A DNA stretch of 57,037 nucleotides, taken from assembly GCA_947624775.1 (NCBI GenBank), contig CANQLT010000003.1:1-57037 (forward strand), in the 5' to 3' direction. Positions within the stretch are counted from its first letter, which is position 1. The number at the start of each line of letters is the position of its first letter. This DNA comes from an uncultured Monoglobus sp. Lineage in GTDB: Bacteria > Bacillota > Clostridia > Monoglobales > Monoglobaceae. The notes under the pieces were generated by a model, which saw only the letters and a list, made by a program, of their open reading frames with translations, searched no databases and was not told the origin of the DNA. Positions 1 to 57,037 of the stretch are shown one piece after another. The position numbers were made by a program, and so were the translations under genes.

Positions 1-12
1 TGTTTTGACTAA

Positions 13-37
13 GCTGTCAAGGGTGACGGCGTTTTTT
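13..37 (+). terminator. Intrinsic terminator of a gene left of the window
   Basis: GCTGTCA (13-19) pairs with TGACGGC (24-30), including one T-G pair, around an AGGG loop. A run of six T follows at 32-37. It probably ends a plus-strand gene lying outside the window, convergent with the ABC exporter genes. The rest of 1-98 is AT-rich and shows no gene. Confidence 0.5.
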
Positions 38-98
38 ACTCTTATCTTATTTTTCATATCTTACTTTACAGTATCTTTTTTATTTAATATTTGACTTT

Positions 99-1910
99 TT
101 AACCTGCAAACTGTGCTTTGTAAAGCTCCGCATACTCGCCGCCGAGTTTCATAAGCTCCTCATGGTTACCCTGTTCCACAATATGACCGTCTCTCATTAC
201 GAGTATAATATCCGCGCCGCGAATCGTCGACAGGCGGTGGGCGATGATAAAGCTTGTTCTGCCTTCGCGCAGTCTGTTGACCGCCTCCTGTATCTGTGCC
301 TCGGTTTTGGTGTCGACCGAGCTTGTGGCCTCGTCGAGGATCAGAATATTCGGTTTCGTAAGGAAAGCTCTGGCTATTGTTATCAGCTGTTTTTCTCCCG
401 CGGAGACCGCTGTTTCCTCATTATTTACAATCGTTGCATAGCCCTTGGGAAGTGTTTTCACAAAATTGTCAACAAACGTGGCCTTGCATGCGTCAAGAAA
501 TTCCTTGCGGGATATATGTCTGCCCTTTGGAACGCCGTATATGATATTCTCAGCGATAGTGGCGTCATACAGCCACGTGTCCTGCAGCACCATGCCGATG
601 TTGCGCCTGAGCGCGGCGCGACTCAGCTTGTGAATATCAATACTGCCGTCGAGAATAATCTCTCCGCTGTCAATTTCGTAAAACCGCTCGATAAGATTGA
701 CAAGCGTCGTTTTTCCCGCGCCCGTGCCGCCCACTATTGCCACGGTTTGACCGGGCTTTACTGTGAGGTTCATGTGCTCGATAAGCTTTCTGTCGGGCGT
801 GTAGCTGAATGACACGTCTTTAAACTCAATTTGGCCTTTAAGCTCATACTCGTCGTATGCGCCGTCAATATCGGTCGGCTCGTCGGGGCTGTCAAGCAGC
901 TCGTAGATCCTGTCCAGCGATACAAGGCCCGACTGCAGAGTGCCGACCATCTGCGACAGTGATGTGAAAGGCTGCTGAAACTGTCTGGCATACTGAATAA
1001 ACGCCTGCACCTCACCGACGCTCATGCTTCCGTTTATTATTTTTAAGGCTCCGACAAGCGCGACAACAATATAATTAATGTTGGTAACAAAGCGCGACAG
1101 AGGCTGGATCATATTAGTGACAACGGAAGCGCGCATGGACGCTTTGTAAAGCTCCTTGTTTTGCGCGTCAAAATTTTCGATAAATTCATTCTCGCGGTTA
1201 TACGCCTTTATTATATTGTGGCCGCCGACGCTTTCCTCAACGTTTGAGTTGATTTTTCCCATGTACTGCCACTGTTTCATAAAGCCGGGAGCGGAAAGAG
1301 CGGATAATTTTTTTACGATAAATCCCGACAGCGGAATCAAAACTATCGTTACAAGAGCTAACTGCCATGAAAGCGTGAGCATCATGACTATCATGCCGAC
1401 AAGCATAAGCAGCCAATATATAAGATCTCCGCCGGTTTGATTGAGCGTCGTGACCACATTGTCAACGTCGTTTGCCGCGCGGCTCATTATGTCTCCGCGC
1501 TTATTTGTGTCATAGTAGTTAAGCGGCAGTGTCCACAGCTTTTTTTCGACTTTTTCGCGCAGCTCCGCCGCTATGCGCGCCGTTATACGCGCAGACGCGC
1601 GTCCGGCAAACCATTTGGTGACAAACTGCATGAAATATATGAGCATGGCAAGACCCGCCCCAAAAAAGAATGTTCTCCAGTCTATGCCGCCTGCGCCGAG
1701 CCCTCTCACAATCGAGTCTGTCGCGCCTCCCAGTACGCGCGGTCCAATCGCGGTGAACACGCCCGAAACTATGAGCGCGGCGATCATCAGCGAGCACCAT
1801 GATCTATAGGCGGCAAAGAGGCCGATAAGCCTTTTCACGGAGCCTTTGTTTATCCGGCTTTTCTGATTTCTCATGCTTTTTGATTTTTTCGGTGTTTTTG
1901 ATCTGCTCAT
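99..1910 (-). CDS. ABC exporter half-transporter, subunit with the complete Walker B
   Basis: A 603-aa multidrug or lipid exporter half: a six-helix membrane domain (about residues 30-330) followed by a nucleotide-binding domain. Visible are the Walker A GGTGAGKTT and the Walker B ILILDEATSSVD with the catalytic Glu. The ABC signature is degenerate (VSAGEKQ instead of LSGGQ). The N-terminus is very basic (Lys/Arg/Ser-rich), presumably cytoplasmic. Its ATG overlaps the stop of the upstream subunit by 4 bp (ATGA, 1907-1910), so the two are translationally coupled. The partner has Asp in place of the Walker B Glu. One degenerate and one complete ATP site is the pattern of heterodimeric exporters such as BmrCD, LmrCD and TM287/288. 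The substrate cannot be read from the sequence. Confidence 0.93.
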   Translation of the reverse strand: MSRSKTPKKSKSMRNQKSRINKGSVKRLIGLFAAYRSWCSLMIAALIVSGVFTAIGPRVLGGATDSIVRGLGAGGIDWRTFFFGAGLAMLIYFMQFVTKWFAGRASARITARIAAELREKVEKKLWTLPLNYYDTNKRGDIMSRAANDVDNVVTTLNQTGGDLIYWLLMLVGMIVMMLTLSWQLALVTIVLIPLSGFIVKKLSALSAPGFMKQWQYMGKINSNVEESVGGHNIIKAYNRENEFIENFDAQNKELYKASMRASVVTNMIQPLSRFVTNINYIVVALVGALKIINGSMSVGEVQAFIQYARQFQQPFTSLSQMVGTLQSGLVSLDRIYELLDSPDEPTDIDGAYDEYELKGQIEFKDVSFSYTPDRKLIEHMNLTVKPGQTVAIVGGTGAGKTTLVNLIERFYEIDSGEIILDGSIDIHKLSRAALRRNIGMVLQDTWLYDATIAENIIYGVPKGRHISRKEFLDACKATFVDNFVKTLPKGYATIVNNEETAVSAGEKQLITIARAFLTKPNILILDEATSSVDTKTEAQIQEAVNRLREGRTSFIIAHRLSTIRGADIILVMRDGHIVEQGNHEELMKLGGEYAELYKAQFAG

Positions 1911-3652
1911 GCGCTCGCCTCCGTTTCGCTGTCAGGCTGGGTCGAGGCGATCTCGATATAAGTGGCGCAGCGCTCGATGAGTTCGCTGTGGGTCCCCATA
2001 TCCTCAATTTCTCCGTTGTTTAGGACAATGATATTGTCCGCGTCCTTGATAGAGGCGACGCGCTGAGCCACAACGATAACGGTCGCGTCTGAGGTGATCT
2101 CTTTTAGCGCGGCGCGCAGCTTTTTGTCTGTCGCGTAATCGAGAGCCGAAAACGAGTCGTCAAAAAGATAGACCTTTGGTCTGCGGACGATCGCTCTTGC
2201 GATCGCCAGTCTCTGGCGCTGACCGCCCGAATAATTCGCGCCGCCCTCCGATACGCGCATGTTTATGCCGTCCTCTTTTTCGCGTATAAATTCCTCGGCC
2301 TGAGCCACGCGGAGCGCGTCCCATATCTCATCGTCGTCGGCGTCGCTTTTTGCGTAAAGCAGGTTCTGTTTAAGGCTGCCCCCGAAAAGAAACGCCTTCT
2401 GGGGAACCATGCCGATAGCCGCGTCAAGCTCGGTTTTTTTAAGTTTTTTGATATCAACGCCGTCAAACAGAACTCTGCCGCCGGTGGCGTCGGTCAAACG
2501 GGGGATAGTATTGAGCAATGTGGTTTTTCCGCTGCCCGTTGAGCCGATTATGGCGGTCTTGGTCCCGGGTTTCGCTGTGAACGAAATATTTTTAAGCACG
2601 GGCTTTACGTCCGGATCATCGGGCGCGTAAGAATAGCTGACGTTTTCGAATTTTATCTCTCCGCGCGGATCGTTGAGTGAAACGGGCTTCTCGCGCTCCT
2701 CGATCGAGCTTTCGGCGTCAAGCAGCTCGATGATGCGTTTTGCGGAAACCTGCGCTCTGGGCAACATGATAAACACCACAGAGGACGAGAGCGTGGCCGT
2801 TAGAATAAACGATAAATATGTGATAAAGGCGATGATCTCGCCGACCTGCACTCCGCCGCTCAGCGCGAGCCGGCCGCCGTACCACAGAACCGCGACAGTC
2901 GCGGCGTTTACGATAAACATAAACAGAGGGATCATCAGCGTGGATATTTGCGACGTTACCAAACCGATCTTATATAGTTCGTTATTGACCTTGCCGAATC
3001 TCCTTTTTTCGAAATTTTCCTGCACAAAAGCCCGCGCCACGCGCACGCCTGTGATCTGATCTCTCAGAATTCCGTTCGTGTCGTCGATACGCGCCTGCTG
3101 TTTGGAAAAATAGGGCACGATGTATAACAATAATATAATTGTGATAATAAGAAGAATAGGCACGGTTATCAGCACCACCACTGAGAGCGCGGCGCTCTGC
3201 GCAAGCGCCATAACAACTCCGACAACAAACATTATCGGAGTGGCAACTATCACGGTCAGCGCAACCGTAAGGAACTGAACGATCTGTTCCACGTCGTTGG
3301 TCGCGCGCGTGATAAGGGTCGGCGCGCCGAAAACGGCAACCTCCTTTTGCGAGTAGGATAAGATCTTTGTATATATTTTTTTGCGCAGATCGCGCCCCAT
3401 CGACAAAGCCGTCTTCGCGCCCAAAATGCCCGCGCCGATCGCGCACACGAATTGGATGACCGACAGAGAGAGCATAAGTATGCCTTTGTTTATTATGTAT
3501 CCGATGTCGCCGTTTGCGACTCCGTAGTCGATAATTCCCGCGTTGATCCTGGGAAGATAAACAGAAAGCAGCGTTTGCCCTATTTGAAAAGCAATAACCA
3601 AAACCACAAGTTTGACGTAGGACCTTAGCTGCTTTCCGATAAAACCAAACAT
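1907..3652 (-). CDS. ABC exporter half-transporter, subunit with degenerate Walker B
   Basis: A 581-aa half-transporter: six-helix membrane domain from about residue 15 to 310, then an ATPase domain with Walker A GSTGSGKTT, a canonical signature YSGGQRQRL and Walker B VYLFDDSFSALD. The residue after the Walker B Asp is Asp rather than the catalytic Glu. Paired with the aberrant signature of the next gene, this predicts one non-hydrolysing ATP site in the heterodimer. The start codon lies 156 bp downstream of the endonuclease III stop on the same strand. No clear promoter was found in that gap, so read-through from nth is possible. Acidic tail at the C-terminus. Confidence 0.93.
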   Translation of the reverse strand: MFGFIGKQLRSYVKLVVLVIAFQIGQTLLSVYLPRINAGIIDYGVANGDIGYIINKGILMLSLSVIQFVCAIGAGILGAKTALSMGRDLRKKIYTKILSYSQKEVAVFGAPTLITRATNDVEQIVQFLTVALTVIVATPIMFVVGVVMALAQSAALSVVVLITVPILLIITIILLLYIVPYFSKQQARIDDTNGILRDQITGVRVARAFVQENFEKRRFGKVNNELYKIGLVTSQISTLMIPLFMFIVNAATVAVLWYGGRLALSGGVQVGEIIAFITYLSFILTATLSSSVVFIMLPRAQVSAKRIIELLDAESSIEEREKPVSLNDPRGEIKFENVSYSYAPDDPDVKPVLKNISFTAKPGTKTAIIGSTGSGKTTLLNTIPRLTDATGGRVLFDGVDIKKLKKTELDAAIGMVPQKAFLFGGSLKQNLLYAKSDADDDEIWDALRVAQAEEFIREKEDGINMRVSEGGANYSGGQRQRLAIARAIVRRPKVYLFDDSFSALDYATDKKLRAALKEITSDATVIVVAQRVASIKDADNIIVLNNGEIEDMGTHSELIERCATYIEIASTQPDSETEASA

Positions 3653-3808
3653 TGCAATGCCCCTTTCAAAATTTCGGTGCTTATTACATGAAAATAATAA
3701 GTATTTCCCGAATATTTTACGCCAAATCGGCCCCGCGTGTCAATAGCTATGACACGAAAGGCGCGTTTTTTGACACGAACAGGCACTGTGATACTTATAT
3801 CCGCGCTT

Positions 3809-4453
3809 TTACACGCCGATCTTCGGGCACAGATGAGCGATAGGACATTCACCGCAGCGCGGGTGTCCGGCCGGGCAGTATTCGCGTCCGTGATAGACAA
3901 GACGGTGGCAGAACGCGGTCTGGTGCTCCTCGGGCACGATCTTGAGCAGGTCGAACTCGATCTTGGTCGGGTCGCTGTTTGTCGTCAGGCCCATGCGGTT
4001 CGAAAGCCGCTTGGCGTGGGTATCGACCACGATGCCCGGAATTTTAAAATAGTCGCCCCGAACCAGATTGGCGGTCTTTCTGCCCACTCCCGGCAGGCGC
4101 AGCAGATCGTCCATCGCCTCGGGGACCTCACCTCCGTAGTCGCTGATAAGCATTTTGCAGCAGCCGATTATGTTTTTGGCCTTGTTCCTGAAAAATCCCG
4201 TGGAGCGTATGTCCTCTCTGAGCTCAAGCTCATCCGCATTGGCGAAAGCGTATACGTCCGGATATTTTTTATAAAGGTCTTTGGCGACGATGTTCACCCG
4301 CTTGTCGGTGCATTGGGCGGCAAGCTGGGTGGAGATCAGCAGCTGGAGCGGATTTATGTAATCCAGCGTGCAGTCCGCGTCGGCGTAAACCTCGTCAAAA
4401 ATATCAATAATCTCCAAAACTCTCGCTTTTTTGTCCGCAATTTTCTCTCTCAT
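3809..4453 (-). CDS. nth: Endonuclease III (DNA glycosylase/AP lyase)
   Basis: A 214-aa base-excision repair enzyme that removes oxidised pyrimidines and nicks abasic sites. Seen: the helix-hairpin-helix LPGVGRKTA carrying the catalytic Lys, the catalytic Asp in VVDTHAKR, and a C-terminal [4Fe-4S] loop with spacing C-x6-C-x2-C-x5-C (YCPAGHPRCGECPIAHLC). Length is normal for the family. It is divergent from glyA, and its promoter (4518 to 4490) overlaps the glyA promoter. The two ABC exporter genes follow on the same strand. Confidence 0.96.
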   Translation of the reverse strand: MREKIADKKARVLEIIDIFDEVYADADCTLDYINPLQLLISTQLAAQCTDKRVNIVAKDLYKKYPDVYAFANADELELREDIRSTGFFRNKAKNIIGCCKMLISDYGGEVPEAMDDLLRLPGVGRKTANLVRGDYFKIPGIVVDTHAKRLSNRMGLTTNSDPTKIEFDLLKIVPEEHQTAFCHRLVYHGREYCPAGHPRCGECPIAHLCPKIGV

Positions 4454-4468
4454 ATTTCAAAATACCCC

Positions 4469-4497
4469 TTGCAAATTTTTATATTTAACATTATAAT
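4469..4497 (+). promoter_or_regulatory. Sigma-A promoter of glyA
   Basis: TTGCAA (4469-4474), 17-bp spacer, TATAAT (4492-4497). The predicted start near 4504 leaves a leader of about 53 nt before the glyA ATG. Its -10 overlaps the -10 of the opposing nth promoter. Confidence 0.75.
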
Positions 4498-4518
4498 AAA
4501 AAAGTATATTTTTTTCAA
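4490..4518 (-). promoter_or_regulatory. Sigma-A promoter of nth, overlapping the glyA promoter
   Basis: Read on the minus strand: TTGAAA (4518-4513), 17-bp spacer, TATAAT (4495-4490). It shares four base pairs of its -10 with the plus-strand glyA promoter, so polymerase can probably occupy only one of the two at a time. Confidence 0.65.
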
Positions 4519-4556
4519 CATAAAATATTAAAAATTTATTTTTGGAGGATTAACCA

Positions 4557-5795
4557 ATGTTTGAATTTGAGAACCTGAGCAAGACCGACCCCGAGGTCAA
4601 GGCGGCGATCGAGAAGGAGATTGGCAGACAGCGCGGAAAAATCGAGCTTATCGCGTCCGAGAACTTTGTCAGCCCCGCTGTTATGGAAGCGATGGGCACG
4701 CCCCTTACCAACAAGTACGCCGAGGGTTATCCCGGAAAGCGCTACTACGGCGGCTGCGAGTACGTTGATATAGTCGAGGACCTGGCGAGGGACCGCGCCA
4801 AAGAGCTGTTCGGCGCCGAGTTTGCCAACGTTCAGCCCCATTCGGGCGCCAGCGCCAATCTGGCGGTGTTCTTTGCCGCTATGGAGCCCGGCGACACGTA
4901 TCTCGGCATGAACCTCTCCGAGGGCGGACATCTGAGCCACGGTTCGCCTGTGAATATTTCGGGCAAGTATTTTAACGTCGTGCCCTACGGCGTTGACCCC
5001 GAGACATGCAGAATAGATTACGACAAGGTGCGCGAGCTGGCCCTTGAGCACAAGCCCAAGCTGATACTGGCGGGCGCCAGCGCCTACGCGCGCGAGATAG
5101 ATTTCAAAAAGTTCCGCGAGATCGCCGATGAGGTCGGCGCATACCTGATGGTCGACATGGCGCACATCGCCGGTTTGGTGGCCGCAGGTCTGCACCCCAG
5201 CCCGGTGCCCTACGCCGATTTTGTCACGACCACGACCCACAAAACCCTGCGCGGACCCAGGGGCGGTCTGATCCTCTGCAAGGAGGAGTACGGCCCGATG
5301 ATAAACAAGGCCGTGTTCCCCGGAAGCCAGGGCGGCCCCCTTATGCACGTTATCGCCGCCAAGGCGGTCTGCCTCAATGAAGCCCTGTCGGATGATTTCA
5401 AGGCTTATCAGACGCAGGTCAAGAAAAACGCCGCCGCCCTCGCCGAGGCGCTTCAGGCACGAGACATAGACATCGTTTCGGGCGGCACCGACAACCACCT
5501 GATGCTCGTCAGCCTGATAAAGCAGGGTCTGACCGGCAAAGAGGTTGAGCATATGCTGGACGAGGTTGGAATCACCTGCAACAAGAACACGATCCCCGGC
5601 GACCCCAAGAGCCCGTTTGTGACAAGCGGAATCAGACTGGGCACGCCCGCCGTGACGACACGCGGCTTCAAAGAGGACGACATGGTCGAGGTTGCCGAGC
5701 TCATCTCAATGATAATCAAAGACTTCGAGGGCAATCGCGACGAGGTCGCAAAGCGCGTCCAAGCGCTCTGCGCCAAGCACCCGCTTTATGAATAA
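4557..5795 (+). CDS. glyA: Serine hydroxymethyltransferase
   Basis: A 412-aa PLP enzyme interconverting serine and glycine with tetrahydrofolate, the main entry of one-carbon units. The PLP Lys sits in [14 protein letters not shown] (about residue 228), and the substrate and cofactor motifs [13 protein letters not shown] and SGAxAN-like [10 protein letters not shown] are present. It starts at the ATG 6 nt after GGAGGATT. Its stop codon falls inside the word ATGAATAA, which is repeated at each copy of the downstream tandem repeat. It is upstream of rarA and divergent from nth. No folate or glycine riboswitch fits in the short leader. Confidence 0.97.
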
Positions 5796-5990
5796 ATAAT
5801 AACGATAACAACCGCACACGGTAGACAAACTGCGTCCCGTAACCATTTTTATGAATGATATGAATAATCATTACAACAAAACACCGCGGGCAGACAAACT
5901 GCGTCCCGTAACCATTTTTATGAATAATTATGAATAAAAATAATTACAACAAAACCCCGCTGGCGGACAGACTGCGTCCCGCGACCTTAG
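5788..5990 (+). repeat. Tandem near-copies of the rarA start region
   Basis: Three units of about 70 bp, each starting with ATGAATAA or ATGAATGA-like sequence: 5788-5859, 5860-5929, and the third running from 5930 into rarA. Units 1 and 2 share a 34-bp identical block (5823-5856 and 5892-5925). The third carries the diverged coding version (GACTGCGTCCCG at 5969-5980). Unit 1 contains the glyA stop codon. The likely origin is tandem duplication of a glyA-rarA junction. Confidence 0.8.
5860..5937 (+). other. Short upstream ORF overlapping the rarA start
   Basis: An ATG at 5860 (also in-frame at 5851) opens a 25-codon reading frame. It is a degenerate copy of the RarA N-terminus and ends at TAA 5935-5937, a few bases past the rarA ATG (5930) in another frame. 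As rarA has no visible Shine-Dalgarno, terminating ribosomes might re-initiate there. It could equally be a non-functional relic. Confidence 0.3.
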
Positions 5991-7225
5991 ATGAGGTTGT
6001 GGGACAGCAACATATTCTGGGTAAAAATCGAATACTGCGAAACATAATCGAGAGCGGGAATATCCCCAACATGATATTCTACGGTCTTTCGGGCACGGGC
6101 AAGACCACCGTGGCGAACATTGCCGCCAAAGCGTCAAACAAGACGCTATATCGGCTCAACGCCACAAACGCGTCGGTCTCGGATATCAAAAACATCGTCA
6201 AAGAGAGCGACGGTCTGTTCGGCCAGAATGGTATTTTGCTTTATTTGGACGAGATCCAGAATTTTAACAAAAAGCAGCAGCAATCGCTGCTCGAGTACAC
6301 GGAAAACGGGAAAATAACCCTTATCGCCAGCACGACCGAAAACCCGTATTTCTATATCTATAACGCCATATTAAGCCGCTGCACGGTGTTCGAGTTCAGA
6401 CCGCTTACCGTGGAGGACATCGAGAGCGCCCTGCGCCGCGCGGTGAAGTGGGTAGGGGAGCATGATTTTCCCGATTCGAAGATAATCTGCGGTGATGATG
6501 TGCTGCGGCACCTGGCCGAAAAATCGGGCGGCGACGTGCGCAAGGGGCTTAACGCCCTTGAACTGGCGGTCATGTACTCAAAGCCGAATCAAAACGGCGA
6601 TATTGAGATAACGCTCGAGATGGCCGAGCAGTGCACCCAAAAGAAGGCATTTCAGTTTGACAAAAAGGGCGATAACCAGTACGACGTGATGAGCGCGCTC
6701 CAGAAGTCGATCCGCGGCAGCGACCCGAACGCGGCCGTCCACTATCTGGCGCGGCTTATAGAGGCCGACGATATTCAGTCTATCTGCCGCAGAGTTATGG
6801 TGACCGCCTGCGAGGACATCGGTCTCGCCTATCCGCAGGCGATATCTATCGTCAAGGCCTGCGTCGACAGCGCGCTGATGCTCGGCTTCCCCGAGGCGAG
6901 GATCCCTCTGGCGCACGCGGTTATCCTGCTGGCGACCGCGCCGAAATCAAACTCGGCAATAATGGCGATAGACGCGGCGATAAAGGATATCGAGAGCATA
7001 GACGTAGGCCCGATACCGAGGCAGCTGCAGAACAAGCACTACGACGGCGAGGGCGAGATAGCCAAAGGCCAGAACTACCTGTATCCCCACAGCTATCCGA
7101 ACCATTATATCGAGCAGCAGTACCTGCCCGACAACATTAAAGACAAAATTTACTACGAGTTCGGCGAAAACAAAACCGAGCAGGCCGCCAAAGAATATTG
7201 GAAGAGAATAAAAAAGCAGAAATAA
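5930..7225 (+). CDS. rarA: Replication-associated recombination protein A (AAA+ ATPase)
   Basis: A 431-aa clamp-loader-like AAA+ protein (RarA/MgsA/WRNIP1 family) acting at stalled replication forks. Seen: N-terminal PLADRLRPATLDEVVGQ, Walker A GLSGTGKTTVAN, Walker B LYLDEIQ, the sensor region ASTTENPYF, and the C-terminal tetramerisation region ending KEYWKRIKKQK. The ATG at 5930 begins the conserved N-terminus, but no Shine-Dalgarno is visible before it. Two decayed copies of the gene start precede it. The 3' end is embedded in its own terminator hairpin. Confidence 0.95.
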   Translation: MNKNNYNKTPLADRLRPATLDEVVGQQHILGKNRILRNIIESGNIPNMIFYGLSGTGKTTVANIAAKASNKTLYRLNATNASVSDIKNIVKESDGLFGQNGILLYLDEIQNFNKKQQQSLLEYTENGKITLIASTTENPYFYIYNAILSRCTVFEFRPLTVEDIESALRRAVKWVGEHDFPDSKIICGDDVLRHLAEKSGGDVRKGLNALELAVMYSKPNQNGDIEITLEMAEQCTQKKAFQFDKKGDNQYDVMSALQKSIRGSDPNAAVHYLARLIEADDIQSICRRVMVTACEDIGLAYPQAISIVKACVDSALMLGFPEARIPLAHAVILLATAPKSNSAIMAIDAAIKDIESIDVGPIPRQLQNKHYDGEGEIAKGQNYLYPHSYPNHYIEQQYLPDNIKDKIYYEFGENKTEQAAKEYWKRIKKQK

Positions 7226-7240
7226 TTTTTCTGCTTTTTT
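7211..7240 (+). terminator. Terminator of the glyA-rarA unit
   Basis: AAAAAGCAGAAA (7211-7222) pairs with TTTCTGCTTTTT. The last codons and stop of rarA lie within the stem, and a T-run ends the hairpin at 7240. Confidence 0.75.
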
Positions 7241-7261
7241 GAAATATTTTGAAATATTTGC

Positions 7262-7290
7262 TTGACAAGGAATTTATTTTGTGTTATTAT
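7262..7290 (+). promoter_or_regulatory. Promoter of rpoBC
   Basis: TTGACA (7262-7267), 17-bp spacer, TATTAT (7285-7290). A perfect TATAAT at 7291-7296 lies directly downstream but at an unfavourable 23-bp spacing. The predicted leader is close to 300 nt. Confidence 0.65.
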
Positions 7291-7296
7291 TATAAT

Positions 7297-7593
7297 CTGT
7301 TTAAAATGAGTTACTGTGCATATTTTGCGGAATCGGCGCTTTGGGGCGTCGGGGACAATATCCCGAAAACCGCGTGGATACGTGGGTTTTGGGGAATCGG
7401 AAAATTTTCGTGATTTGTGCGCGGTCGCGGCGGATTTTGGTGAAAAAATTATGAAAATCGGTTTTGAAAAACGCCGTTTAAGTTTTGAAAAAATTAAAAA
7501 TCGTATGATCGCCCGGCACGCTTTTGAAATGCGCGGATTCCCGGGCTAGGTTTGCGGTTTTGATATAAATTTTTACGAGAGGTGATCAGTTTT
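7297..7593 (+). other. Long untranslated leader of rpoBC
   Basis: About 297 bp without a convincing gene. It holds small hairpins (AAAACC/GGTTTT near 7356-7380) and a partly repeated GGAATCGG word. A 77-codon ORF at 7316-7549 has no ribosome site or recognisable protein. The length suggests a regulatory 5' UTR, but no known riboswitch or ribosomal-protein leader could be matched. Confidence 0.4.
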
Positions 7594-10500
7594 ATGCCAC
7601 ATCCTGTGAAACTTGGCGAAAATATCCGCATGAGCTACGGAAAGATCAACGAGGTTCTCGAGATGCCGAATCTCATCGAGATTCAGACTAATTCCTACAA
7701 ATGGTTTTTGGAGGAAGGACTGAAGGAGGTCTTTCATGACGTTTCGCCTATAACGGATTATACAGGCAATCTTATCTTGGAGTTTATCGACTATCACTTG
7801 GAAAACACACCTAAGTACGATATTGAAGAATGTAAAGAGCGTGATGCGACATACGCGGCGCCTCTCAGAGTAAAGGTAAGGCTTATCAACAAGGAGTCGG
7901 GTGAGGTCAAGGAACAGGAGATATTCATGGGCGACTTTCCGCTCATGACGCCCTCGGGTACGTTTATCATAAACGGCGCCGAGCGCGTTATCGTCTCGCA
8001 GCTGGTCCGCTCGCCGAGCGTTTACTACTCCCAGACCTACGATAAGCTGGGCAAAAAGCTGTTCTCGTCTCAGGTTATCCCCAACCGCGGCGCGTGGCTG
8101 GAGTATGAGACGGACAGCAACGATATATTCTACGTAAGAATCGACCGCACCAGAAAGATTCCGGTGACGGTGCTTATACGCGCGCTCGGAATCGGAACCG
8201 ACGCGGAGATAAAAGAGCTGTTCGGCGAGGACGCGCGCCTTGCCGCCACCATGGATAAAGACACCGCCAAGACCCATGAGGACGGACTGCTCGAGGTTTA
8301 CAGAAGACTGCGTCCGGGCGAGCCGCCCACGGTAGACAGCGCTCAGTCGCTGCTCACCAGCACGTTCTTTGACCCCAAGCGTTACGACATGGCAAAGGTC
8401 GGCAGATATAAGTACAACAAAAAGCTGATGCTTTCGGCCAGAATAAAGGGACAGATCTCAGCAGAAACGGTTGTAAGCCCCATAACGGGCGAGATACTTT
8501 GCGAGGCGGGTGACAAGATCACTCCCGAGGTCGCTCACGAGCTCGAGGCTCACGGCATAAATTCACTTGTTCTCGAGTGCGATGGCGCTCAGACCAAGGT
8601 CATCTCGAACCACATGGTTGACGTTCGCGACTATGTTTTGAACAAGACCGGCGAGGATCTCGGATACAGCCCCAGAGAGTGCGGTATAACCGAGCGCGTC
8701 AGAAGAACGGTGCTTGACGAGATCATCGAGAGCGCGGGAGACCCCAACTCCGACGAGTTCAAGACCCTGCTTGAGGACAGACGCGACGAGCTGCAGCCCA
8801 AGCATGTGCTGATCGACGATATTATCGCCTCGATCTCATACATTGGAAATTTGGCGAACGGAATCGGCTCGGTGGACGATATCGACCATCTGGGCAACAG
8901 ACGTATCAGAAGCGTGGGCGAGCTGCTCCAGAACCAGTTCAGGATCGGCCTTTCCAGAATGGAAAGAGTTGTGCGCGAGAGAATGACGACTTCGGATCTC
9001 GACGCCATAACGCCCCAGTCGCTTATAAACATCAGACCCGTGACATCGGCGATAAAGGAGTTCTTCGGTTCCTCGCAGCTGTCGCAGTTCATGGACCAGA
9101 TCAACCCCCTGGGCGAGCTGACTCACAAGAGAAGGCTGTCGGCCCTCGGCCCCGGCGGACTTTCGAGAGAGCGCGCGGGCTACGAGGTGCGCGACGTTCA
9201 CCATTCTCACTACGGCCGCATGTGCCCGATCGAGACGCCTGAGGGTCCTAACATCGGACTTATCAACTCGCTGAGCGGATTCGCAAAGGTCAACGAGTAC
9301 GGCTTTATCGAGACGCCCTACAGAAGGGTGGACAAGGAGAAAAAGCTGGTTACCGACGAGGTATCATACATGACCGCCGACGAGGAGGAAGGCTACTATG
9401 TGGCGCAGGCCAACGAGCCCCTCAACGAGGACGGAACATTTAAAAAGAGAAAAATAGTAACGAGATATAAGGACGAGTTTGTCGAGATCGCCCCCGAGCG
9501 CGTCGATTATATGGACGTGTCTCCGAGACAGGTAACATCTATCGCCACGGCGATGATACCCTTCCTTGAGAACGACGACGCCAACCGCGCGCTGATGGGC
9601 TCAAACATGCAGCGCCAGGCGGTTCCCCTGCTGGTGCCCGAATCACCGATTATCGGTACGGGCATGGAATACAAGGCAGCCAAAGACTCGGGCGTCTGCG
9701 TTCTGGCAAAGCACGCCGGCACGGTGACATATGTTTCGGCCACAAAGATCAAAGTCAAGACCGACGACGGCGATATCGACACATATAATCTTATAAAATT
9801 CACGCGCTCCAACCAAGGCATGTGCGTTAACCAGAAGCCTATTGTCGAAAAGGGCGAAAAGATCAAGAAGGACCAGATAATAGCCGACGGACCATCTACC
9901 AGAAACGGTGAGATCGGTCTCGGACGCAACATACGCATGGCGTTCATGACCTGGGAGGGCTATAACTACGAGGACGCTATTCTGATAAGCGAGGAACTGG
10001 TTAAGGATGACGTGTTCACCTCTATCCATATTGAGGAATACGAGGTCGATGCGCGCGACACCAAGCTGGGTCCCGAGGAGATAACGAGAGATATACCCAA
10101 CATCGGCGACGACGCGCTCAAAGACCTTGACGAGCGCGGAATAATCAGAGTCGGAGCCGAGGTCGAAAGCGGAGATATCCTGGTCGGCAAGGTAACGCCC
10201 AAGGGCGAAACCGAGCTCACGGCCGAGGAGCGTCTGCTCCGCGCCATATTCGGAGAGAAGGCCAGAGAGGTGAGAGACACATCCCTCAGAGTGCCCCACG
10301 GCGAATACGGTATTATAGTTGACGTAAAGGTGTTCACAAGAGCGAACGGAGATGAGCTGCAGCCCGGAGTAAATCAGGTGGTGCGCTGCTACATCGCGCA
10401 GAAGAGAAAGATCTCGGTCGGCGACAAGATGGCCGGACGCCACGGAAACAAGGGCGTTGTTTCAAGGATCCTCCCCGTTGAGGATATGCCGTTTTTGCCC

Positions 10501-11424
10501 GACGGAACTCCGCTTCAGATAGTGCTTAACCCCTTGGGCGTGCCGTCCCGTATGAATATCGGACAGGTCCTTGAGGTCCATCTGGGATACGCGGCAAAGG
10601 CTCTTGGTTGGAAGGTGGCGACGCCCGTGTTCGACGGCGCCAACGAGGACGATATCATGGACGCTCTTGAGCAGGCCGGATATGAGCGCGACGGAAAGAG
10701 CGTGCTTTACGACGGCAGAACGGGCGAGCCGTTCGACAACCGCGTTACGGTGGGCTACATGCACATGCTCAAGCTCGCGCATCTGGTTGACGACAAGATT
10801 CACGCCCGCTCGACAGGCCCCTACTCTCTGGTAACCCAGCAGCCTCTGGGCGGCAAAGCTCAGTTCGGCGGCCAGCGTTTCGGAGAAATGGAGGTTTGGG
10901 CCCTCGAAGCATACGGAGCGGCTTACACGCTTCAGGAGATCCTGACGGTGAAATCCGACGACGTTGTGGGCAGAGTAAAGACCTACGAGGCTATCGTAAA
11001 AGGCGAGAACGTGCCCGAGCCGGGCGTTCCCGAATCCTTTAAGGTATTGATAAAAGAGCTGCAGAGTCTGGCGCTTGACATCAAGGTGCTGGACGGCGAC
11101 GGAAACGAGGTTATCCTCCGCGAGAACCTTGACGATGACGACGTATCCGAGCTTCCGGTCAACATCGCGGGCTTTGAGAACGAGGAAAACACCGAGAAAA
11201 AGCCCGAGTCCGATGATGCCGAGGAGACAGAGGACGACCTTCTGGCCGATGGCGAGTTTGAGGAAGAAGATGAGTCCGAGGACAGCATAATCGCGGAAGT
11301 TACGCAGATCCTCGCGGGCCAGACCGGAACCGAGGCGGACCTGTTCGATGAGGTTGACGATCTTGAGTCCTACGAGGAAATGAAAGACGCGGAAGATTTC
11401 GACGATGATGACGACGAGTTTTAA
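7594..11424 (+). CDS. rpoB: RNA polymerase beta subunit
   Basis: A beta subunit of about 1276 aa. The start is placed at ATG 7594, 10 nt after GAGGTG, rather than the in-frame GTG at 7582 that overlaps the ribosome site. The rifampicin pocket reads [11 protein letters not shown] and [13 protein letters not shown], with the Asp, His and Ser positions in which resistance usually arises all wild type. The C-terminal clamp region [20 protein letters not shown] is present. After the conserved end, the protein continues for about 80 residues as a very acidic tail (Asp/Glu-rich, ending in a run of Asp). rplJ-rplL do not precede it; rarA does. rpoC follows after about 100 bp. Confidence 0.98.
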
Positions 11425-11460
11425 TTTAGTTTTGAGATACGATAGACAATGAACCGTGTT

Positions 11461-11498
11461 TTCCCGAGGCGGTCATGATCTTTGACCGCCAAAGGGAA
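11461..11498 (+). other. Stem-loop between rpoB and rpoC
   Basis: GGCGGTCA (11468-11475) pairs perfectly with TGACCGCC (11483-11490). It is extended across a small internal loop by TTCCC (11461-11465) and GGGAA (11494-11498). No T-run follows, so it is more likely an RNA processing, stability or partial attenuation element than a terminator. Confidence 0.55.
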
Positions 11499-11527
11499 GT
11501 GAATTTTAAAGAAAGGCGTGGTCTTTA

Positions 11528-15163
<3,636 letters not shown>

Positions 15164-15173
15164 TATAAAAAAC

Positions 15174-15205
15174 AAAGGGGCGCGGCCTAATGGCCGCGCC
15201 CCTTT
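15174..15205. terminator. Terminator between rpoC and the hybrid kinase, usable in both directions
   Basis: A perfect 14-bp stem, AAAGGGGCGCGGCC (15174-15187) with GGCCGCGCCCCTTT (15192-15205), around TAAT. T-rich sequence lies on the exit side for the minus strand (TTTGTTTTTTA). The plus side has a shorter T tract. It can end both convergent transcripts. Confidence 0.85.
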
Positions 15206-15219
15206 AAATATAGCAAAAT

Positions 15220-17769
15220 TTATTTCAATAATTTTTGTATTACCTTTGACAGGCGGTTAAAGTCTATCGGCTTGGGAACATGGTCGTTCATGCCGCATTC
15301 AAGCGCCGCTTGTCTGTCCTCGTCAAAGGCGTTGGCGGTCATTGCGATTATCGGTATTTCCGCCAGCTTTTTATTCGAAAGCGAGCGGATCGCCCGTGTC
15401 GCGTCATAGCCGTTCATTATCGGCATCTGCACATCCATAAGTATCAGGTCATAGTATCCGGGTTTGGATTTCTTTACTTTATTCACGGCCTCGGTTCCGT
15501 CGTCGGCTGTATCCACAATAAATCCGCTCTCCTTCAGGATTTCGCTTGCGATCTCGCGGTTGAGCTCGTTGTCCTCCACCAGCAGCAAGCGTTTGCCTTT
15601 AAGCGACAAGTCGGTATCGGGCAGGGGGTTTCGGCGTTCGCGGGGATCGTTTTGACTGACGGCAGACACAAGCGTATCACGCAGCTCGGAAATAAATATC
15701 GGCTTGTTGCAAAACGCGGTAACGCCCGCCTCGCGAGCCTCGTCCTCGAATATGCTCCAATCATAGGCGGTAAGTACGATTATAGGGATATTCCTGCCGA
15801 CTATCCCGCGTATCTGGCGCACGACCTCAATTCCGTTAAGGTCGGGCAGCGCCCAGTCGATTATATAGGCGAAGAACTCGTCGCCCATCTCGACCGCCTG
15901 TTTCGCCCTCAGCACCGCCTCGCGTCCGTGCAGCGACCACTCGGAGCGCATTCCGATCTGTCGCAGCATTTTGGTGACGCTGTCGCAGGTGTTGAAGCTG
16001 TCGTCAACCACCAGAACGCGCATACCCTCAAGCTCGCGCACTACTTCAATCTGTTTGCTCTCGCCCCTTAAACGGAACTCCAGATTGATAATAAATTCGG
16101 TGCCGTGGTTCTGCTCGGATATAACTTCTATCGTGCCGCCCATGGTTTCGACTATGCTCTTGGTTATCGCGAGACCCAGACCGGTGCCCTGGATACCGCT
16201 GACCGTCGATGTTCTTTCCCTTTCAAACGGCTCAAAAATATGCTCCGCGAATTCGGGACTCATACCGATGCCGGTGTCTTTTACGCGTATCTCGTAGGCG
16301 CCGTAGCCCGCGGGCGCTCCGGGCTTCTGCTTGATAGTTAGCGATACCGAGCCGTCCGCCGGAGTAAATTTTATCGCATTGCTCAAAAGGTTCAGCAGCA
16401 CCTGATTGACATGCAGCTTGTCGCAGTATATGTCCTCGTCCACGACGTCGATCGTGTCCATAAAGAAGTTGAGCTTTTTCTCCTTCATTTGGGTCTGGAT
16501 AATGTTGCGCATATCCTTGAATATATCGGATATGCTGCAGGGCTTCTCATCTATGTTGAGACGTCCGCTCTCGATTCGGCTCATGTCGAGCACGTCGTTG
16601 ATAAGACTCAGAAGGTGGTTGCCCGACGACATGATCTTCGAGAGGTATTCCTGTATTTTGTCGGGATTCTCAAGGTTTGTCTGAGCCAGAGTTGTGTAGC
16701 CCAATATGGCGTTCATGGGCGTGCGTATGTCGTGTGACATGTTCGAGAGGAACATGGTTTTCGCCTTTTCGGCTGCCTCGGCCTTGTGCAGCTTTTCCTC
16801 AAGCACAGCCTGCTTTACGGCCTTTTCCATCGAGAACTTGGCGTTTTTGCGCATCCACAGATAGTACAGCGCTATGGTTATCGCCATAAGTATCGCAATT
16901 ATCAAAAACACTTTGCGTATGGCGTACAGATTGGAGAATGCCTCTTTTTCGGGTACCGAAATAGCTATCTCCCATTGGTTGATGCCGGCGGGCATATAGT
17001 AAAGATACATCCAGTCGTTGATCGTATCGGAGCGATACACCACATATCCTTTGCCGCCCTTTAGCAGATCATCGCGGCTGTTTTGCCAGTTTCCCTCGTT
17101 TCTGGTTTGCTTGCCGGCCATGTCTTTAACGCTGCCCAGCTCATTATGCCATGTATCCATAATGAAGTCGCCGTTTTCGGTGTCGATTATGTAAACGCTG
17201 GCGCTGGCGTTGTATATGTTGTCGATGTTGAGCGCGACCGGAAGGTCCGAAAGCCGTGTTACTCCGTAAACGATTGCGGTCGTAACGCCGTCCTTCACTA
17301 TCGGAACATAGTGGCGCAGCACCATGGTGTTTCCGTCGATCGCGCTTGTCATGCGGTTTGAAACATGCTCGCCGAGCGGGGCCTCATCCTCAAACGACAC
17401 GCTGCCCGTTCCGTCAAGAGTTGTGCCGTCGGGTTGAATGATAGTGTTGTCGGGCATCAGCACCCGAACCTTCATCGTTTCCATAAGCGGCGACAGCGCG
17501 GTCATCATCTCGATCATGCTGTTTTGGTCAAAGCTGTCGGCGGAGGCGATCAGATCGGCGGCAGCGTTTAGAATCCTGCTGTCTCGGTTCAGCTTATCGG
17601 TAATTTCGGCCGCGGCGGTGTTGACGCCTTCCTCCATACGTCCGAGACACCGCTGCTCTATAAGAGCGCTGATTTTAAAATATGCCGCGACAAAAAGAAT
17701 CACGGTAATGACGATCATCACCAGCGTGGCGATAAGATTTTTGTCGCGGTTTACGGAACGATCTTTCAT
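15220..17769 (-). CDS. Hybrid sensor histidine kinase with two receiver domains
   Basis: An 849-aa membrane kinase. A helix near residues 11-32, an extracellular sensor of about 250 residues (Cache-like, by size and layout), and a second helix near 287-307. Then a HisKA domain with phospho-His in NMSHDIRTPMNA (about 345) and a HATPase with the N box (LLNLLSNAIKFTP), G1 (DTGIGMS) and G2 (GTGLGLA). Receiver 1 has its Asp in IIDWALPDLNG. Receiver 2 begins LLLVEDNELNRE with its Asp in LMDVQMPIMNG. The start is at ATG 17769 after GGGAGGG; an upstream in-frame start at 17835 would precede the promoter. No output regulator or Hpt protein is encoded nearby, so signal and target are unknown. Confidence 0.94.
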   Translation of the reverse strand: MKDRSVNRDKNLIATLVMIVITVILFVAAYFKISALIEQRCLGRMEEGVNTAAAEITDKLNRDSRILNAAADLIASADSFDQNSMIEMMTALSPLMETMKVRVLMPDNTIIQPDGTTLDGTGSVSFEDEAPLGEHVSNRMTSAIDGNTMVLRHYVPIVKDGVTTAIVYGVTRLSDLPVALNIDNIYNASASVYIIDTENGDFIMDTWHNELGSVKDMAGKQTRNEGNWQNSRDDLLKGGKGYVVYRSDTINDWMYLYYMPAGINQWEIAISVPEKEAFSNLYAIRKVFLIIAILMAITIALYYLWMRKNAKFSMEKAVKQAVLEEKLHKAEAAEKAKTMFLSNMSHDIRTPMNAILGYTTLAQTNLENPDKIQEYLSKIMSSGNHLLSLINDVLDMSRIESGRLNIDEKPCSISDIFKDMRNIIQTQMKEKKLNFFMDTIDVVDEDIYCDKLHVNQVLLNLLSNAIKFTPADGSVSLTIKQKPGAPAGYGAYEIRVKDTGIGMSPEFAEHIFEPFERERTSTVSGIQGTGLGLAITKSIVETMGGTIEVISEQNHGTEFIINLEFRLRGESKQIEVVRELEGMRVLVVDDSFNTCDSVTKMLRQIGMRSEWSLHGREAVLRAKQAVEMGDEFFAYIIDWALPDLNGIEVVRQIRGIVGRNIPIIVLTAYDWSIFEDEAREAGVTAFCNKPIFISELRDTLVSAVSQNDPRERRNPLPDTDLSLKGKRLLLVEDNELNREIASEILKESGFIVDTADDGTEAVNKVKKSKPGYYDLILMDVQMPIMNGYDATRAIRSLSNKKLAEIPIIAMTANAFDEDRQAALECGMNDHVPKPIDFNRLSKVIQKLLK

Positions 17770-17806
17770 GTTTGTTTTGCCCTCCCGGAAGCTTTGTGAT
17801 AAAACG

Positions 17807-17835
17807 ATTATAACATACAGCGGACACTCGGTCAA
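17807..17835 (-). promoter_or_regulatory. Promoter of the hybrid kinase
   Basis: On the minus strand: TTGACC (17835-17830), 17-bp spacer, TATAAT (17812-17807). Transcription would start near 17800, about 30 nt before the chosen ATG. Confidence 0.75.
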
Positions 17836-17878
17836 TATGGAGATATATCAAAAAAGTTTGTCTGTTATTTAGTTTTTA

Positions 17879-17907
17879 TTGACTTTATTTTCAATTCGTT
17901 ATATAAT
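17879..17907 (+). promoter_or_regulatory. Promoter of the SH3b-amidase pair
   Basis: TTGACT (17879-17884), 17-bp spacer, TATAAT (17902-17907). It is back-to-back with the kinase promoter, 43 bp apart. Confidence 0.75.
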
Positions 17908-17943
17908 AAAAACGATATTAAAAAAATTTAAGGAGGCTTATCA

Positions 17944-18984
17944 ATGAGAGATCCAAACGGAGATAACTACGGTCGTAATGATTTTGACCCGACGTACGGC
18001 GGAAAAAACTCGAATTATAGTCAAGGAGGCTATTACGATAATTACGGCGGACAATATTACGGACAGGATGAGGAGAAAAAGTCAAACACGGCGCTGATCG
18101 CGATAATTTCGGCTTTGGCAGCGGTTATAGTGATCGGAGCGGTCGTGATTATTTTAATGCTCACAGGTGTTATAAATGTCGGTGGCAAGGACCCGAACAC
18201 CTCGGGCACGAACGCGGCATCCATTCCCGTTCAAACACAGGCGCCGACACAGGCTCCGGCTCCCGTTCAGGCGCAGCAACCGGCTCAGCAGGAGCCTCAG
18301 GCTCCGCCGGAAAACAACGTTGTGAGCAAAAACGTGTATGTCGCGAATGTGAAAAATTCGATATATCTGCGCAGCGCTCCCGTTGAGGTCGACAGCAATA
18401 TAATCTGCGAGATTCCTTTAGGCACTCAGGTCGGATTCATCGAGAATGTCGACAGCGTGTTCGCAAAAATCAATTATAACGGACAGATAGGCTATTCAAA
18501 GCAGCAATATCTGTCGGATGTGAAGCCCTCGGTGCAGTCGTCGAACACCACCGTTCAATCGTATATGTACGTCGCGAACGTGAAATACTCAATATATTTC
18601 CGCAGCGCTCCCGCCGAGAACGACAGCAATATAATCTGCGAGATACCTCTCGGCACTCAGGTGGGCTTTATTGAGAATACCGACGGAGTATTCGCCAAGA
18701 TACGCTACGATGGACAGGTCGGCTATGTGAAGCGCGAGTATCTTTCAAGCTCAAAGCCGAATGTATCCTCGGGTGGCTCGTCCTCGACCATGACGGTTGT
18801 GAATGTCGACTACGCAATATATCTGCGCAGCTCGCCTTCGGAGAGTTCGGATTCCAATATTATTATGGAGATACCTGTCGGCGCCACGGTAACGTATCTC
18901 GGCACGCCCAACAGCACATTCTACAAGATTTCTTATAACGGAACCGTGGGCTATTCCAAGCAGATTTATTTAAGCTTTAATTAA
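17944..18984 (+). CDS. Membrane-anchored protein with three SH3b repeats
   Basis: A 346-aa protein. The first 45 residues are hydrophilic, Gly/Tyr/Asn-rich and probably cytoplasmic. One membrane helix (about 48-74) follows, then a Pro/Gln/Ala-rich linker (about 85-125) outside the cell. Then come three bacterial SH3 repeats (about 128-195, 205-270, 280-345), each built on a pattern of VANVKxSIYxRSAP ... SNIICEIPLGTQV. SH3b domains typically bind peptidoglycan peptides. The N-acetylmuramoyl-alanine amidase follows after 14 bp, so this may be a wall-binding partner of the hydrolase. Very good ribosome site (AAGGAGG). Confidence 0.88.
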   Translation: MRDPNGDNYGRNDFDPTYGGKNSNYSQGGYYDNYGGQYYGQDEEKKSNTALIAIISALAAVIVIGAVVIILMLTGVINVGGKDPNTSGTNAASIPVQTQAPTQAPAPVQAQQPAQQEPQAPPENNVVSKNVYVANVKNSIYLRSAPVEVDSNIICEIPLGTQVGFIENVDSVFAKINYNGQIGYSKQQYLSDVKPSVQSSNTTVQSYMYVANVKYSIYFRSAPAENDSNIICEIPLGTQVGFIENTDGVFAKIRYDGQVGYVKREYLSSSKPNVSSGGSSSTMTVVNVDYAIYLRSSPSESSDSNIIMEIPVGATVTYLGTPNSTFYKISYNGTVGYSKQIYLSFN

Positions 18985-18998
18985 AATCGGAGAATGAT

Positions 18999-19958
18999 AT
19001 GAAAAAGAACAGCAATAAGATTTTGATAGGTGTTATCGCGTTTCTCGGCGTGATCCTCGCAGCTGTTATCGTGATTTTTGCGCTGACGCTCAAAGGAGTT
19101 ATAACCAAAGAAACATTCGGTATCGGCGGCGAAAAAGCCGAAATATCGGCTGAGGCGACACCGGAGGCAACATCCGCGCCGACTGCCGCGCCAACAGAGG
19201 CTCCCAAAAAGATCGTGGTGCTTGACGCGGGGCACGGCAAGGAGTCGGGAGCCATGACCGACGCCGAAAAGGAGGCCGATGGCTGGCTCCAAACCTCGCG
19301 CGGCTGGGGCGAATGGCGGCACTGGAAGTCCGGCACCATGTGGCAGGACTGCGAGGGCAGCGGCTGCACGGGCCGCGCTCCCTCAAACGGCGGCTGCTGG
19401 TACCCGATAGGAAACGGCGACCGCGACACCGAGCCGGAGATAAACCTCAGCAACACCGAATTCGCGAAAGCATATCTTGAGCAGATGGGCTACGAGGTGC
19501 GCATGACAAGGACCTCAAACGATGAGAACCCTTCCATGACAAAGCGGCTCAAAGCCTGCTATAAGGACGGAGATATAACGACTAAGCCGGACGCCGATGT
19601 GTTTGTCTGCATCCATTCAAACGCGGGCGGAGGCAGAGGCTCGGCGTATATGTCGCTGACCGGGCTCTACGATCAGGCGGGCGTCCTTGCGCCCGAGGAA
19701 TATGTGGCCGAAAGCAACCTGCTCGGCAGTCTGATAAACGACAGAATAACGACCGAAACATCCATGCCGCCGTTCGCGGGCGGCAGATACGACGGTCTGC
19801 CCGAGGCGATCTTCTTCTGCAAGTCCCCGATTCCCATAGCGTATCTTGAGATTGGCTTTTTCGACAACTCAACTGATCTTGAAATACTGAACACCGAGTC
19901 CGAAGCCATAGGCCGCGCCATAGCCGAAGGAGTGAACGACTACTTCGCACAAAAATAA
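18999..19958 (+). CDS. N-acetylmuramoyl-L-alanine amidase (Amidase_3), membrane-anchored
   Basis: A 319-aa zinc amidase that splits the lactyl-amide bond between MurNAc and the stem peptide. An N-terminal helix (about 8-32) and an Ala/Pro/Thr linker lead to the catalytic domain. Its zinc ligands and catalytic residues appear in VVLDAGHG, EINLSN, CIHSNAGG and AYLEIGFFDN. Between the first and second motif sits an unusual Trp/Gly/Cys-rich insert (about residues 83-145), longer than in typical CwlD/AmiC enzymes. It forms an operon with the SH3b protein. Wall remodelling or cell separation is inferred. Confidence 0.92.
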   Translation: MKKNSNKILIGVIAFLGVILAAVIVIFALTLKGVITKETFGIGGEKAEISAEATPEATSAPTAAPTEAPKKIVVLDAGHGKESGAMTDAEKEADGWLQTSRGWGEWRHWKSGTMWQDCEGSGCTGRAPSNGGCWYPIGNGDRDTEPEINLSNTEFAKAYLEQMGYEVRMTRTSNDENPSMTKRLKACYKDGDITTKPDADVFVCIHSNAGGGRGSAYMSLTGLYDQAGVLAPEEYVAESNLLGSLINDRITTETSMPPFAGGRYDGLPEAIFFCKSPIPIAYLEIGFFDNSTDLEILNTESEAIGRAIAEGVNDYFAQK

Positions 19959-19960
19959 TG

Positions 19961-19989
19961 TTGATATTTTATTGGTATTATGATATAAT
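19961..19989 (+). promoter_or_regulatory. Promoter of the PIN-domain locus
   Basis: TTGATA (19961-19966), 17-bp spacer, TATAAT (19984-19989). Transcription would begin near 19996, right at the ribosome site AAGGTGA and only about 12 nt before the ATG at 20008. Confidence 0.65.
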
Positions 19990-20007
19990 GATTTTAAGGT
20001 GATCCAT

Positions 20008-20436
20008 ATGAGATTGTATTTGGACAATTGTTGCTTTAATAGGCCTTTTGATGATCAGACTCAGATAAAAATAAGTATTGAAACACAGGCAAAATTGGCT
20101 ATACAAAGCATGCTGCTTAATAAGAAACATACTTTAGTTTGGTCATATATGCTTGAATATGAAAACATGCAAAATCCGTTTGACATCAGATGAGAGTCAA
20201 TAATAAAATGGAAAGATCTTGCGGTAATCAATGTAACCGCCAATGATGATATAATCGCTGTAGGTGAGCGTTTGGCAAAACTCGGTCTAAAGCCGAAAGA
20301 CGCTATTCATATTGCTTGTGCGGCATATTCGGATTGTGATTATTTTATAACAACGGATATGGGTATCATCAGTAAGAAATTGGATTTAATCAAAACAGTC
20401 AATCCAATTGATTTTATCAGAGAAACGGAGGCATAA
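20008..20436 (+). pseudogene. PIN-domain protein interrupted by an in-frame TGA
   Basis: ATG 20008 opens a frame of 143 codons (stop included) broken only at codon 62 by TGA (20191-20193). Reading through, the protein starts MRLYLDNCCFNRPFDD, with an early Asp as in PIN nucleases. It continues LKPKDAIHIACAAYSDCDYFITTD, where the second and third acidic positions of a PIN fold are expected. So the intact form would be a small metal-dependent ribonuclease of about 142 aa. The single stop (for example from CGA) means a recent nonsense mutation, a sequence error or programmed recoding. A 68-aa protein follows 2 bp downstream, the arrangement of a toxin-antitoxin or paired operon. Confidence 0.8.
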
Positions 20437-20438
20437 TT

Positions 20439-20645
20439 ATGATACGCACGGATTCCGTTGTAAAGCGTGACGGCATGAAGATCTTGCTCACCGGTTTGGG
20501 CAAGGTTGATGCCGAGCGTTTTATAAGTCTTATAATAAAAGAGCCGTTCGATTATACGGAATGGCAAAAAGGTTTGTTTAGTGATGAAACAGTGCGCGAG
20601 TTAAGCGATATTGCGATGGATTTTGTCAATAATCAAAACACTTAG
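20439..20645 (+). CDS. Small protein paired with the PIN-domain gene
   Basis: A 68-aa acidic soluble protein, MIRTDSVVKRDGMKIL at the start, with no transmembrane segment and no DNA-binding motif that I recognise. It begins 2 bp after the PIN stop and shares its promoter. By position it could be the cognate antitoxin or modulator of the PIN nuclease, although antitoxins more often precede the toxin. Family not recognised. Confidence 0.7.
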   Translation: MIRTDSVVKRDGMKILLTGLGKVDAERFISLIIKEPFDYTEWQKGLFSDETVRELSDIAMDFVNNQNT

Positions 20646-20650
20646 TTCAG

Positions 20651-20670
20651 AGCCGGGATTTGTCCCGGCT
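20651..20670 (+). terminator. Weak hairpin after the PIN pair
   Basis: AGCCGGGA (20651-20658) pairs with TCCCGGCT (20663-20670) around TTTG. There is no T-run, so read-through into the following lipoprotein-like gene is likely. Confidence 0.4.
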
Positions 20671-20693
20671 TGAATATCAGGAGGAATGGAATT

Positions 20694-21659
20694 ATGAAAA
20701 AAACTTTGTTGATCGCATTGGCGGTGCTGTTCGCCGCGGGTTGCTGCTCGGGACTGCTGATTCATAAAAACGGCGGAACTCAAACTTCGTCCGATTTGAA
20801 AACCGAAACACTTTTATATTTTTGGTACGAGGACGACAATATATCGCCCGAAAATGTCAGATACGCGGTCATGACCAAAAAAGAAAATGAGCCGCAGCCG
20901 AATTTGAGGCGGGTTTACAAAAACGCGGAGACCGATTTTGAAAAAATAGCGGCTGAGCTCAAGAGCGGAGATCGGATAATCCGAGTTATCCAAATCTATA
21001 ACCCCGAGAAAGCGAAAGAAACAGTAAAAAATGAAAAATATGTAATTGATCTGCTCAATGAGCATAATATTTATTTCGCAAGATTCGAATCGCGGATCAT
21101 AGACAACGCGCCGTCGGTCAGCGTTATACAAGGTGTCGATTTGTACAATGACGATTTTTACTCGGGGCTTCTTGAAAATTTTGGCGAGAAAACCATTCGC
21201 GACAGCGGCGAGGAAATATACCGCTGTTTATATGTGTCCTCCATGACAGCCGCCTATGACATGATTAAGGTCACCGTCACAAAAAGCGGCGGCGAACTGG
21301 TTTACGGCATGCGGGACCATGATGAAAACATGTCAACAAAAACATACACCCTGACAAAAGAGCAGGTGAACGGGCTTAAAGAAGCTTTCAAAAACGCCGA
21401 TTTTTGGCATACTCTCGTGACCGACAGCACATTGGGTACTGACGGCGACAGATGCGTGATCGAGGCGGTGAAAAACGGCAGGTACCATATTATGGGCAGG
21501 TGGGCCCCGGATTATGATTGGAGCGGCCGATCGGGCGCAAAAGAATGCTATGAGATAAGCAAGGCTTTCAGAAGGCTTGTTCCGATAGAGGATCAATATT
21601 CTTTCGGCGGCGGCTTTTCCGCGGAGCGGCAGCAAAAAGAAATAAAAGATGAGTTATAA
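20694..21659 (+). CDS. Putative lipoprotein of unknown function
   Basis: A 321-aa protein. ATG 20694 follows AGGAGG; an earlier in-frame TTG at 20670 is less likely. The N-terminus, MKKTLLIALAVLFAAGCC, is a signal peptide with a lipobox-like AAGC. The mature part is mixed charged and aromatic with no repeats and no family that I recognise. A late stretch (about residues 180-270) has alternating aromatic and polar residues, suggesting a beta-rich domain. It is likely exported and attached to the outer face of the membrane. Confidence 0.8.
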   Translation: MKKTLLIALAVLFAAGCCSGLLIHKNGGTQTSSDLKTETLLYFWYEDDNISPENVRYAVMTKKENEPQPNLRRVYKNAETDFEKIAAELKSGDRIIRVIQIYNPEKAKETVKNEKYVIDLLNEHNIYFARFESRIIDNAPSVSVIQGVDLYNDDFYSGLLENFGEKTIRDSGEEIYRCLYVSSMTAAYDMIKVTVTKSGGELVYGMRDHDENMSTKTYTLTKEQVNGLKEAFKNADFWHTLVTDSTLGTDGDRCVIEAVKNGRYHIMGRWAPDYDWSGRSGAKECYEISKAFRRLVPIEDQYSFGGGFSAERQQKEIKDEL

Positions 21660-21703
21660 CCAAATACGAATATTTCTAAGCTCCAAAAAATTTTGAAATA
21701 ATA

Positions 21704-21732
21704 TTGACAAACGCATGAAATCAGGATATAAT
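21704..21732 (+). promoter_or_regulatory. Perfect-consensus promoter of the candidate antisense RNA
   Basis: TTGACA (21704-21709), 17-bp spacer, TATAAT (21727-21732), identical to the sigma-A consensus in both hexamers. It drives transcription towards the opposing peptide gene and has no ORF behind it. Start expected at 21737-21739. Confidence 0.8.
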
Positions 21733-21736
21733 AAAA

Positions 21737-21820
21737 GCAGATAAAAGGTAACCTTACGGTTAGCCGAAGAATTTAGCTAAATATAGCCGCTTTCTCGACA
21801 CATAAGCGGCTATATTGCTT
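21737..21820 (+). ncRNA. Candidate antisense RNA antitoxin of a type I module
   Basis: Starting at the perfect promoter, this plus-strand transcript of about 80 nt carries no ORF. It ends in a 13-bp stem (21780-21792 with 21804-21816) that also covers the last codons and stop of the minus-strand peptide. It would overlap the 3' end of the peptide mRNA. Its first 12 nt, GCAGATAAAAGG, and a following CGGTTAGCCGA are the same as at the 5' end of the opposing mRNA. Termination is uncertain because the T-tract is poor. The antitoxin role is inferred from layout. Confidence 0.55.
21780..21816. terminator. Shared hairpin at the meeting point of the two transcripts
   Basis: AATATAGCCGCTT (21780-21792) pairs perfectly with AAGCGGCTATATT (21804-21816), with an 11-nt loop. 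It lies at the 3' end of both convergent transcripts, and the peptide stop codon (21812-21810) lies in the stem. T-tracts on either side are short. Confidence 0.6.
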
Positions 21821-21881
21821 TCATAGTGAAAACTACGAGAAATATAATCATTAAGAGCAAAACTCTTAAAGCATATTTCAT
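21810..21881 (-). CDS. 23-aa hydrophobic peptide, candidate type I toxin
   Basis: ATG at 21881, ten bases after a full AAGGAGG (21898-21892), opens a 23-codon frame ending TAG. The peptide starts MKYALRVLLLMIIFLVVF and ends in TMKAI: one short membrane-spanning segment flanked by Lys and Arg. That is the size and character of small membrane-active toxins (Ibs, Fst and TxpA classes). The ribosome site can fold into a small hairpin (GAGGC/GCCTT around GATT) that could hide it. It has its own strong promoter (21998-21970) and an antisense promoter at the other end. There is no homology evidence. The peptide itself is too short to name a family. Confidence 0.62.
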   Translation of the reverse strand: MKYALRVLLLMIIFLVVFTMKAI

Positions 21882-21969
21882 AAGGCAATCGCCTCCTTAA
21901 TTCATATAGGCATTCACCTAATATGTATAAGTCGGCTAACCGCTCTTGTTCCTTTTATCTGCGTAAATT

Positions 21970-21998
21970 ATTATACAATATTTTTATCTTAAAGTCAA
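21970..21998 (-). promoter_or_regulatory. Promoter of the small hydrophobic peptide mRNA
   Basis: Minus strand: TTGACT (21998-21993), 17-bp spacer, TATAAT (21975-21970). The start is near 21962, giving a leader of about 80 nt before the peptide ATG. Confidence 0.78.
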
Positions 21999-22018
21999 AT
22001 TACAAAATTGTTAAGCTG

Positions 22019-22049
22019 AGCCGCCCATCTTGATTCTCGGTGGGCGGCT
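22019..22049. terminator. GC-rich hairpin between the peptide locus and the phosphatase gene
   Basis: AGCCGCCCA (22019-22027) pairs with TGGGCGGCT (22041-22049), with a 13-nt loop. AT-rich sequence lies on both sides but there is no clean T-run. It insulates the locus from its neighbours. The remaining bases to 22178 are AT-rich, with a possible extended -10 (TGGTACAAT) near 22140. Confidence 0.5.
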
Positions 22050-22178
22050 TGATAAATATATTAATATTTTTTCAATCACTATTATTTCAATCAAAAATAA
22101 ATTAAAAACAGTAGATTTTTTTCGGCGGTTATGGTACAATCAAGAAAACACAACGCAAACTAACGGAGGTTTATATAG

Positions 22179-22655
22179 ATGACGCGCGTACTTTTTATCT
22201 GCCACGGCAATATTTGCAGATCGCCTATGGCTGAGTTTTTGTTCAAGGATATGGTGAAAAATGCGGGGCTCAAAAATGATTTCCTGATAGAGTCGGCGGC
22301 CACCAGCTATGAGGAGATCGGGAACCCCGTGCACCCGGGCACCAAGCGCAAGCTGGCGGAGCAGGGCATCTCGGCCAAGGGCAAGCGGGCGCGGAAGCTT
22401 CTCAAATCCGACTATGACAAATACGATTTGTTCATCGGCATGGACAGCGCCAACATACGCAATATCAACAGGATATTCGGCGGCGACCCGGAGGGTAAGG
22501 TCAAAAAGATGCTCGAATTTGCCGGGAGTTACGACGATGTGGCGGACCCGTGGTACACGGGTAATTTCGAAGTCACATACGACGACATAATGAGAGGGCT
22601 AAATGGCCTTTTTAAGGAGCTAACGGGCAAAGAATATCAGGCGCGGCAGAGGTGA
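22179..22655 (+). CDS. Low-molecular-weight protein tyrosine phosphatase
   Basis: A 158-aa enzyme. The P-loop CHGNICRSP at residues 8-16 supplies the nucleophilic Cys and Arg, and the general-acid Asp is in VADPWYTGNF near the C-terminus. Length is standard. It starts at ATG after CGGAGG. It overlaps the following GTPase gene's ribosome site, so the two are probably co-expressed. In Firmicutes, relatives act on wall-polysaccharide tyrosine kinases or arginine phosphate; which applies here is not visible. Confidence 0.93.
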   Translation: MTRVLFICHGNICRSPMAEFLFKDMVKNAGLKNDFLIESAATSYEEIGNPVHPGTKRKLAEQGISAKGKRARKLLKSDYDKYDLFIGMDSANIRNINRIFGGDPEGKVKKMLEFAGSYDDVADPWYTGNFEVTYDDIMRGLNGLFKELTGKEYQARQR

Positions 22656-22660
22656 TCGTT

Positions 22661-25336
22661 TTGAAGAAAATCGTTTTCGGAATACTGGCTCACGTGGACT
22701 CGGGCAAGACGACTTTGTCCGAGGCTTTGCTGTACCTGAGCGGCGAGATACGTCGGCGCGGCAGGGTAGACCACGGCGACGCCTTTCTCGACACCAACGC
22801 AATCGAACGCGACCGCGGCATTACGATATTTTCAAAGCAGGCGCAGCTTATGCGCGGCGATACCCGATTCACGCTGGTCGACACCCCGGGGCACGTGGAC
22901 TTTTCAATGGAGACCGAGCGCGCTCTGTCGATTTTGGACTGCGCGGTGCTTGTTATAAGCGGGACCGACGGGGTCCAGAGCCATACCGAGACGCTGTGGC
23001 GGCTGCTTGAACGATACGACATCCCGACCTTTATTTTTGTGAACAAAATGGACTTAAACGGCATGGGGCGCGAAAAGCTGAGCGGTGAGCTCAAAAAGCG
23101 TCTGAGCGACGGCTGCCTCGATTTTTCGGAGATCGGCACGCCCGAGTTTTCGGAGAGCGCCGCAATGTGCGACGAGGAGATATTGAACTCCTATCTCGAT
23201 GGCGGGGAAATAAGCGCGGATATGCTGCGCCGCGCCATAAAAAAGCGCGAGATCTTCCCGACATTTTTCGGCTCCGCGCTGAGGTGCGAGGGCGTTGAAG
23301 AGCTGCTTGACGCTCTCTCGGAATATTCGGTCATGCCGAAATACAAAAAGGAGTTCGGCGCGAGGATATACAAGATATCCGAGGACGAGCGCGGAACCCG
23401 ACTGACCCACATGAAAATAACCGGAGGCACGCTCAAAGTCAAGGACGTGATAGACGGCGAGGACCGCGACGGCTCCGAGTGGAGCGAAAAGATCGACCGG
23501 ATCAGGATATACTCAGGCGAAAAATTCACGACTGTCGACACCGCCGAGGCGGGGACCGTCTGCGCGGTCCAGGGCCTGACCCGATCTTATCCCGGGCAGG
23601 GACTGGGAGCCGAACACAACTCAAAGGCGGCGCTGCTCAGCCCCGTGTTGGCGTACACGGCGCGGTTGCCCGAGGGCACCGATATCCACACGGCGCTCCG
23701 AAATCTGCGGATACTTGAGGAAGAGGAGCCGCAGCTCGGCATAATCTGGAACGAGCAGCTGCGCGAGATACAGATACGTCTGATGGGCGAGATCCAGACC
23801 GAGGTGCTGAGCCGCGTTATACGCGAGCGGTTCAATATGGACGTGGAGTTTGTACGCGGCAGCATAGCCTACAAAGAAACTATCAAAAACATCGTTGAGG
23901 GCGTGGGCCACTACGAGCCGCTCAGGCATTACGCCGAAGTGCATTTGATTTTGGAGCCTGGAAAGCCGGGCAGCGGACTGCGGTTCGCAACAAAATGCGG
24001 CGAGGACAAGCTGGACAGAAACTGGCAGCGGCTGATATTGACGCACCTTAAAGAAAAGACGCATCTGGGCGTGCTGACGGGCTCGCCGATAACCGATATG
24101 AAAATAACGCTAGCGTCGGGTCGCGCCCACAAAAAGCACACCGAGGGCGGAGACTTCAGACAGGCGACCTACAGGGCGGTGCGCCAAGGCCTCAGGCAGG
24201 CGGAGAGCGTGCTGCTCGAACCGTGGTACGAGCTGCGCATCGAGGTGCCGACCGACTGCGTGGGCAGAGCGATGAACGACGTTATCACGGCGGGCGGACG
24301 GATAAATCCGCCCGAGACCGACGGCGAAAACTCTATCATAACCGGTTCGGCGCCGGTTAGAGGTATGGTCGATTACGCGGCCGAGCTGGCGGCGTACAGC
24401 GGAGGAAGGGGCAGATTTTCCTGCATACCCGGCGGATATTTCCCCTGCGCCGATGCCGAAAGCGTTATCGAGGAAATTGGCTACGACTGTGACGCCGACA
24501 CCGACAACACCGCCGACTCGGTTTTCTGCTCCCACGGCGCGGGCTATCCGGTTCGTTGGGACGAGGTGCCCGAGCACATGCACCTTGAGAGCGAGCTCAA
24601 ACGGGCCGAGGAGCCGCGGGCGATAGAGGGCCGCGCGAGAGCGAGGGAGTTTGTGGACAGCATCGCGGCCGACAAAGAATTAATGCGAATATTTGAGCGG
24701 ACATACGGCCCGATCAGACGGGAGACCGCGAGCGATGAGCCCGCGCGGCGCTCAAGCGCTGTTATGTCTTACGCGCCGCCGAAAGGCGCAAGCCGCGTGT
24801 CTGCCGCCGCGAAGCGAAGGCAAAACGGAGACGATTATCTTCTGGTCGACGGCTACAATATAATTTTCGCGTGGGACGAGCTCAAAAAATACGCGGACGA
24901 CAACATGGAGACGGCGCGCATGAAGCTGGCGGATATTCTGTGCAACTATCGCGGTTTCAAAAAGTGCGAGGTGATACTCGTTTATGACGCGTATAAAGTG
25001 AAAAACAACCCCGGCGAGGTCGAGCGCTATCACAATATCGACATTGTGTACACAAAGGAGCGGGAGACCGCTGATATGTATATCGAAAAGACCTCCCACA
25101 GGCTGAGCAAAAACAATCGTGTCCGCGTGGCAACGTCCGATGGGCTGGAACAGCTTATAATCCTGGGTGGAGGCGCCCTGCGGATTTCGGCCTCGGACCT
25201 GAGAGCCGAAATAAAAGAGGCCGAAAGCGAGATAAAAAATTATATGAAGTCGCTCGACCTCGGCGCAACCCTGGAAAACCGCATAGAAAAGGAGTTGAAG
25301 TTTTATGACGCAGGAGAAGATCAAGCGAATCAATGA
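22661..25336 (+). CDS. TetM/EF-G-like ribosomal GTPase fused to a C-terminal NYN (YacP/Rae1-type) nuclease
   Basis: About 891 aa from TTG 22661 (GAGGTG 6 nt upstream; GTG 22652 is an alternative). The N-terminal 640 residues are a translational GTPase of the ribosomal-protection type: G1 GILAHVDSGKTT, G2 near RDRGITI, G3 DTPGHVDF, G4 NKMD, then EF-G-like domains II-V. A basic linker leads at about residue 724 to DDYLLVDGYNIIFAW, the start of a NYN/PIN-like nuclease domain of the YacP class. It includes ILVYDAYKVKNN, YTKERETADMYIEK and VATSDGLEQ, covering the usual acidic sites. YacP (Rae1) of Bacillus subtilis cuts mRNA in the ribosomal A site. A protein carrying both parts is suggestive of ribosome rescue or mRNA cleavage. 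Tetracycline resistance is possible but not shown. Confidence 0.88.
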   Translation: MKKIVFGILAHVDSGKTTLSEALLYLSGEIRRRGRVDHGDAFLDTNAIERDRGITIFSKQAQLMRGDTRFTLVDTPGHVDFSMETERALSILDCAVLVISGTDGVQSHTETLWRLLERYDIPTFIFVNKMDLNGMGREKLSGELKKRLSDGCLDFSEIGTPEFSESAAMCDEEILNSYLDGGEISADMLRRAIKKREIFPTFFGSALRCEGVEELLDALSEYSVMPKYKKEFGARIYKISEDERGTRLTHMKITGGTLKVKDVIDGEDRDGSEWSEKIDRIRIYSGEKFTTVDTAEAGTVCAVQGLTRSYPGQGLGAEHNSKAALLSPVLAYTARLPEGTDIHTALRNLRILEEEEPQLGIIWNEQLREIQIRLMGEIQTEVLSRVIRERFNMDVEFVRGSIAYKETIKNIVEGVGHYEPLRHYAEVHLILEPGKPGSGLRFATKCGEDKLDRNWQRLILTHLKEKTHLGVLTGSPITDMKITLASGRAHKKHTEGGDFRQATYRAVRQGLRQAESVLLEPWYELRIEVPTDCVGRAMNDVITAGGRINPPETDGENSIITGSAPVRGMVDYAAELAAYSGGRGRFSCIPGGYFPCADAESVIEEIGYDCDADTDNTADSVFCSHGAGYPVRWDEVPEHMHLESELKRAEEPRAIEGRARAREFVDSIAADKELMRIFERTYGPIRRETASDEPARRSSAVMSYAPPKGASRVSAAAKRRQNGDDYLLVDGYNIIFAWDELKKYADDNMETARMKLADILCNYRGFKKCEVILVYDAYKVKNNPGEVERYHNIDIVYTKERETADMYIEKTSHRLSKNNRVRVATSDGLEQLIILGGGALRISASDLRAEIKEAESEIKNYMKSLDLGATLENRIEKELKFYDAGEDQANQ

Positions 25337-25475
25337 GCTTGCAAAAAAGGCTAAGAGCCCCGGCGGGCTCACCGAGGCGGAGACAAAAGAAAGAGCCGCG
25401 CTGAGAAGCGAATACCTGGCGGACGTCCGCAGGAATCTCAAAGCGCAGCTCGATAATATCAAGATCGTTGATTGA
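25305..25475 (+). CDS. DUF896 (YnzC-like) small protein
   Basis: A 56-aa protein starting MTQEKIKRINELAKKAK, with the GLTEAETKERAALRSEYL segment of the Firmicutes DUF896/UPF0291 family: two short helices and a disordered tail. ATG 25305 follows AAAAGGAG and overlaps the end of the GTPase-nuclease gene by 32 bp in another frame, so it is translationally coupled. Molecular role unknown. Its stop lies 2 bp from the convergent ribU stop. Confidence 0.85.
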   Translation: MTQEKIKRINELAKKAKSPGGLTEAETKERAALRSEYLADVRRNLKAQLDNIKIVD

Positions 25476-25477
25476 AA

Positions 25478-26071
25478 TTATTTTTTGAGAATCGGTCTCA
25501 GCCGCTTGTAGAGCAGGAAGGTGAGCAGCGAGATCACGAGGCCCTTTAATAAATTAAAAGGCACGATCGAGAGGGCGATAAGCTTGAACTCGCTGTCGAA
25601 TATCGGCGAGATATCGGTGCCCATTTTGATTATGGCGTCAAGCGGGAAGCCCATCGCGTTGATGTAAAACGGGAACACTATGAAATAGTTGGAAAACAGG
25701 CTGACTACGCCGAAGCACAGAGTTCCGACTAGCATTCCCAAAAGCGCGGTGCGGCGCGTTTTGTTGCGCTTGTATATTATTCCGGCCGGAAGCGTCAGGC
25801 AGCAGCCCAGAATGAAATTCGAGAGTTCGCCGACTCCGGCGGTCGACGTCATAAAAAGATGGAGCAGGTTTTTGATAAGCTCTACCAGAACACCCGCGAT
25901 CGGACCAAACGCGAATGCGCAAATCAGCGCCGGCAGTTCGGAAAAGTCGAATTTAACAAAGCTCGGCACGATGGGCAGCGGAAAGTCCAGCATCATAAGC
26001 ACGAACGAAACCGCTCCGCATACCGCCACCGAGGCGATCATTCTTGTTGTGATTGTTTTATTTGATTTCAT
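25478..26071 (-). CDS. ribU: Riboflavin ECF transporter substrate-binding component (RibU type)
   Basis: A 197-aa membrane protein with about six helices. The segment FVKFDFSELPALICAFAFGP and the following KNLLHLF, TAGVGELSNFILG match the RibU S-component signature. It needs a shared EcfA/A'/T energising module, not encoded here. Vitamin B2 uptake is the expected role. The usual FMN riboswitch is absent: only about 60 bp separate it from the vanW-type gene upstream, and those hold a terminator hairpin. Confidence 0.85.
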   Translation of the reverse strand: MKSNKTITTRMIASVAVCGAVSFVLMMLDFPLPIVPSFVKFDFSELPALICAFAFGPIAGVLVELIKNLLHLFMTSTAGVGELSNFILGCCLTLPAGIIYKRNKTRRTALLGMLVGTLCFGVVSLFSNYFIVFPFYINAMGFPLDAIIKMGTDISPIFDSEFKLIALSIVPFNLLKGLVISLLTFLLYKRLRPILKK

Positions 26072-26098
26072 AGTGCGTTCTCCTTAATATTTTGTTTA

Positions 26099-26127
26099 AA
26101 ACCGCCCGCATTTTTCGCGGGCGGTTT
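26099..26127 (-). terminator. Terminator of the VanW-type gene
   Basis: An 11-bp stem, AAACCGCCCGC (26099-26109) with GCGGGCGGTTT (26117-26127), lies directly after the VanW gene stop on the minus strand and before ribU. The T-tract is short, so partial read-through into ribU is plausible. No separate ribU promoter is visible. Confidence 0.7.
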
Positions 26128-26131
26128 GAGA

Positions 26132-27868
26132 TTATTCACTTTGTTCCGGTTCCAACTCGGCTTCGGTTTCGGTGTCAGCCGCGGTATCGGCTTCTGTTTC
26201 GGCCGATTCGGCGTCAGCTGCTGCCTGTGCGATCTCGGTCGGAGGAGGAAGCGGCGGATTGGCGCTGTCGAACACTTCCTGACTGACGCTGCCGTCATCG
26301 TTTGTAACGGTCTTTGTCGCCACAACGTTATTGCCGTCGTTCACAACGTCTATTTTTTCATCGGGGAGCGACACATTCGAGCCCACTATGCTTACCGAAA
26401 GCGTGCCGCCGCCTGCCGACACGAATATCCTTATGGGATATTCGGTGCTGTTTTCGAATATAAATTCGGGTCCGCCCCAAGATACGGTCGCGTCCATGCC
26501 CTGCGGCACGTAAGAAACGCCCTTTGAATGGGAAGTGCGCTCGATCACGTCAAGACCCGCTCTGCTTACAGCGCAGTATATCGTGGATGAAACCTGGCAT
26601 ATTCCGCCGCCGTAATCAGTTTCGCTGACGGTTTCGCCGCCCTTTACCACGTAAACCGGTGCGGGCAGATATCCGCGGTCGGGCGTTCTCTCGCCCACGA
26701 CCTTGTTGAAATCAAATCTCTCGCCCGGAAGAAGTTCAAGTCCGTTTATCGTGTTTGAACTCAGTGAGATATTGTTTGACCTCGAGGCGCTGCTGCCGCC
26801 GTATGAGGTGGTGTAGGTTCCCAGCGTGTCCTCGTACATTATGCTTTGCAGAAAAGCGGTGTCCGCCGCGGGCTGGATCAGCTGTACCGGAACGCTGTAT
26901 TCGATCTCGGACTGATTGACCGCCTTCTCGATCTCGGCTTTGCTCACAACTATCTGAGGCTTTGAGGGCACAACATATACTTTGTTGTTCTCGTCCTTGG
27001 CGTATGATGCGTTAACTGCCGGAGCCGTGATGTAATTATAAAAAGCGTCCAAATCGAGCGGCTCCGCGTCCGTTACCAACGGCTCAAATGTAACATCGCC
27101 AAAATTAAAAGTGTATATCTGGTCAAGAACGTTGCTTACGGCCGTGTCCATATCAACCTTTATGCCCTGCTGGGGTTTCGCGATAATGATGTTGTCCCCG
27201 TCGCCCAATCTGTAGGTATAGCCCAGCGGTTCCGTCTCATATGGCGAGCACAAATCGCTTATAGCGCCGGTCAGTGCCTGCTCGTCGTATGAAACCGCCG
27301 GGGTCAGCTCGGTCTTTGAAAAAATATCGGCTGTGAAATTTTTGAGTTTGCTCAAAAATCCGGGATTTTCGCGGCCCGCGTTATACGCGTCACTTGCCAT
27401 TTTTTCGGGTTCAAACACCATCGAAAGGTTGTTGATGTTTATTGTTGAGCTTGAGTCCATACAATGGAAGTTGATGGTTTGGTCCGCTATTTTGTCCGGA
27501 TTGAACGCGGCGTTTAAAGCTTCCTCGGCGTCCGCCTGGGTCATGCCGCTGACCTCAACGTTGTCGATATAGGTGTTCGGCATTATCTTGTCGTACGCGT
27601 TCACATATGCGCCGTAACCTATCGCGGCGACCGCGATAATACCCGCGGCGCAGCCCGCTATTATCGCGGGCTTGTGTGATTTTTTGTTCTTTTTGTTCGA
27701 TTTTGATTTTTCGGAAGCCTTTTTTTCGTTTTTCGCCGCGGCTTCCGCGGCTTTCTCCGCGCGGCTCGGCGCCTCGACGCTCTTTGCTTCTTCTTTTATT
27801 TCCTCTTTTATTTCATCTTTGATATCATCCTCGATATCGTTTGAAACAGTGTTTTCATTATCTGACAT
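26132..27868 (-). CDS. VanW-domain membrane protein
   Basis: A 578-aa protein. Residues 1-62 are a very charged cytoplasmic segment (Glu/Lys, coiled-coil-like). A membrane helix spans about 66-88. An extracellular part holds repeats of the putative peptidoglycan-binding type (about 95-340). The VanW domain (about 375-500) is marked by LLPGERFDFN and GGGICQVSSTIYCA. The C-terminus is a Pro/Glu/Ala/Thr-rich tail. VanW proteins accompany some vancomycin clusters but are widespread in Clostridia without resistance; the biochemical role is unknown. No van genes lie nearby, so resistance should not be inferred. Confidence 0.9.
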   Translation of the reverse strand: MSDNENTVSNDIEDDIKDEIKEEIKEEAKSVEAPSRAEKAAEAAAKNEKKASEKSKSNKKNKKSHKPAIIAGCAAGIIAVAAIGYGAYVNAYDKIMPNTYIDNVEVSGMTQADAEEALNAAFNPDKIADQTINFHCMDSSSTININNLSMVFEPEKMASDAYNAGRENPGFLSKLKNFTADIFSKTELTPAVSYDEQALTGAISDLCSPYETEPLGYTYRLGDGDNIIIAKPQQGIKVDMDTAVSNVLDQIYTFNFGDVTFEPLVTDAEPLDLDAFYNYITAPAVNASYAKDENNKVYVVPSKPQIVVSKAEIEKAVNQSEIEYSVPVQLIQPAADTAFLQSIMYEDTLGTYTTSYGGSSASRSNNISLSSNTINGLELLPGERFDFNKVVGERTPDRGYLPAPVYVVKGGETVSETDYGGGICQVSSTIYCAVSRAGLDVIERTSHSKGVSYVPQGMDATVSWGGPEFIFENSTEYPIRIFVSAGGGTLSVSIVGSNVSLPDEKIDVVNDGNNVVATKTVTNDDGSVSQEVFDSANPPLPPPTEIAQAAADAESAETEADTAADTETEAELEPEQSE

Positions 27869-28013
27869 TTACTCTCACCCCGCCTATAAATTCGTTCAGT
27901 TTATATTCTCTCACAAAATTCGACAAAAATCAATCTTTATTTCGAATTTAAACAAATTGTTATAAAAATTTAATATTAGACAAATTTTTTGTATTTGTCC
28001 GCTGCTCACTCAA

Positions 28014-29198
28014 TTATCGGCTGCTCAAAAGACTTATCACGAACTGAGCCGCCGTTCTGCCCGAAAAGCCGTTGTACTGGACCTGCCACGTCAGCGCGCG
28101 GGACCTGATCTCGTCGGTCATTTCGATATTGTGCCGCGCCAGCATGTCGCGGACGATGAGCAAATACTCCTTTTGAGTCGGAGTCAAGAAGCTCAGATTA
28201 ATTCCGAATCGCTCCGAGAGAGATTTGCGTTCGCTGATGGCCTCGCTCCTGTGTATCTCGTCTCCGCCTTCGCGGTCTGACCAGGTCTCTTTGATAAGTC
28301 TGCGCCTGTTGGATGTGGCATATATAAGAATATTTTTGCCTCTTGCCTCGGTCTGGCCGTCCAGTGCGACTTTGAGCTCCTTGTATCCCGGATCGTCGGG
28401 CTCGAAAGATAAGTCGTCTATAAAAACAATATATTTCAGCATATCGTTGTTTATGCCGGCAAGGACCCGTCCCAGACGGCTCAGATCGGATTTTTTCAGC
28501 TCGACCAGCCTGAGCCCTCTGTCCTTGAACATATTGAGGCAGGCTTTGACGCAGGATGATTTGCCGGTGCCGCTGCTGCCGGTGAGCAGCACATCGTTGG
28601 CGGGCAGTCCGTCCACAAAGCTCTCGGTGTTTTCGATAAGAACCTTCTTCTGGTGCTCGAGCCCGACCAGATCATCAAAGGTTATCGGGTCAACGTTCAG
28701 TATGCCGCGGAGCTTGCCGTTTTCCCATTTGAGCGCGGCGTATGCCGAGGTCCTGCCGGTGCCGAATATCTCGGCGTGGGCAAGCATTGCGCCCATAAGC
28801 GCCTCCTTTGACGAGGCGTTCATCATGCCGAGCAGCGAGTGGGCGTATCCGCCGGGCGCCGCCGCGATGGGAGCGGTGCTTATCGACGAGAACGGAACCA
28901 GCCCGCGCTCGCGGCACAGACCGTCCCAATCGGGAGTTAGAAGCTGCTCAAAAACCGCCGCGGTGTCGCGCCGCAGAAAGGCGCGGACTGTCTCGGGGTC
29001 GGGCAGACCGTCGCTCTCAAGCATGGCGCGCAGCACGTACTCCTTGACGATCGAGCCGTCCGTCAGGCGCTTGCTCGAAAATTTTATCAGGCGCCGAACC
29101 GCCTTGTAATACGCGGCCTCGTCTCCTCGTTTTTTGAATTTGAGAAGGGCGCGCACCGTTTTGTCCTTGTTCAATTCGCTGAAAATAAATAAGTTCAT
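28014..29198 (-). CDS. DUF815 AAA-type ATPase
   Basis: A 394-aa P-loop ATPase: a helical N-terminal half, then LVGLEHQKKVLIENT, Walker A LLTGSSGTGKSS, Walker B YIVFIDDLSFEP, sensor ATSNRRRL and arginine-rich C-terminal lid. This matches DUF815, found in many bacteria beside unrelated genes and without a defined substrate. It starts 15 bp after the stop of the upstream glycosyltransferase-CsaB fusion on the same strand, so it may share its transcript. Confidence 0.88.
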   Translation of the reverse strand: MNLFIFSELNKDKTVRALLKFKKRGDEAAYYKAVRRLIKFSSKRLTDGSIVKEYVLRAMLESDGLPDPETVRAFLRRDTAAVFEQLLTPDWDGLCRERGLVPFSSISTAPIAAAPGGYAHSLLGMMNASSKEALMGAMLAHAEIFGTGRTSAYAALKWENGKLRGILNVDPITFDDLVGLEHQKKVLIENTESFVDGLPANDVLLTGSSGTGKSSCVKACLNMFKDRGLRLVELKKSDLSRLGRVLAGINNDMLKYIVFIDDLSFEPDDPGYKELKVALDGQTEARGKNILIYATSNRRRLIKETWSDREGGDEIHRSEAISERKSLSERFGINLSFLTPTQKEYLLIVRDMLARHNIEMTDEIRSRALTWQVQYNGFSGRTAAQFVISLLSSR

Positions 29199-29213
29199 AT
29201 ATCTTTCCTCTTT

Positions 29214-31496
29214 TTATTTTGAAATTATCTCTATCGCCTTTTCGGCGTTCAATCTCGCAAGTTTAGCCAGCTCGGCTGTGGATTTTTTCAGTTCCGCGCT
29301 TATCGAATCGCGGCTGAGCATCACTCTGTCGATTATGCGGTCAAGCTCCGCGGAGCTCAGGTTTTCCACCGCAAGCTCGTCGCTTCGGCCTATATATCCG
29401 ATGATCGCGCTGACCTTCGGGTCATAGATAAGGCCGATTATCGGGGTCGCCACCGAGGCGGCGTATATAAGCATGTGGAGCCTCATTCCGATAACAAGGC
29501 GCGAGCGCTTTGCGATACCAAGGATCTCGGCGGGGCTGAGGTTTTCGGGAGCCGCAAGACCGCAGGGACCCGAAAGCTTTGCCGCTTTTTGGGTTATTTC
29601 CGTGTCCTTGGGGCACTGCATGGGAACAAACAGAGTTTTGAGCCCGTATTTTTCATAAATATATTTTGCCGATTTCGCGATCTCGCTCTCAAAATTTTCA
29701 TTGAGAGTTTTCCACGGCCTGATTGAAACGCAGACGAAATCTTCGCCGCGGCTTATGCCGCATTTTGAAAGTATCTCGTCGGCCGCCTCGTCGGAGCAGG
29801 GGCACAGCGTAAACGCGGGATCGGCCGTGACCTGTATATTCGGGTTGTTGATGCCGATTTTTTTAAGCTCGTTAAGCGACGATTTTTCCCTGAGAGTTAT
29901 CAGATCTGCCTTGCCGAGAGCGTGGCGTATCTTCGGGTAGTTGCGGCGGTTCAGTATAGGGCCTATGCCGTTGGCGTAGAGCATGACGCGCGTTCCGAGC
30001 CTCGCCGCGGTCTCGATGATAAACAGGTAGTACGCCAGAGATTTGTCGCTGGTGATGTCCTGGATCAGACTTCCGCCGCCGCTTATCAGGAGCTTGGTTT
30101 TTTTCAAATTGTGCCTGAGTGCGGCTATATTGAACCGATGCTCCGAATTGACCCCGAACAGCGTCGAGGTTTCCTTGGGATTGTTTGAGAGAACCAGAAT
30201 TTTTATGTCGGGCCTGAGTTCCCTCAGATTGCTTATTATCGCCTTTAATATCGAGTCGTCTCCGCTGTTGTCAAATCCGTAGTAGCCCGAAATCATAACG
30301 TCATATTCATGATTTTTTTGCGGCGGCTGCGGATATTCGGCCAAGCAGTCAAAATCGCCGACCGACACGTCGTTTATGCCCTCGCTTTTTATCACGCTTA
30401 TATACATCTTCATTGCGTCGTCCGCCATTGTTTCGATTGAGTAGTATTTTTCGACCACCTCTTTGGCGTATGAGCCCAGCTCGGCTCGCTCGGCGGAGCT
30501 CATTTTCATCAGCGCGGTTATGTCGCGCAGCAGCTTTTCTTCGGTTGTGTCACCGCAGCCGCGGCAGCAGAAATTGGTGTCGATCGAAGTCTTGAGCTTA
30601 TCCTGCGAAAAGATGCCGATATAACCCTCGTTTCCCGCGATTATCGACGGCTTTTCCGCCGCCATCGCCTCAAGGGCCGCGCGGCTGACGCCGACGAAGA
30701 TCTCGCCGCTCGCCACCAGCTTGTTTATGTCGGTGCGGCTGCCGGTGTATTTTATCAGCGATTTTTTCAGGCGGTCGTTCACCGCGTCGGCCTCGCCGCG
30801 CATGGCTTTAAAGTCGTTGCCGCCGCCAACGATTAGTATTTCGAGATTTTCTATCTCTTTGTCAAGCTTTTCGGCGATCGCGATAAGCTTGTGCGCGGCC
30901 AGGCTCCGATCCTCGTCCATGCGGCTGACATACACAATGCGCCGCTTTTCGGGCTTTAGGTCGAACTCCCGCGCCACGTCCGAATAATCGGTGTTTTTCG
31001 AAAATTTCGCCGTGTCGATGCCGTTTATTGTGACACGTATATTTTGGGGCTTAATGCCGTAGTTGTCAATCAGATATTTTTTTATATCGTCGCTTACCGC
31101 CAGAGAGCGGTCTCCCCATTTGCTTATATATTTATAAGGAAATCTCAGGCTGAAAACCCAGTGCGCCGTTGTGACAAATCTGAAATTGACCGATCTTCTG
31201 ATCATGTTCAGTATAAAGCAGGGAATCCTGGCGTGGCCGTGGACCACATCAAAATTCTCCCGCTTTATCAGTTTTTTCAGAATATTGTATGAGGTCATAA
31301 CGTCGGAAGGATTTTTTCCTGACATGGGCACATAGATATGGTTGACGCCAGCCTCGCGGAGCTCGCTTTCATACGCGCCGCCGGCCGAGGCCACCCAGAC
31401 ATCAACGCCGCGCCTCTTGAGAGCCTTTGAAAGCTCGACGATATGGGTCTCGGCGCCGCCTATATCCAGCTTCATTGTCGCCATCAGAACCTTCAT
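29214..31496 (-). CDS. Glycosyltransferase family 4 fused to CsaB-type polysaccharide pyruvyl transferase
   Basis: A 760-aa protein with two enzymes. Residues 1-370 are a GT-B glycosyltransferase (MKLDIGGAETHIVELSKAL at the start; NGIDTAKF and an EA.A-like ALEAMAAEKP site). Residues 400-760 are a CsaB domain (ISGYYGFDNSGDDSILKAI, ISGGGSLIQD, LYANGIGP, IGMRLHMLIYA). CsaB adds pyruvate ketals to secondary cell-wall polymers, which SLH-domain proteins bind. The fused sugar transferase may supply the acceptor sugar. It is divergent from the DHHW protein gene. Such fusions occur in Clostridia. Confidence 0.9.
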   Translation of the reverse strand: MKVLMATMKLDIGGAETHIVELSKALKRRGVDVWVASAGGAYESELREAGVNHIYVPMSGKNPSDVMTSYNILKKLIKRENFDVVHGHARIPCFILNMIRRSVNFRFVTTAHWVFSLRFPYKYISKWGDRSLAVSDDIKKYLIDNYGIKPQNIRVTINGIDTAKFSKNTDYSDVAREFDLKPEKRRIVYVSRMDEDRSLAAHKLIAIAEKLDKEIENLEILIVGGGNDFKAMRGEADAVNDRLKKSLIKYTGSRTDINKLVASGEIFVGVSRAALEAMAAEKPSIIAGNEGYIGIFSQDKLKTSIDTNFCCRGCGDTTEEKLLRDITALMKMSSAERAELGSYAKEVVEKYYSIETMADDAMKMYISVIKSEGINDVSVGDFDCLAEYPQPPQKNHEYDVMISGYYGFDNSGDDSILKAIISNLRELRPDIKILVLSNNPKETSTLFGVNSEHRFNIAALRHNLKKTKLLISGGGSLIQDITSDKSLAYYLFIIETAARLGTRVMLYANGIGPILNRRNYPKIRHALGKADLITLREKSSLNELKKIGINNPNIQVTADPAFTLCPCSDEAADEILSKCGISRGEDFVCVSIRPWKTLNENFESEIAKSAKYIYEKYGLKTLFVPMQCPKDTEITQKAAKLSGPCGLAAPENLSPAEILGIAKRSRLVIGMRLHMLIYAASVATPIIGLIYDPKVSAIIGYIGRSDELAVENLSSAELDRIIDRVMLSRDSISAELKKSTAELAKLARLNAEKAIEIISK

Positions 31497-31536
31497 GTGA
31501 AATACCTTTTCCTTTCTTTTTCAAACAATTAATATA

Positions 31537-31565
31537 ATTTTAAATCAGTTTTTGTAAAATTGCAA
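31537..31565 (-). promoter_or_regulatory. Promoter of the CsaB-fusion gene
   Basis: Minus strand: TTGCAA (31565-31560), 17-bp spacer, TAAAAT (31542-31537). Confidence 0.55.
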
Positions 31566-31605
31566 TACCTATGTGAATTTTTTTGTAAAAAATCAGACTT
31601 AATTA

Positions 31606-31634
31606 TTGCAAATATAAAATTAATATGTTATAAT
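31606..31634 (+). promoter_or_regulatory. Promoter of the DHHW-protein gene
   Basis: TTGCAA (31606-31611), 17-bp spacer, TATAAT (31629-31634). The leader is about 90 nt. It is back-to-back with the CsaB-fusion promoter. Confidence 0.72.
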
Positions 31635-31695
31635 ATTTCCGTTTGTTAATAAAGACGACATTTGTCAGAAAAGAAATTCAAGAGCCGGTAATTTT

Positions 31696-31734
31696 ATGAA
31701 AGTTAAAAACAGCTTTAAGAGGGTGAATGAATGA
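31696..31734 (+). other. 12-codon upstream ORF overlapping the DHHW start
   Basis: ATG 31696 opens MKVKNSFKRVNE and stops at TGA 31732-31734, sharing ATGA with the main start at 31731. Translational coupling is possible. Its own ribosome site is weak, so it may be incidental. Confidence 0.3.
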
Positions 31735-33284
31735 TAAGAAAAAAATTGAAAACACTTTGCGCGGCGGCAGTTCTGAGTATTTGTATCACGGCGTGCGTCT
31801 CGGCTTTCGCCGATGATACGGTGTCGGTCCGCCTTGACGGAGGCAAGATCGACTTCGATACCGCTCCGCAGCTTGTGAACGACCGCACGTTTGTGCCGAT
31901 GAGAACCATATTCGAGGCATACGGCGCCGTGATATATTGGGACGATAGTGAAAAATCGGTCACGTCTAAGTATAACGACGTGGAGATATATTTAAAGATC
32001 GGCGATGAGGAAATGCTGGTAAACGGCGAGAGCGTGCGGCTTGACGCGGCGCCGTTTATCGCGGACGACAGAACGCTTGTGCCTGTTCGTGCAATATCCG
32101 AGGCGTTCGGAAGTCGCGTCGAGTGGGACGAGGACGAGAGAGTTGTTTCGATCATTTCGCCCGTTGAGGAAAACGGAGTGCTGAACGACGTTATAATCAA
32201 TAATGAATACAGATACACAGGCTATGACGGAGAGTATAACGGAGTTGCGATTTTCGATAACTACGGCACCGACTTTTTCGGGATGGAGCTTCTGGCGATA
32301 ACGCCGTGGCGCGGCGAACAGTACGCGGAGATAGTTAACGGAATGGCCGAGGATCTGCCCGATGTGCGGGTGTTCTGCGGAGTGCCTCCCACGGCTGCGG
32401 AATTTTATGCCACCGATACATACAAGACGAATTACAAGTCGGCGATAGCTCATATATACAACAACCTGAGTGACAGAGTCACGCCCCTGAATCTTGAGGG
32501 CGCGATGAATATCAATTTGGGAAACTATCTGTATTTCAGGACCGACCACCACTGGACCCACTTCGGCGCCTACTGCGCTTATCTTGAGTTCTGCGACAAG
32601 TCCGGAGCGCCGTTTCCGAATCTTGACGACTTTGATGTCACGGTCAAGGATGAGTATTTGGGTTCCTGGAGCAAGGCCACCGAGGGCACGCGCGGACACA
32701 ATCTGCTCGGCCTGAAACCCGATAGGATGATACTGTATGAACCTATTGTGAATTATTCGGGCATGTCGTATCATGATATGGCGTTTGAAAAGCCGATCAA
32801 AGACATGGTTCTGCTGAATGAGAATTATAACGACTACAACGTGTTTTTAGAGGGCGATTATCCGCTAGAACATTTTCATACTGACGCGGACAACGGAAAG
32901 TCGATATGCGTTATCAAGGAGTCTTATGGAAACGCGTTCTCAACGTGGCTGGTGAACAGCTATGAGGATATATATGTTGTCGACTACCGCCAGTTTAACG
33001 GTCACGGCGAAACGGACGACATGTTCACCGTAAAGGATTTTTACGCCCTGCATCCGTTTGACGACCTGCTGGTACTCAGTTATCCATACACGATCCTGGC
33101 CGATGATCTGCGTCAGATGCTGGGCGAGATGTGGAGAGAGGGATATAAAAATCCCGAGCGGGTAACCGATTACGTTCCCGATGAGTTGTACGGCGGAGAG
33201 AGCGAAGCCGAATCCGAGAGTGAAGCCGAGGATGAGCCTTTGCCCACATTGGTTCCCGAGCCTCAGTCGGAACTGATATTTTAA
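31731..33284 (+). CDS. Secreted DHHW-family protein with copper-amine-oxidase-like N-terminal domain
   Basis: A 517-aa exported protein. Signal peptide (about residues 1-26). A stalk domain of the copper amine oxidase N-terminal type (about 30-140) with two copies of a NDRTFVPMRTIFEAYG-like motif. Then an SGNH-hydrolase-like DHHW domain (about 145-480) with FRTDHHWTHFGAYCA and the late ESYGNAF. Last is an acidic Ser/Glu tail. DHHW/AlgJ-like proteins usually work with an MBOAT O-acyltransferase; none is present here. A role in cell-surface glycan modification is inferred from the neighbouring CsaB and mannosyltransferase genes. Confidence 0.87.
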   Translation: MIRKKLKTLCAAAVLSICITACVSAFADDTVSVRLDGGKIDFDTAPQLVNDRTFVPMRTIFEAYGAVIYWDDSEKSVTSKYNDVEIYLKIGDEEMLVNGESVRLDAAPFIADDRTLVPVRAISEAFGSRVEWDEDERVVSIISPVEENGVLNDVIINNEYRYTGYDGEYNGVAIFDNYGTDFFGMELLAITPWRGEQYAEIVNGMAEDLPDVRVFCGVPPTAAEFYATDTYKTNYKSAIAHIYNNLSDRVTPLNLEGAMNINLGNYLYFRTDHHWTHFGAYCAYLEFCDKSGAPFPNLDDFDVTVKDEYLGSWSKATEGTRGHNLLGLKPDRMILYEPIVNYSGMSYHDMAFEKPIKDMVLLNENYNDYNVFLEGDYPLEHFHTDADNGKSICVIKESYGNAFSTWLVNSYEDIYVVDYRQFNGHGETDDMFTVKDFYALHPFDDLLVLSYPYTILADDLRQMLGEMWREGYKNPERVTDYVPDELYGGESEAESESEAEDEPLPTLVPEPQSELIF

Positions 33285-33360
33285 AGACATACATAAAATT
33301 TTAAATCGCCGCGCGTTGGCGCGGAGCCTATAATTATTTCAGTAAAAGGAGTAGAGTACA

Positions 33361-36300
33361 TTGTATTTGGCGTATTTGATAGCGGTATTATTTATCTTGC
33401 TTTTTGCCGTTATGCAGAAATTTGTTAACCCGAGCCGGCTTGCTCCGGTGCTTTCGGAGCCCGAACCCGAGCCCGAACGCAAGGGCGGAAAAAAGAAAAA
33501 GGGGAAAAAAGCGGCAAATAACGCGGAAGCGGCCCGCAAGGTCCCCAAATTTTCACTAAAGAAAAACGAGATCCCTACGCGCGTTTTTGTGATAGCGGCG
33601 CTTATTGCCCTTGCGGTCAGAATGTTTATGGGATACTTTTTGAAGGGCTACGACACCGATATGTCATGTTGGATCGCGTGGGGAAGCAAGCTTATTTCAG
33701 AGGGCCCCGGTCATTTCTATGCGCCCGACTATTTCTGCGATTATCCACCGGGATATATAACGATACTTGGATTTTTTGCGTGGATAAATCAGACATTCGG
33801 CCTTTCCGACAAAGCGACGCAGCTCTGTTTCAAGATGCCCGGAATACTGGCCGACCTCGGTTTGATGATAGCTGTTTTCAAAATCGGTTCAAAGGAGCTC
33901 GGCAAAAAGCAGGCCCTTATACTCGGCATACTTTTGATGCTCAATCCTTTGCTTCTTGTCAATTCTTCGGCGTGGGGACAGATCGAGTCGCTTTTGTCTC
34001 TGTTCCTCGTGCTCTCGATGTACAATCTTTATAAAAAGAATTGGTACCTGTCGGGCATACTGTATGTTCTGGCGGTTCTGATAAAGCCTCAGGCACTGAT
34101 GGTGGGCCCCGTTTTCCTGTTCGTGTTTGTCGCAAGCCGCGACTGGAAGATGATACTCAAGATGATAGGCATAGGAATTGTTCTCGCGTTTTTGTTCATC
34201 GTACCGTTCAACTACGACGCGTGGGCTTCGGGCGCGGGTTTTGGCGCCGCATTTAATCCTGTGTGGCTGATCAAAAAATACGGAAGCACTTTGGCTTCGT
34301 ATCCGTATTTCACGATCAACGCGTTTAATATTTACTCGCTGTTTAAGCTCAATTGGGTATCTCTCGAGATGGGAGGAACAGCGCAGACGCTGCTCAATAT
34401 CCTAAATTATCTGATGATAATTATAGCGGTCGGCGGCGCTTTGGTGCTGTATATAAAGATAAAGAGCGAAAGCGGAAAGATATTCATTCCCTCGTTCTTT
34501 ATAATCGCCTTCCTTTTCACGTTCGGCCTTAAAATGCACGAGCGCTATCTGATAACTCCGATCATCTTCCTGATATTCGAGTATATGCTGTCAAAGAACA
34601 AGCGGACGCTTTGGGTTTTCGCGGCGCTCAGCTCGGTCAATTTTATAAACGTGTTCTGCATTTTGCGCTATAAGCTTATGTTTAACACGACCGGTCCGCA
34701 CTATTCGGCGCTGTCTGTGGCGTCGCTGCTTGAGGTTGTGACCTTTATTGTGTCGATGTTTATCTTTTTGCAGGACTATATTTTAAATCCGGTCGAAGGA
34801 TCGGACAGCAAGGATAGCCCTCTTGACAGATTAAGCTCGAAGATAAAGACGGCGTATCTCAGCGTTGTATCAAAGATATACACAAAGACAAGCGGACTTT
34901 TGCGCATTGACTCCAAAACTCCGCAAAAAACCGAAAAGATCGTCAGAGCCGATTTGATAATAATGGCTGTTATCGTGGTGATTTACAGCGTTGTGGCTTA
35001 TATAAACCTTGGCGGTTTCAATAATCCTCAGACGTTTTATAAGCCGTCGGCGGCAAACGAACAGGTTACCATAGATTTCGGCTCGACCCAGACTTTAGAT
35101 ACAGTCACATATTACGACGGCATAGGCGATGTGTCCAACGACCCGGGCTTAAAGCTTTCGGCCTCGACCGACGGTAAAAACTGGACCGACATAAACGTGA
35201 CGACCAAACTTCTTTCGGTATTTAAATGGGAGGTCGCAAAGCTCTCGACTCCCACTCAGGCAAGATATATCCGCGGAGTTGCGGAATCGGCGGACTACCG
35301 TTTGTTTGAGGTGGCTTTCTGGACCCCCGACGGCACAATGATCGACGTGCAGAACGTCACGGGTCCCGGCGACTGCGCCAATATAGCGGACGAGCCCGAC
35401 ACCGCGCAGTACAGATCATCGTTTAAAAACAGCACATACTTTGACGAGATCTATCATCCGCGCACCGCTTATGAGCATTTGCACATGATGCCTTATTACG
35501 AGACGACGCACCCGCCTCTCGGCAAGCTTATTATGTCGATCGGAATCGCGATATTCGGCATGTGCCCCTTCGGCTGGAGATGTATGGGAACGCTGTTCGG
35601 CATTATCATGCTGCCTCTGATGTATATACTGCTCAAAAAGCTGTTTGAGCGCACCAGATATTCGGTGCTGGGCACATTGATCTTCGCCTTTGACTTTATG
35701 CACTTCTCGCTGACCCGCATGGGAACTATCGACTCGTACCCTGTGACGTTTATAATCGCCATGTATCTGTTTATGTTCCTGTTCGGCAAAAGGGTTTTAG
35801 ACTACGCCAAAAACTCGCCCGAAAAGCTGAGAAACACAAAGACCTATCTGCGTCTTTTGGGTATTTTGGGTCTTTCGGGACTTATGTTCGGATTCGGTGC
35901 CGCGTCAAAGTGGATCGGTATTTACGCCGGCGCAGGCCTGGCGGTTGAACTGTTGTTGATATTTATTGGAACGTATATGGCGCTGTCCAAAAAGAAAAAG
36001 AACCTTTTCTGGGGATTTTTGATAAAAACATGCCTGGCGTGTCTGGTGCTGTTCGTGGCGATCCCGGGCGCGATCTACGTGCTCTCGTATCTGCCTATCT
36101 CGATGGTGGACGGTTATCCCGACGTATGGCACACGATGCTTAATAACCAGACCTATATGTTCAATTATCATAAGAACCTTGACGCGACACATCCGTACTC
36201 GTCAAAATGGTACCAGTGGGCAATCGACTACAGACCGCTGTGGGCTTATTCGGCTCCGGCCGAGACTGTCGGAAACGAGAATATAGGCTGTATTTCCATA

Positions 36301-36690
36301 TTCGGAAATCCGCTCATATTCTGGTCGAGCATCGCGGCGTTTGTATACACCTCGGTTGTGGGAATCATCAAGAGGGACAAAAAAGTCCTGTTCCTGGTTG
36401 TGGCTCTCGCGGCTCAGTTCCTGCCTTGGGTGATGGTAACAAGATGTGTGTTTATCTATCACTTCTTCGCCAGCACGCCGTTCCTTATCATCATGATAGT
36501 GTACACGCTGCGCGACCTTGAGGAGCGATTCGACTGGTTCAAGCATGTTTCAAACGCCTATGTCGCCCTGTGCGGAGTGCTGTTTGTGCTGTTCTATCCG
36601 GTGCTGTCGGGCATGACTATAACAAAGAACTATTCGAATATCTGGCTCAGATGGCTCAACAGCTGGGTGTTCCATAACAGAGGAAACTAA
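33361..36690 (+). CDS. Large polytopic glycosyltransferase: two GT-C modules with an F5/8-type domain between
   Basis: 1109 aa starting at TTG 33361 (AAAGGAG 9 nt upstream). A basic, Lys-rich N-terminal linker follows the first helix. Then comes a GT-C type membrane module (about 65-480), with acidic FLKGYDTDMSCW in its first loop. A hydrophilic segment leads to a discoidin/F5-8-like beta domain (about 555-670, TIDFGSTQTLDTVTYYDG, SASTDGKNWTDI). The C-terminal module (about 690-1109) resembles dolichyl-phosphate-mannose protein mannosyltransferases: EIYHPRTAYEHL, ETTHPPLGKLIMSIGI, FDFMHFSLTRMGTID. Lipid-linked sugar transfer to protein or wall polymer on the outer face is expected. Confidence 0.86.
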   Translation: MYLAYLIAVLFILLFAVMQKFVNPSRLAPVLSEPEPEPERKGGKKKKGKKAANNAEAARKVPKFSLKKNEIPTRVFVIAALIALAVRMFMGYFLKGYDTDMSCWIAWGSKLISEGPGHFYAPDYFCDYPPGYITILGFFAWINQTFGLSDKATQLCFKMPGILADLGLMIAVFKIGSKELGKKQALILGILLMLNPLLLVNSSAWGQIESLLSLFLVLSMYNLYKKNWYLSGILYVLAVLIKPQALMVGPVFLFVFVASRDWKMILKMIGIGIVLAFLFIVPFNYDAWASGAGFGAAFNPVWLIKKYGSTLASYPYFTINAFNIYSLFKLNWVSLEMGGTAQTLLNILNYLMIIIAVGGALVLYIKIKSESGKIFIPSFFIIAFLFTFGLKMHERYLITPIIFLIFEYMLSKNKRTLWVFAALSSVNFINVFCILRYKLMFNTTGPHYSALSVASLLEVVTFIVSMFIFLQDYILNPVEGSDSKDSPLDRLSSKIKTAYLSVVSKIYTKTSGLLRIDSKTPQKTEKIVRADLIIMAVIVVIYSVVAYINLGGFNNPQTFYKPSAANEQVTIDFGSTQTLDTVTYYDGIGDVSNDPGLKLSASTDGKNWTDINVTTKLLSVFKWEVAKLSTPTQARYIRGVAESADYRLFEVAFWTPDGTMIDVQNVTGPGDCANIADEPDTAQYRSSFKNSTYFDEIYHPRTAYEHLHMMPYYETTHPPLGKLIMSIGIAIFGMCPFGWRCMGTLFGIIMLPLMYILLKKLFERTRYSVLGTLIFAFDFMHFSLTRMGTIDSYPVTFIIAMYLFMFLFGKRVLDYAKNSPEKLRNTKTYLRLLGILGLSGLMFGFGAASKWIGIYAGAGLAVELLLIFIGTYMALSKKKKNLFWGFLIKTCLACLVLFVAIPGAIYVLSYLPISMVDGYPDVWHTMLNNQTYMFNYHKNLDATHPYSSKWYQWAIDYRPLWAYSAPAETVGNENIGCISIFGNPLIFWSSIAAFVYTSVVGIIKRDKKVLFLVVALAAQFLPWVMVTRCVFIYHFFASTPFLIIMIVYTLRDLEERFDWFKHVSNAYVALCGVLFVLFYPVLSGMTITKNYSNIWLRWLNSWVFHNRGN

Positions 36691-36705
36691 AGGCGGGGAT
36701 AAACT

Positions 36706-37548
36706 ATGAGAGAAATTGACGCGAAAATTATTACGGACACAGTGGCGCAAATGTGTATCGACGCCAACTGCAATTTAAACGCCGACATCAAATCGGCGCT
36801 TGAGCGCGGCTTTGACGCCGAGACAAACTCCGCCGCGAAGGATGTGCTTGAAAACATACTCAAAAACGCGGACATCGCGGCGGAAGAGGAGCTGCCGATC
36901 TGTCAGGACACCGGCATGGCAATATTCTTTATAAAAATCGGGCAGGATGCCCATATCACCGGCGGCCTGTTGAGTGACGCCGTGAACGAGGGCGTGCGCC
37001 GCGGCTACGAGAGCGGTTATTTGCGCAAGTCGGTAGTTGCCGACCCGATAAGGCGCGGCAATACAGGCGACAACACGCCTGCGGTGATCCACACCGAGAT
37101 TGTCGCGGGCGACAGCATAGAAATAACTATTGCTCCCAAGGGCTTTGGCAGCGAAAACATGAGCGCGGTAAAAATGCTCAAGCCCTCCGAGGGTCTGAGC
37201 GGCGTGATAGATTTTGTGGTCGATACCGTAAGGAACGCGGGGAGCAACCCGTGTCCGCCCATAGTGGTCGGCGTTGGAATAGGCGGCTCGTTTGAAAAGG
37301 CGGCGCTGATGGCGAAACATGCGCTGCTTCGGAGCGTTGACTCAAATCATCCCGACCCGTACTACGCGGAGCTCGAAAAAACTTTGCTCAAAAAGATAAA
37401 CGAGACGGGTATCGGCCCTCAGGGCTACGGCGGAGCGACGACCGCTCTGGGCGTCAATGTTGAGACCTTCCCCACCCATATAGCCGGAATGCCCTGCGCG
37501 GTCAACATAAGCTGCCACGTGACGCGGCACCTGACAAAAATAATTTGA
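36706..37548 (+). CDS. Class I fumarate hydratase (or tartrate dehydratase), alpha subunit
   Basis: A 280-aa subunit of an oxygen-sensitive [4Fe-4S] hydratase. Cluster Cys residues are seen in LPICQDTGMAIFF, GSNPCPPI and MPCAVNISCH. The start is at ATG after GGCGGGG. In two-subunit enzymes the beta-subunit gene normally follows directly. Here the aro leader follows instead and no beta subunit exists in the window. It lies 15 bp after the mannosyltransferase gene and is probably read from the same transcript. Fumarate versus tartrate cannot be told apart. Confidence 0.9.
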   Translation: MREIDAKIITDTVAQMCIDANCNLNADIKSALERGFDAETNSAAKDVLENILKNADIAAEEELPICQDTGMAIFFIKIGQDAHITGGLLSDAVNEGVRRGYESGYLRKSVVADPIRRGNTGDNTPAVIHTEIVAGDSIEITIAPKGFGSENMSAVKMLKPSEGLSGVIDFVVDTVRNAGSNPCPPIVVGVGIGGSFEKAALMAKHALLRSVDSNHPDPYYAELEKTLLKKINETGIGPQGYGGATTALGVNVETFPTHIAGMPCAVNISCHVTRHLTKII

Positions 37549-37566
37549 TAATTTTTCAAAAAACAC

Positions 37567-37595
37567 TTGCAATTTGCTCGGATATGTTATATAAT
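37567..37595 (+). promoter_or_regulatory. Promoter of the aromatic amino acid operon
   Basis: TTGCAA (37567-37572), 17-bp spacer, TATAAT (37590-37595). It begins 18 bp past the fumarase stop. Predicted transcription start near 37602, 33 nt before the leader peptide. Confidence 0.8.
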
Positions 37596-37634
37596 ATCAG
37601 GCAGTGTTTTAAATTAATGCACAAGGAGTTAAAA

Positions 37635-37760
37635 ATGAGTAATCTGCCGCAGGGAAAACTTGATAACACAGCAGAATATTTCTACTTTAGCCACAGCTTT
37701 TACTTTAGCTTTGGCTATTTTCCGTGCCGCAATTCAGGTAAAGCCCGTTTATGCTCCTAA
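37635..37760 (+). CDS. Phe/Tyr-rich leader peptide of the aro operon
   Basis: A 41-codon ORF with AAGGAG six bases before ATG. Residues 15-29 contain six Phe and four Tyr in fifteen positions, for example EYFYFSHSFYFSFGYF, and there is no Trp. The stop (37758-37760) lies inside the leader hairpins. It is placed between the operon promoter and the first gene, whose pathway makes Phe and Tyr. That combination is the signature of a ribosome-stalling attenuation peptide (as PheL in enteric bacteria). The function is the act of translation, not the product. Confidence 0.85.
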   Translation: MSNLPQGKLDNTAEYFYFSHSFYFSFGYFPCRNSGKARLCS

Positions 37761-37824
37761 TCTAAAAGCATAAAACTTTGAAAATTATTCAAGGATGGGC
37801 TTTGCGCTCGTCCTTTTTATTTTT
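37738..37824 (+). promoter_or_regulatory. Transcription attenuator (antiterminator, pause and terminator hairpins)
   Basis: The terminator is GGATGGGC (37793-37800) with GCTCGTCC (37806-37813) followed by T-rich DNA to 37824. The antiterminator is GTAAAGCCC (37738-37746) pairing with GGGCTTTGC (37797-37805), which uses the terminator's left arm and loop. A third hairpin TTTATGCT (37748-37755) with AGCATAAA (37767-37774) can form in between. A ribosome stalled on Phe/Tyr codons leaves 37738-37746 free, so the operon is read. A ribosome reaching the stop covers it, so the terminator forms. Confidence 0.83.
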
Positions 37825-37851
37825 ACAAACACATATTCAGGAGGAAATAAA

Positions 37852-38871
37852 ATGGTAGTAATCTTAAAACCGAAAACAAGCGAGGATGACGTAACAAAAA
37901 TCATATCATACATCGAGGACATGGGTCTTGACGTTATGATAAACAAGGGTGTTGACTGCACCGTGCTGGGTCTCTTGGGCGACACCAGCCGCATCGACCC
38001 CGACACGCTGATGCTCAACGTGCATGTCGACCGCGTTATGCGCATAGCGGAGCCGTTCAAAAAGGCCAGCCGTAAGTTCCATCCCGAGCCGACCGAAATA
38101 AAGGTCGGAAACGCGGTGATAGGAAAAGAGGGCACATTCACGGTCATAGCGGGTCCGTGCAGCGTCGAGACTGAGGAGCAGATCATACACGTCGCCGAAA
38201 GCGTCAAAAAGAGCGGAGCGGCTCTGCTGAGAGGCGGAGCGTTCAAGCCCAGGACTTCGCCCTATTCGTTCCAGGGACTTGAGCTCGAGGGTCTGCGTCT
38301 GCTCAAAGAGGCGAGAGCCAAAACAGGTCTGCCCATCGTGACCGAGATCATGTCTCCGAAAATGGTAGAGGTTTTCGAAAAAGACGTTGACGTGATACAG
38401 GTGGGCGCCAGAAACATGCAGAACTTTGATCTGCTCAAAGAACTGGGCAAGACGTCAAAGCCCATTCTTTTAAAGCGCGGTCTTTCGGCCACGATCGAGG
38501 AGTGGCTGATGTCCGCCGAGTACATTCTGGCCGAGGGCAATCCAAACGTCATTCTGTGCGAGCGCGGCATCAGGACCTTTGAGACATACACCAGAAACAC
38601 TCTTGACCTGAGCGCGATCCCCGCGGTGAAGCGCCTCAGCCACCTTCCCGTTATCGTAGATCCGTCACATTCGGCGGGCATGAGCTGGATGGTGGAGCCT
38701 CTGTCGCTGGCGGCGATGGCGGTGGGAGCCGACGGACTTATAATAGAAGTTCACAACAACCCCGCCAAGGCGTGGTGCGACGGCGCTCAGTCGCTGAACG
38801 AGACGCAGTTTGACAATCTTATGAAAAAAATGCGCGCCATAGGCAAGCATGTTGACAAGGAAATCGTGTGA
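37852..38871 (+). CDS. aroF: DAHP synthase (3-deoxy-7-phosphoheptulonate synthase)
   Basis: 339 aa, the first enzyme of the shikimate pathway, joining PEP and erythrose 4-phosphate. The N-terminal 75 residues (VVILKPKTSEDDV start) form a ferredoxin-like regulatory domain as in the Thermotoga/Geobacillus class. The barrel follows, with AGPCSVE, RGGAFKPRTSPYSFQG, KRGLSATIEEW, DPSHSAG. The chosen ATG follows GGAGGAAATAAA. The N-terminal domain usually binds Phe or Tyr for feedback, complementing the upstream attenuator. First gene of a nine-gene operon. Confidence 0.95.
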   Translation: MVVILKPKTSEDDVTKIISYIEDMGLDVMINKGVDCTVLGLLGDTSRIDPDTLMLNVHVDRVMRIAEPFKKASRKFHPEPTEIKVGNAVIGKEGTFTVIAGPCSVETEEQIIHVAESVKKSGAALLRGGAFKPRTSPYSFQGLELEGLRLLKEARAKTGLPIVTEIMSPKMVEVFEKDVDVIQVGARNMQNFDLLKELGKTSKPILLKRGLSATIEEWLMSAEYILAEGNPNVILCERGIRTFETYTRNTLDLSAIPAVKRLSHLPVIVDPSHSAGMSWMVEPLSLAAMAVGADGLIIEVHNNPAKAWCDGAQSLNETQFDNLMKKMRAIGKHVDKEIV

Positions 38872-38885
38872 TACGGGTGATAAAA

Positions 38886-39746
38886 ATGGAAAGTGATTTT
38901 AAAGTCGCGGTAATTGGTCTGGGCTTGATCGGCGGCTCGCTGGCATACGCGCTGAGAGGATTCAGACGCGCCCTGATCACGGGCTGTGACATAAACCCAA
39001 AAACCCGCGCCGCGGCGCTTAAAAACAAGGCGGTGAGCGAGGTTTACGATAACGCGGGCGACGCGATCGAGGGGGCCGATCTGGTGGTGTTCTGCACCTA
39101 TCCCGACAGTATAGGCGGGCTGATCGACGAGAACCGTGCCAGGTTCAAAAAGGGCGCCGTGGTTTCCGAAGTGTGCGGCGTAAAGAGCGGAGTCTCGAGG
39201 CGTATCCGCGCGGCTCTGCCCGATGGCGTCGATTATGTCGGAGGCCACCCGATGGCGGGCAAGGAGGTCGACGGTTTTGAGAACGCCTCGTCCGAGCTGT
39301 TCTGGATGAGCGGATTTATAATAACGCCCGATAAAAATTCAAAGGAAAGCAGCATAGCGCTTTTGCGGGAGATGGCGAAATATATTGGCGCAACCCGCAT
39401 AGCAATGGCGGATCCCGACGAGCATGACCGCGTGATCGCCTACACCAGCGACCTTATGCACGTGGCGGCGTCGGCGCTATGCCTCGACTATCCGCCCGAA
39501 ATGAACCGCGCCTACACTGCGGGCGCGTTCCGCGACTGCACCAGAGTGGCGCGGATAAACGGCGAACTGTGGAGCTCGCTGTTTATTTCAAACAAGAAAA
39601 ATGTGGTGAGCGAGATCGACCGTCTGATAGGCAGCCTTGAAAAGATACGCGTCCTTGTTGAAAAGGCCGACCGCGAGAATCTCGAAAAGCTGCTCAACAC
39701 TGTCTGCGAAAACAAGATAACCATGCAGGAAAAGGAGCCTGAATAA
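38886..39746 (+). CDS. tyrA: Prephenate dehydrogenase
   Basis: 286 aa, converts prephenate to 4-hydroxyphenylpyruvate in the Tyr branch. Rossmann motif VIGLGLIGGSLAYAL, then GGHPMAGKEVDGF and the catalytic-domain motif HDRVIAYTSDLMHVAA. ATG 38886 is preferred over GTG 38868 because GGGTGAT precedes it at good spacing; the GTG would overlap aroF. No C-terminal ACT domain is present, so feedback control by Tyr is not obvious. Confidence 0.93.
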   Translation: MESDFKVAVIGLGLIGGSLAYALRGFRRALITGCDINPKTRAAALKNKAVSEVYDNAGDAIEGADLVVFCTYPDSIGGLIDENRARFKKGAVVSEVCGVKSGVSRRIRAALPDGVDYVGGHPMAGKEVDGFENASSELFWMSGFIITPDKNSKESSIALLREMAKYIGATRIAMADPDEHDRVIAYTSDLMHVAASALCLDYPPEMNRAYTAGAFRDCTRVARINGELWSSLFISNKKNVVSEIDRLIGSLEKIRVLVEKADRENLEKLLNTVCENKITMQEKEPE

Positions 39747-39747
39747 T

Positions 39748-40803
39748 ATGGAAAAACTGAGAGTAAACATTTCCAAAAGAGAGTACGATATAATTATCGA
39801 CAAAGACATATTAAAGAACACCGCGGACTACATCAAAGAGGTGTTCGGAGGCGGAAAGATCGCCGTTGTCACTGACTCCAACGTGGGCCCGATGTACGCC
39901 GGCACCGTGATAAACAGCCTTAAAAGCGGCGGCTTTGAAACCGAGCTCATCACGATCCCCGCGGGAGAGAAGAGCAAAAGTGAAAAATATCTGTTTGAGC
40001 TCTATGACAGGATGCTCTCGTTCGGCCTGACGCGCTCCGACTTGATAATCGCCCTGGGCGGCGGCGTTGTGGGCGATCTGACAGGCTACGCGGCGGCGAG
40101 TCTGCTGCGCGGAGTGCCCTATGTTCAGATACCGACCACTCTGCTGGCGCAGGTGGATTCCAGCGTGGGCGGCAAGGTTGCCATAGATCTGCCGAGAGGC
40201 AAAAATCTTGTGGGCGCGTTCAACCAGCCCAAGATGGTCATAATCGACACCGAGTGTTTAAAGACACTCTCCCCCCGCGTTTTAAGCGACGGAATGGCCG
40301 AGGTCATAAAATACGGCGCCATAAAAGACAAGGCTTTGTTTGAGCTTTTGGAAAATATAAAAAACACAAAAGAATTGTTTGCAAAAATAGATAAAATAGT
40401 ATATAATTGTTGTGATATAAAAAGACAGGTAGTAGAGGAGGATGAGTTCGACAAGGGCGGACGCATGATACTCAACTTCGGCCACACCTTCGGCCACGCC
40501 ATCGAGAAGCAGTACAACTATGAGACATACACTCACGGCGAGGCTGTGGGCGTGGGCATGCGTATGGCGTGCGAGTACGGCGAGCGTCTGGGGCTGACCC
40601 CCGTGGGCACCGCCGAGAGAATGACGAAAATCCTTGAAAACTACAGTCTGCCGACAAATATTGAGATAAGCAAGCAGCAGCTCAGTGACGCGGCTGCCGT
40701 TGACAAAAAGGGCGAGGGCGCCAATATCAATCTGATATTGCTGAGCGGCATAGGCGATGTGCTTATAAAAAAATTCAGAAAAGACGAGTTTTTGAACATT
40801 TAA
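39748..40803 (+). CDS. aroB: 3-dehydroquinate synthase
   Basis: 351 aa. NAD-binding ALGGGVVGDLTGYAAASLLRG, the substrate site QIPTTLLAQVDSSVGGKVAID, metal ligands in GHTFGHAIEK and THGEAVGVGM. It starts 1 bp after the tyrA stop. The stretch around 40340-40440 is markedly more AT-rich than its surroundings and contains a promoter-like TTTGCA/TATAAT pair; it still encodes an ordinary helical part of AroB. Confidence 0.96.
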   Translation: MEKLRVNISKREYDIIIDKDILKNTADYIKEVFGGGKIAVVTDSNVGPMYAGTVINSLKSGGFETELITIPAGEKSKSEKYLFELYDRMLSFGLTRSDLIIALGGGVVGDLTGYAAASLLRGVPYVQIPTTLLAQVDSSVGGKVAIDLPRGKNLVGAFNQPKMVIIDTECLKTLSPRVLSDGMAEVIKYGAIKDKALFELLENIKNTKELFAKIDKIVYNCCDIKRQVVEEDEFDKGGRMILNFGHTFGHAIEKQYNYETYTHGEAVGVGMRMACEYGERLGLTPVGTAERMTKILENYSLPTNIEISKQQLSDAAAVDKKGEGANINLILLSGIGDVLIKKFRKDEFLNI

Positions 40804-40833
40804 TTATACTATTTAACTTTTTTGGAGGATGTT

Positions 40834-42102
40834 ATGGAAGATATTAAAGTAATACGTCCGAGTATGCTTCGGGGCACCGTGTCGGTGCCGCCGTCCAAGA
40901 GCGTGGCTCATCGGGCGATTATTGCTGCGGCTCTGAGCGGCGATGACTGCGTTATCGAAAACGTGGTTATGTCTGACGACATAACCGCCACCGTGGGCTG
41001 TATGCGCGCCTTGGGCGCAAAGTGCCGCGTCAACACTAAGAGCATGACGGTGAGCATTTCGGGTAAAAAGACATATAAAGTAAAAAACATGATAACTCTC
41101 GATTGCTTCGAGAGCGGCTCGACGCTGCGGTTCCTTATGCCGCTGGCGCTGGGCAGAGGCGTGCCGGTCAAGTTTATCGGCCGCGGACGGCTGATGAAGC
41201 GGCCCCAGACGCCTTACTTCAATATTTTCCGCGAGAAAGGGATAAAGCTCAAAACGGGCGATGATTATATAATCCTGGACGGAAAGCTCGAGAGCGGAAG
41301 CTACGGCCTGGCGGGCAATGTCAGCTCACAGTTTATAACAGGCCTGCTGTTCGCGCTGCCGCTGCTTGAGGGCGACAGCGAGATAGTCGTGTCGGGCGAG
41401 TGCGAGAGCAAGGGTTATATCGACCTGACGATCGACATTCTCAAAAAATTCGGTATCGAGATCGAAAATTATAAATACAAGCTGTTCCGCGTAAAGGGCG
41501 GTCAGAAATACAAAGGCTGCGGCGAACTCAAGGTCGAGGCGGATTATTCGCAGGCCGCGTTTTTTCTGGTGGCGGACGCCATCGGCTGCAATGTGGAGTG
41601 TATGAATTTAAACCCCGACAGCCTTCAGGGCGATCGCGCCATAATCGACATAATCAAGAGCGCGGGCGGCAGGATAGTCAAGGGCCCCAACGGCGGGCTT
41701 ATGGCGAAAAAGACAGCCGTTATGCACGGCATCACGATAGACGCCCGCGACATACCCGATCTGGTGCCGATTTCCGCGGTGCTTTGCTCGTTCCTCGTCG
41801 GCGAGAGCCGTATCATAAACGCGGGACGGCTGAGGCTCAAGGAGAGTGACAGGCTCAAGGCGGTATCCACCGAGCTTTCGCGGCTGGGCGTTGATATCCG
41901 CGAGACCGCGGACGGCCTTATCATAAACGGCCGCGACCTGCTGGAGAGCAACGTCTGCTCGTCGTGGAACGACCACCGCATTGCGATGGCGATCGCGATT
42001 GCCGCGTGCCGCTCGGAGGGCGAGGTCAGCATAACCGGCGCCGAGCAGGCGGTCAGAAAGTCGTATCCCGACTTTTTTAAGGTATACGACAGACTGGTTT
42101 GA
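40834..42102 (+). CDS. aroA: EPSP synthase (3-phosphoshikimate 1-carboxyvinyltransferase)
   Basis: 422 aa from ATG 40834 (GGAGG five bases upstream). Shikimate-phosphate site PPSKSVAHRAIIAAAL, the PEP region ESGSTLRFLMPLALG, RLKESDRL and the C-terminal NDHRIAMA. In the PEP-site loop the usual N-x-G-T is replaced by E-S-G-S-T, a variant seen in Clostridia-type enzymes. It catalyses the sixth pathway step, producing EPSP. Confidence 0.95.
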   Translation: MEDIKVIRPSMLRGTVSVPPSKSVAHRAIIAAALSGDDCVIENVVMSDDITATVGCMRALGAKCRVNTKSMTVSISGKKTYKVKNMITLDCFESGSTLRFLMPLALGRGVPVKFIGRGRLMKRPQTPYFNIFREKGIKLKTGDDYIILDGKLESGSYGLAGNVSSQFITGLLFALPLLEGDSEIVVSGECESKGYIDLTIDILKKFGIEIENYKYKLFRVKGGQKYKGCGELKVEADYSQAAFFLVADAIGCNVECMNLNPDSLQGDRAIIDIIKSAGGRIVKGPNGGLMAKKTAVMHGITIDARDIPDLVPISAVLCSFLVGESRIINAGRLRLKESDRLKAVSTELSRLGVDIRETADGLIINGRDLLESNVCSSWNDHRIAMAIAIAACRSEGEVSITGAEQAVRKSYPDFFKVYDRLV

Positions 42103-42131
42103 TTTAGTATAAAACATATTCGGAGGACGGT

Positions 42132-43205
42132 ATGAACATATTCGGAAGAAATATAAGGCTCAGCATTTTCGGCGAGTCGCACGGGCTCGGTATAGGCGTC
42201 GTGATAGACGGCCTGCCGGGCGGTATAAAGCTGGACCTTGGCAGGATAGAGGCCGAGATGGAGCGGCGCTCTCCGGGGCGGAGCAGCATCTCCACCTCCC
42301 GCCGAGAGGCCGACAAGGTGGAGATCATGTCGGGCTTTGTGAACGGCATGACGACTGGCACGCCGATAGCCGGAGTTATCAGAAATACCAACACGATATC
42401 AAAGCACTATGAAAAAGACCTGATGCGCCCCGGACACGCGGACTACACCGCCTATGTTAAGTACGGCGAGAACCGAGACTACCGCGGCGGAGGCCACTTT
42501 TCGGCCAGAATAACCGCGCCGCTGGTGTTCGCCGGAGCCGTGGCGAAGCAGGTGCTTGAGGCCGAGGGCGTGAGCGTGGGCGCTCATATTCTGCGCATAG
42601 CCGACGTGTGGGACGAGCCTTTTGATCTCGCGAACGTTTCGGCCGCCGATCTGGCGGAAGTCTCAAAAAAAGATTTTCCCGTTATTGATGACAAAAAAGG
42701 AGAGCAGATGCGCGAGCGCATACTGGCCGCGAAGAATGACCTGAACTCGGTGGGCGGCATCGTGGAGTGTGCGGCAGTCGGTATGCCCGCGGGAAAAGGC
42801 GAGCCGTTTTTCGGCTCGATCGAGAGCCGTCTGTCGGCTATGCTGTATTCGGTGCCCGCGGTAAAGGCGGTCATGTTCGGCGCCGGAGCGGACTTTGCAG
42901 GAATGACAGGAAAAGAGGCCAACGACGAGTTTTATGTTGAAAACGGAGTTGTTAAAACCTACACCAACAACAACGGCGGCATAAACGGCGGCATAACCAA
43001 CGGAATGCCGATCGTGTTCCGAGCGGTTCTCAAGCCTACCCCGTCGATCGCCCAAAAGCAGAGGACGGTCAATATTGAGAAGATGGAGAACGCCGAGATC
43101 GAGATACACGGCAGGCACGACCCGTGTGTCGTTCATCGCGGAGCCGTGGTGATAGAGAACGCGGCGGCGGCCGCGTTGCTGGATTTGTTATACGACAGAT
43201 TTTAG
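42132..43205 (+). CDS. aroC: Chorismate synthase
   Basis: 357 aa, FMN-dependent, produces chorismate. Signatures: [28 protein letters not shown]-like start, [12 protein letters not shown], the region [20 protein letters not shown] and [16 protein letters not shown] at 42132 after CGGAGGA. It is 29 bp after aroA and in the same transcript. A flavin reductase is not encoded nearby. Confidence 0.95.
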
Positions 43206-43216
43206 GATGTGAAAAA

Positions 43217-44395
43217 ATGGACAAAGAACAAATAAATAATAAAGAAATCGAATACGACACAAAGCTTGACGAGCTCCGCGCGGAGATCGACAAGATCGAC
43301 TCCGAGCTCCTGCCGCTGTTTTTGCGGCGCATGGAGCTGAGCAGCGGCGTGGCCGACTACAAGCGGAGCGTGGGCAAGGCCGTCCTTGATTCGGAGCGCG
43401 AGAAACAGGTTCTGATGAGCAAGATGGACCTTGTGGAGGGCAAGCGCCAAAAGAACGAGGTATACGAGTTCTACGCTGCGATAATGTCGATTAGCCGCGA
43501 GCGCCAGACCAGAGAGCTTGTGGGCTGCAACCGCACCATGGTCGAGGATCTGCTCGACCCCAAGTCCCCGATCAAAGATCCAAAGATCGTGTTCTACGGC
43601 GCCGGCGGCTCGTACACCGAGCAGGCGGCGATGAAATATTTCGGCGCGGACTCAAAGCGCAGCAGCGTGCCGACCTTCGACAGCGCATTTTCGGAGCTTG
43701 AGAGCGGAAACGCCGACTACGCGGTGCTGCCCATCGAGAACTCATATACAGGCACAATAGCCGACGTTATCGATCTACTTGCCAAATACGGTTATTTCAT
43801 CACGGGCGAGGTCGATGTGCCGATACGCCATTGTCTGCTGGGCGTTCCCGGAGCCGAGCTTTCGGATATAAAAACCGTGTATTCCCACGAGCAGGGCATA
43901 ATGCAGAGCCGCGAGTTTTTAAAGACCTTGGGCGAAGTTGAGCTCAAGGAGTATTACAGCACGTCGCAGAGCGCGCAAAAGGTGGCGACAGACGGCGACA
44001 AGAGCAAGGCCGCCATCGCGGGACGGCAGAACGCCGAGCTGTACGGGCTCAAGGTTCTGGCGGAGGACATAAACAACAGCGCCAAAAACACCACGCGTTT
44101 TATAATCGTCTCAAAAAATCTGGAGATAGACGAGAGCTGCGACAAGATCAGCGCCGCGTTCACTCTGCCCCACCAGAGCGGCGAGCTGCACAGAATACTG
44201 GCGTGCTTTGCACGGGGCGACCTGAATCTGGTAAAGCTGGAGTCACGCCCGCTCTATGACAGGAATTTCGAGTACATGTTTTTTGTGGATTACTGCGGGA
44301 ACCTGCTTGACGGTCACGTGCGCCGCGTCACTAACAACGTTATCGAGGGCACGGGCGAGTTCAAGCTGCTGGGAAACTACAAGCTGAAAGAATAA
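43217..44395 (+). CDS. pheA: Bifunctional chorismate mutase-prephenate dehydratase
   Basis: 392 aa. Chorismate mutase domain (about residues 15-95, LRAEIDKIDSELLPLFLRRM), prephenate dehydratase domain (about 115-295, YGAGGSYTEQAAMKYF, LPIENSYTGTIADV, KNTTRFIIVSKN), C-terminal ACT domain (about 308-385) with the Phe-binding ESRP. The chosen ATG lies 11 bp after the aroC stop. An open reading frame extends further upstream within aroC but lacks homology. It feeds the Phe branch and is feedback-controlled by Phe through ESRP. Confidence 0.95.
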   Translation: MDKEQINNKEIEYDTKLDELRAEIDKIDSELLPLFLRRMELSSGVADYKRSVGKAVLDSEREKQVLMSKMDLVEGKRQKNEVYEFYAAIMSISRERQTRELVGCNRTMVEDLLDPKSPIKDPKIVFYGAGGSYTEQAAMKYFGADSKRSSVPTFDSAFSELESGNADYAVLPIENSYTGTIADVIDLLAKYGYFITGEVDVPIRHCLLGVPGAELSDIKTVYSHEQGIMQSREFLKTLGEVELKEYYSTSQSAQKVATDGDKSKAAIAGRQNAELYGLKVLAEDINNSAKNTTRFIIVSKNLEIDESCDKISAAFTLPHQSGELHRILACFARGDLNLVKLESRPLYDRNFEYMFFVDYCGNLLDGHVRRVTNNVIEGTGEFKLLGNYKLKE

Positions 44396-44407
44396 GAGGT
44401 ATTATAT

Positions 44408-44923
44408 ATGAACGTTTTGCTTATCGGAATGCCGGGATGCGGCAAGTCGGCTTTCGGCAAGGCCGCGGCGGACAGCCTGAACCTTGAGTTCATGGACACC
44501 GACGCGGAGATCGAGCGCCGCGAGGGCCCGATACCCGATATTTTTGCCGAGCGCGGCGAGGAGGAGTTCCGAAAGATCGAGACCGAGGCGCTGCGCGATT
44601 GCCTACGCGGCGACGATCGGATAATTTCGACCGGCGGCGGCATAGTCACCCGCGATGAGAACATCAAAATAATGAAAGACTCGGGCGCGGCTGTTATATT
44701 TATCGACCGTCCGCTTGAGCTTATCGCCGGGGATATCGACACCTCGGGCAGACCGCTGCTCAAAGATAACGCGGAGCGGCTCAAAACGCTGTATAAAGAG
44801 CGGTACGACAAATACAGAGAGGCGGCGACCGCCCTTGTCATAAACGACGGGACTTTCGCCTCCGCCCTCGGCGAAGTCCTGCGCCTAATTAGAAACACCG
44901 TCAGGAAAGGAGAAATATTATGA
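44408..44923 (+). CDS. aroK: Shikimate kinase
   Basis: 171 aa, phosphorylates shikimate. Walker A GMPGCGKSAFGKA, the shikimate-binding Asp in FMDTDAEIERR, Arg/Gly loop ISTGGGIVTRDEN. Standard length. It overlaps aroQ by 4 bp (ATGA). Confidence 0.95.
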   Translation: MNVLLIGMPGCGKSAFGKAAADSLNLEFMDTDAEIERREGPIPDIFAERGEEEFRKIETEALRDCLRGDDRIISTGGGIVTRDENIKIMKDSGAAVIFIDRPLELIAGDIDTSGRPLLKDNAERLKTLYKERYDKYREAATALVINDGTFASALGEVLRLIRNTVRKGEIL

Positions 44924-45360
44924 AGATCATGGTAATAAACGGGCCGAATATTAATATGCTGGGCATTCGCGAGCCCGACGTGTACGGAAACACCGGCTAT
45001 CAACAGCTTGAAAAAATGATCGAGGACCACGCTGCGGAGCGCGGCTGCGAGGCGGTCGTGCTGCAGAGCAACGGCGAGGGCGAGATCATCGACTTCATCC
45101 ATCACGCTCTTGCGAATTTCGACGGCATAGTGATAAATCCCGGCGCCTACACCCACTACAGCTACGCGATACTTGACGCGCTCAAGGCGGTAAACCTGCC
45201 CGCGGTGGAGGTCCACATCAGCAACATCCACAAGCGCGAGGAATTTCGGCATAGATCGGTGACCGCGGCGGGCTGCGTCGGACAGATATGCGGCCTCGGC
45301 CTTAGGGGCTATCTGCTGGCGATCGACTATCTTCTTGATGAGGTGAAAACCGATGAGTGA
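44920..45360 (+). CDS. aroQ: Type II 3-dehydroquinate dehydratase
   Basis: 146 aa, dodecameric type II enzyme. NGPNINMLGIREPDVYG at the N-terminus carries the catalytic Tyr; QSNGEGEIID and the His in EVHISNIHKREEFRH complete the site. It overlaps aroK by 4 bp and aroE by 8 bp, so the three are tightly coupled. Confidence 0.95.
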   Translation: MKIMVINGPNINMLGIREPDVYGNTGYQQLEKMIEDHAAERGCEAVVLQSNGEGEIIDFIHHALANFDGIVINPGAYTHYSYAILDALKAVNLPAVEVHISNIHKREEFRHRSVTAAGCVGQICGLGLRGYLLAIDYLLDEVKTDE

Positions 45361-46225
45361 TAAAATAAAGCTTAATGTTATCGGCGACCCGATCGAGCAC
45401 AGCAAGTCGCCGATAGTTCACGGCCTGGTGTTTGACGCGCTGGGCCTTGAGTGCGACTATACCCGCGTGCTCGTGAAAAAGGGCGGCCTTTCGGAATATA
45501 TCGAATCGGCAATCGAGAGCGGCGTCAGAGGCTTTAATCTCACCATGCCGCACAAGGTCGACATAATCCCGTATCTCAAGGAAATCGACAGCGACGCCGA
45601 GTTGTTCGGCGCGGTCAACACGGTCAAGATAAAGGACGGCGAGCTCTACGGCTACAACACCGACGCCCGCGGCTTTGTGCTGTCGCTCGAGCAAAACGGC
45701 GTCGACGCCGAGGGCAAAAGCATTGTCATTCTCGGCGCGGGCGGAGTTGTGTCAACTTTGGCGCTCAAGCTGACCGACATGGGCGCGGGCAGGATCGCGG
45801 TCATGAACCGCACGGTTCAAAAGGCCGAGGCGGTCTGCGAAAAGATACGCAGTTACCAAAAGGACGGCAGGGCTCGGAGCGGCTGCGAGCTTATATCGGG
45901 CGGCACCGACGAGGCGGCGAAATATCTGCCCGACTGCGACATTTTAATAAACGCCACCCCTCTCGGCATGAGCGGCGTGGGCGCGGACTACGACGACCTG
46001 TCTTTCACGGACGGCCTGAACCCCTCCGCGGCGGTGTGCGACCTTATATACAGCCCGCCCAAAACAAAGTTTTTGTCATACGCCGAGGCGCGCGGACATA
46101 AAATAATAAACGGCCGCGGAATGCTCATCGGCCAGGCGATACTGGCGGACGAGATATACCTTGAAAAACAACTGGACATCGGCGGACTGTACGAAAAGCT
46201 CACAAGCGGAGATTATACAATTTAG
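45353..46225 (+). CDS. aroE: Shikimate dehydrogenase
   Basis: 290 aa, reduces 3-dehydroshikimate using NADPH. Substrate motifs GDPIEHSKSPIVH and NLTMPHKVDI, YNTDARGF, the Rossmann loop VILGAGGVVSTLALKL and INATPLGMSG. Last gene of the aromatic operon. No strong terminator follows. Confidence 0.95.
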   Translation: MSDKIKLNVIGDPIEHSKSPIVHGLVFDALGLECDYTRVLVKKGGLSEYIESAIESGVRGFNLTMPHKVDIIPYLKEIDSDAELFGAVNTVKIKDGELYGYNTDARGFVLSLEQNGVDAEGKSIVILGAGGVVSTLALKLTDMGAGRIAVMNRTVQKAEAVCEKIRSYQKDGRARSGCELISGGTDEAAKYLPDCDILINATPLGMSGVGADYDDLSFTDGLNPSAAVCDLIYSPPKTKFLSYAEARGHKIINGRGMLIGQAILADEIYLEKQLDIGGLYEKLTSGDYTI

Positions 46226-46251
46226 ACAAAAAATTTATTAAAAACATAGCG

Positions 46252-46362
46252 AATCGGTCGTAATAATAAAATAACATCTTGTTTACAAAATATTCATATT
46301 TTGTTTATAAATTTTTAATAATTTGGGTCTATAACAGTATTTAGAAAAAATTACCGACCGAT
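46252..46362 (+). promoter_or_regulatory. Candidate operator and promoter before the GT2 gene
   Basis: A 20-bp hyphenated palindrome, ACAAAATAT TC ATATTTTGT, lies at 46285-46304. It overlaps a possible promoter, TTTACA (46283-46288), 18-bp spacer, TATAAA. Wider arms AATCGGTCG (46252-46260) and CGACCGATT (about 46354-46362) flank the region. A repressor site is inferred; no regulator is encoded next to it. Confidence 0.4.
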
Positions 46363-46446
46363 TTGATATTCGGTGGATTTAAAAAATTATTGGGCTTTGA
46401 CGGAAAGGAACCCCAAAACGGCGCGTTTTGGGAAAAAGGAGATCTT

Positions 46447-47697
46447 ATGGAAGCGATTATTGTATTTAACGCGGTGATTTCGATTTTGTTCACCATGTGT
46501 TACGCCTACCAGTTCTTTTATCTGTTTGTCGGTCTTTTCAAGGGCGAGCAGAAATTCAAGGCAAAGACGCAGCACAAGTTCGCGGCGGTCATATCCGCCA
46601 GAAACGAAAGAGACGTTATAGGCAACCTGATTTCCAGCATAAAGAACCAGAACTATCCGAAAGATAAGCTCGACGTGTTCGTTATCGCGGACAACTGCAC
46701 CGACGACACCGCCGAGGTCGCGAGACAGGCGGGCGCGATCGTGTACGAGCGTTTCAACAAGGCTCAGGTCGGCAAGGGCTACGCTCTCGACTGGCTGTTT
46801 GATATAATCAAGAAGGAACACGCGGACGCCGGCTACGAGGGATATATGATCTTTGATGCCGACAACGTGCTTGACAAAAACTACGTCAAAGAGATGAACA
46901 AGGTGTTCGACAACGGCTACGACTGCCTGACGAGCTACAGGAATTCCAAGAACTTTGACGACAACTGGATTTCCGCGGGATACTCTATCTGGTTCCTGCG
47001 CGAGGCCAGGTACCTCAACAATTCCAGAATGCAGCTGGGAACCAGCTGCGCGGTTTCCGGAACCGGATTTCTGGTAAGCTCCAAGATAATCGAGCAGAAC
47101 GGCGGATGGATACACCACCTGCTCACCGAGGATATCGAGTTTACCTGCGACTCGGTTTCAAAGGGCATCAAGATAGGATACGCCGCAAAAGCCATGCTCT
47201 ACGACGAGCAGCCCACCACCTTTAAGCAGTCGTACACCCAGAGACTGCGCTGGGCGAAAGGCTTTTATCAGGTGTTCGCCCACTACGGCGGAAAGCTCTT
47301 GCGCGGCATATTTAAGGGCAGCTTTTCCTGCTTTGACCTTTTGATGACGGTAATGCCCGCCATGCTGATGACGCTGCTGAGCGTTATTATAAACGCGGCG
47401 GCCATACCCGTGGCACTCGCGGCCAACGCGCCCGAGGCGGGAGCGCTGATACATGCGCTTGTCCAGACCCTTGTGAACTTCTACGGACTGTTCTTTATCC
47501 TCGGCGCAATGACGATGATAACCGAGTGGCACAACGTAAACTGCGTCTGGTACAAAAAGATATTCTATCTTTTCCTGTTCCCGATATTCCAGTTCACCTA
47601 CGTGCCCATCGCGATCGCGGCGCTGTTCAAGAAGGTTGAGTGGAAACCCATCAAGCACAGCGTGGTAAAGACCTTAGAGGAAGTAAACAAAGCGTAA
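46447..47697 (+). CDS. Membrane-bound family 2 glycosyltransferase
   Basis: 416 aa from ATG 46447 with AAAGGAG upstream; an earlier in-frame ATG at 46363 is less likely. N-terminal helix, then AVISARNERDVIGNL, the UDP-sugar Asp residues in VIADNCTDD and FDADNVLD, the acceptor region TEDIEFTC, QRLRW (the QxxRW signature of processive enzymes), and two to four C-terminal helices. It resembles hyaluronan/N-acetylglucosamine-type synthases, so an exopolysaccharide product is possible. Sugar not predictable. Confidence 0.9.
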   Translation: MEAIIVFNAVISILFTMCYAYQFFYLFVGLFKGEQKFKAKTQHKFAAVISARNERDVIGNLISSIKNQNYPKDKLDVFVIADNCTDDTAEVARQAGAIVYERFNKAQVGKGYALDWLFDIIKKEHADAGYEGYMIFDADNVLDKNYVKEMNKVFDNGYDCLTSYRNSKNFDDNWISAGYSIWFLREARYLNNSRMQLGTSCAVSGTGFLVSSKIIEQNGGWIHHLLTEDIEFTCDSVSKGIKIGYAAKAMLYDEQPTTFKQSYTQRLRWAKGFYQVFAHYGGKLLRGIFKGSFSCFDLLMTVMPAMLMTLLSVIINAAAIPVALAANAPEAGALIHALVQTLVNFYGLFFILGAMTMITEWHNVNCVWYKKIFYLFLFPIFQFTYVPIAIAALFKKVEWKPIKHSVVKTLEEVNKA

Positions 47698-47710
47698 AAT
47701 CAATAATATA

Positions 47711-47736
47711 AAAGAGCGGCTCGCCCGCTCTTTTTT
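47711..47736 (+). terminator. Terminator of the GT2 gene
   Basis: AAAGAGCGG (47711-47719) pairs with CCGCTCTTT (47725-47733) around CTCGC, followed by a T-run. Convergent hicB stops at 47758. Confidence 0.88.
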
Positions 47737-47757
47737 GATGCTCCAAAGTATATAAGA

Positions 47758-48156
47758 CTATTTATTAACGCTCAGCTGTTCCATAAGCGCCTTTTGAAGA
47801 ACATTGGAAAAGTTAACATTTTCGCGTATAGCCATATCGTTCAGCCATTCGGGTATAGTAAGCGTTTTTTTGATCGAACGGCTTTTATAGAATTTTTCAT
47901 ACTCGATCGTGTCACAGTCCACCAGAGAAATAAATTCATTTTTCGAAAGAGTCAGGCCAATGGGGTCGGAAACCGCGGGAGCGGTCTCGCCGCGCTGTTC
48001 CATATGATATAATACCAAACACAGCGCGTCCTCGGCATTCTCAAACGCGTCACGCATATTTTCGCCTTGTGTCATGCAATTCGGAATATCCGGGAACCGC
48101 ACAGAATATTGCTCGCCCTCTTTTGCAAAAATAGCCGGATATACATATTTAGCCAT
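47758..48156 (-). CDS. hicB: HicB-family antitoxin
   Basis: 132 aa: an N-terminal degenerate RNase-H-like HicB domain (YPAIFAKEGEQYSVRFPDIPN) that would bind the HicA toxin, and a C-terminal DNA-binding arm (KKTLTIPEWLNDMAIRENVN), typically ribbon-helix-helix in this class. It is second in the operon after hicA. It is likely the repressor of the operator palindromes upstream. Confidence 0.88.
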   Translation of the reverse strand: MAKYVYPAIFAKEGEQYSVRFPDIPNCMTQGENMRDAFENAEDALCLVLYHMEQRGETAPAVSDPIGLTLSKNEFISLVDCDTIEYEKFYKSRSIKKTLTIPEWLNDMAIRENVNFSNVLQKALMEQLSVNK

Positions 48157-48186
48157 AAAATAACCTCCTTGAAATATGTCAGAAAA

Positions 48187-48372
48187 CTATTCAATTCCTG
48201 CTTGTTTCATAATCGCTTTATAAGTTCCGGGTGCGACATCCTGTGAATTGTGTCTGCCTACCGGAAAATAATTTCCTGTTATTGGGCTGTACCATATTTC
48301 GTGCCGCTTGCCGTCAACCTCAAATCTGCAGCCGTTCTTTTTGAGCAGTTTTTTCAACTCACTGTATTTCAT
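48187..48372 (-). CDS. hicA: HicA-family mRNA interferase toxin
   Basis: 61 aa, double-stranded-RNA-binding-like toxin fold that cleaves mRNA. KYSELKKLLKKNGCRFE, then the catalytic His in KRHEIWYSP and HNSQDVAPGT. Length is typical. First gene of the pair, 30 bp before hicB. Confidence 0.87.
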   Translation of the reverse strand: MKYSELKKLLKKNGCRFEVDGKRHEIWYSPITGNYFPVGRHNSQDVAPGTYKAIMKQAGIE

Positions 48373-48396
48373 ATCTTTCCCCTACTTTCGATATAT

Positions 48397-48435
48397 ATTA
48401 TAACACGTGTTAACACGTGTGTCAAGTGTGTTAAT
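48397..48435 (-). promoter_or_regulatory. hicAB promoter with operator palindromes in the spacer
   Basis: Minus strand: TTGACA (48425-48420), 17-bp spacer, TATAAT (48402-48397), both hexamers consensus. The spacer and its edges contain two tandem TAACACGTGT units (48401-48410, 48411-48420), each with an ACACGTGT palindrome, followed by a related ACTTGACACACG-like half site. Repressor binding here would block polymerase directly. Confidence 0.8.
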
Positions 48436-48540
48436 TAATATGTTTTGACTCATGAAATATTATTTGATAATATATCGTCTTAAAAGTTTTCGACGGGCTT
48501 GGCTTTTATATGTTAAATAATGTATTAGCAATTATATATT

Positions 48541-48599
48541 CAACATTATGCTGATAAATAGTAATGTTGTACAAAAAGACTATGATATTTTTGTACAAA
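48541..48599 (+). promoter_or_regulatory. Inverted repeats upstream of the giant surface protein promoter
   Basis: CAACATTA (48541-48548) pairs with TAATGTTG (48562-48569). Two TTGTACAA palindromes (48567-48574 and 48591-48598) lie immediately before the promoter. These look like binding sites of a regulator not encoded here. Confidence 0.45.
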
Positions 48600-48605
48600 G
48601 CATTA

Positions 48606-48634
48606 TTGAAAAATGGATAAAAATCTGGTATAAT
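48606..48634 (+). promoter_or_regulatory. Promoter of the giant surface protein
   Basis: TTGAAA (48606-48611), 17-bp spacer, TATAAT (48629-48634). It gives a leader of about 220 nt that includes a GC-rich hairpin (CCCTCCCGA/TCGGGGGGG, 48671-48698) and a repeat element. Confidence 0.7.
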
Positions 48635-48719
48635 TTACTATAATTAAAGCATTTTTTATGCCTGTATTCACCCCTCCCGAAAACTAATCGGGGGGGGGTG
48701 ATACGCATATTTAGATGAA

Positions 48720-48815
48720 ATTTCGCCGTCAGCAGACGGGCGGAACCGACTGAGGGGGAGAGGCCCCTACCACCGCAAGCGGTCCCCCTCCCCCACTTGC
48801 GCAGGGGAGGCAAAA
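48720..48815. repeat. Intergenic GC-rich palindromic repeat (REP/MITE-like)
   Basis: A GC-rich block unlike the AT-rich flanks, with the words CGTCAGCAGACGGG, ACTGAGGGGGAG and CCGCAAGCGG. GGGGGAG can pair with CTCCCCC around CCGC/GCGG to give a long hairpin. Related words recur inside the adjacent gene (48966-49140). The intervening sequence of 48440-48540 is AT-rich with no gene. Confidence 0.5.
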
Positions 48816-48860
48816 TTGTTAATTAATAATCACCAAATAAATATATAAGGAGAGTTTACT

Positions 48861-51800
48861 ATGATGAAAAAATTAAATCAAACTTTGGCCGTATTGCTGG
48901 CTGTTGTTATGGTGCTGGGCACTTTGCCGGGCATCGCGGTTTTCGCGGCCTCCGATTCAGGCACCGGCCTGACTGAGGGAGGCCCCACCTCCGACGGACT
49001 TGCGTCCGCCACATCCTCCCAAGAGGAGGCAAATGTGGGAGGCGCCCCTTCGGGGGAGCTGTCAGGCGTCAGCCTGACTGAGGGGGGATCCGCCTCCGAC
49101 GAGGAGGCGGATTCGGACGCCAGCGCCGCGCCCGGCGAGGATAACGGCTATCAGCCTCTTTTGATACAGTGGCTTGATGGCAACCCTGATGCTCATGATG
49201 ATGCTCGAGTGGATCAAAGGCTTGCCCCTTATCTTGAGGTTGAGGGAAATCCCGCCACTAAAGAAGCGCGCATAGTCCGTTTCACATATTCGTCGACGAG
49301 CAGAATGACGGATATTCTCATACCCGCAACGATCCAGGCGACCGACCTTAACGGCGAAAATTCAAATGAATACAGTATCACCGAGATATGCGACGACGCT
49401 TTTTCGGGCTCGAATCTTAAAAACGTTACGTTTGCTACGTATTATAAAAATGAAAGTAGAACTGAATATAGGATCAAGAAAATAGGCGCTAACGCCTTTG
49501 CCTCGAACAACTTGGAGAAGATCGAAAATTGGCCCTCCACCATTGAGACGATATCCGACGGCTGTTTCCAGGGTAATTCTCTGCTCACGACCGTTGACTT
49601 AACGAGCATGGGAATAACGAGCATTCCCGACAATTGCTTCAGAAACTGTTCCGTTTTAACCGATGTGAATATCGGCAAAAGCACGACAGACACAAGCGGC
49701 GGCGTGTCGAAAATAACCTCATTGGGCGCGGGCGCCTTTGACGGCTGCAACTCTCTGGAATATATTTTCATTCCGGATACAGTTCACCAAATCGGCGAAA
49801 ACGCGTTTAACCTCAGCACAAGCACAAGTCTTGTTGTTGATATCGACAATTATCCGAAAAATGTTTGGGGAAATGACAACAAGGATCATCATAACTTCGC
49901 GCCTTGGGGCAATGTTTCGGGCTATATCAAATGGAAGTCGGACGGCACAGATCTTTCCGGCTATAACAATGATACGCCCTTTATCATAGACGACGAGGGT
50001 TATATCTGCGGACTTAAATACATCACAGGCGATGATAATAAATATAACGCAAATGATAATAATGCTTTAAGAAATCGGAATGATTTCAGATATTATCTGA
50101 AAAACGGCACTCATAATACATCCGCGCCGCGCGAGACTGAGACGGTAACCAAGTCAACCTGGGATTTTAACTCGCTTGACACTTCAAGCACTTTTGAAAA
50201 CGGCGGCACCATTGACGGCGTTAGGGAGAATGACGAAACATTTACGCCTCAACTGACAATATTGAAAGCATCAACCGGTGGCTCAAACGCAATTCAGACA
50301 GGATCCGGCGGTAATGGTAATTATTTAAACTTTAAAGACGGCGGCTCAGGTCAGGACGGATGGAGTTATGACCCCCAATTTAGCTCCGACAGTGAGGGAT
50401 TCACCGTTCAGGTCGATTTTATGATGCCAAGCGTGAAAAAAGAAAATATATTGCTCAGATTATGCGACACCGAGAATGTCAGCATCGCTAACACATACGG
50501 CGGCAGTGACGACGGCAGGTTCCTTGATATATATGCGACCGAAAGCAGCGATGGCACATCTTTGACATATAAAAATTATCTGACAGGCGATAGTAGCGAT
50601 AAGGCATACACAAATGTAATAAATAGCAGCATTAAAATAAAAAACGGTCAATGGTATACACTGAATTTGGAGTATACAAAAGAAAATAATAGTGTAAATG
50701 TAAAAATCACAGATCAAGATGGCAAAAATCCTCATTCGGGAAATTTCAATATGTTAAGTGGTGATAAAACAGACAAAAATAAGTCGATCACTCTTATGCC
50801 CACGGATATCAGATCGGTAACGGCGGGTTCGGCCAGTACGGAGATCAACTTTGACAACATTATTATTTCGAATTTTGTTTATAAGCCCGAGAACACCAAA
50901 TATACGCCGACAGCCGGCGACTACAGCTATTTCACGGTAAACGGCGGTACAATAAGTAATGTGAGTGACATAAAATCCGGCAGCCTTGAGATCAAAATCC
51001 CGAGCTATTATTATAAATTGGAGAGTAATGGCAACGTTCATTATGGTGACAGCATCAAGCCGGAGGCGATCAATGGAATAAGGGACGGAGCTTTTGGCTC
51101 ACAGCCGGCGGCGGACATTTTGAAATCGGTCGATTTTCTGTATCTGACCAATCCGAGTATAGATGGACATATGACTGAGATCCCCTATGGCGCTTTCTGG
51201 TACTGCGTGAATATGACGTCGGTCAAGAACATACCCGACACCGTGACGACGATCGGGGCAGACGCTTTCCGCCAGTGCCGAAATATAACAAGCATTGACC
51301 TCCCAAGCTCGATCAGGAATATCGGCGAACGGGCTTTCCGCGAGTGCAACGAACTCGCAACCGTTAGATTTGACCACAGCGCTTATGACGGCAAAAAAGC
51401 GGACGGAACAGATGACCCCGAAGAGCCTGTTATAAATTCCGCTGATGAATCGTCTTATACCGGTAATGGCGAGACTTTTGTAATAAAGCCCGACGCTTTT
51501 TCAAAATGCGTAAAGCTGACCGATATATATCTTGAGGGCATTTATCATGATGTCGGCAGAGGAGACGGAGTTACAGCCGGCGGCGGCGATAAGACCCTAA
51601 CAAGTCCGTTCGGCGCGTATTATGCCGATGTGCATTACAGAAATCATCTCGAATACGCGTACACGCTGCAGGCGGACACGCCCAATGATTACTGGTGGTT
51701 CAACCGCAATACCGGCGACGTGGTTTATTATACCGACCCGGATGTCACCGAAAGAACACGCCTCCAGATACCCCAGACGCTTACCGCCACAAGGGAAGGC

Positions 51801-54800
51801 GAGGTGTTCACCAAGACGATCGTCGGCGTCGCCCAGCAGGACGAAAACACCGAACTGCTCTCAAAGGTCGACAGCGCGGGCAACGGCGTTTTGAGTGACA
51901 GAAGTGATAAAAAAATATACAGCGTGACATTCCCCGATTCTGTTAAGTCGATCAACCATTCGGCGTTTCACGAAACGACCATCGGGATGGGCCGTGTCGA
52001 CCTCAACAAGGTGGAGAATATTAATTACAGAGCTTTCGGCAGCGCGGGGCTCACAAGTCTTACCCTGCCCGACACGATAAGGACAATAGGCTCGCTCGCG
52101 TTTGAAAAAAATCCATTTGGAAGTCAGGACAGCGCGGACCCCGAATTCGGCGGCAAAGGCGTTCTGGTTATTCCCGGCGATATCGAGAGCATAGAGAACA
52201 ACGCGTTTGACGGCAGCGCCACGGGTATTAGCAAGGTCGTTATCAAACAGTACCAATACAACACTTCCGACATGGGAGAGTGGGACGACGTACACAAATT
52301 TTATAAAAAAGCGCCCACGACCATTACCTCGACCGCGCCTTTCGGAATAGAGACACCCGGCTACACTCTTCGATATATGGACCAGGGACAGCTTATATAT
52401 TATGATTATCTTCTGAGCGGAAACACAATTCGTGTCCAGACAGGAAATGCGATCCCCGTCGCGGTAAAACCCGTTGTTGAAAACGGGGAGGTTAAAAACG
52501 AGGCTGTGATAAATCTCGGAGCGATCAACGCGGCGACTGAAAATCTGACTTACGCTACAAAGATTGATTATCTTGAAGTGTTTGGAGACGACGAAGATAC
52601 GGCAGCCGGAAAAGAACTCATCAATAACAACACAAACTGGTGGTATGATGCAGCAGGGTTTGAAAATAAAACCAATGCAGAAATGGAAGATCATGCCGGC
52701 AAACCGCATACGGTTGATTTAAACAATATTTACGGCAACGGCACGGTGACCTTTAAAGTAGAGTTCAACACCACTGAAGCAGGAGAAGAGGCGGCGGACA
52801 AAGTTGACTATCATACCATACCGATAAATGTGTTCCACCACGTTACGTATAACGCGAACGGCGGAGCGGGCTATGTGCCCGTTGAGGACGACGGCCACGA
52901 CAAAAACAATGCCGGTTACACGGACGCTGACAATAGTGGAACGCCCAACGCGGATACCGAAGAATTCATAGAGGGATATAATGTTCCGGTTATCGGCAAC
53001 AACGGCAACGGCGATTCGGAGCAAATTCTGACAAAGTCAAGAGCGGCGTTTGCGGGCTGGTACGCGCTGCCGAGCGGACAGGAAAAACCCGAATGGCTGT
53101 CGTACATTATCCCGTCCGAAGATTATATCGAAGATAAGGAAGGACATTTCTTCGATTATGCCGACCTCAAAGATACGCAGGAGGAAACAACAGCAAAGCT
53201 CACAATGGGCGATTCCGACGTGACGCTCTACGCGATATGGGGCGTGGACGACAACGGCAACGGCATTCCCGACTATGACGACGCGATCGTTCGTTATCAC
53301 ATGAACGGCGGCACCTGGACAGACAAAGGAACCACATATAACGACATAAACTTTTATAGAGAAAGAGGAGCCAGAACCGAGAATTATGCTCTCAGCGAAT
53401 CTTTGGTAAAGCCCGACAGAGCTCCTGTTAATTTCCTTGAAAAATATCCCGATTCCGGTGAGCCCGACAAGGAGATACATTTCGCGCAGATGGGCTGGGC
53501 GACCAAAGCGTTTGAGGGCTACGCCGACAGCGACGGACATTTTCATCACATAGGAAGCGACAATCCCGAAGAAGAACCGGCGACGTTTATTGTGCACAGC
53601 TTGGACACGAGCGTTGTGAACAAGTATGGGCAGAGCGATAATGCCGGAAAATATGAGTATGATGTTTACGCGACCTGGGCCGAGGACGACGAGCCTAACG
53701 ACGGAATTCCCGACGCGATGCAGGTTATTTACAACGAAAATCTGCCGCGGGCGGTTGTTGACGCGAACAGCGCGGATACAGACGCAAGCAACGATACACA
53801 CGCGAATTATATCCCGTTTGACAGCCACGCCTACACCAGCATGACCGATTTCCAGGGAGTATCTATCATGCCTACAGATAAATCGGTAAGGCTGCCCGAG
53901 CTTGAAGGATATGTATTCAGAGGCTGGAGCACGGACCCGAATTATGACCCCACACAGACCTCTGCGGAAGAAGCGGATAAACCGAACGATAAGCCGGCGG
54001 ACGGAACCAATGAATATGTGAATGAATATTTTGCCAATTCCGGCGTATTGTATCTGCCCGAGTCGCTCAAAGACGATACCAACGGCGCGCGGACATGGTT
54101 CACCAAAAAGCCGGGTCTCACCAGGCTCTACGCTGTATGGGAGCGCGCGTCCTACGGAGTTAAGTATAACGAGAACGGCGGCAGCATCGAACTGCCCGAG
54201 GATAATAACACATACTCGCTCGGCGACGATGTTCCTCTGCTCTATACTCCCGCGCCCAGGCACGAAGGCGCTCTGTTCCTCGGCTGGACGCGCAACAAGC
54301 CTTTCCTGAGCGTAACGTCTCAGGCTGAGCTTGACGAAAGAATAAAAGATGAGACAAATCCGCTGTATCTTGAGAAAGCAGACGCGATCAGCGGCTACCC
54401 GGCCGCGACAACCGCAGAAATGGCGCTCGAGGAAAACAGCACGGTCATGAACCTTTACGCGGCGTGGACGATCGACCGCTACGGCGGAAACAGAGCCGGC
54501 AATCAGACGGGCGACAGCATACCCGACTACTATCAGGTAATCTATGACGCCAACGCCGGAGCGGACACGGTTGTCGGAGAACTGCCGCAGGACGATACGT
54601 TATATAACAGCGGCGACGAAGTTAAGGTTCAGCCGGGCGACATCACCAGAGAGGGTCATATCTTTAAGGGCTGGAGCCTCAACACACCCGACGGCAGCGG
54701 AACAAACGAATCGGGAAATCTGTACGGCAGCGAACCCGATAACACCTTCAAAAAGACCGAGAGAGCCGATATTCTCTACGCGGTTTGGGAGCCCCTGACC

Positions 54801-57037
54801 CCGACCTATGACGTTATATATGTCGACAACGGCGCGACCGAGGGTCAAGTGCCGATAGAGGGCAAAATGTATGAGGACGGCGAGGACGTTATTGTAAAGA
54901 ATAATATCAAGGGCGGCTCGACCGAGGACGGCAGCGGCAATATCGCGAGAGAGGGACACATATTCCTCGGCTGGAGCGTCAACGAGGAGCTGCCGCCGAT
55001 AACGAGCCGCAGCGCGGCAGCCGCGGCGAATATCGTAACGGCGGGTCAAACCATACAGATGACGCGCCCGGAAAACAGCAGTATTATGGCGCTGTGCGCG
55101 GTATGGGCGGTTGATTCTAACCAAGACGGCATAGCCGATTATAATCAGATAATATACCTCCCCGGCAGAGCGGGCAGCAGTGCCAAGTGGCCCGCCGGAT
55201 CGGCGGCGACGGAGTTCCCCTACGCGCAGGGCATCAAAGCCGAGGGCAACTCGGTAATAGCCGACAAGCCCGAATGGAACGCGGACCGCAGCTTTATCAA
55301 CTGGAAGGTGAGCGAGGGCGACACATTCTACGAGCCCGGCGCATCCATTACCGGCGACCTGGACGGCGGCCTGATACTCGAGGCGCAATGGAGCAATATT
55401 GATTTCGGCGTGACTTACGACCCGAACACGTCCGAGGGAGAATACAGCGGCACCGTTCCGCAGGACCCGGAGCGCTACGAGAGAGACAGCGTAGCCAAAG
55501 CGCTGCCTGTCGGAGATCTTGAGCGAGACGGCGCGGTATTCCTCGGCTGGAGCAAAAAGAACGCTCTGACGCAGGAGGCCGACGGAGTTGATCTCGAAAT
55601 CAATCAAGCCGTGACAAAATTCGCGCAGGTAAATAAGCTCGATATTATCCCGCCCGACGGCGCGATAGAAATTACCGGAGACGTCACCCTGTACGCGGTT
55701 TGGGCTGTTGACAAAAGAGACGGCGCCGAGGCAGGCGGCGGAACAGCCGGAGACGGCATCGCGGACTTTATGCAGGTATTCTATGACCCGGGCCTCGCGG
55801 TAGACCTCGGCGACAAGGTGCCGACCGATGTGACTCCTTATGACAAAAACAGCGAGATCACAGTCAAGAATGTGGGCGACGACTTCATATGGGAGGGCTA
55901 CGCCTTCCAGGGCTGGAGCCTTGAAGTGCAGACCCAAGATCAGGCAGACGGAGCCGAGGGCGCCGGCGAGCATATAACGCTCTCACCCGGAGATGTGTTC
56001 AAAATGGACGACGCGATCAGAATCGTCGGACATGATCACCTGCACCCCAACGAAAACGGCGTGACGCTGTACGCGGTATGGGCAAAGAACGCAATCTACA
56101 AGCTGAATTATGACTTAAACGACGCTAATGACGCGGCGGCCGAGTCTCAAAAGCATACCGACAGCAGAACATTCTCTACAGGCAGAATACTCACTCTTGC
56201 GGATGATATTGATTATTCGGGATGGAACCTGACCGAGAGGAAACCCGAAAACGCGGCGTTCGCGGGCTGGATCGCAAAGAATGACGGCAACAGCGCCGTT
56301 ATTCAAAAGATACAACAGGACGGCAAGCCGATCGTGCTGAGCGAAATAACAAGCGGCATCGTTTCGGCGATGGCACACATGGTTCGCTTCGACACAAGCG
56401 ATATTGACGTGATCGCCGTCTGGGCCGGAGACTACTTTGACCCCAACAGGCCCGACACGGATCAAGCGCCCGACAATGTGCCGGACGCGTACCAGGTGGA
56501 TTACAGCACGAACGCGGATAATTATGACTTTAGCGACGCGGACGTTGCGGGAATACCCAACGACACCGCCACATATACCATGGGCGACACCGTGTATGTC
56601 GAGGGCCTGAATCCTCCGACGGTCAGCGGCTATGAATTCCTGGGCTGGAGCCTGAACAATCCCGATGGCACAGGCGTAAATCCGGCGACGAACGAGCTTT
56701 ACCGCTCGGGCGAAACATTTGAAAAGAGCGGCAGACTTGATATGCTTTACGCTATATGGCAGAAGGCGGCAGTGCCGAGCGCGGAGCCTACGAATGAGCC
56801 CATAATAGAGCCGACGAGCGCTCCCACAAATGTGCCTACCGAATTACCCACGCTTGCGCCCACTGCTGAGCCTACAGAGGAGCCGAGCGCAGAGCCCACA
56901 GAGGAGCCTACGGAGGAACCGAGCGCAGAGCCCACAGAGGAGCCTACGGAGGAACCGAGCGCAGAGCCCACAGAAGAACCCACGCTTGCGCCCGCGACCG
57001 AAGCGCCCACGAGTGAGCCGACCGAGGCACCCGCAAC
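48861..57037 (+). CDS. Giant secreted surface protein with LRR_5, lectin-like and InlB_B repeats (3' partial)
   Basis: Open from ATG 48861 (AAGGAGA six bases upstream) to the window end, 2725 codons without a stop. Signal peptide (residues 1-30, ending VFAA). Residues 31-96 are a low-complexity linker from a repeat element. BspA-like leucine-rich repeats (LRR_5) cover about 120-340. A beta-rich, lamin-G-like or carbohydrate-binding domain follows (about 434-680). A second LRR_5 block covers about 730-1130. Then eleven InlB_B/Listeria-Bacteroides repeats, each ending LYAxW or similar (1325-2632). Between many of them lie D-x-N-x-D/N-G-I-P-D linkers resembling calcium-binding TSP3 motifs. Last comes a Pro/Thr/Glu/Ser tail. 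An adhesin is inferred. A wall anchor should lie beyond the window. Confidence 0.85.
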   Translation, partial: MMKKLNQTLAVLLAVVMVLGTLPGIAVFAASDSGTGLTEGGPTSDGLASATSSQEEANVGGAPSGELSGVSLTEGGSASDEEADSDASAAPGEDNGYQPLLIQWLDGNPDAHDDARVDQRLAPYLEVEGNPATKEARIVRFTYSSTSRMTDILIPATIQATDLNGENSNEYSITEICDDAFSGSNLKNVTFATYYKNESRTEYRIKKIGANAFASNNLEKIENWPSTIETISDGCFQGNSLLTTVDLTSMGITSIPDNCFRNCSVLTDVNIGKSTTDTSGGVSKITSLGAGAFDGCNSLEYIFIPDTVHQIGENAFNLSTSTSLVVDIDNYPKNVWGNDNKDHHNFAPWGNVSGYIKWKSDGTDLSGYNNDTPFIIDDEGYICGLKYITGDDNKYNANDNNALRNRNDFRYYLKNGTHNTSAPRETETVTKSTWDFNSLDTSSTFENGGTIDGVRENDETFTPQLTILKASTGGSNAIQTGSGGNGNYLNFKDGGSGQDGWSYDPQFSSDSEGFTVQVDFMMPSVKKENILLRLCDTENVSIANTYGGSDDGRFLDIYATESSDGTSLTYKNYLTGDSSDKAYTNVINSSIKIKNGQWYTLNLEYTKENNSVNVKITDQDGKNPHSGNFNMLSGDKTDKNKSITLMPTDIRSVTAGSASTEINFDNIIISNFVYKPENTKYTPTAGDYSYFTVNGGTISNVSDIKSGSLEIKIPSYYYKLESNGNVHYGDSIKPEAINGIRDGAFGSQPAADILKSVDFLYLTNPSIDGHMTEIPYGAFWYCVNMTSVKNIPDTVTTIGADAFRQCRNITSIDLPSSIRNIGERAFRECNELATVRFDHSAYDGKKADGTDDPEEPVINSADESSYTGNGETFVIKPDAFSKCVKLTDIYLEGIYHDVGRGDGVTAGGGDKTLTSPFGAYYADVHYRNHLEYAYTLQADTPNDYWWFNRNTGDVVYYTDPDVTERTRLQIPQTLTATREGEVFTKTIVGVAQQDENTELLSKVDSAGNGVLSDRSDKKIYSVTFPDSVKSINHSAFHETTIGMGRVDLNKVENINYRAFGSAGLTSLTLPDTIRTIGSLAFEKNPFGSQDSADPEFGGKGVLVIPGDIESIENNAFDGSATGISKVVIKQYQYNTSDMGEWDDVHKFYKKAPTTITSTAPFGIETPGYTLRYMDQGQLIYYDYLLSGNTIRVQTGNAIPVAVKPVVENGEVKNEAVINLGAINAATENLTYATKIDYLEVFGDDEDTAAGKELINNNTNWWYDAAGFENKTNAEMEDHAGKPHTVDLNNIYGNGTVTFKVEFNTTEAGEEAADKVDYHTIPINVFHHVTYNANGGAGYVPVEDDGHDKNNAGYTDADNSGTPNADTEEFIEGYNVPVIGNNGNGDSEQILTKSRAAFAGWYALPSGQEKPEWLSYIIPSEDYIEDKEGHFFDYADLKDTQEETTAKLTMGDSDVTLYAIWGVDDNGNGIPDYDDAIVRYHMNGGTWTDKGTTYNDINFYRERGARTENYALSESLVKPDRAPVNFLEKYPDSGEPDKEIHFAQMGWATKAFEGYADSDGHFHHIGSDNPEEEPATFIVHSLDTSVVNKYGQSDNAGKYEYDVYATWAEDDEPNDGIPDAMQVIYNENLPRAVVDANSADTDASNDTHANYIPFDSHAYTSMTDFQGVSIMPTDKSVRLPELEGYVFRGWSTDPNYDPTQTSAEEADKPNDKPADGTNEYVNEYFANSGVLYLPESLKDDTNGARTWFTKKPGLTRLYAVWERASYGVKYNENGGSIELPEDNNTYSLGDDVPLLYTPAPRHEGALFLGWTRNKPFLSVTSQAELDERIKDETNPLYLEKADAISGYPAATTAEMALEENSTVMNLYAAWTIDRYGGNRAGNQTGDSIPDYYQVIYDANAGADTVVGELPQDDTLYNSGDEVKVQPGDITREGHIFKGWSLNTPDGSGTNESGNLYGSEPDNTFKKTERADILYAVWEPLTPTYDVIYVDNGATEGQVPIEGKMYEDGEDVIVKNNIKGGSTEDGSGNIAREGHIFLGWSVNEELPPITSRSAAAAANIVTAGQTIQMTRPENSSIMALCAVWAVDSNQDGIADYNQIIYLPGRAGSSAKWPAGSAATEFPYAQGIKAEGNSVIADKPEWNADRSFINWKVSEGDTFYEPGASITGDLDGGLILEAQWSNIDFGVTYDPNTSEGEYSGTVPQDPERYERDSVAKALPVGDLERDGAVFLGWSKKNALTQEADGVDLEINQAVTKFAQVNKLDIIPPDGAIEITGDVTLYAVWAVDKRDGAEAGGGTAGDGIADFMQVFYDPGLAVDLGDKVPTDVTPYDKNSEITVKNVGDDFIWEGYAFQGWSLEVQTQDQADGAEGAGEHITLSPGDVFKMDDAIRIVGHDHLHPNENGVTLYAVWAKNAIYKLNYDLNDANDAAAESQKHTDSRTFSTGRILTLADDIDYSGWNLTERKPENAAFAGWIAKNDGNSAVIQKIQQDGKPIVLSEITSGIVSAMAHMVRFDTSDIDVIAVWAGDYFDPNRPDTDQAPDNVPDAYQVDYSTNADNYDFSDADVAGIPNDTATYTMGDTVYVEGLNPPTVSGYEFLGWSLNNPDGTGVNPATNELYRSGETFEKSGRLDMLYAIWQKAAVPSAEPTNEPIIEPTSAPTNVPTELPTLAPTAEPTEEPSAEPTEEPTEEPSAEPTEEPTEEPSAEPTEEPTLAPATEAPTSEPTEAPA
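48966..49140. repeat. Repeat element inside the coding sequence of the surface protein
   Basis: CTGACTGAGGG occurs twice (about 48970 and 49074). Between the copies lie GGAC/GTCC, CCTCC/GGAGG, CGCCCC/GGGG and GTCAGGC/GCCTGAC hairpins. Words match the intergenic repeat 150 bp upstream. The reading frame stays open and it is translated as a Gly/Ser/Glu/Ala-rich spacer. Confidence 0.6.
52836..56756 (+). repeat. Array of eleven InlB_B-type repeat units
   Basis: Units end near 53240, 53670, 54135, 54465, 54790, 55110, 55395, 55710, 56085, 56430 and 56760, each with a G-W-S/T core (FLGWS, FKGWS, FRGWS, FAGW) and a closing YAxW-like word. The DNA copies are diverged, so this is an old duplication rather than a recent expansion. 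Confidence 0.8.
56805..57030 (+). repeat. Short tandem repeat encoding a Pro/Thr/Glu/Ser tail
   Basis: Iterations of about 30-33 bp (GAGGAGCCTACGGAGGAACC-type) between 56875 and 56980, with nearly identical copies, encode TEEPSAEPTEEPTEEPSAEP. Such homogeneous repeats change in length easily. They form the usual cell-wall spanning stalk. Confidence 0.75.

Follow-up and report, generated by a model that had tools for sequence, protein, structure and literature searches.

The window, a stretch of 57,037 bp that represents contig C3 of the draft genome G000 of an uncultured Monoglobus species, ends within the gene for a giant surface protein. Its signal peptide is followed by a linker, BspA-type leucine-rich repeats (LRRs), Listeria-Bacteroides repeats and a PT-rich C-terminal stretch, with Pfam matches to LRR_5 (2.6e-50), Flg_new (6.4e-25) and PT (2.2e-12). 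With one exception, all genus members used for comparison are draft assemblies. The following features were annotated:

48606..48634, forward strand: sigma-70-like promoter of the giant gene, TTGAAA-17-TATAAT, a consensus match only (11 of 12 positions)
48668..48701, forward strand: hairpin TCACCCCTCCC..GGGGGGGGTGA in the 5′ leader, an inverted repeat outside the repeat family
48741..48814, forward strand: leader repeat, consisting of the tail of module A (GACTGAGGGGG) and module B (CCCCTACCACCGCAAGCGGTCCCCCTCCCCCAC..GCAGGGGAGGCAAA), with dozens of genomic copies
48861..57035, forward strand: ORF of the giant surface protein, 2725 residues up to the contig end, where it is still open
48861..48950, forward strand: signal peptide, residues 1-30, conserved among the giant homologues of the genus
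48968..49100, forward strand: repeat-derived linker, residues 36-80, a mosaic of A-tail, C, A and the start of a C-like unit
48985..49033, forward strand: module C in frame, CCCACCTCCGACGGACTTGCGTCCGCCACATCCTCCCAAGAGGAGGCAAA = PTSDGLASATSSQEEAN, with intergenic module C copies on contigs C176, C129, C34, C41 and others
49041..49089, forward strand: module A in frame, GGCGCCCCTTCGGGGGAGCTGTCAGGCGTCAGCCTGACTGAGGGGGGA = GAPSGELSGVSLTEGG, an exact core match, with the same in-frame copy in G005
49088..49112, forward strand: perfect 10-bp inverted repeat ATCCGCCTCC-GACGA-GGAGGCGGAT, of which other copies cover the first part only; possibly a truncated C-like unit

The giant gene is cut by the contig end in the window. 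Giant homologues in other genomes have ORFs of about 10,600 codons (L042 on G010:C2), 10,200 codons (L043 on G007:C3), 8,800 codons (L041 on G003:C7) and 7,800 codons (L040 on G002:C4), which places them among the longest bacterial ORFs.

The leader is a combination of a conserved and a variable part. Its GC-rich hairpin (48668-48701) is kept upstream of the giant-gene orthologues in G005, G013, G002 and G006 and is a possible cis-regulatory element; it has no Rfam match near the gathering score. The adjoining repeat slot, located between this hairpin and the ribosome-binding site, is not conserved and differs in sequence in each species. In the window it carries the leader repeat, which is 91% identical over 74 bp to another genomic copy, whereas a different module is found in G005 and almost nothing in G013.

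When copies from the genome were compared side by side, three of the modules could be described: module A as GGCTCCCC..GGGGAGCTGTC-stem-GACTGAGGGGG, module B as CCCCTTCCACCGC..GCGGTCCCCCTCCCCCAC..GCAGGGGAGGCAAA and module C as CCCACCTCCG..stem..CCACCTCCTCCCGGGAGGAGGCAAA. Together with others they are chained in mosaics. The original prediction had placed one GC-rich repeat family in both the leader and the ORF, and both places do hold members of it, but not the same ones: the leader has the A-tail plus B, while the ORF has the A-tail, C, A and a C-like start. That there are other copies in the genome, as it requires, was borne out by 44 matches with the linker DNA as query, 52 matches with the leader DNA, and 49 exact module A cores (25 forward and 24 reverse), nearly all of them intergenic, as against none for a reversed-pattern control of the core.

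Module A cores are also numerous in G005 (63), G004 (47) and G011 (40), and G009, a member of the genus assembled as one contig, has none. At least one core was found in 24 of the 291 Clostridia genomes sampled. In Rfam, the best matches of the repeat family are far below the gathering scores, and a 44-base module A query found no match among plasmids. In a viral collection, the module A core was seen in 48 stretches (L266-L313), many of them with 65-74% G+C, and these matches suggest that the module A hairpin unit exists far outside the Clostridia. In many copies (L079, L088, L090, L251 and others), the module A hairpin houses an additional unit, ATAATCAGCAAGCTTGCTTGCGGGTTCAAAGC..GACCAAGAGCTTCCTTGATGCTG, as if these hairpins were insertion targets, and many copies are followed by arrays of 7-bp units (CTAATCA, CTATTCG). 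In the open-access literature, nothing relevant on repeats in Monoglobus or Faecalibacterium was found.

The stem of module A is variable. Dozens of different stem sequences covary, changing on both sides together with complementarity kept, and pairing is complete in 46 of the 52 distinct stems, whereas 2000 within-length shuffles gave 24 on average and never more than 34, although such shuffles can also be outdone by related sequences in the absence of selection. The copy in the giant gene has an intact GTCAGGC/GCCTGAC stem. The original prediction had described stem-type words in both places. As RNA, only the coding segment folds better than shuffles (better than all 200, z -3.8), and the leader segment is unremarkable (z -0.5). 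Template switching has been reported to create and maintain perfect hairpins (PMC8794818) and is a candidate source of the stem variation.

The best match of the linker DNA outside the gene is intergenic (G000:C176; 79% identity over 104 bp, E=7.6e-17). Per-base coverage by copies outside giant genes is zero up to residue 33, lies at 40-121 over residues 41-76 and is zero again from residue 81, and 15 control segments of the window all had zero coverage by repeat copies. From these sharp edges and the empty controls, about 45 residues of the linker are repeat-derived. The linker had originally been taken to comprise residues 31-96; its frame is indeed open and directly adjoins the signal peptide, but the repeat-derived part is shorter (residues 36-80). 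The conserved signal peptide that precedes it argues for a linker that is truly coding rather than located upstream of a later start. In an AlphaFold2 model, the linker has a pLDDT of about 30 and the neighbouring LRR blocks have values near 90, so that it is predicted to be a disordered spacer.

Orthologues of the giant protein were compared at the linker position. In G013, which belongs to another genus of the family, the orthologue is 80% identical and all linker modules are absent: the signal peptide leads via EEPGADAGGESATEEGD to the conserved GYQPLL motif. The G005 orthologue (85% identical) has module A alone. Identities to these orthologues, without modules or with one only, range from about 80 to 88%. 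Since the module A copy of G005 is the one also seen in G000, the two linkers differ in C plus the A-tail only. At the same position, other giant homologues have C only (G003), A followed by C (G010), or a duplicated C with other modules (G004), and a paralogue on contig C35 of the own genome is without such a linker. It is evident from this comparison that conservation of the signal peptide and the mature protein does not extend to the slot, where modules turn over between flanks that are retained.

In G004 (contig C16, L039), the linker contains a tandem duplication of a 38-residue repeat-derived unit. A non-coding copy in the leader of that gene is very similar to the coding copy, which hints at an exchange between leader and coding region.

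A second gene, on contig C30, codes for a 645-residue DUF927/Cch-type ATPase (PF06048, 2.5e-26; PF18662, 3.2e-10) and holds two chains of modules B and A that are in frame but in the opposite orientation. Its orthologues in G011, G004 and G002 are 82-85% identical over the whole protein and carry other in-frame mosaics at both sites, the second site of G011 starting like that of G000 and then departing from it. Short sequences or nothing are found at these sites in the G006 protein (66% identical) and in the distant proteins from G028 and G035. The AlphaFold2 model of the ATPase is poor overall, and the inserts are among its lowest-confidence parts. These mosaics make it clear that the surface protein is no isolated case. 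Judged from the open frames, modules are read through in two gene families, each with orthologues that are empty and others with species-specific content.

Nevertheless, coding insertions are rare. Among 144 distinct module A cores with flanks, collected from several Monoglobus genomes, internal coding cases are limited to the giant LRR and DUF927 families, and all other overlaps are explained by gene ends or by ORFs that are spurious. Apparent ORF-internal copies in L053, L055, L076, L095, L163, L165, L169 and L178 were rejected as spurious, mainly due to an antisense ORF, a repeat-rich stretch, or a true start after the repeat. In one gene-end case (L222 on G011:C63), a tadA-like gene runs into a reversed module A, which provides the C-terminal last residues and the stop codon.

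At orthologous intergenic sites of two species, the flanks are mostly about 90-97% identical while the mosaics between them are different: turnover is fast. No clean empty site with a target-site duplication, as would be expected of a MITE with its terminal inverted repeats, was found, since the counterparts in other species hold different mosaics and leave the element ends undefined. Insertion itself, as opposed to exchange among slots occupied by repeats beforehand, is what we infer.

Taken together, dispersed intergenic hairpin modules very probably end up in frame in genes, where they are read as surplus peptide. The original prediction that an intergenic repeat entered a coding region and was kept there as a spacer agrees with the many genomic copies, with the orthologues that are without the residues in question (all of them in G013, all but module A in G005), and with the independent DUF927 case. 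In the explanation that we favour, short GC-rich hairpin modules (A, B, C and others) are scattered in mosaic form over the intergenic regions of Monoglobus species, with a fast turnover that is evident from orthologous sites, and now and then one of them, or a chain, comes to lie within a gene. Owing to their high GC content, most copies are without a stop codon in most frames (depending on the frame, 18-34 of 39 for A, 6-8 of 8 for C and 4-13 of 13 for B), and the main requirement for in-frame fusion is that the length can be divided by three; such inserts are read through in the two gene families. They would persist where the peptide falls between folded parts, namely after the signal peptide of giant LRR proteins and at the two DUF927 sites. 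As the orthologues show, modules at such a slot are then added, lost, duplicated and exchanged between species within conserved flanks. Movement would follow a route other than RAYT, which may involve a transposase acting in trans, hairpin-driven template switching, or gene conversion.

We infer that the linker is mostly tolerated, and it is possibly of secondary use for length and reach from the cell surface. A stronger version would be that selection keeps a long, variable, disordered spacer, with the intergenic pool as raw material for length variation of surface proteins. We regard such co-option as conceivable but rather unlikely. Repeat-derived linkers of differing composition and length are found at the same place in giant homologues of three sub-groups, and the tandem duplication in the G004 linker points in the same direction. 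However, the linker is not required, given the G013 orthologue and the C35 paralogue, and the DUF927 sites behave alike although that protein has no signal peptide, as would be expected if the inserts are simply tolerated. It is likewise doubtful that the slots in the giant protein and in the DUF927 protein are recombination-prone and repeatedly draft the intergenic hairpin pool into protein by a RAYT-free route, thus yielding fast-changing surface spacers.

The original prediction had also raised the idea of a RAYT-type transposase, and the copies do resemble RAYT-mobilised REP/REPIN elements in being short, palindromic, of high copy number and mostly intergenic, and in occurring in BIME-like mosaics. 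However, the own genome lacks the RAYT domain PF01797, as do the copy-rich genomes G005, G011 and G004 and also G002 and G010, while control genomes were positive; the domain is confined to G003, with 4 A cores, and G007, with 2. Mobilisation by RAYT is therefore very improbable.

It is also very improbable that the linker began as an ancestral coding repeat of surface proteins and gave rise to the intergenic copies. The similarity between the non-coding C-type copy in the G004 leader and its coding counterpart would be compatible with this direction and makes it probable that leader and coding copies undergo local exchange. However, coding copies are far outnumbered by intergenic ones, which are present in many other genera of Clostridia and include module B, a module not seen in the giant gene, and copies are found in reverse orientation inside DUF927. 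An assembly artefact, with repeat contigs misjoined into the gene, can practically be dismissed: although many copies are located at contig ends in the own draft genome, open frames are kept in the independent assemblies G005, G004, G010, G003, G002 and G011, and among the 144 copies examined, G000 and G005 are the sole carriers of the stem TCAGGCGTCAGCCTGA, in both cases in this giant-gene ORF.

The capture of intergenic modules into proteins has its closest parallel in the Rickettsia palindromic elements (RPEs; Ogata et al. 2000, 2002), dispersed palindromic elements that occur between genes and in frame within them (PMC10969869, PMC2229807). As with RPEs, there are many intergenic palindromic copies, in-frame copies in unrelated protein genes that are read as surplus peptide, and orthologues without the insert. 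Rickettsia belongs to another phylum, though, and an RPE is a single element of about 105-150 bp, whereas the Monoglobus elements are mosaics of small modules which are swapped at the same slot between species; the comparison is one of described features.

Intragenic REPs of the GTAG and CGTC superfamilies form clusters that encode up to 82 residues, sometimes twice per gene (PMC3733652), and neither "Firmicutes" nor "Clostrid" occurs in the main text of that paper. These are likewise small palindromes, mostly intergenic and in part within ORFs of several bacteria. However, the constant part of module A contains neither GTAG nor CGTC, with the reservation that the module ends are not exactly defined, and the copy-rich Monoglobus genomes are without RAYT. 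The latter also distinguishes the modules from BIMEs, with which they share chains of different palindromic units in intergenic DNA; moreover, the units are different and coding insertions are present. Palindromic amphipathic repeat coding elements (PARCELs), with tandem amphipathic units of 25 residues (PMC2996958), are similar in that dispersed palindromic DNA encodes repeats of surface proteins, but the Monoglobus linker is hydrophilic, disordered and tandem only in G004, with no tandem array visible by eye in the window. The Caulobacter CIR was rejected, as the GANTC methylation motif is missing from the constant part of module A. By analogy, the elements would best be placed as a mosaic, RAYT-less form of in-frame repeat insertion that works like the Rickettsia RPEs. 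Compared to the open-access literature searched, the host group, the mosaic make-up and the swapping between species at fixed slots are new.

The best-documented examples of intergenic palindromes captured in frame as protein sequence come from Rickettsia; other examples are mostly proteobacterial, and a recent review considers a similar role in protein evolution elsewhere conceivable (PMC10969869). In Monoglobus, this capture is visible between close species, with different mosaics at the same site of the same gene and with empty orthologues. Gut Clostridia thus offer a setting in which it can be tested directly how repeat-born protein segments arise, turn over and are tolerated, and they prompt one to ask which activity moves hairpin modules when a genome has no RAYT.
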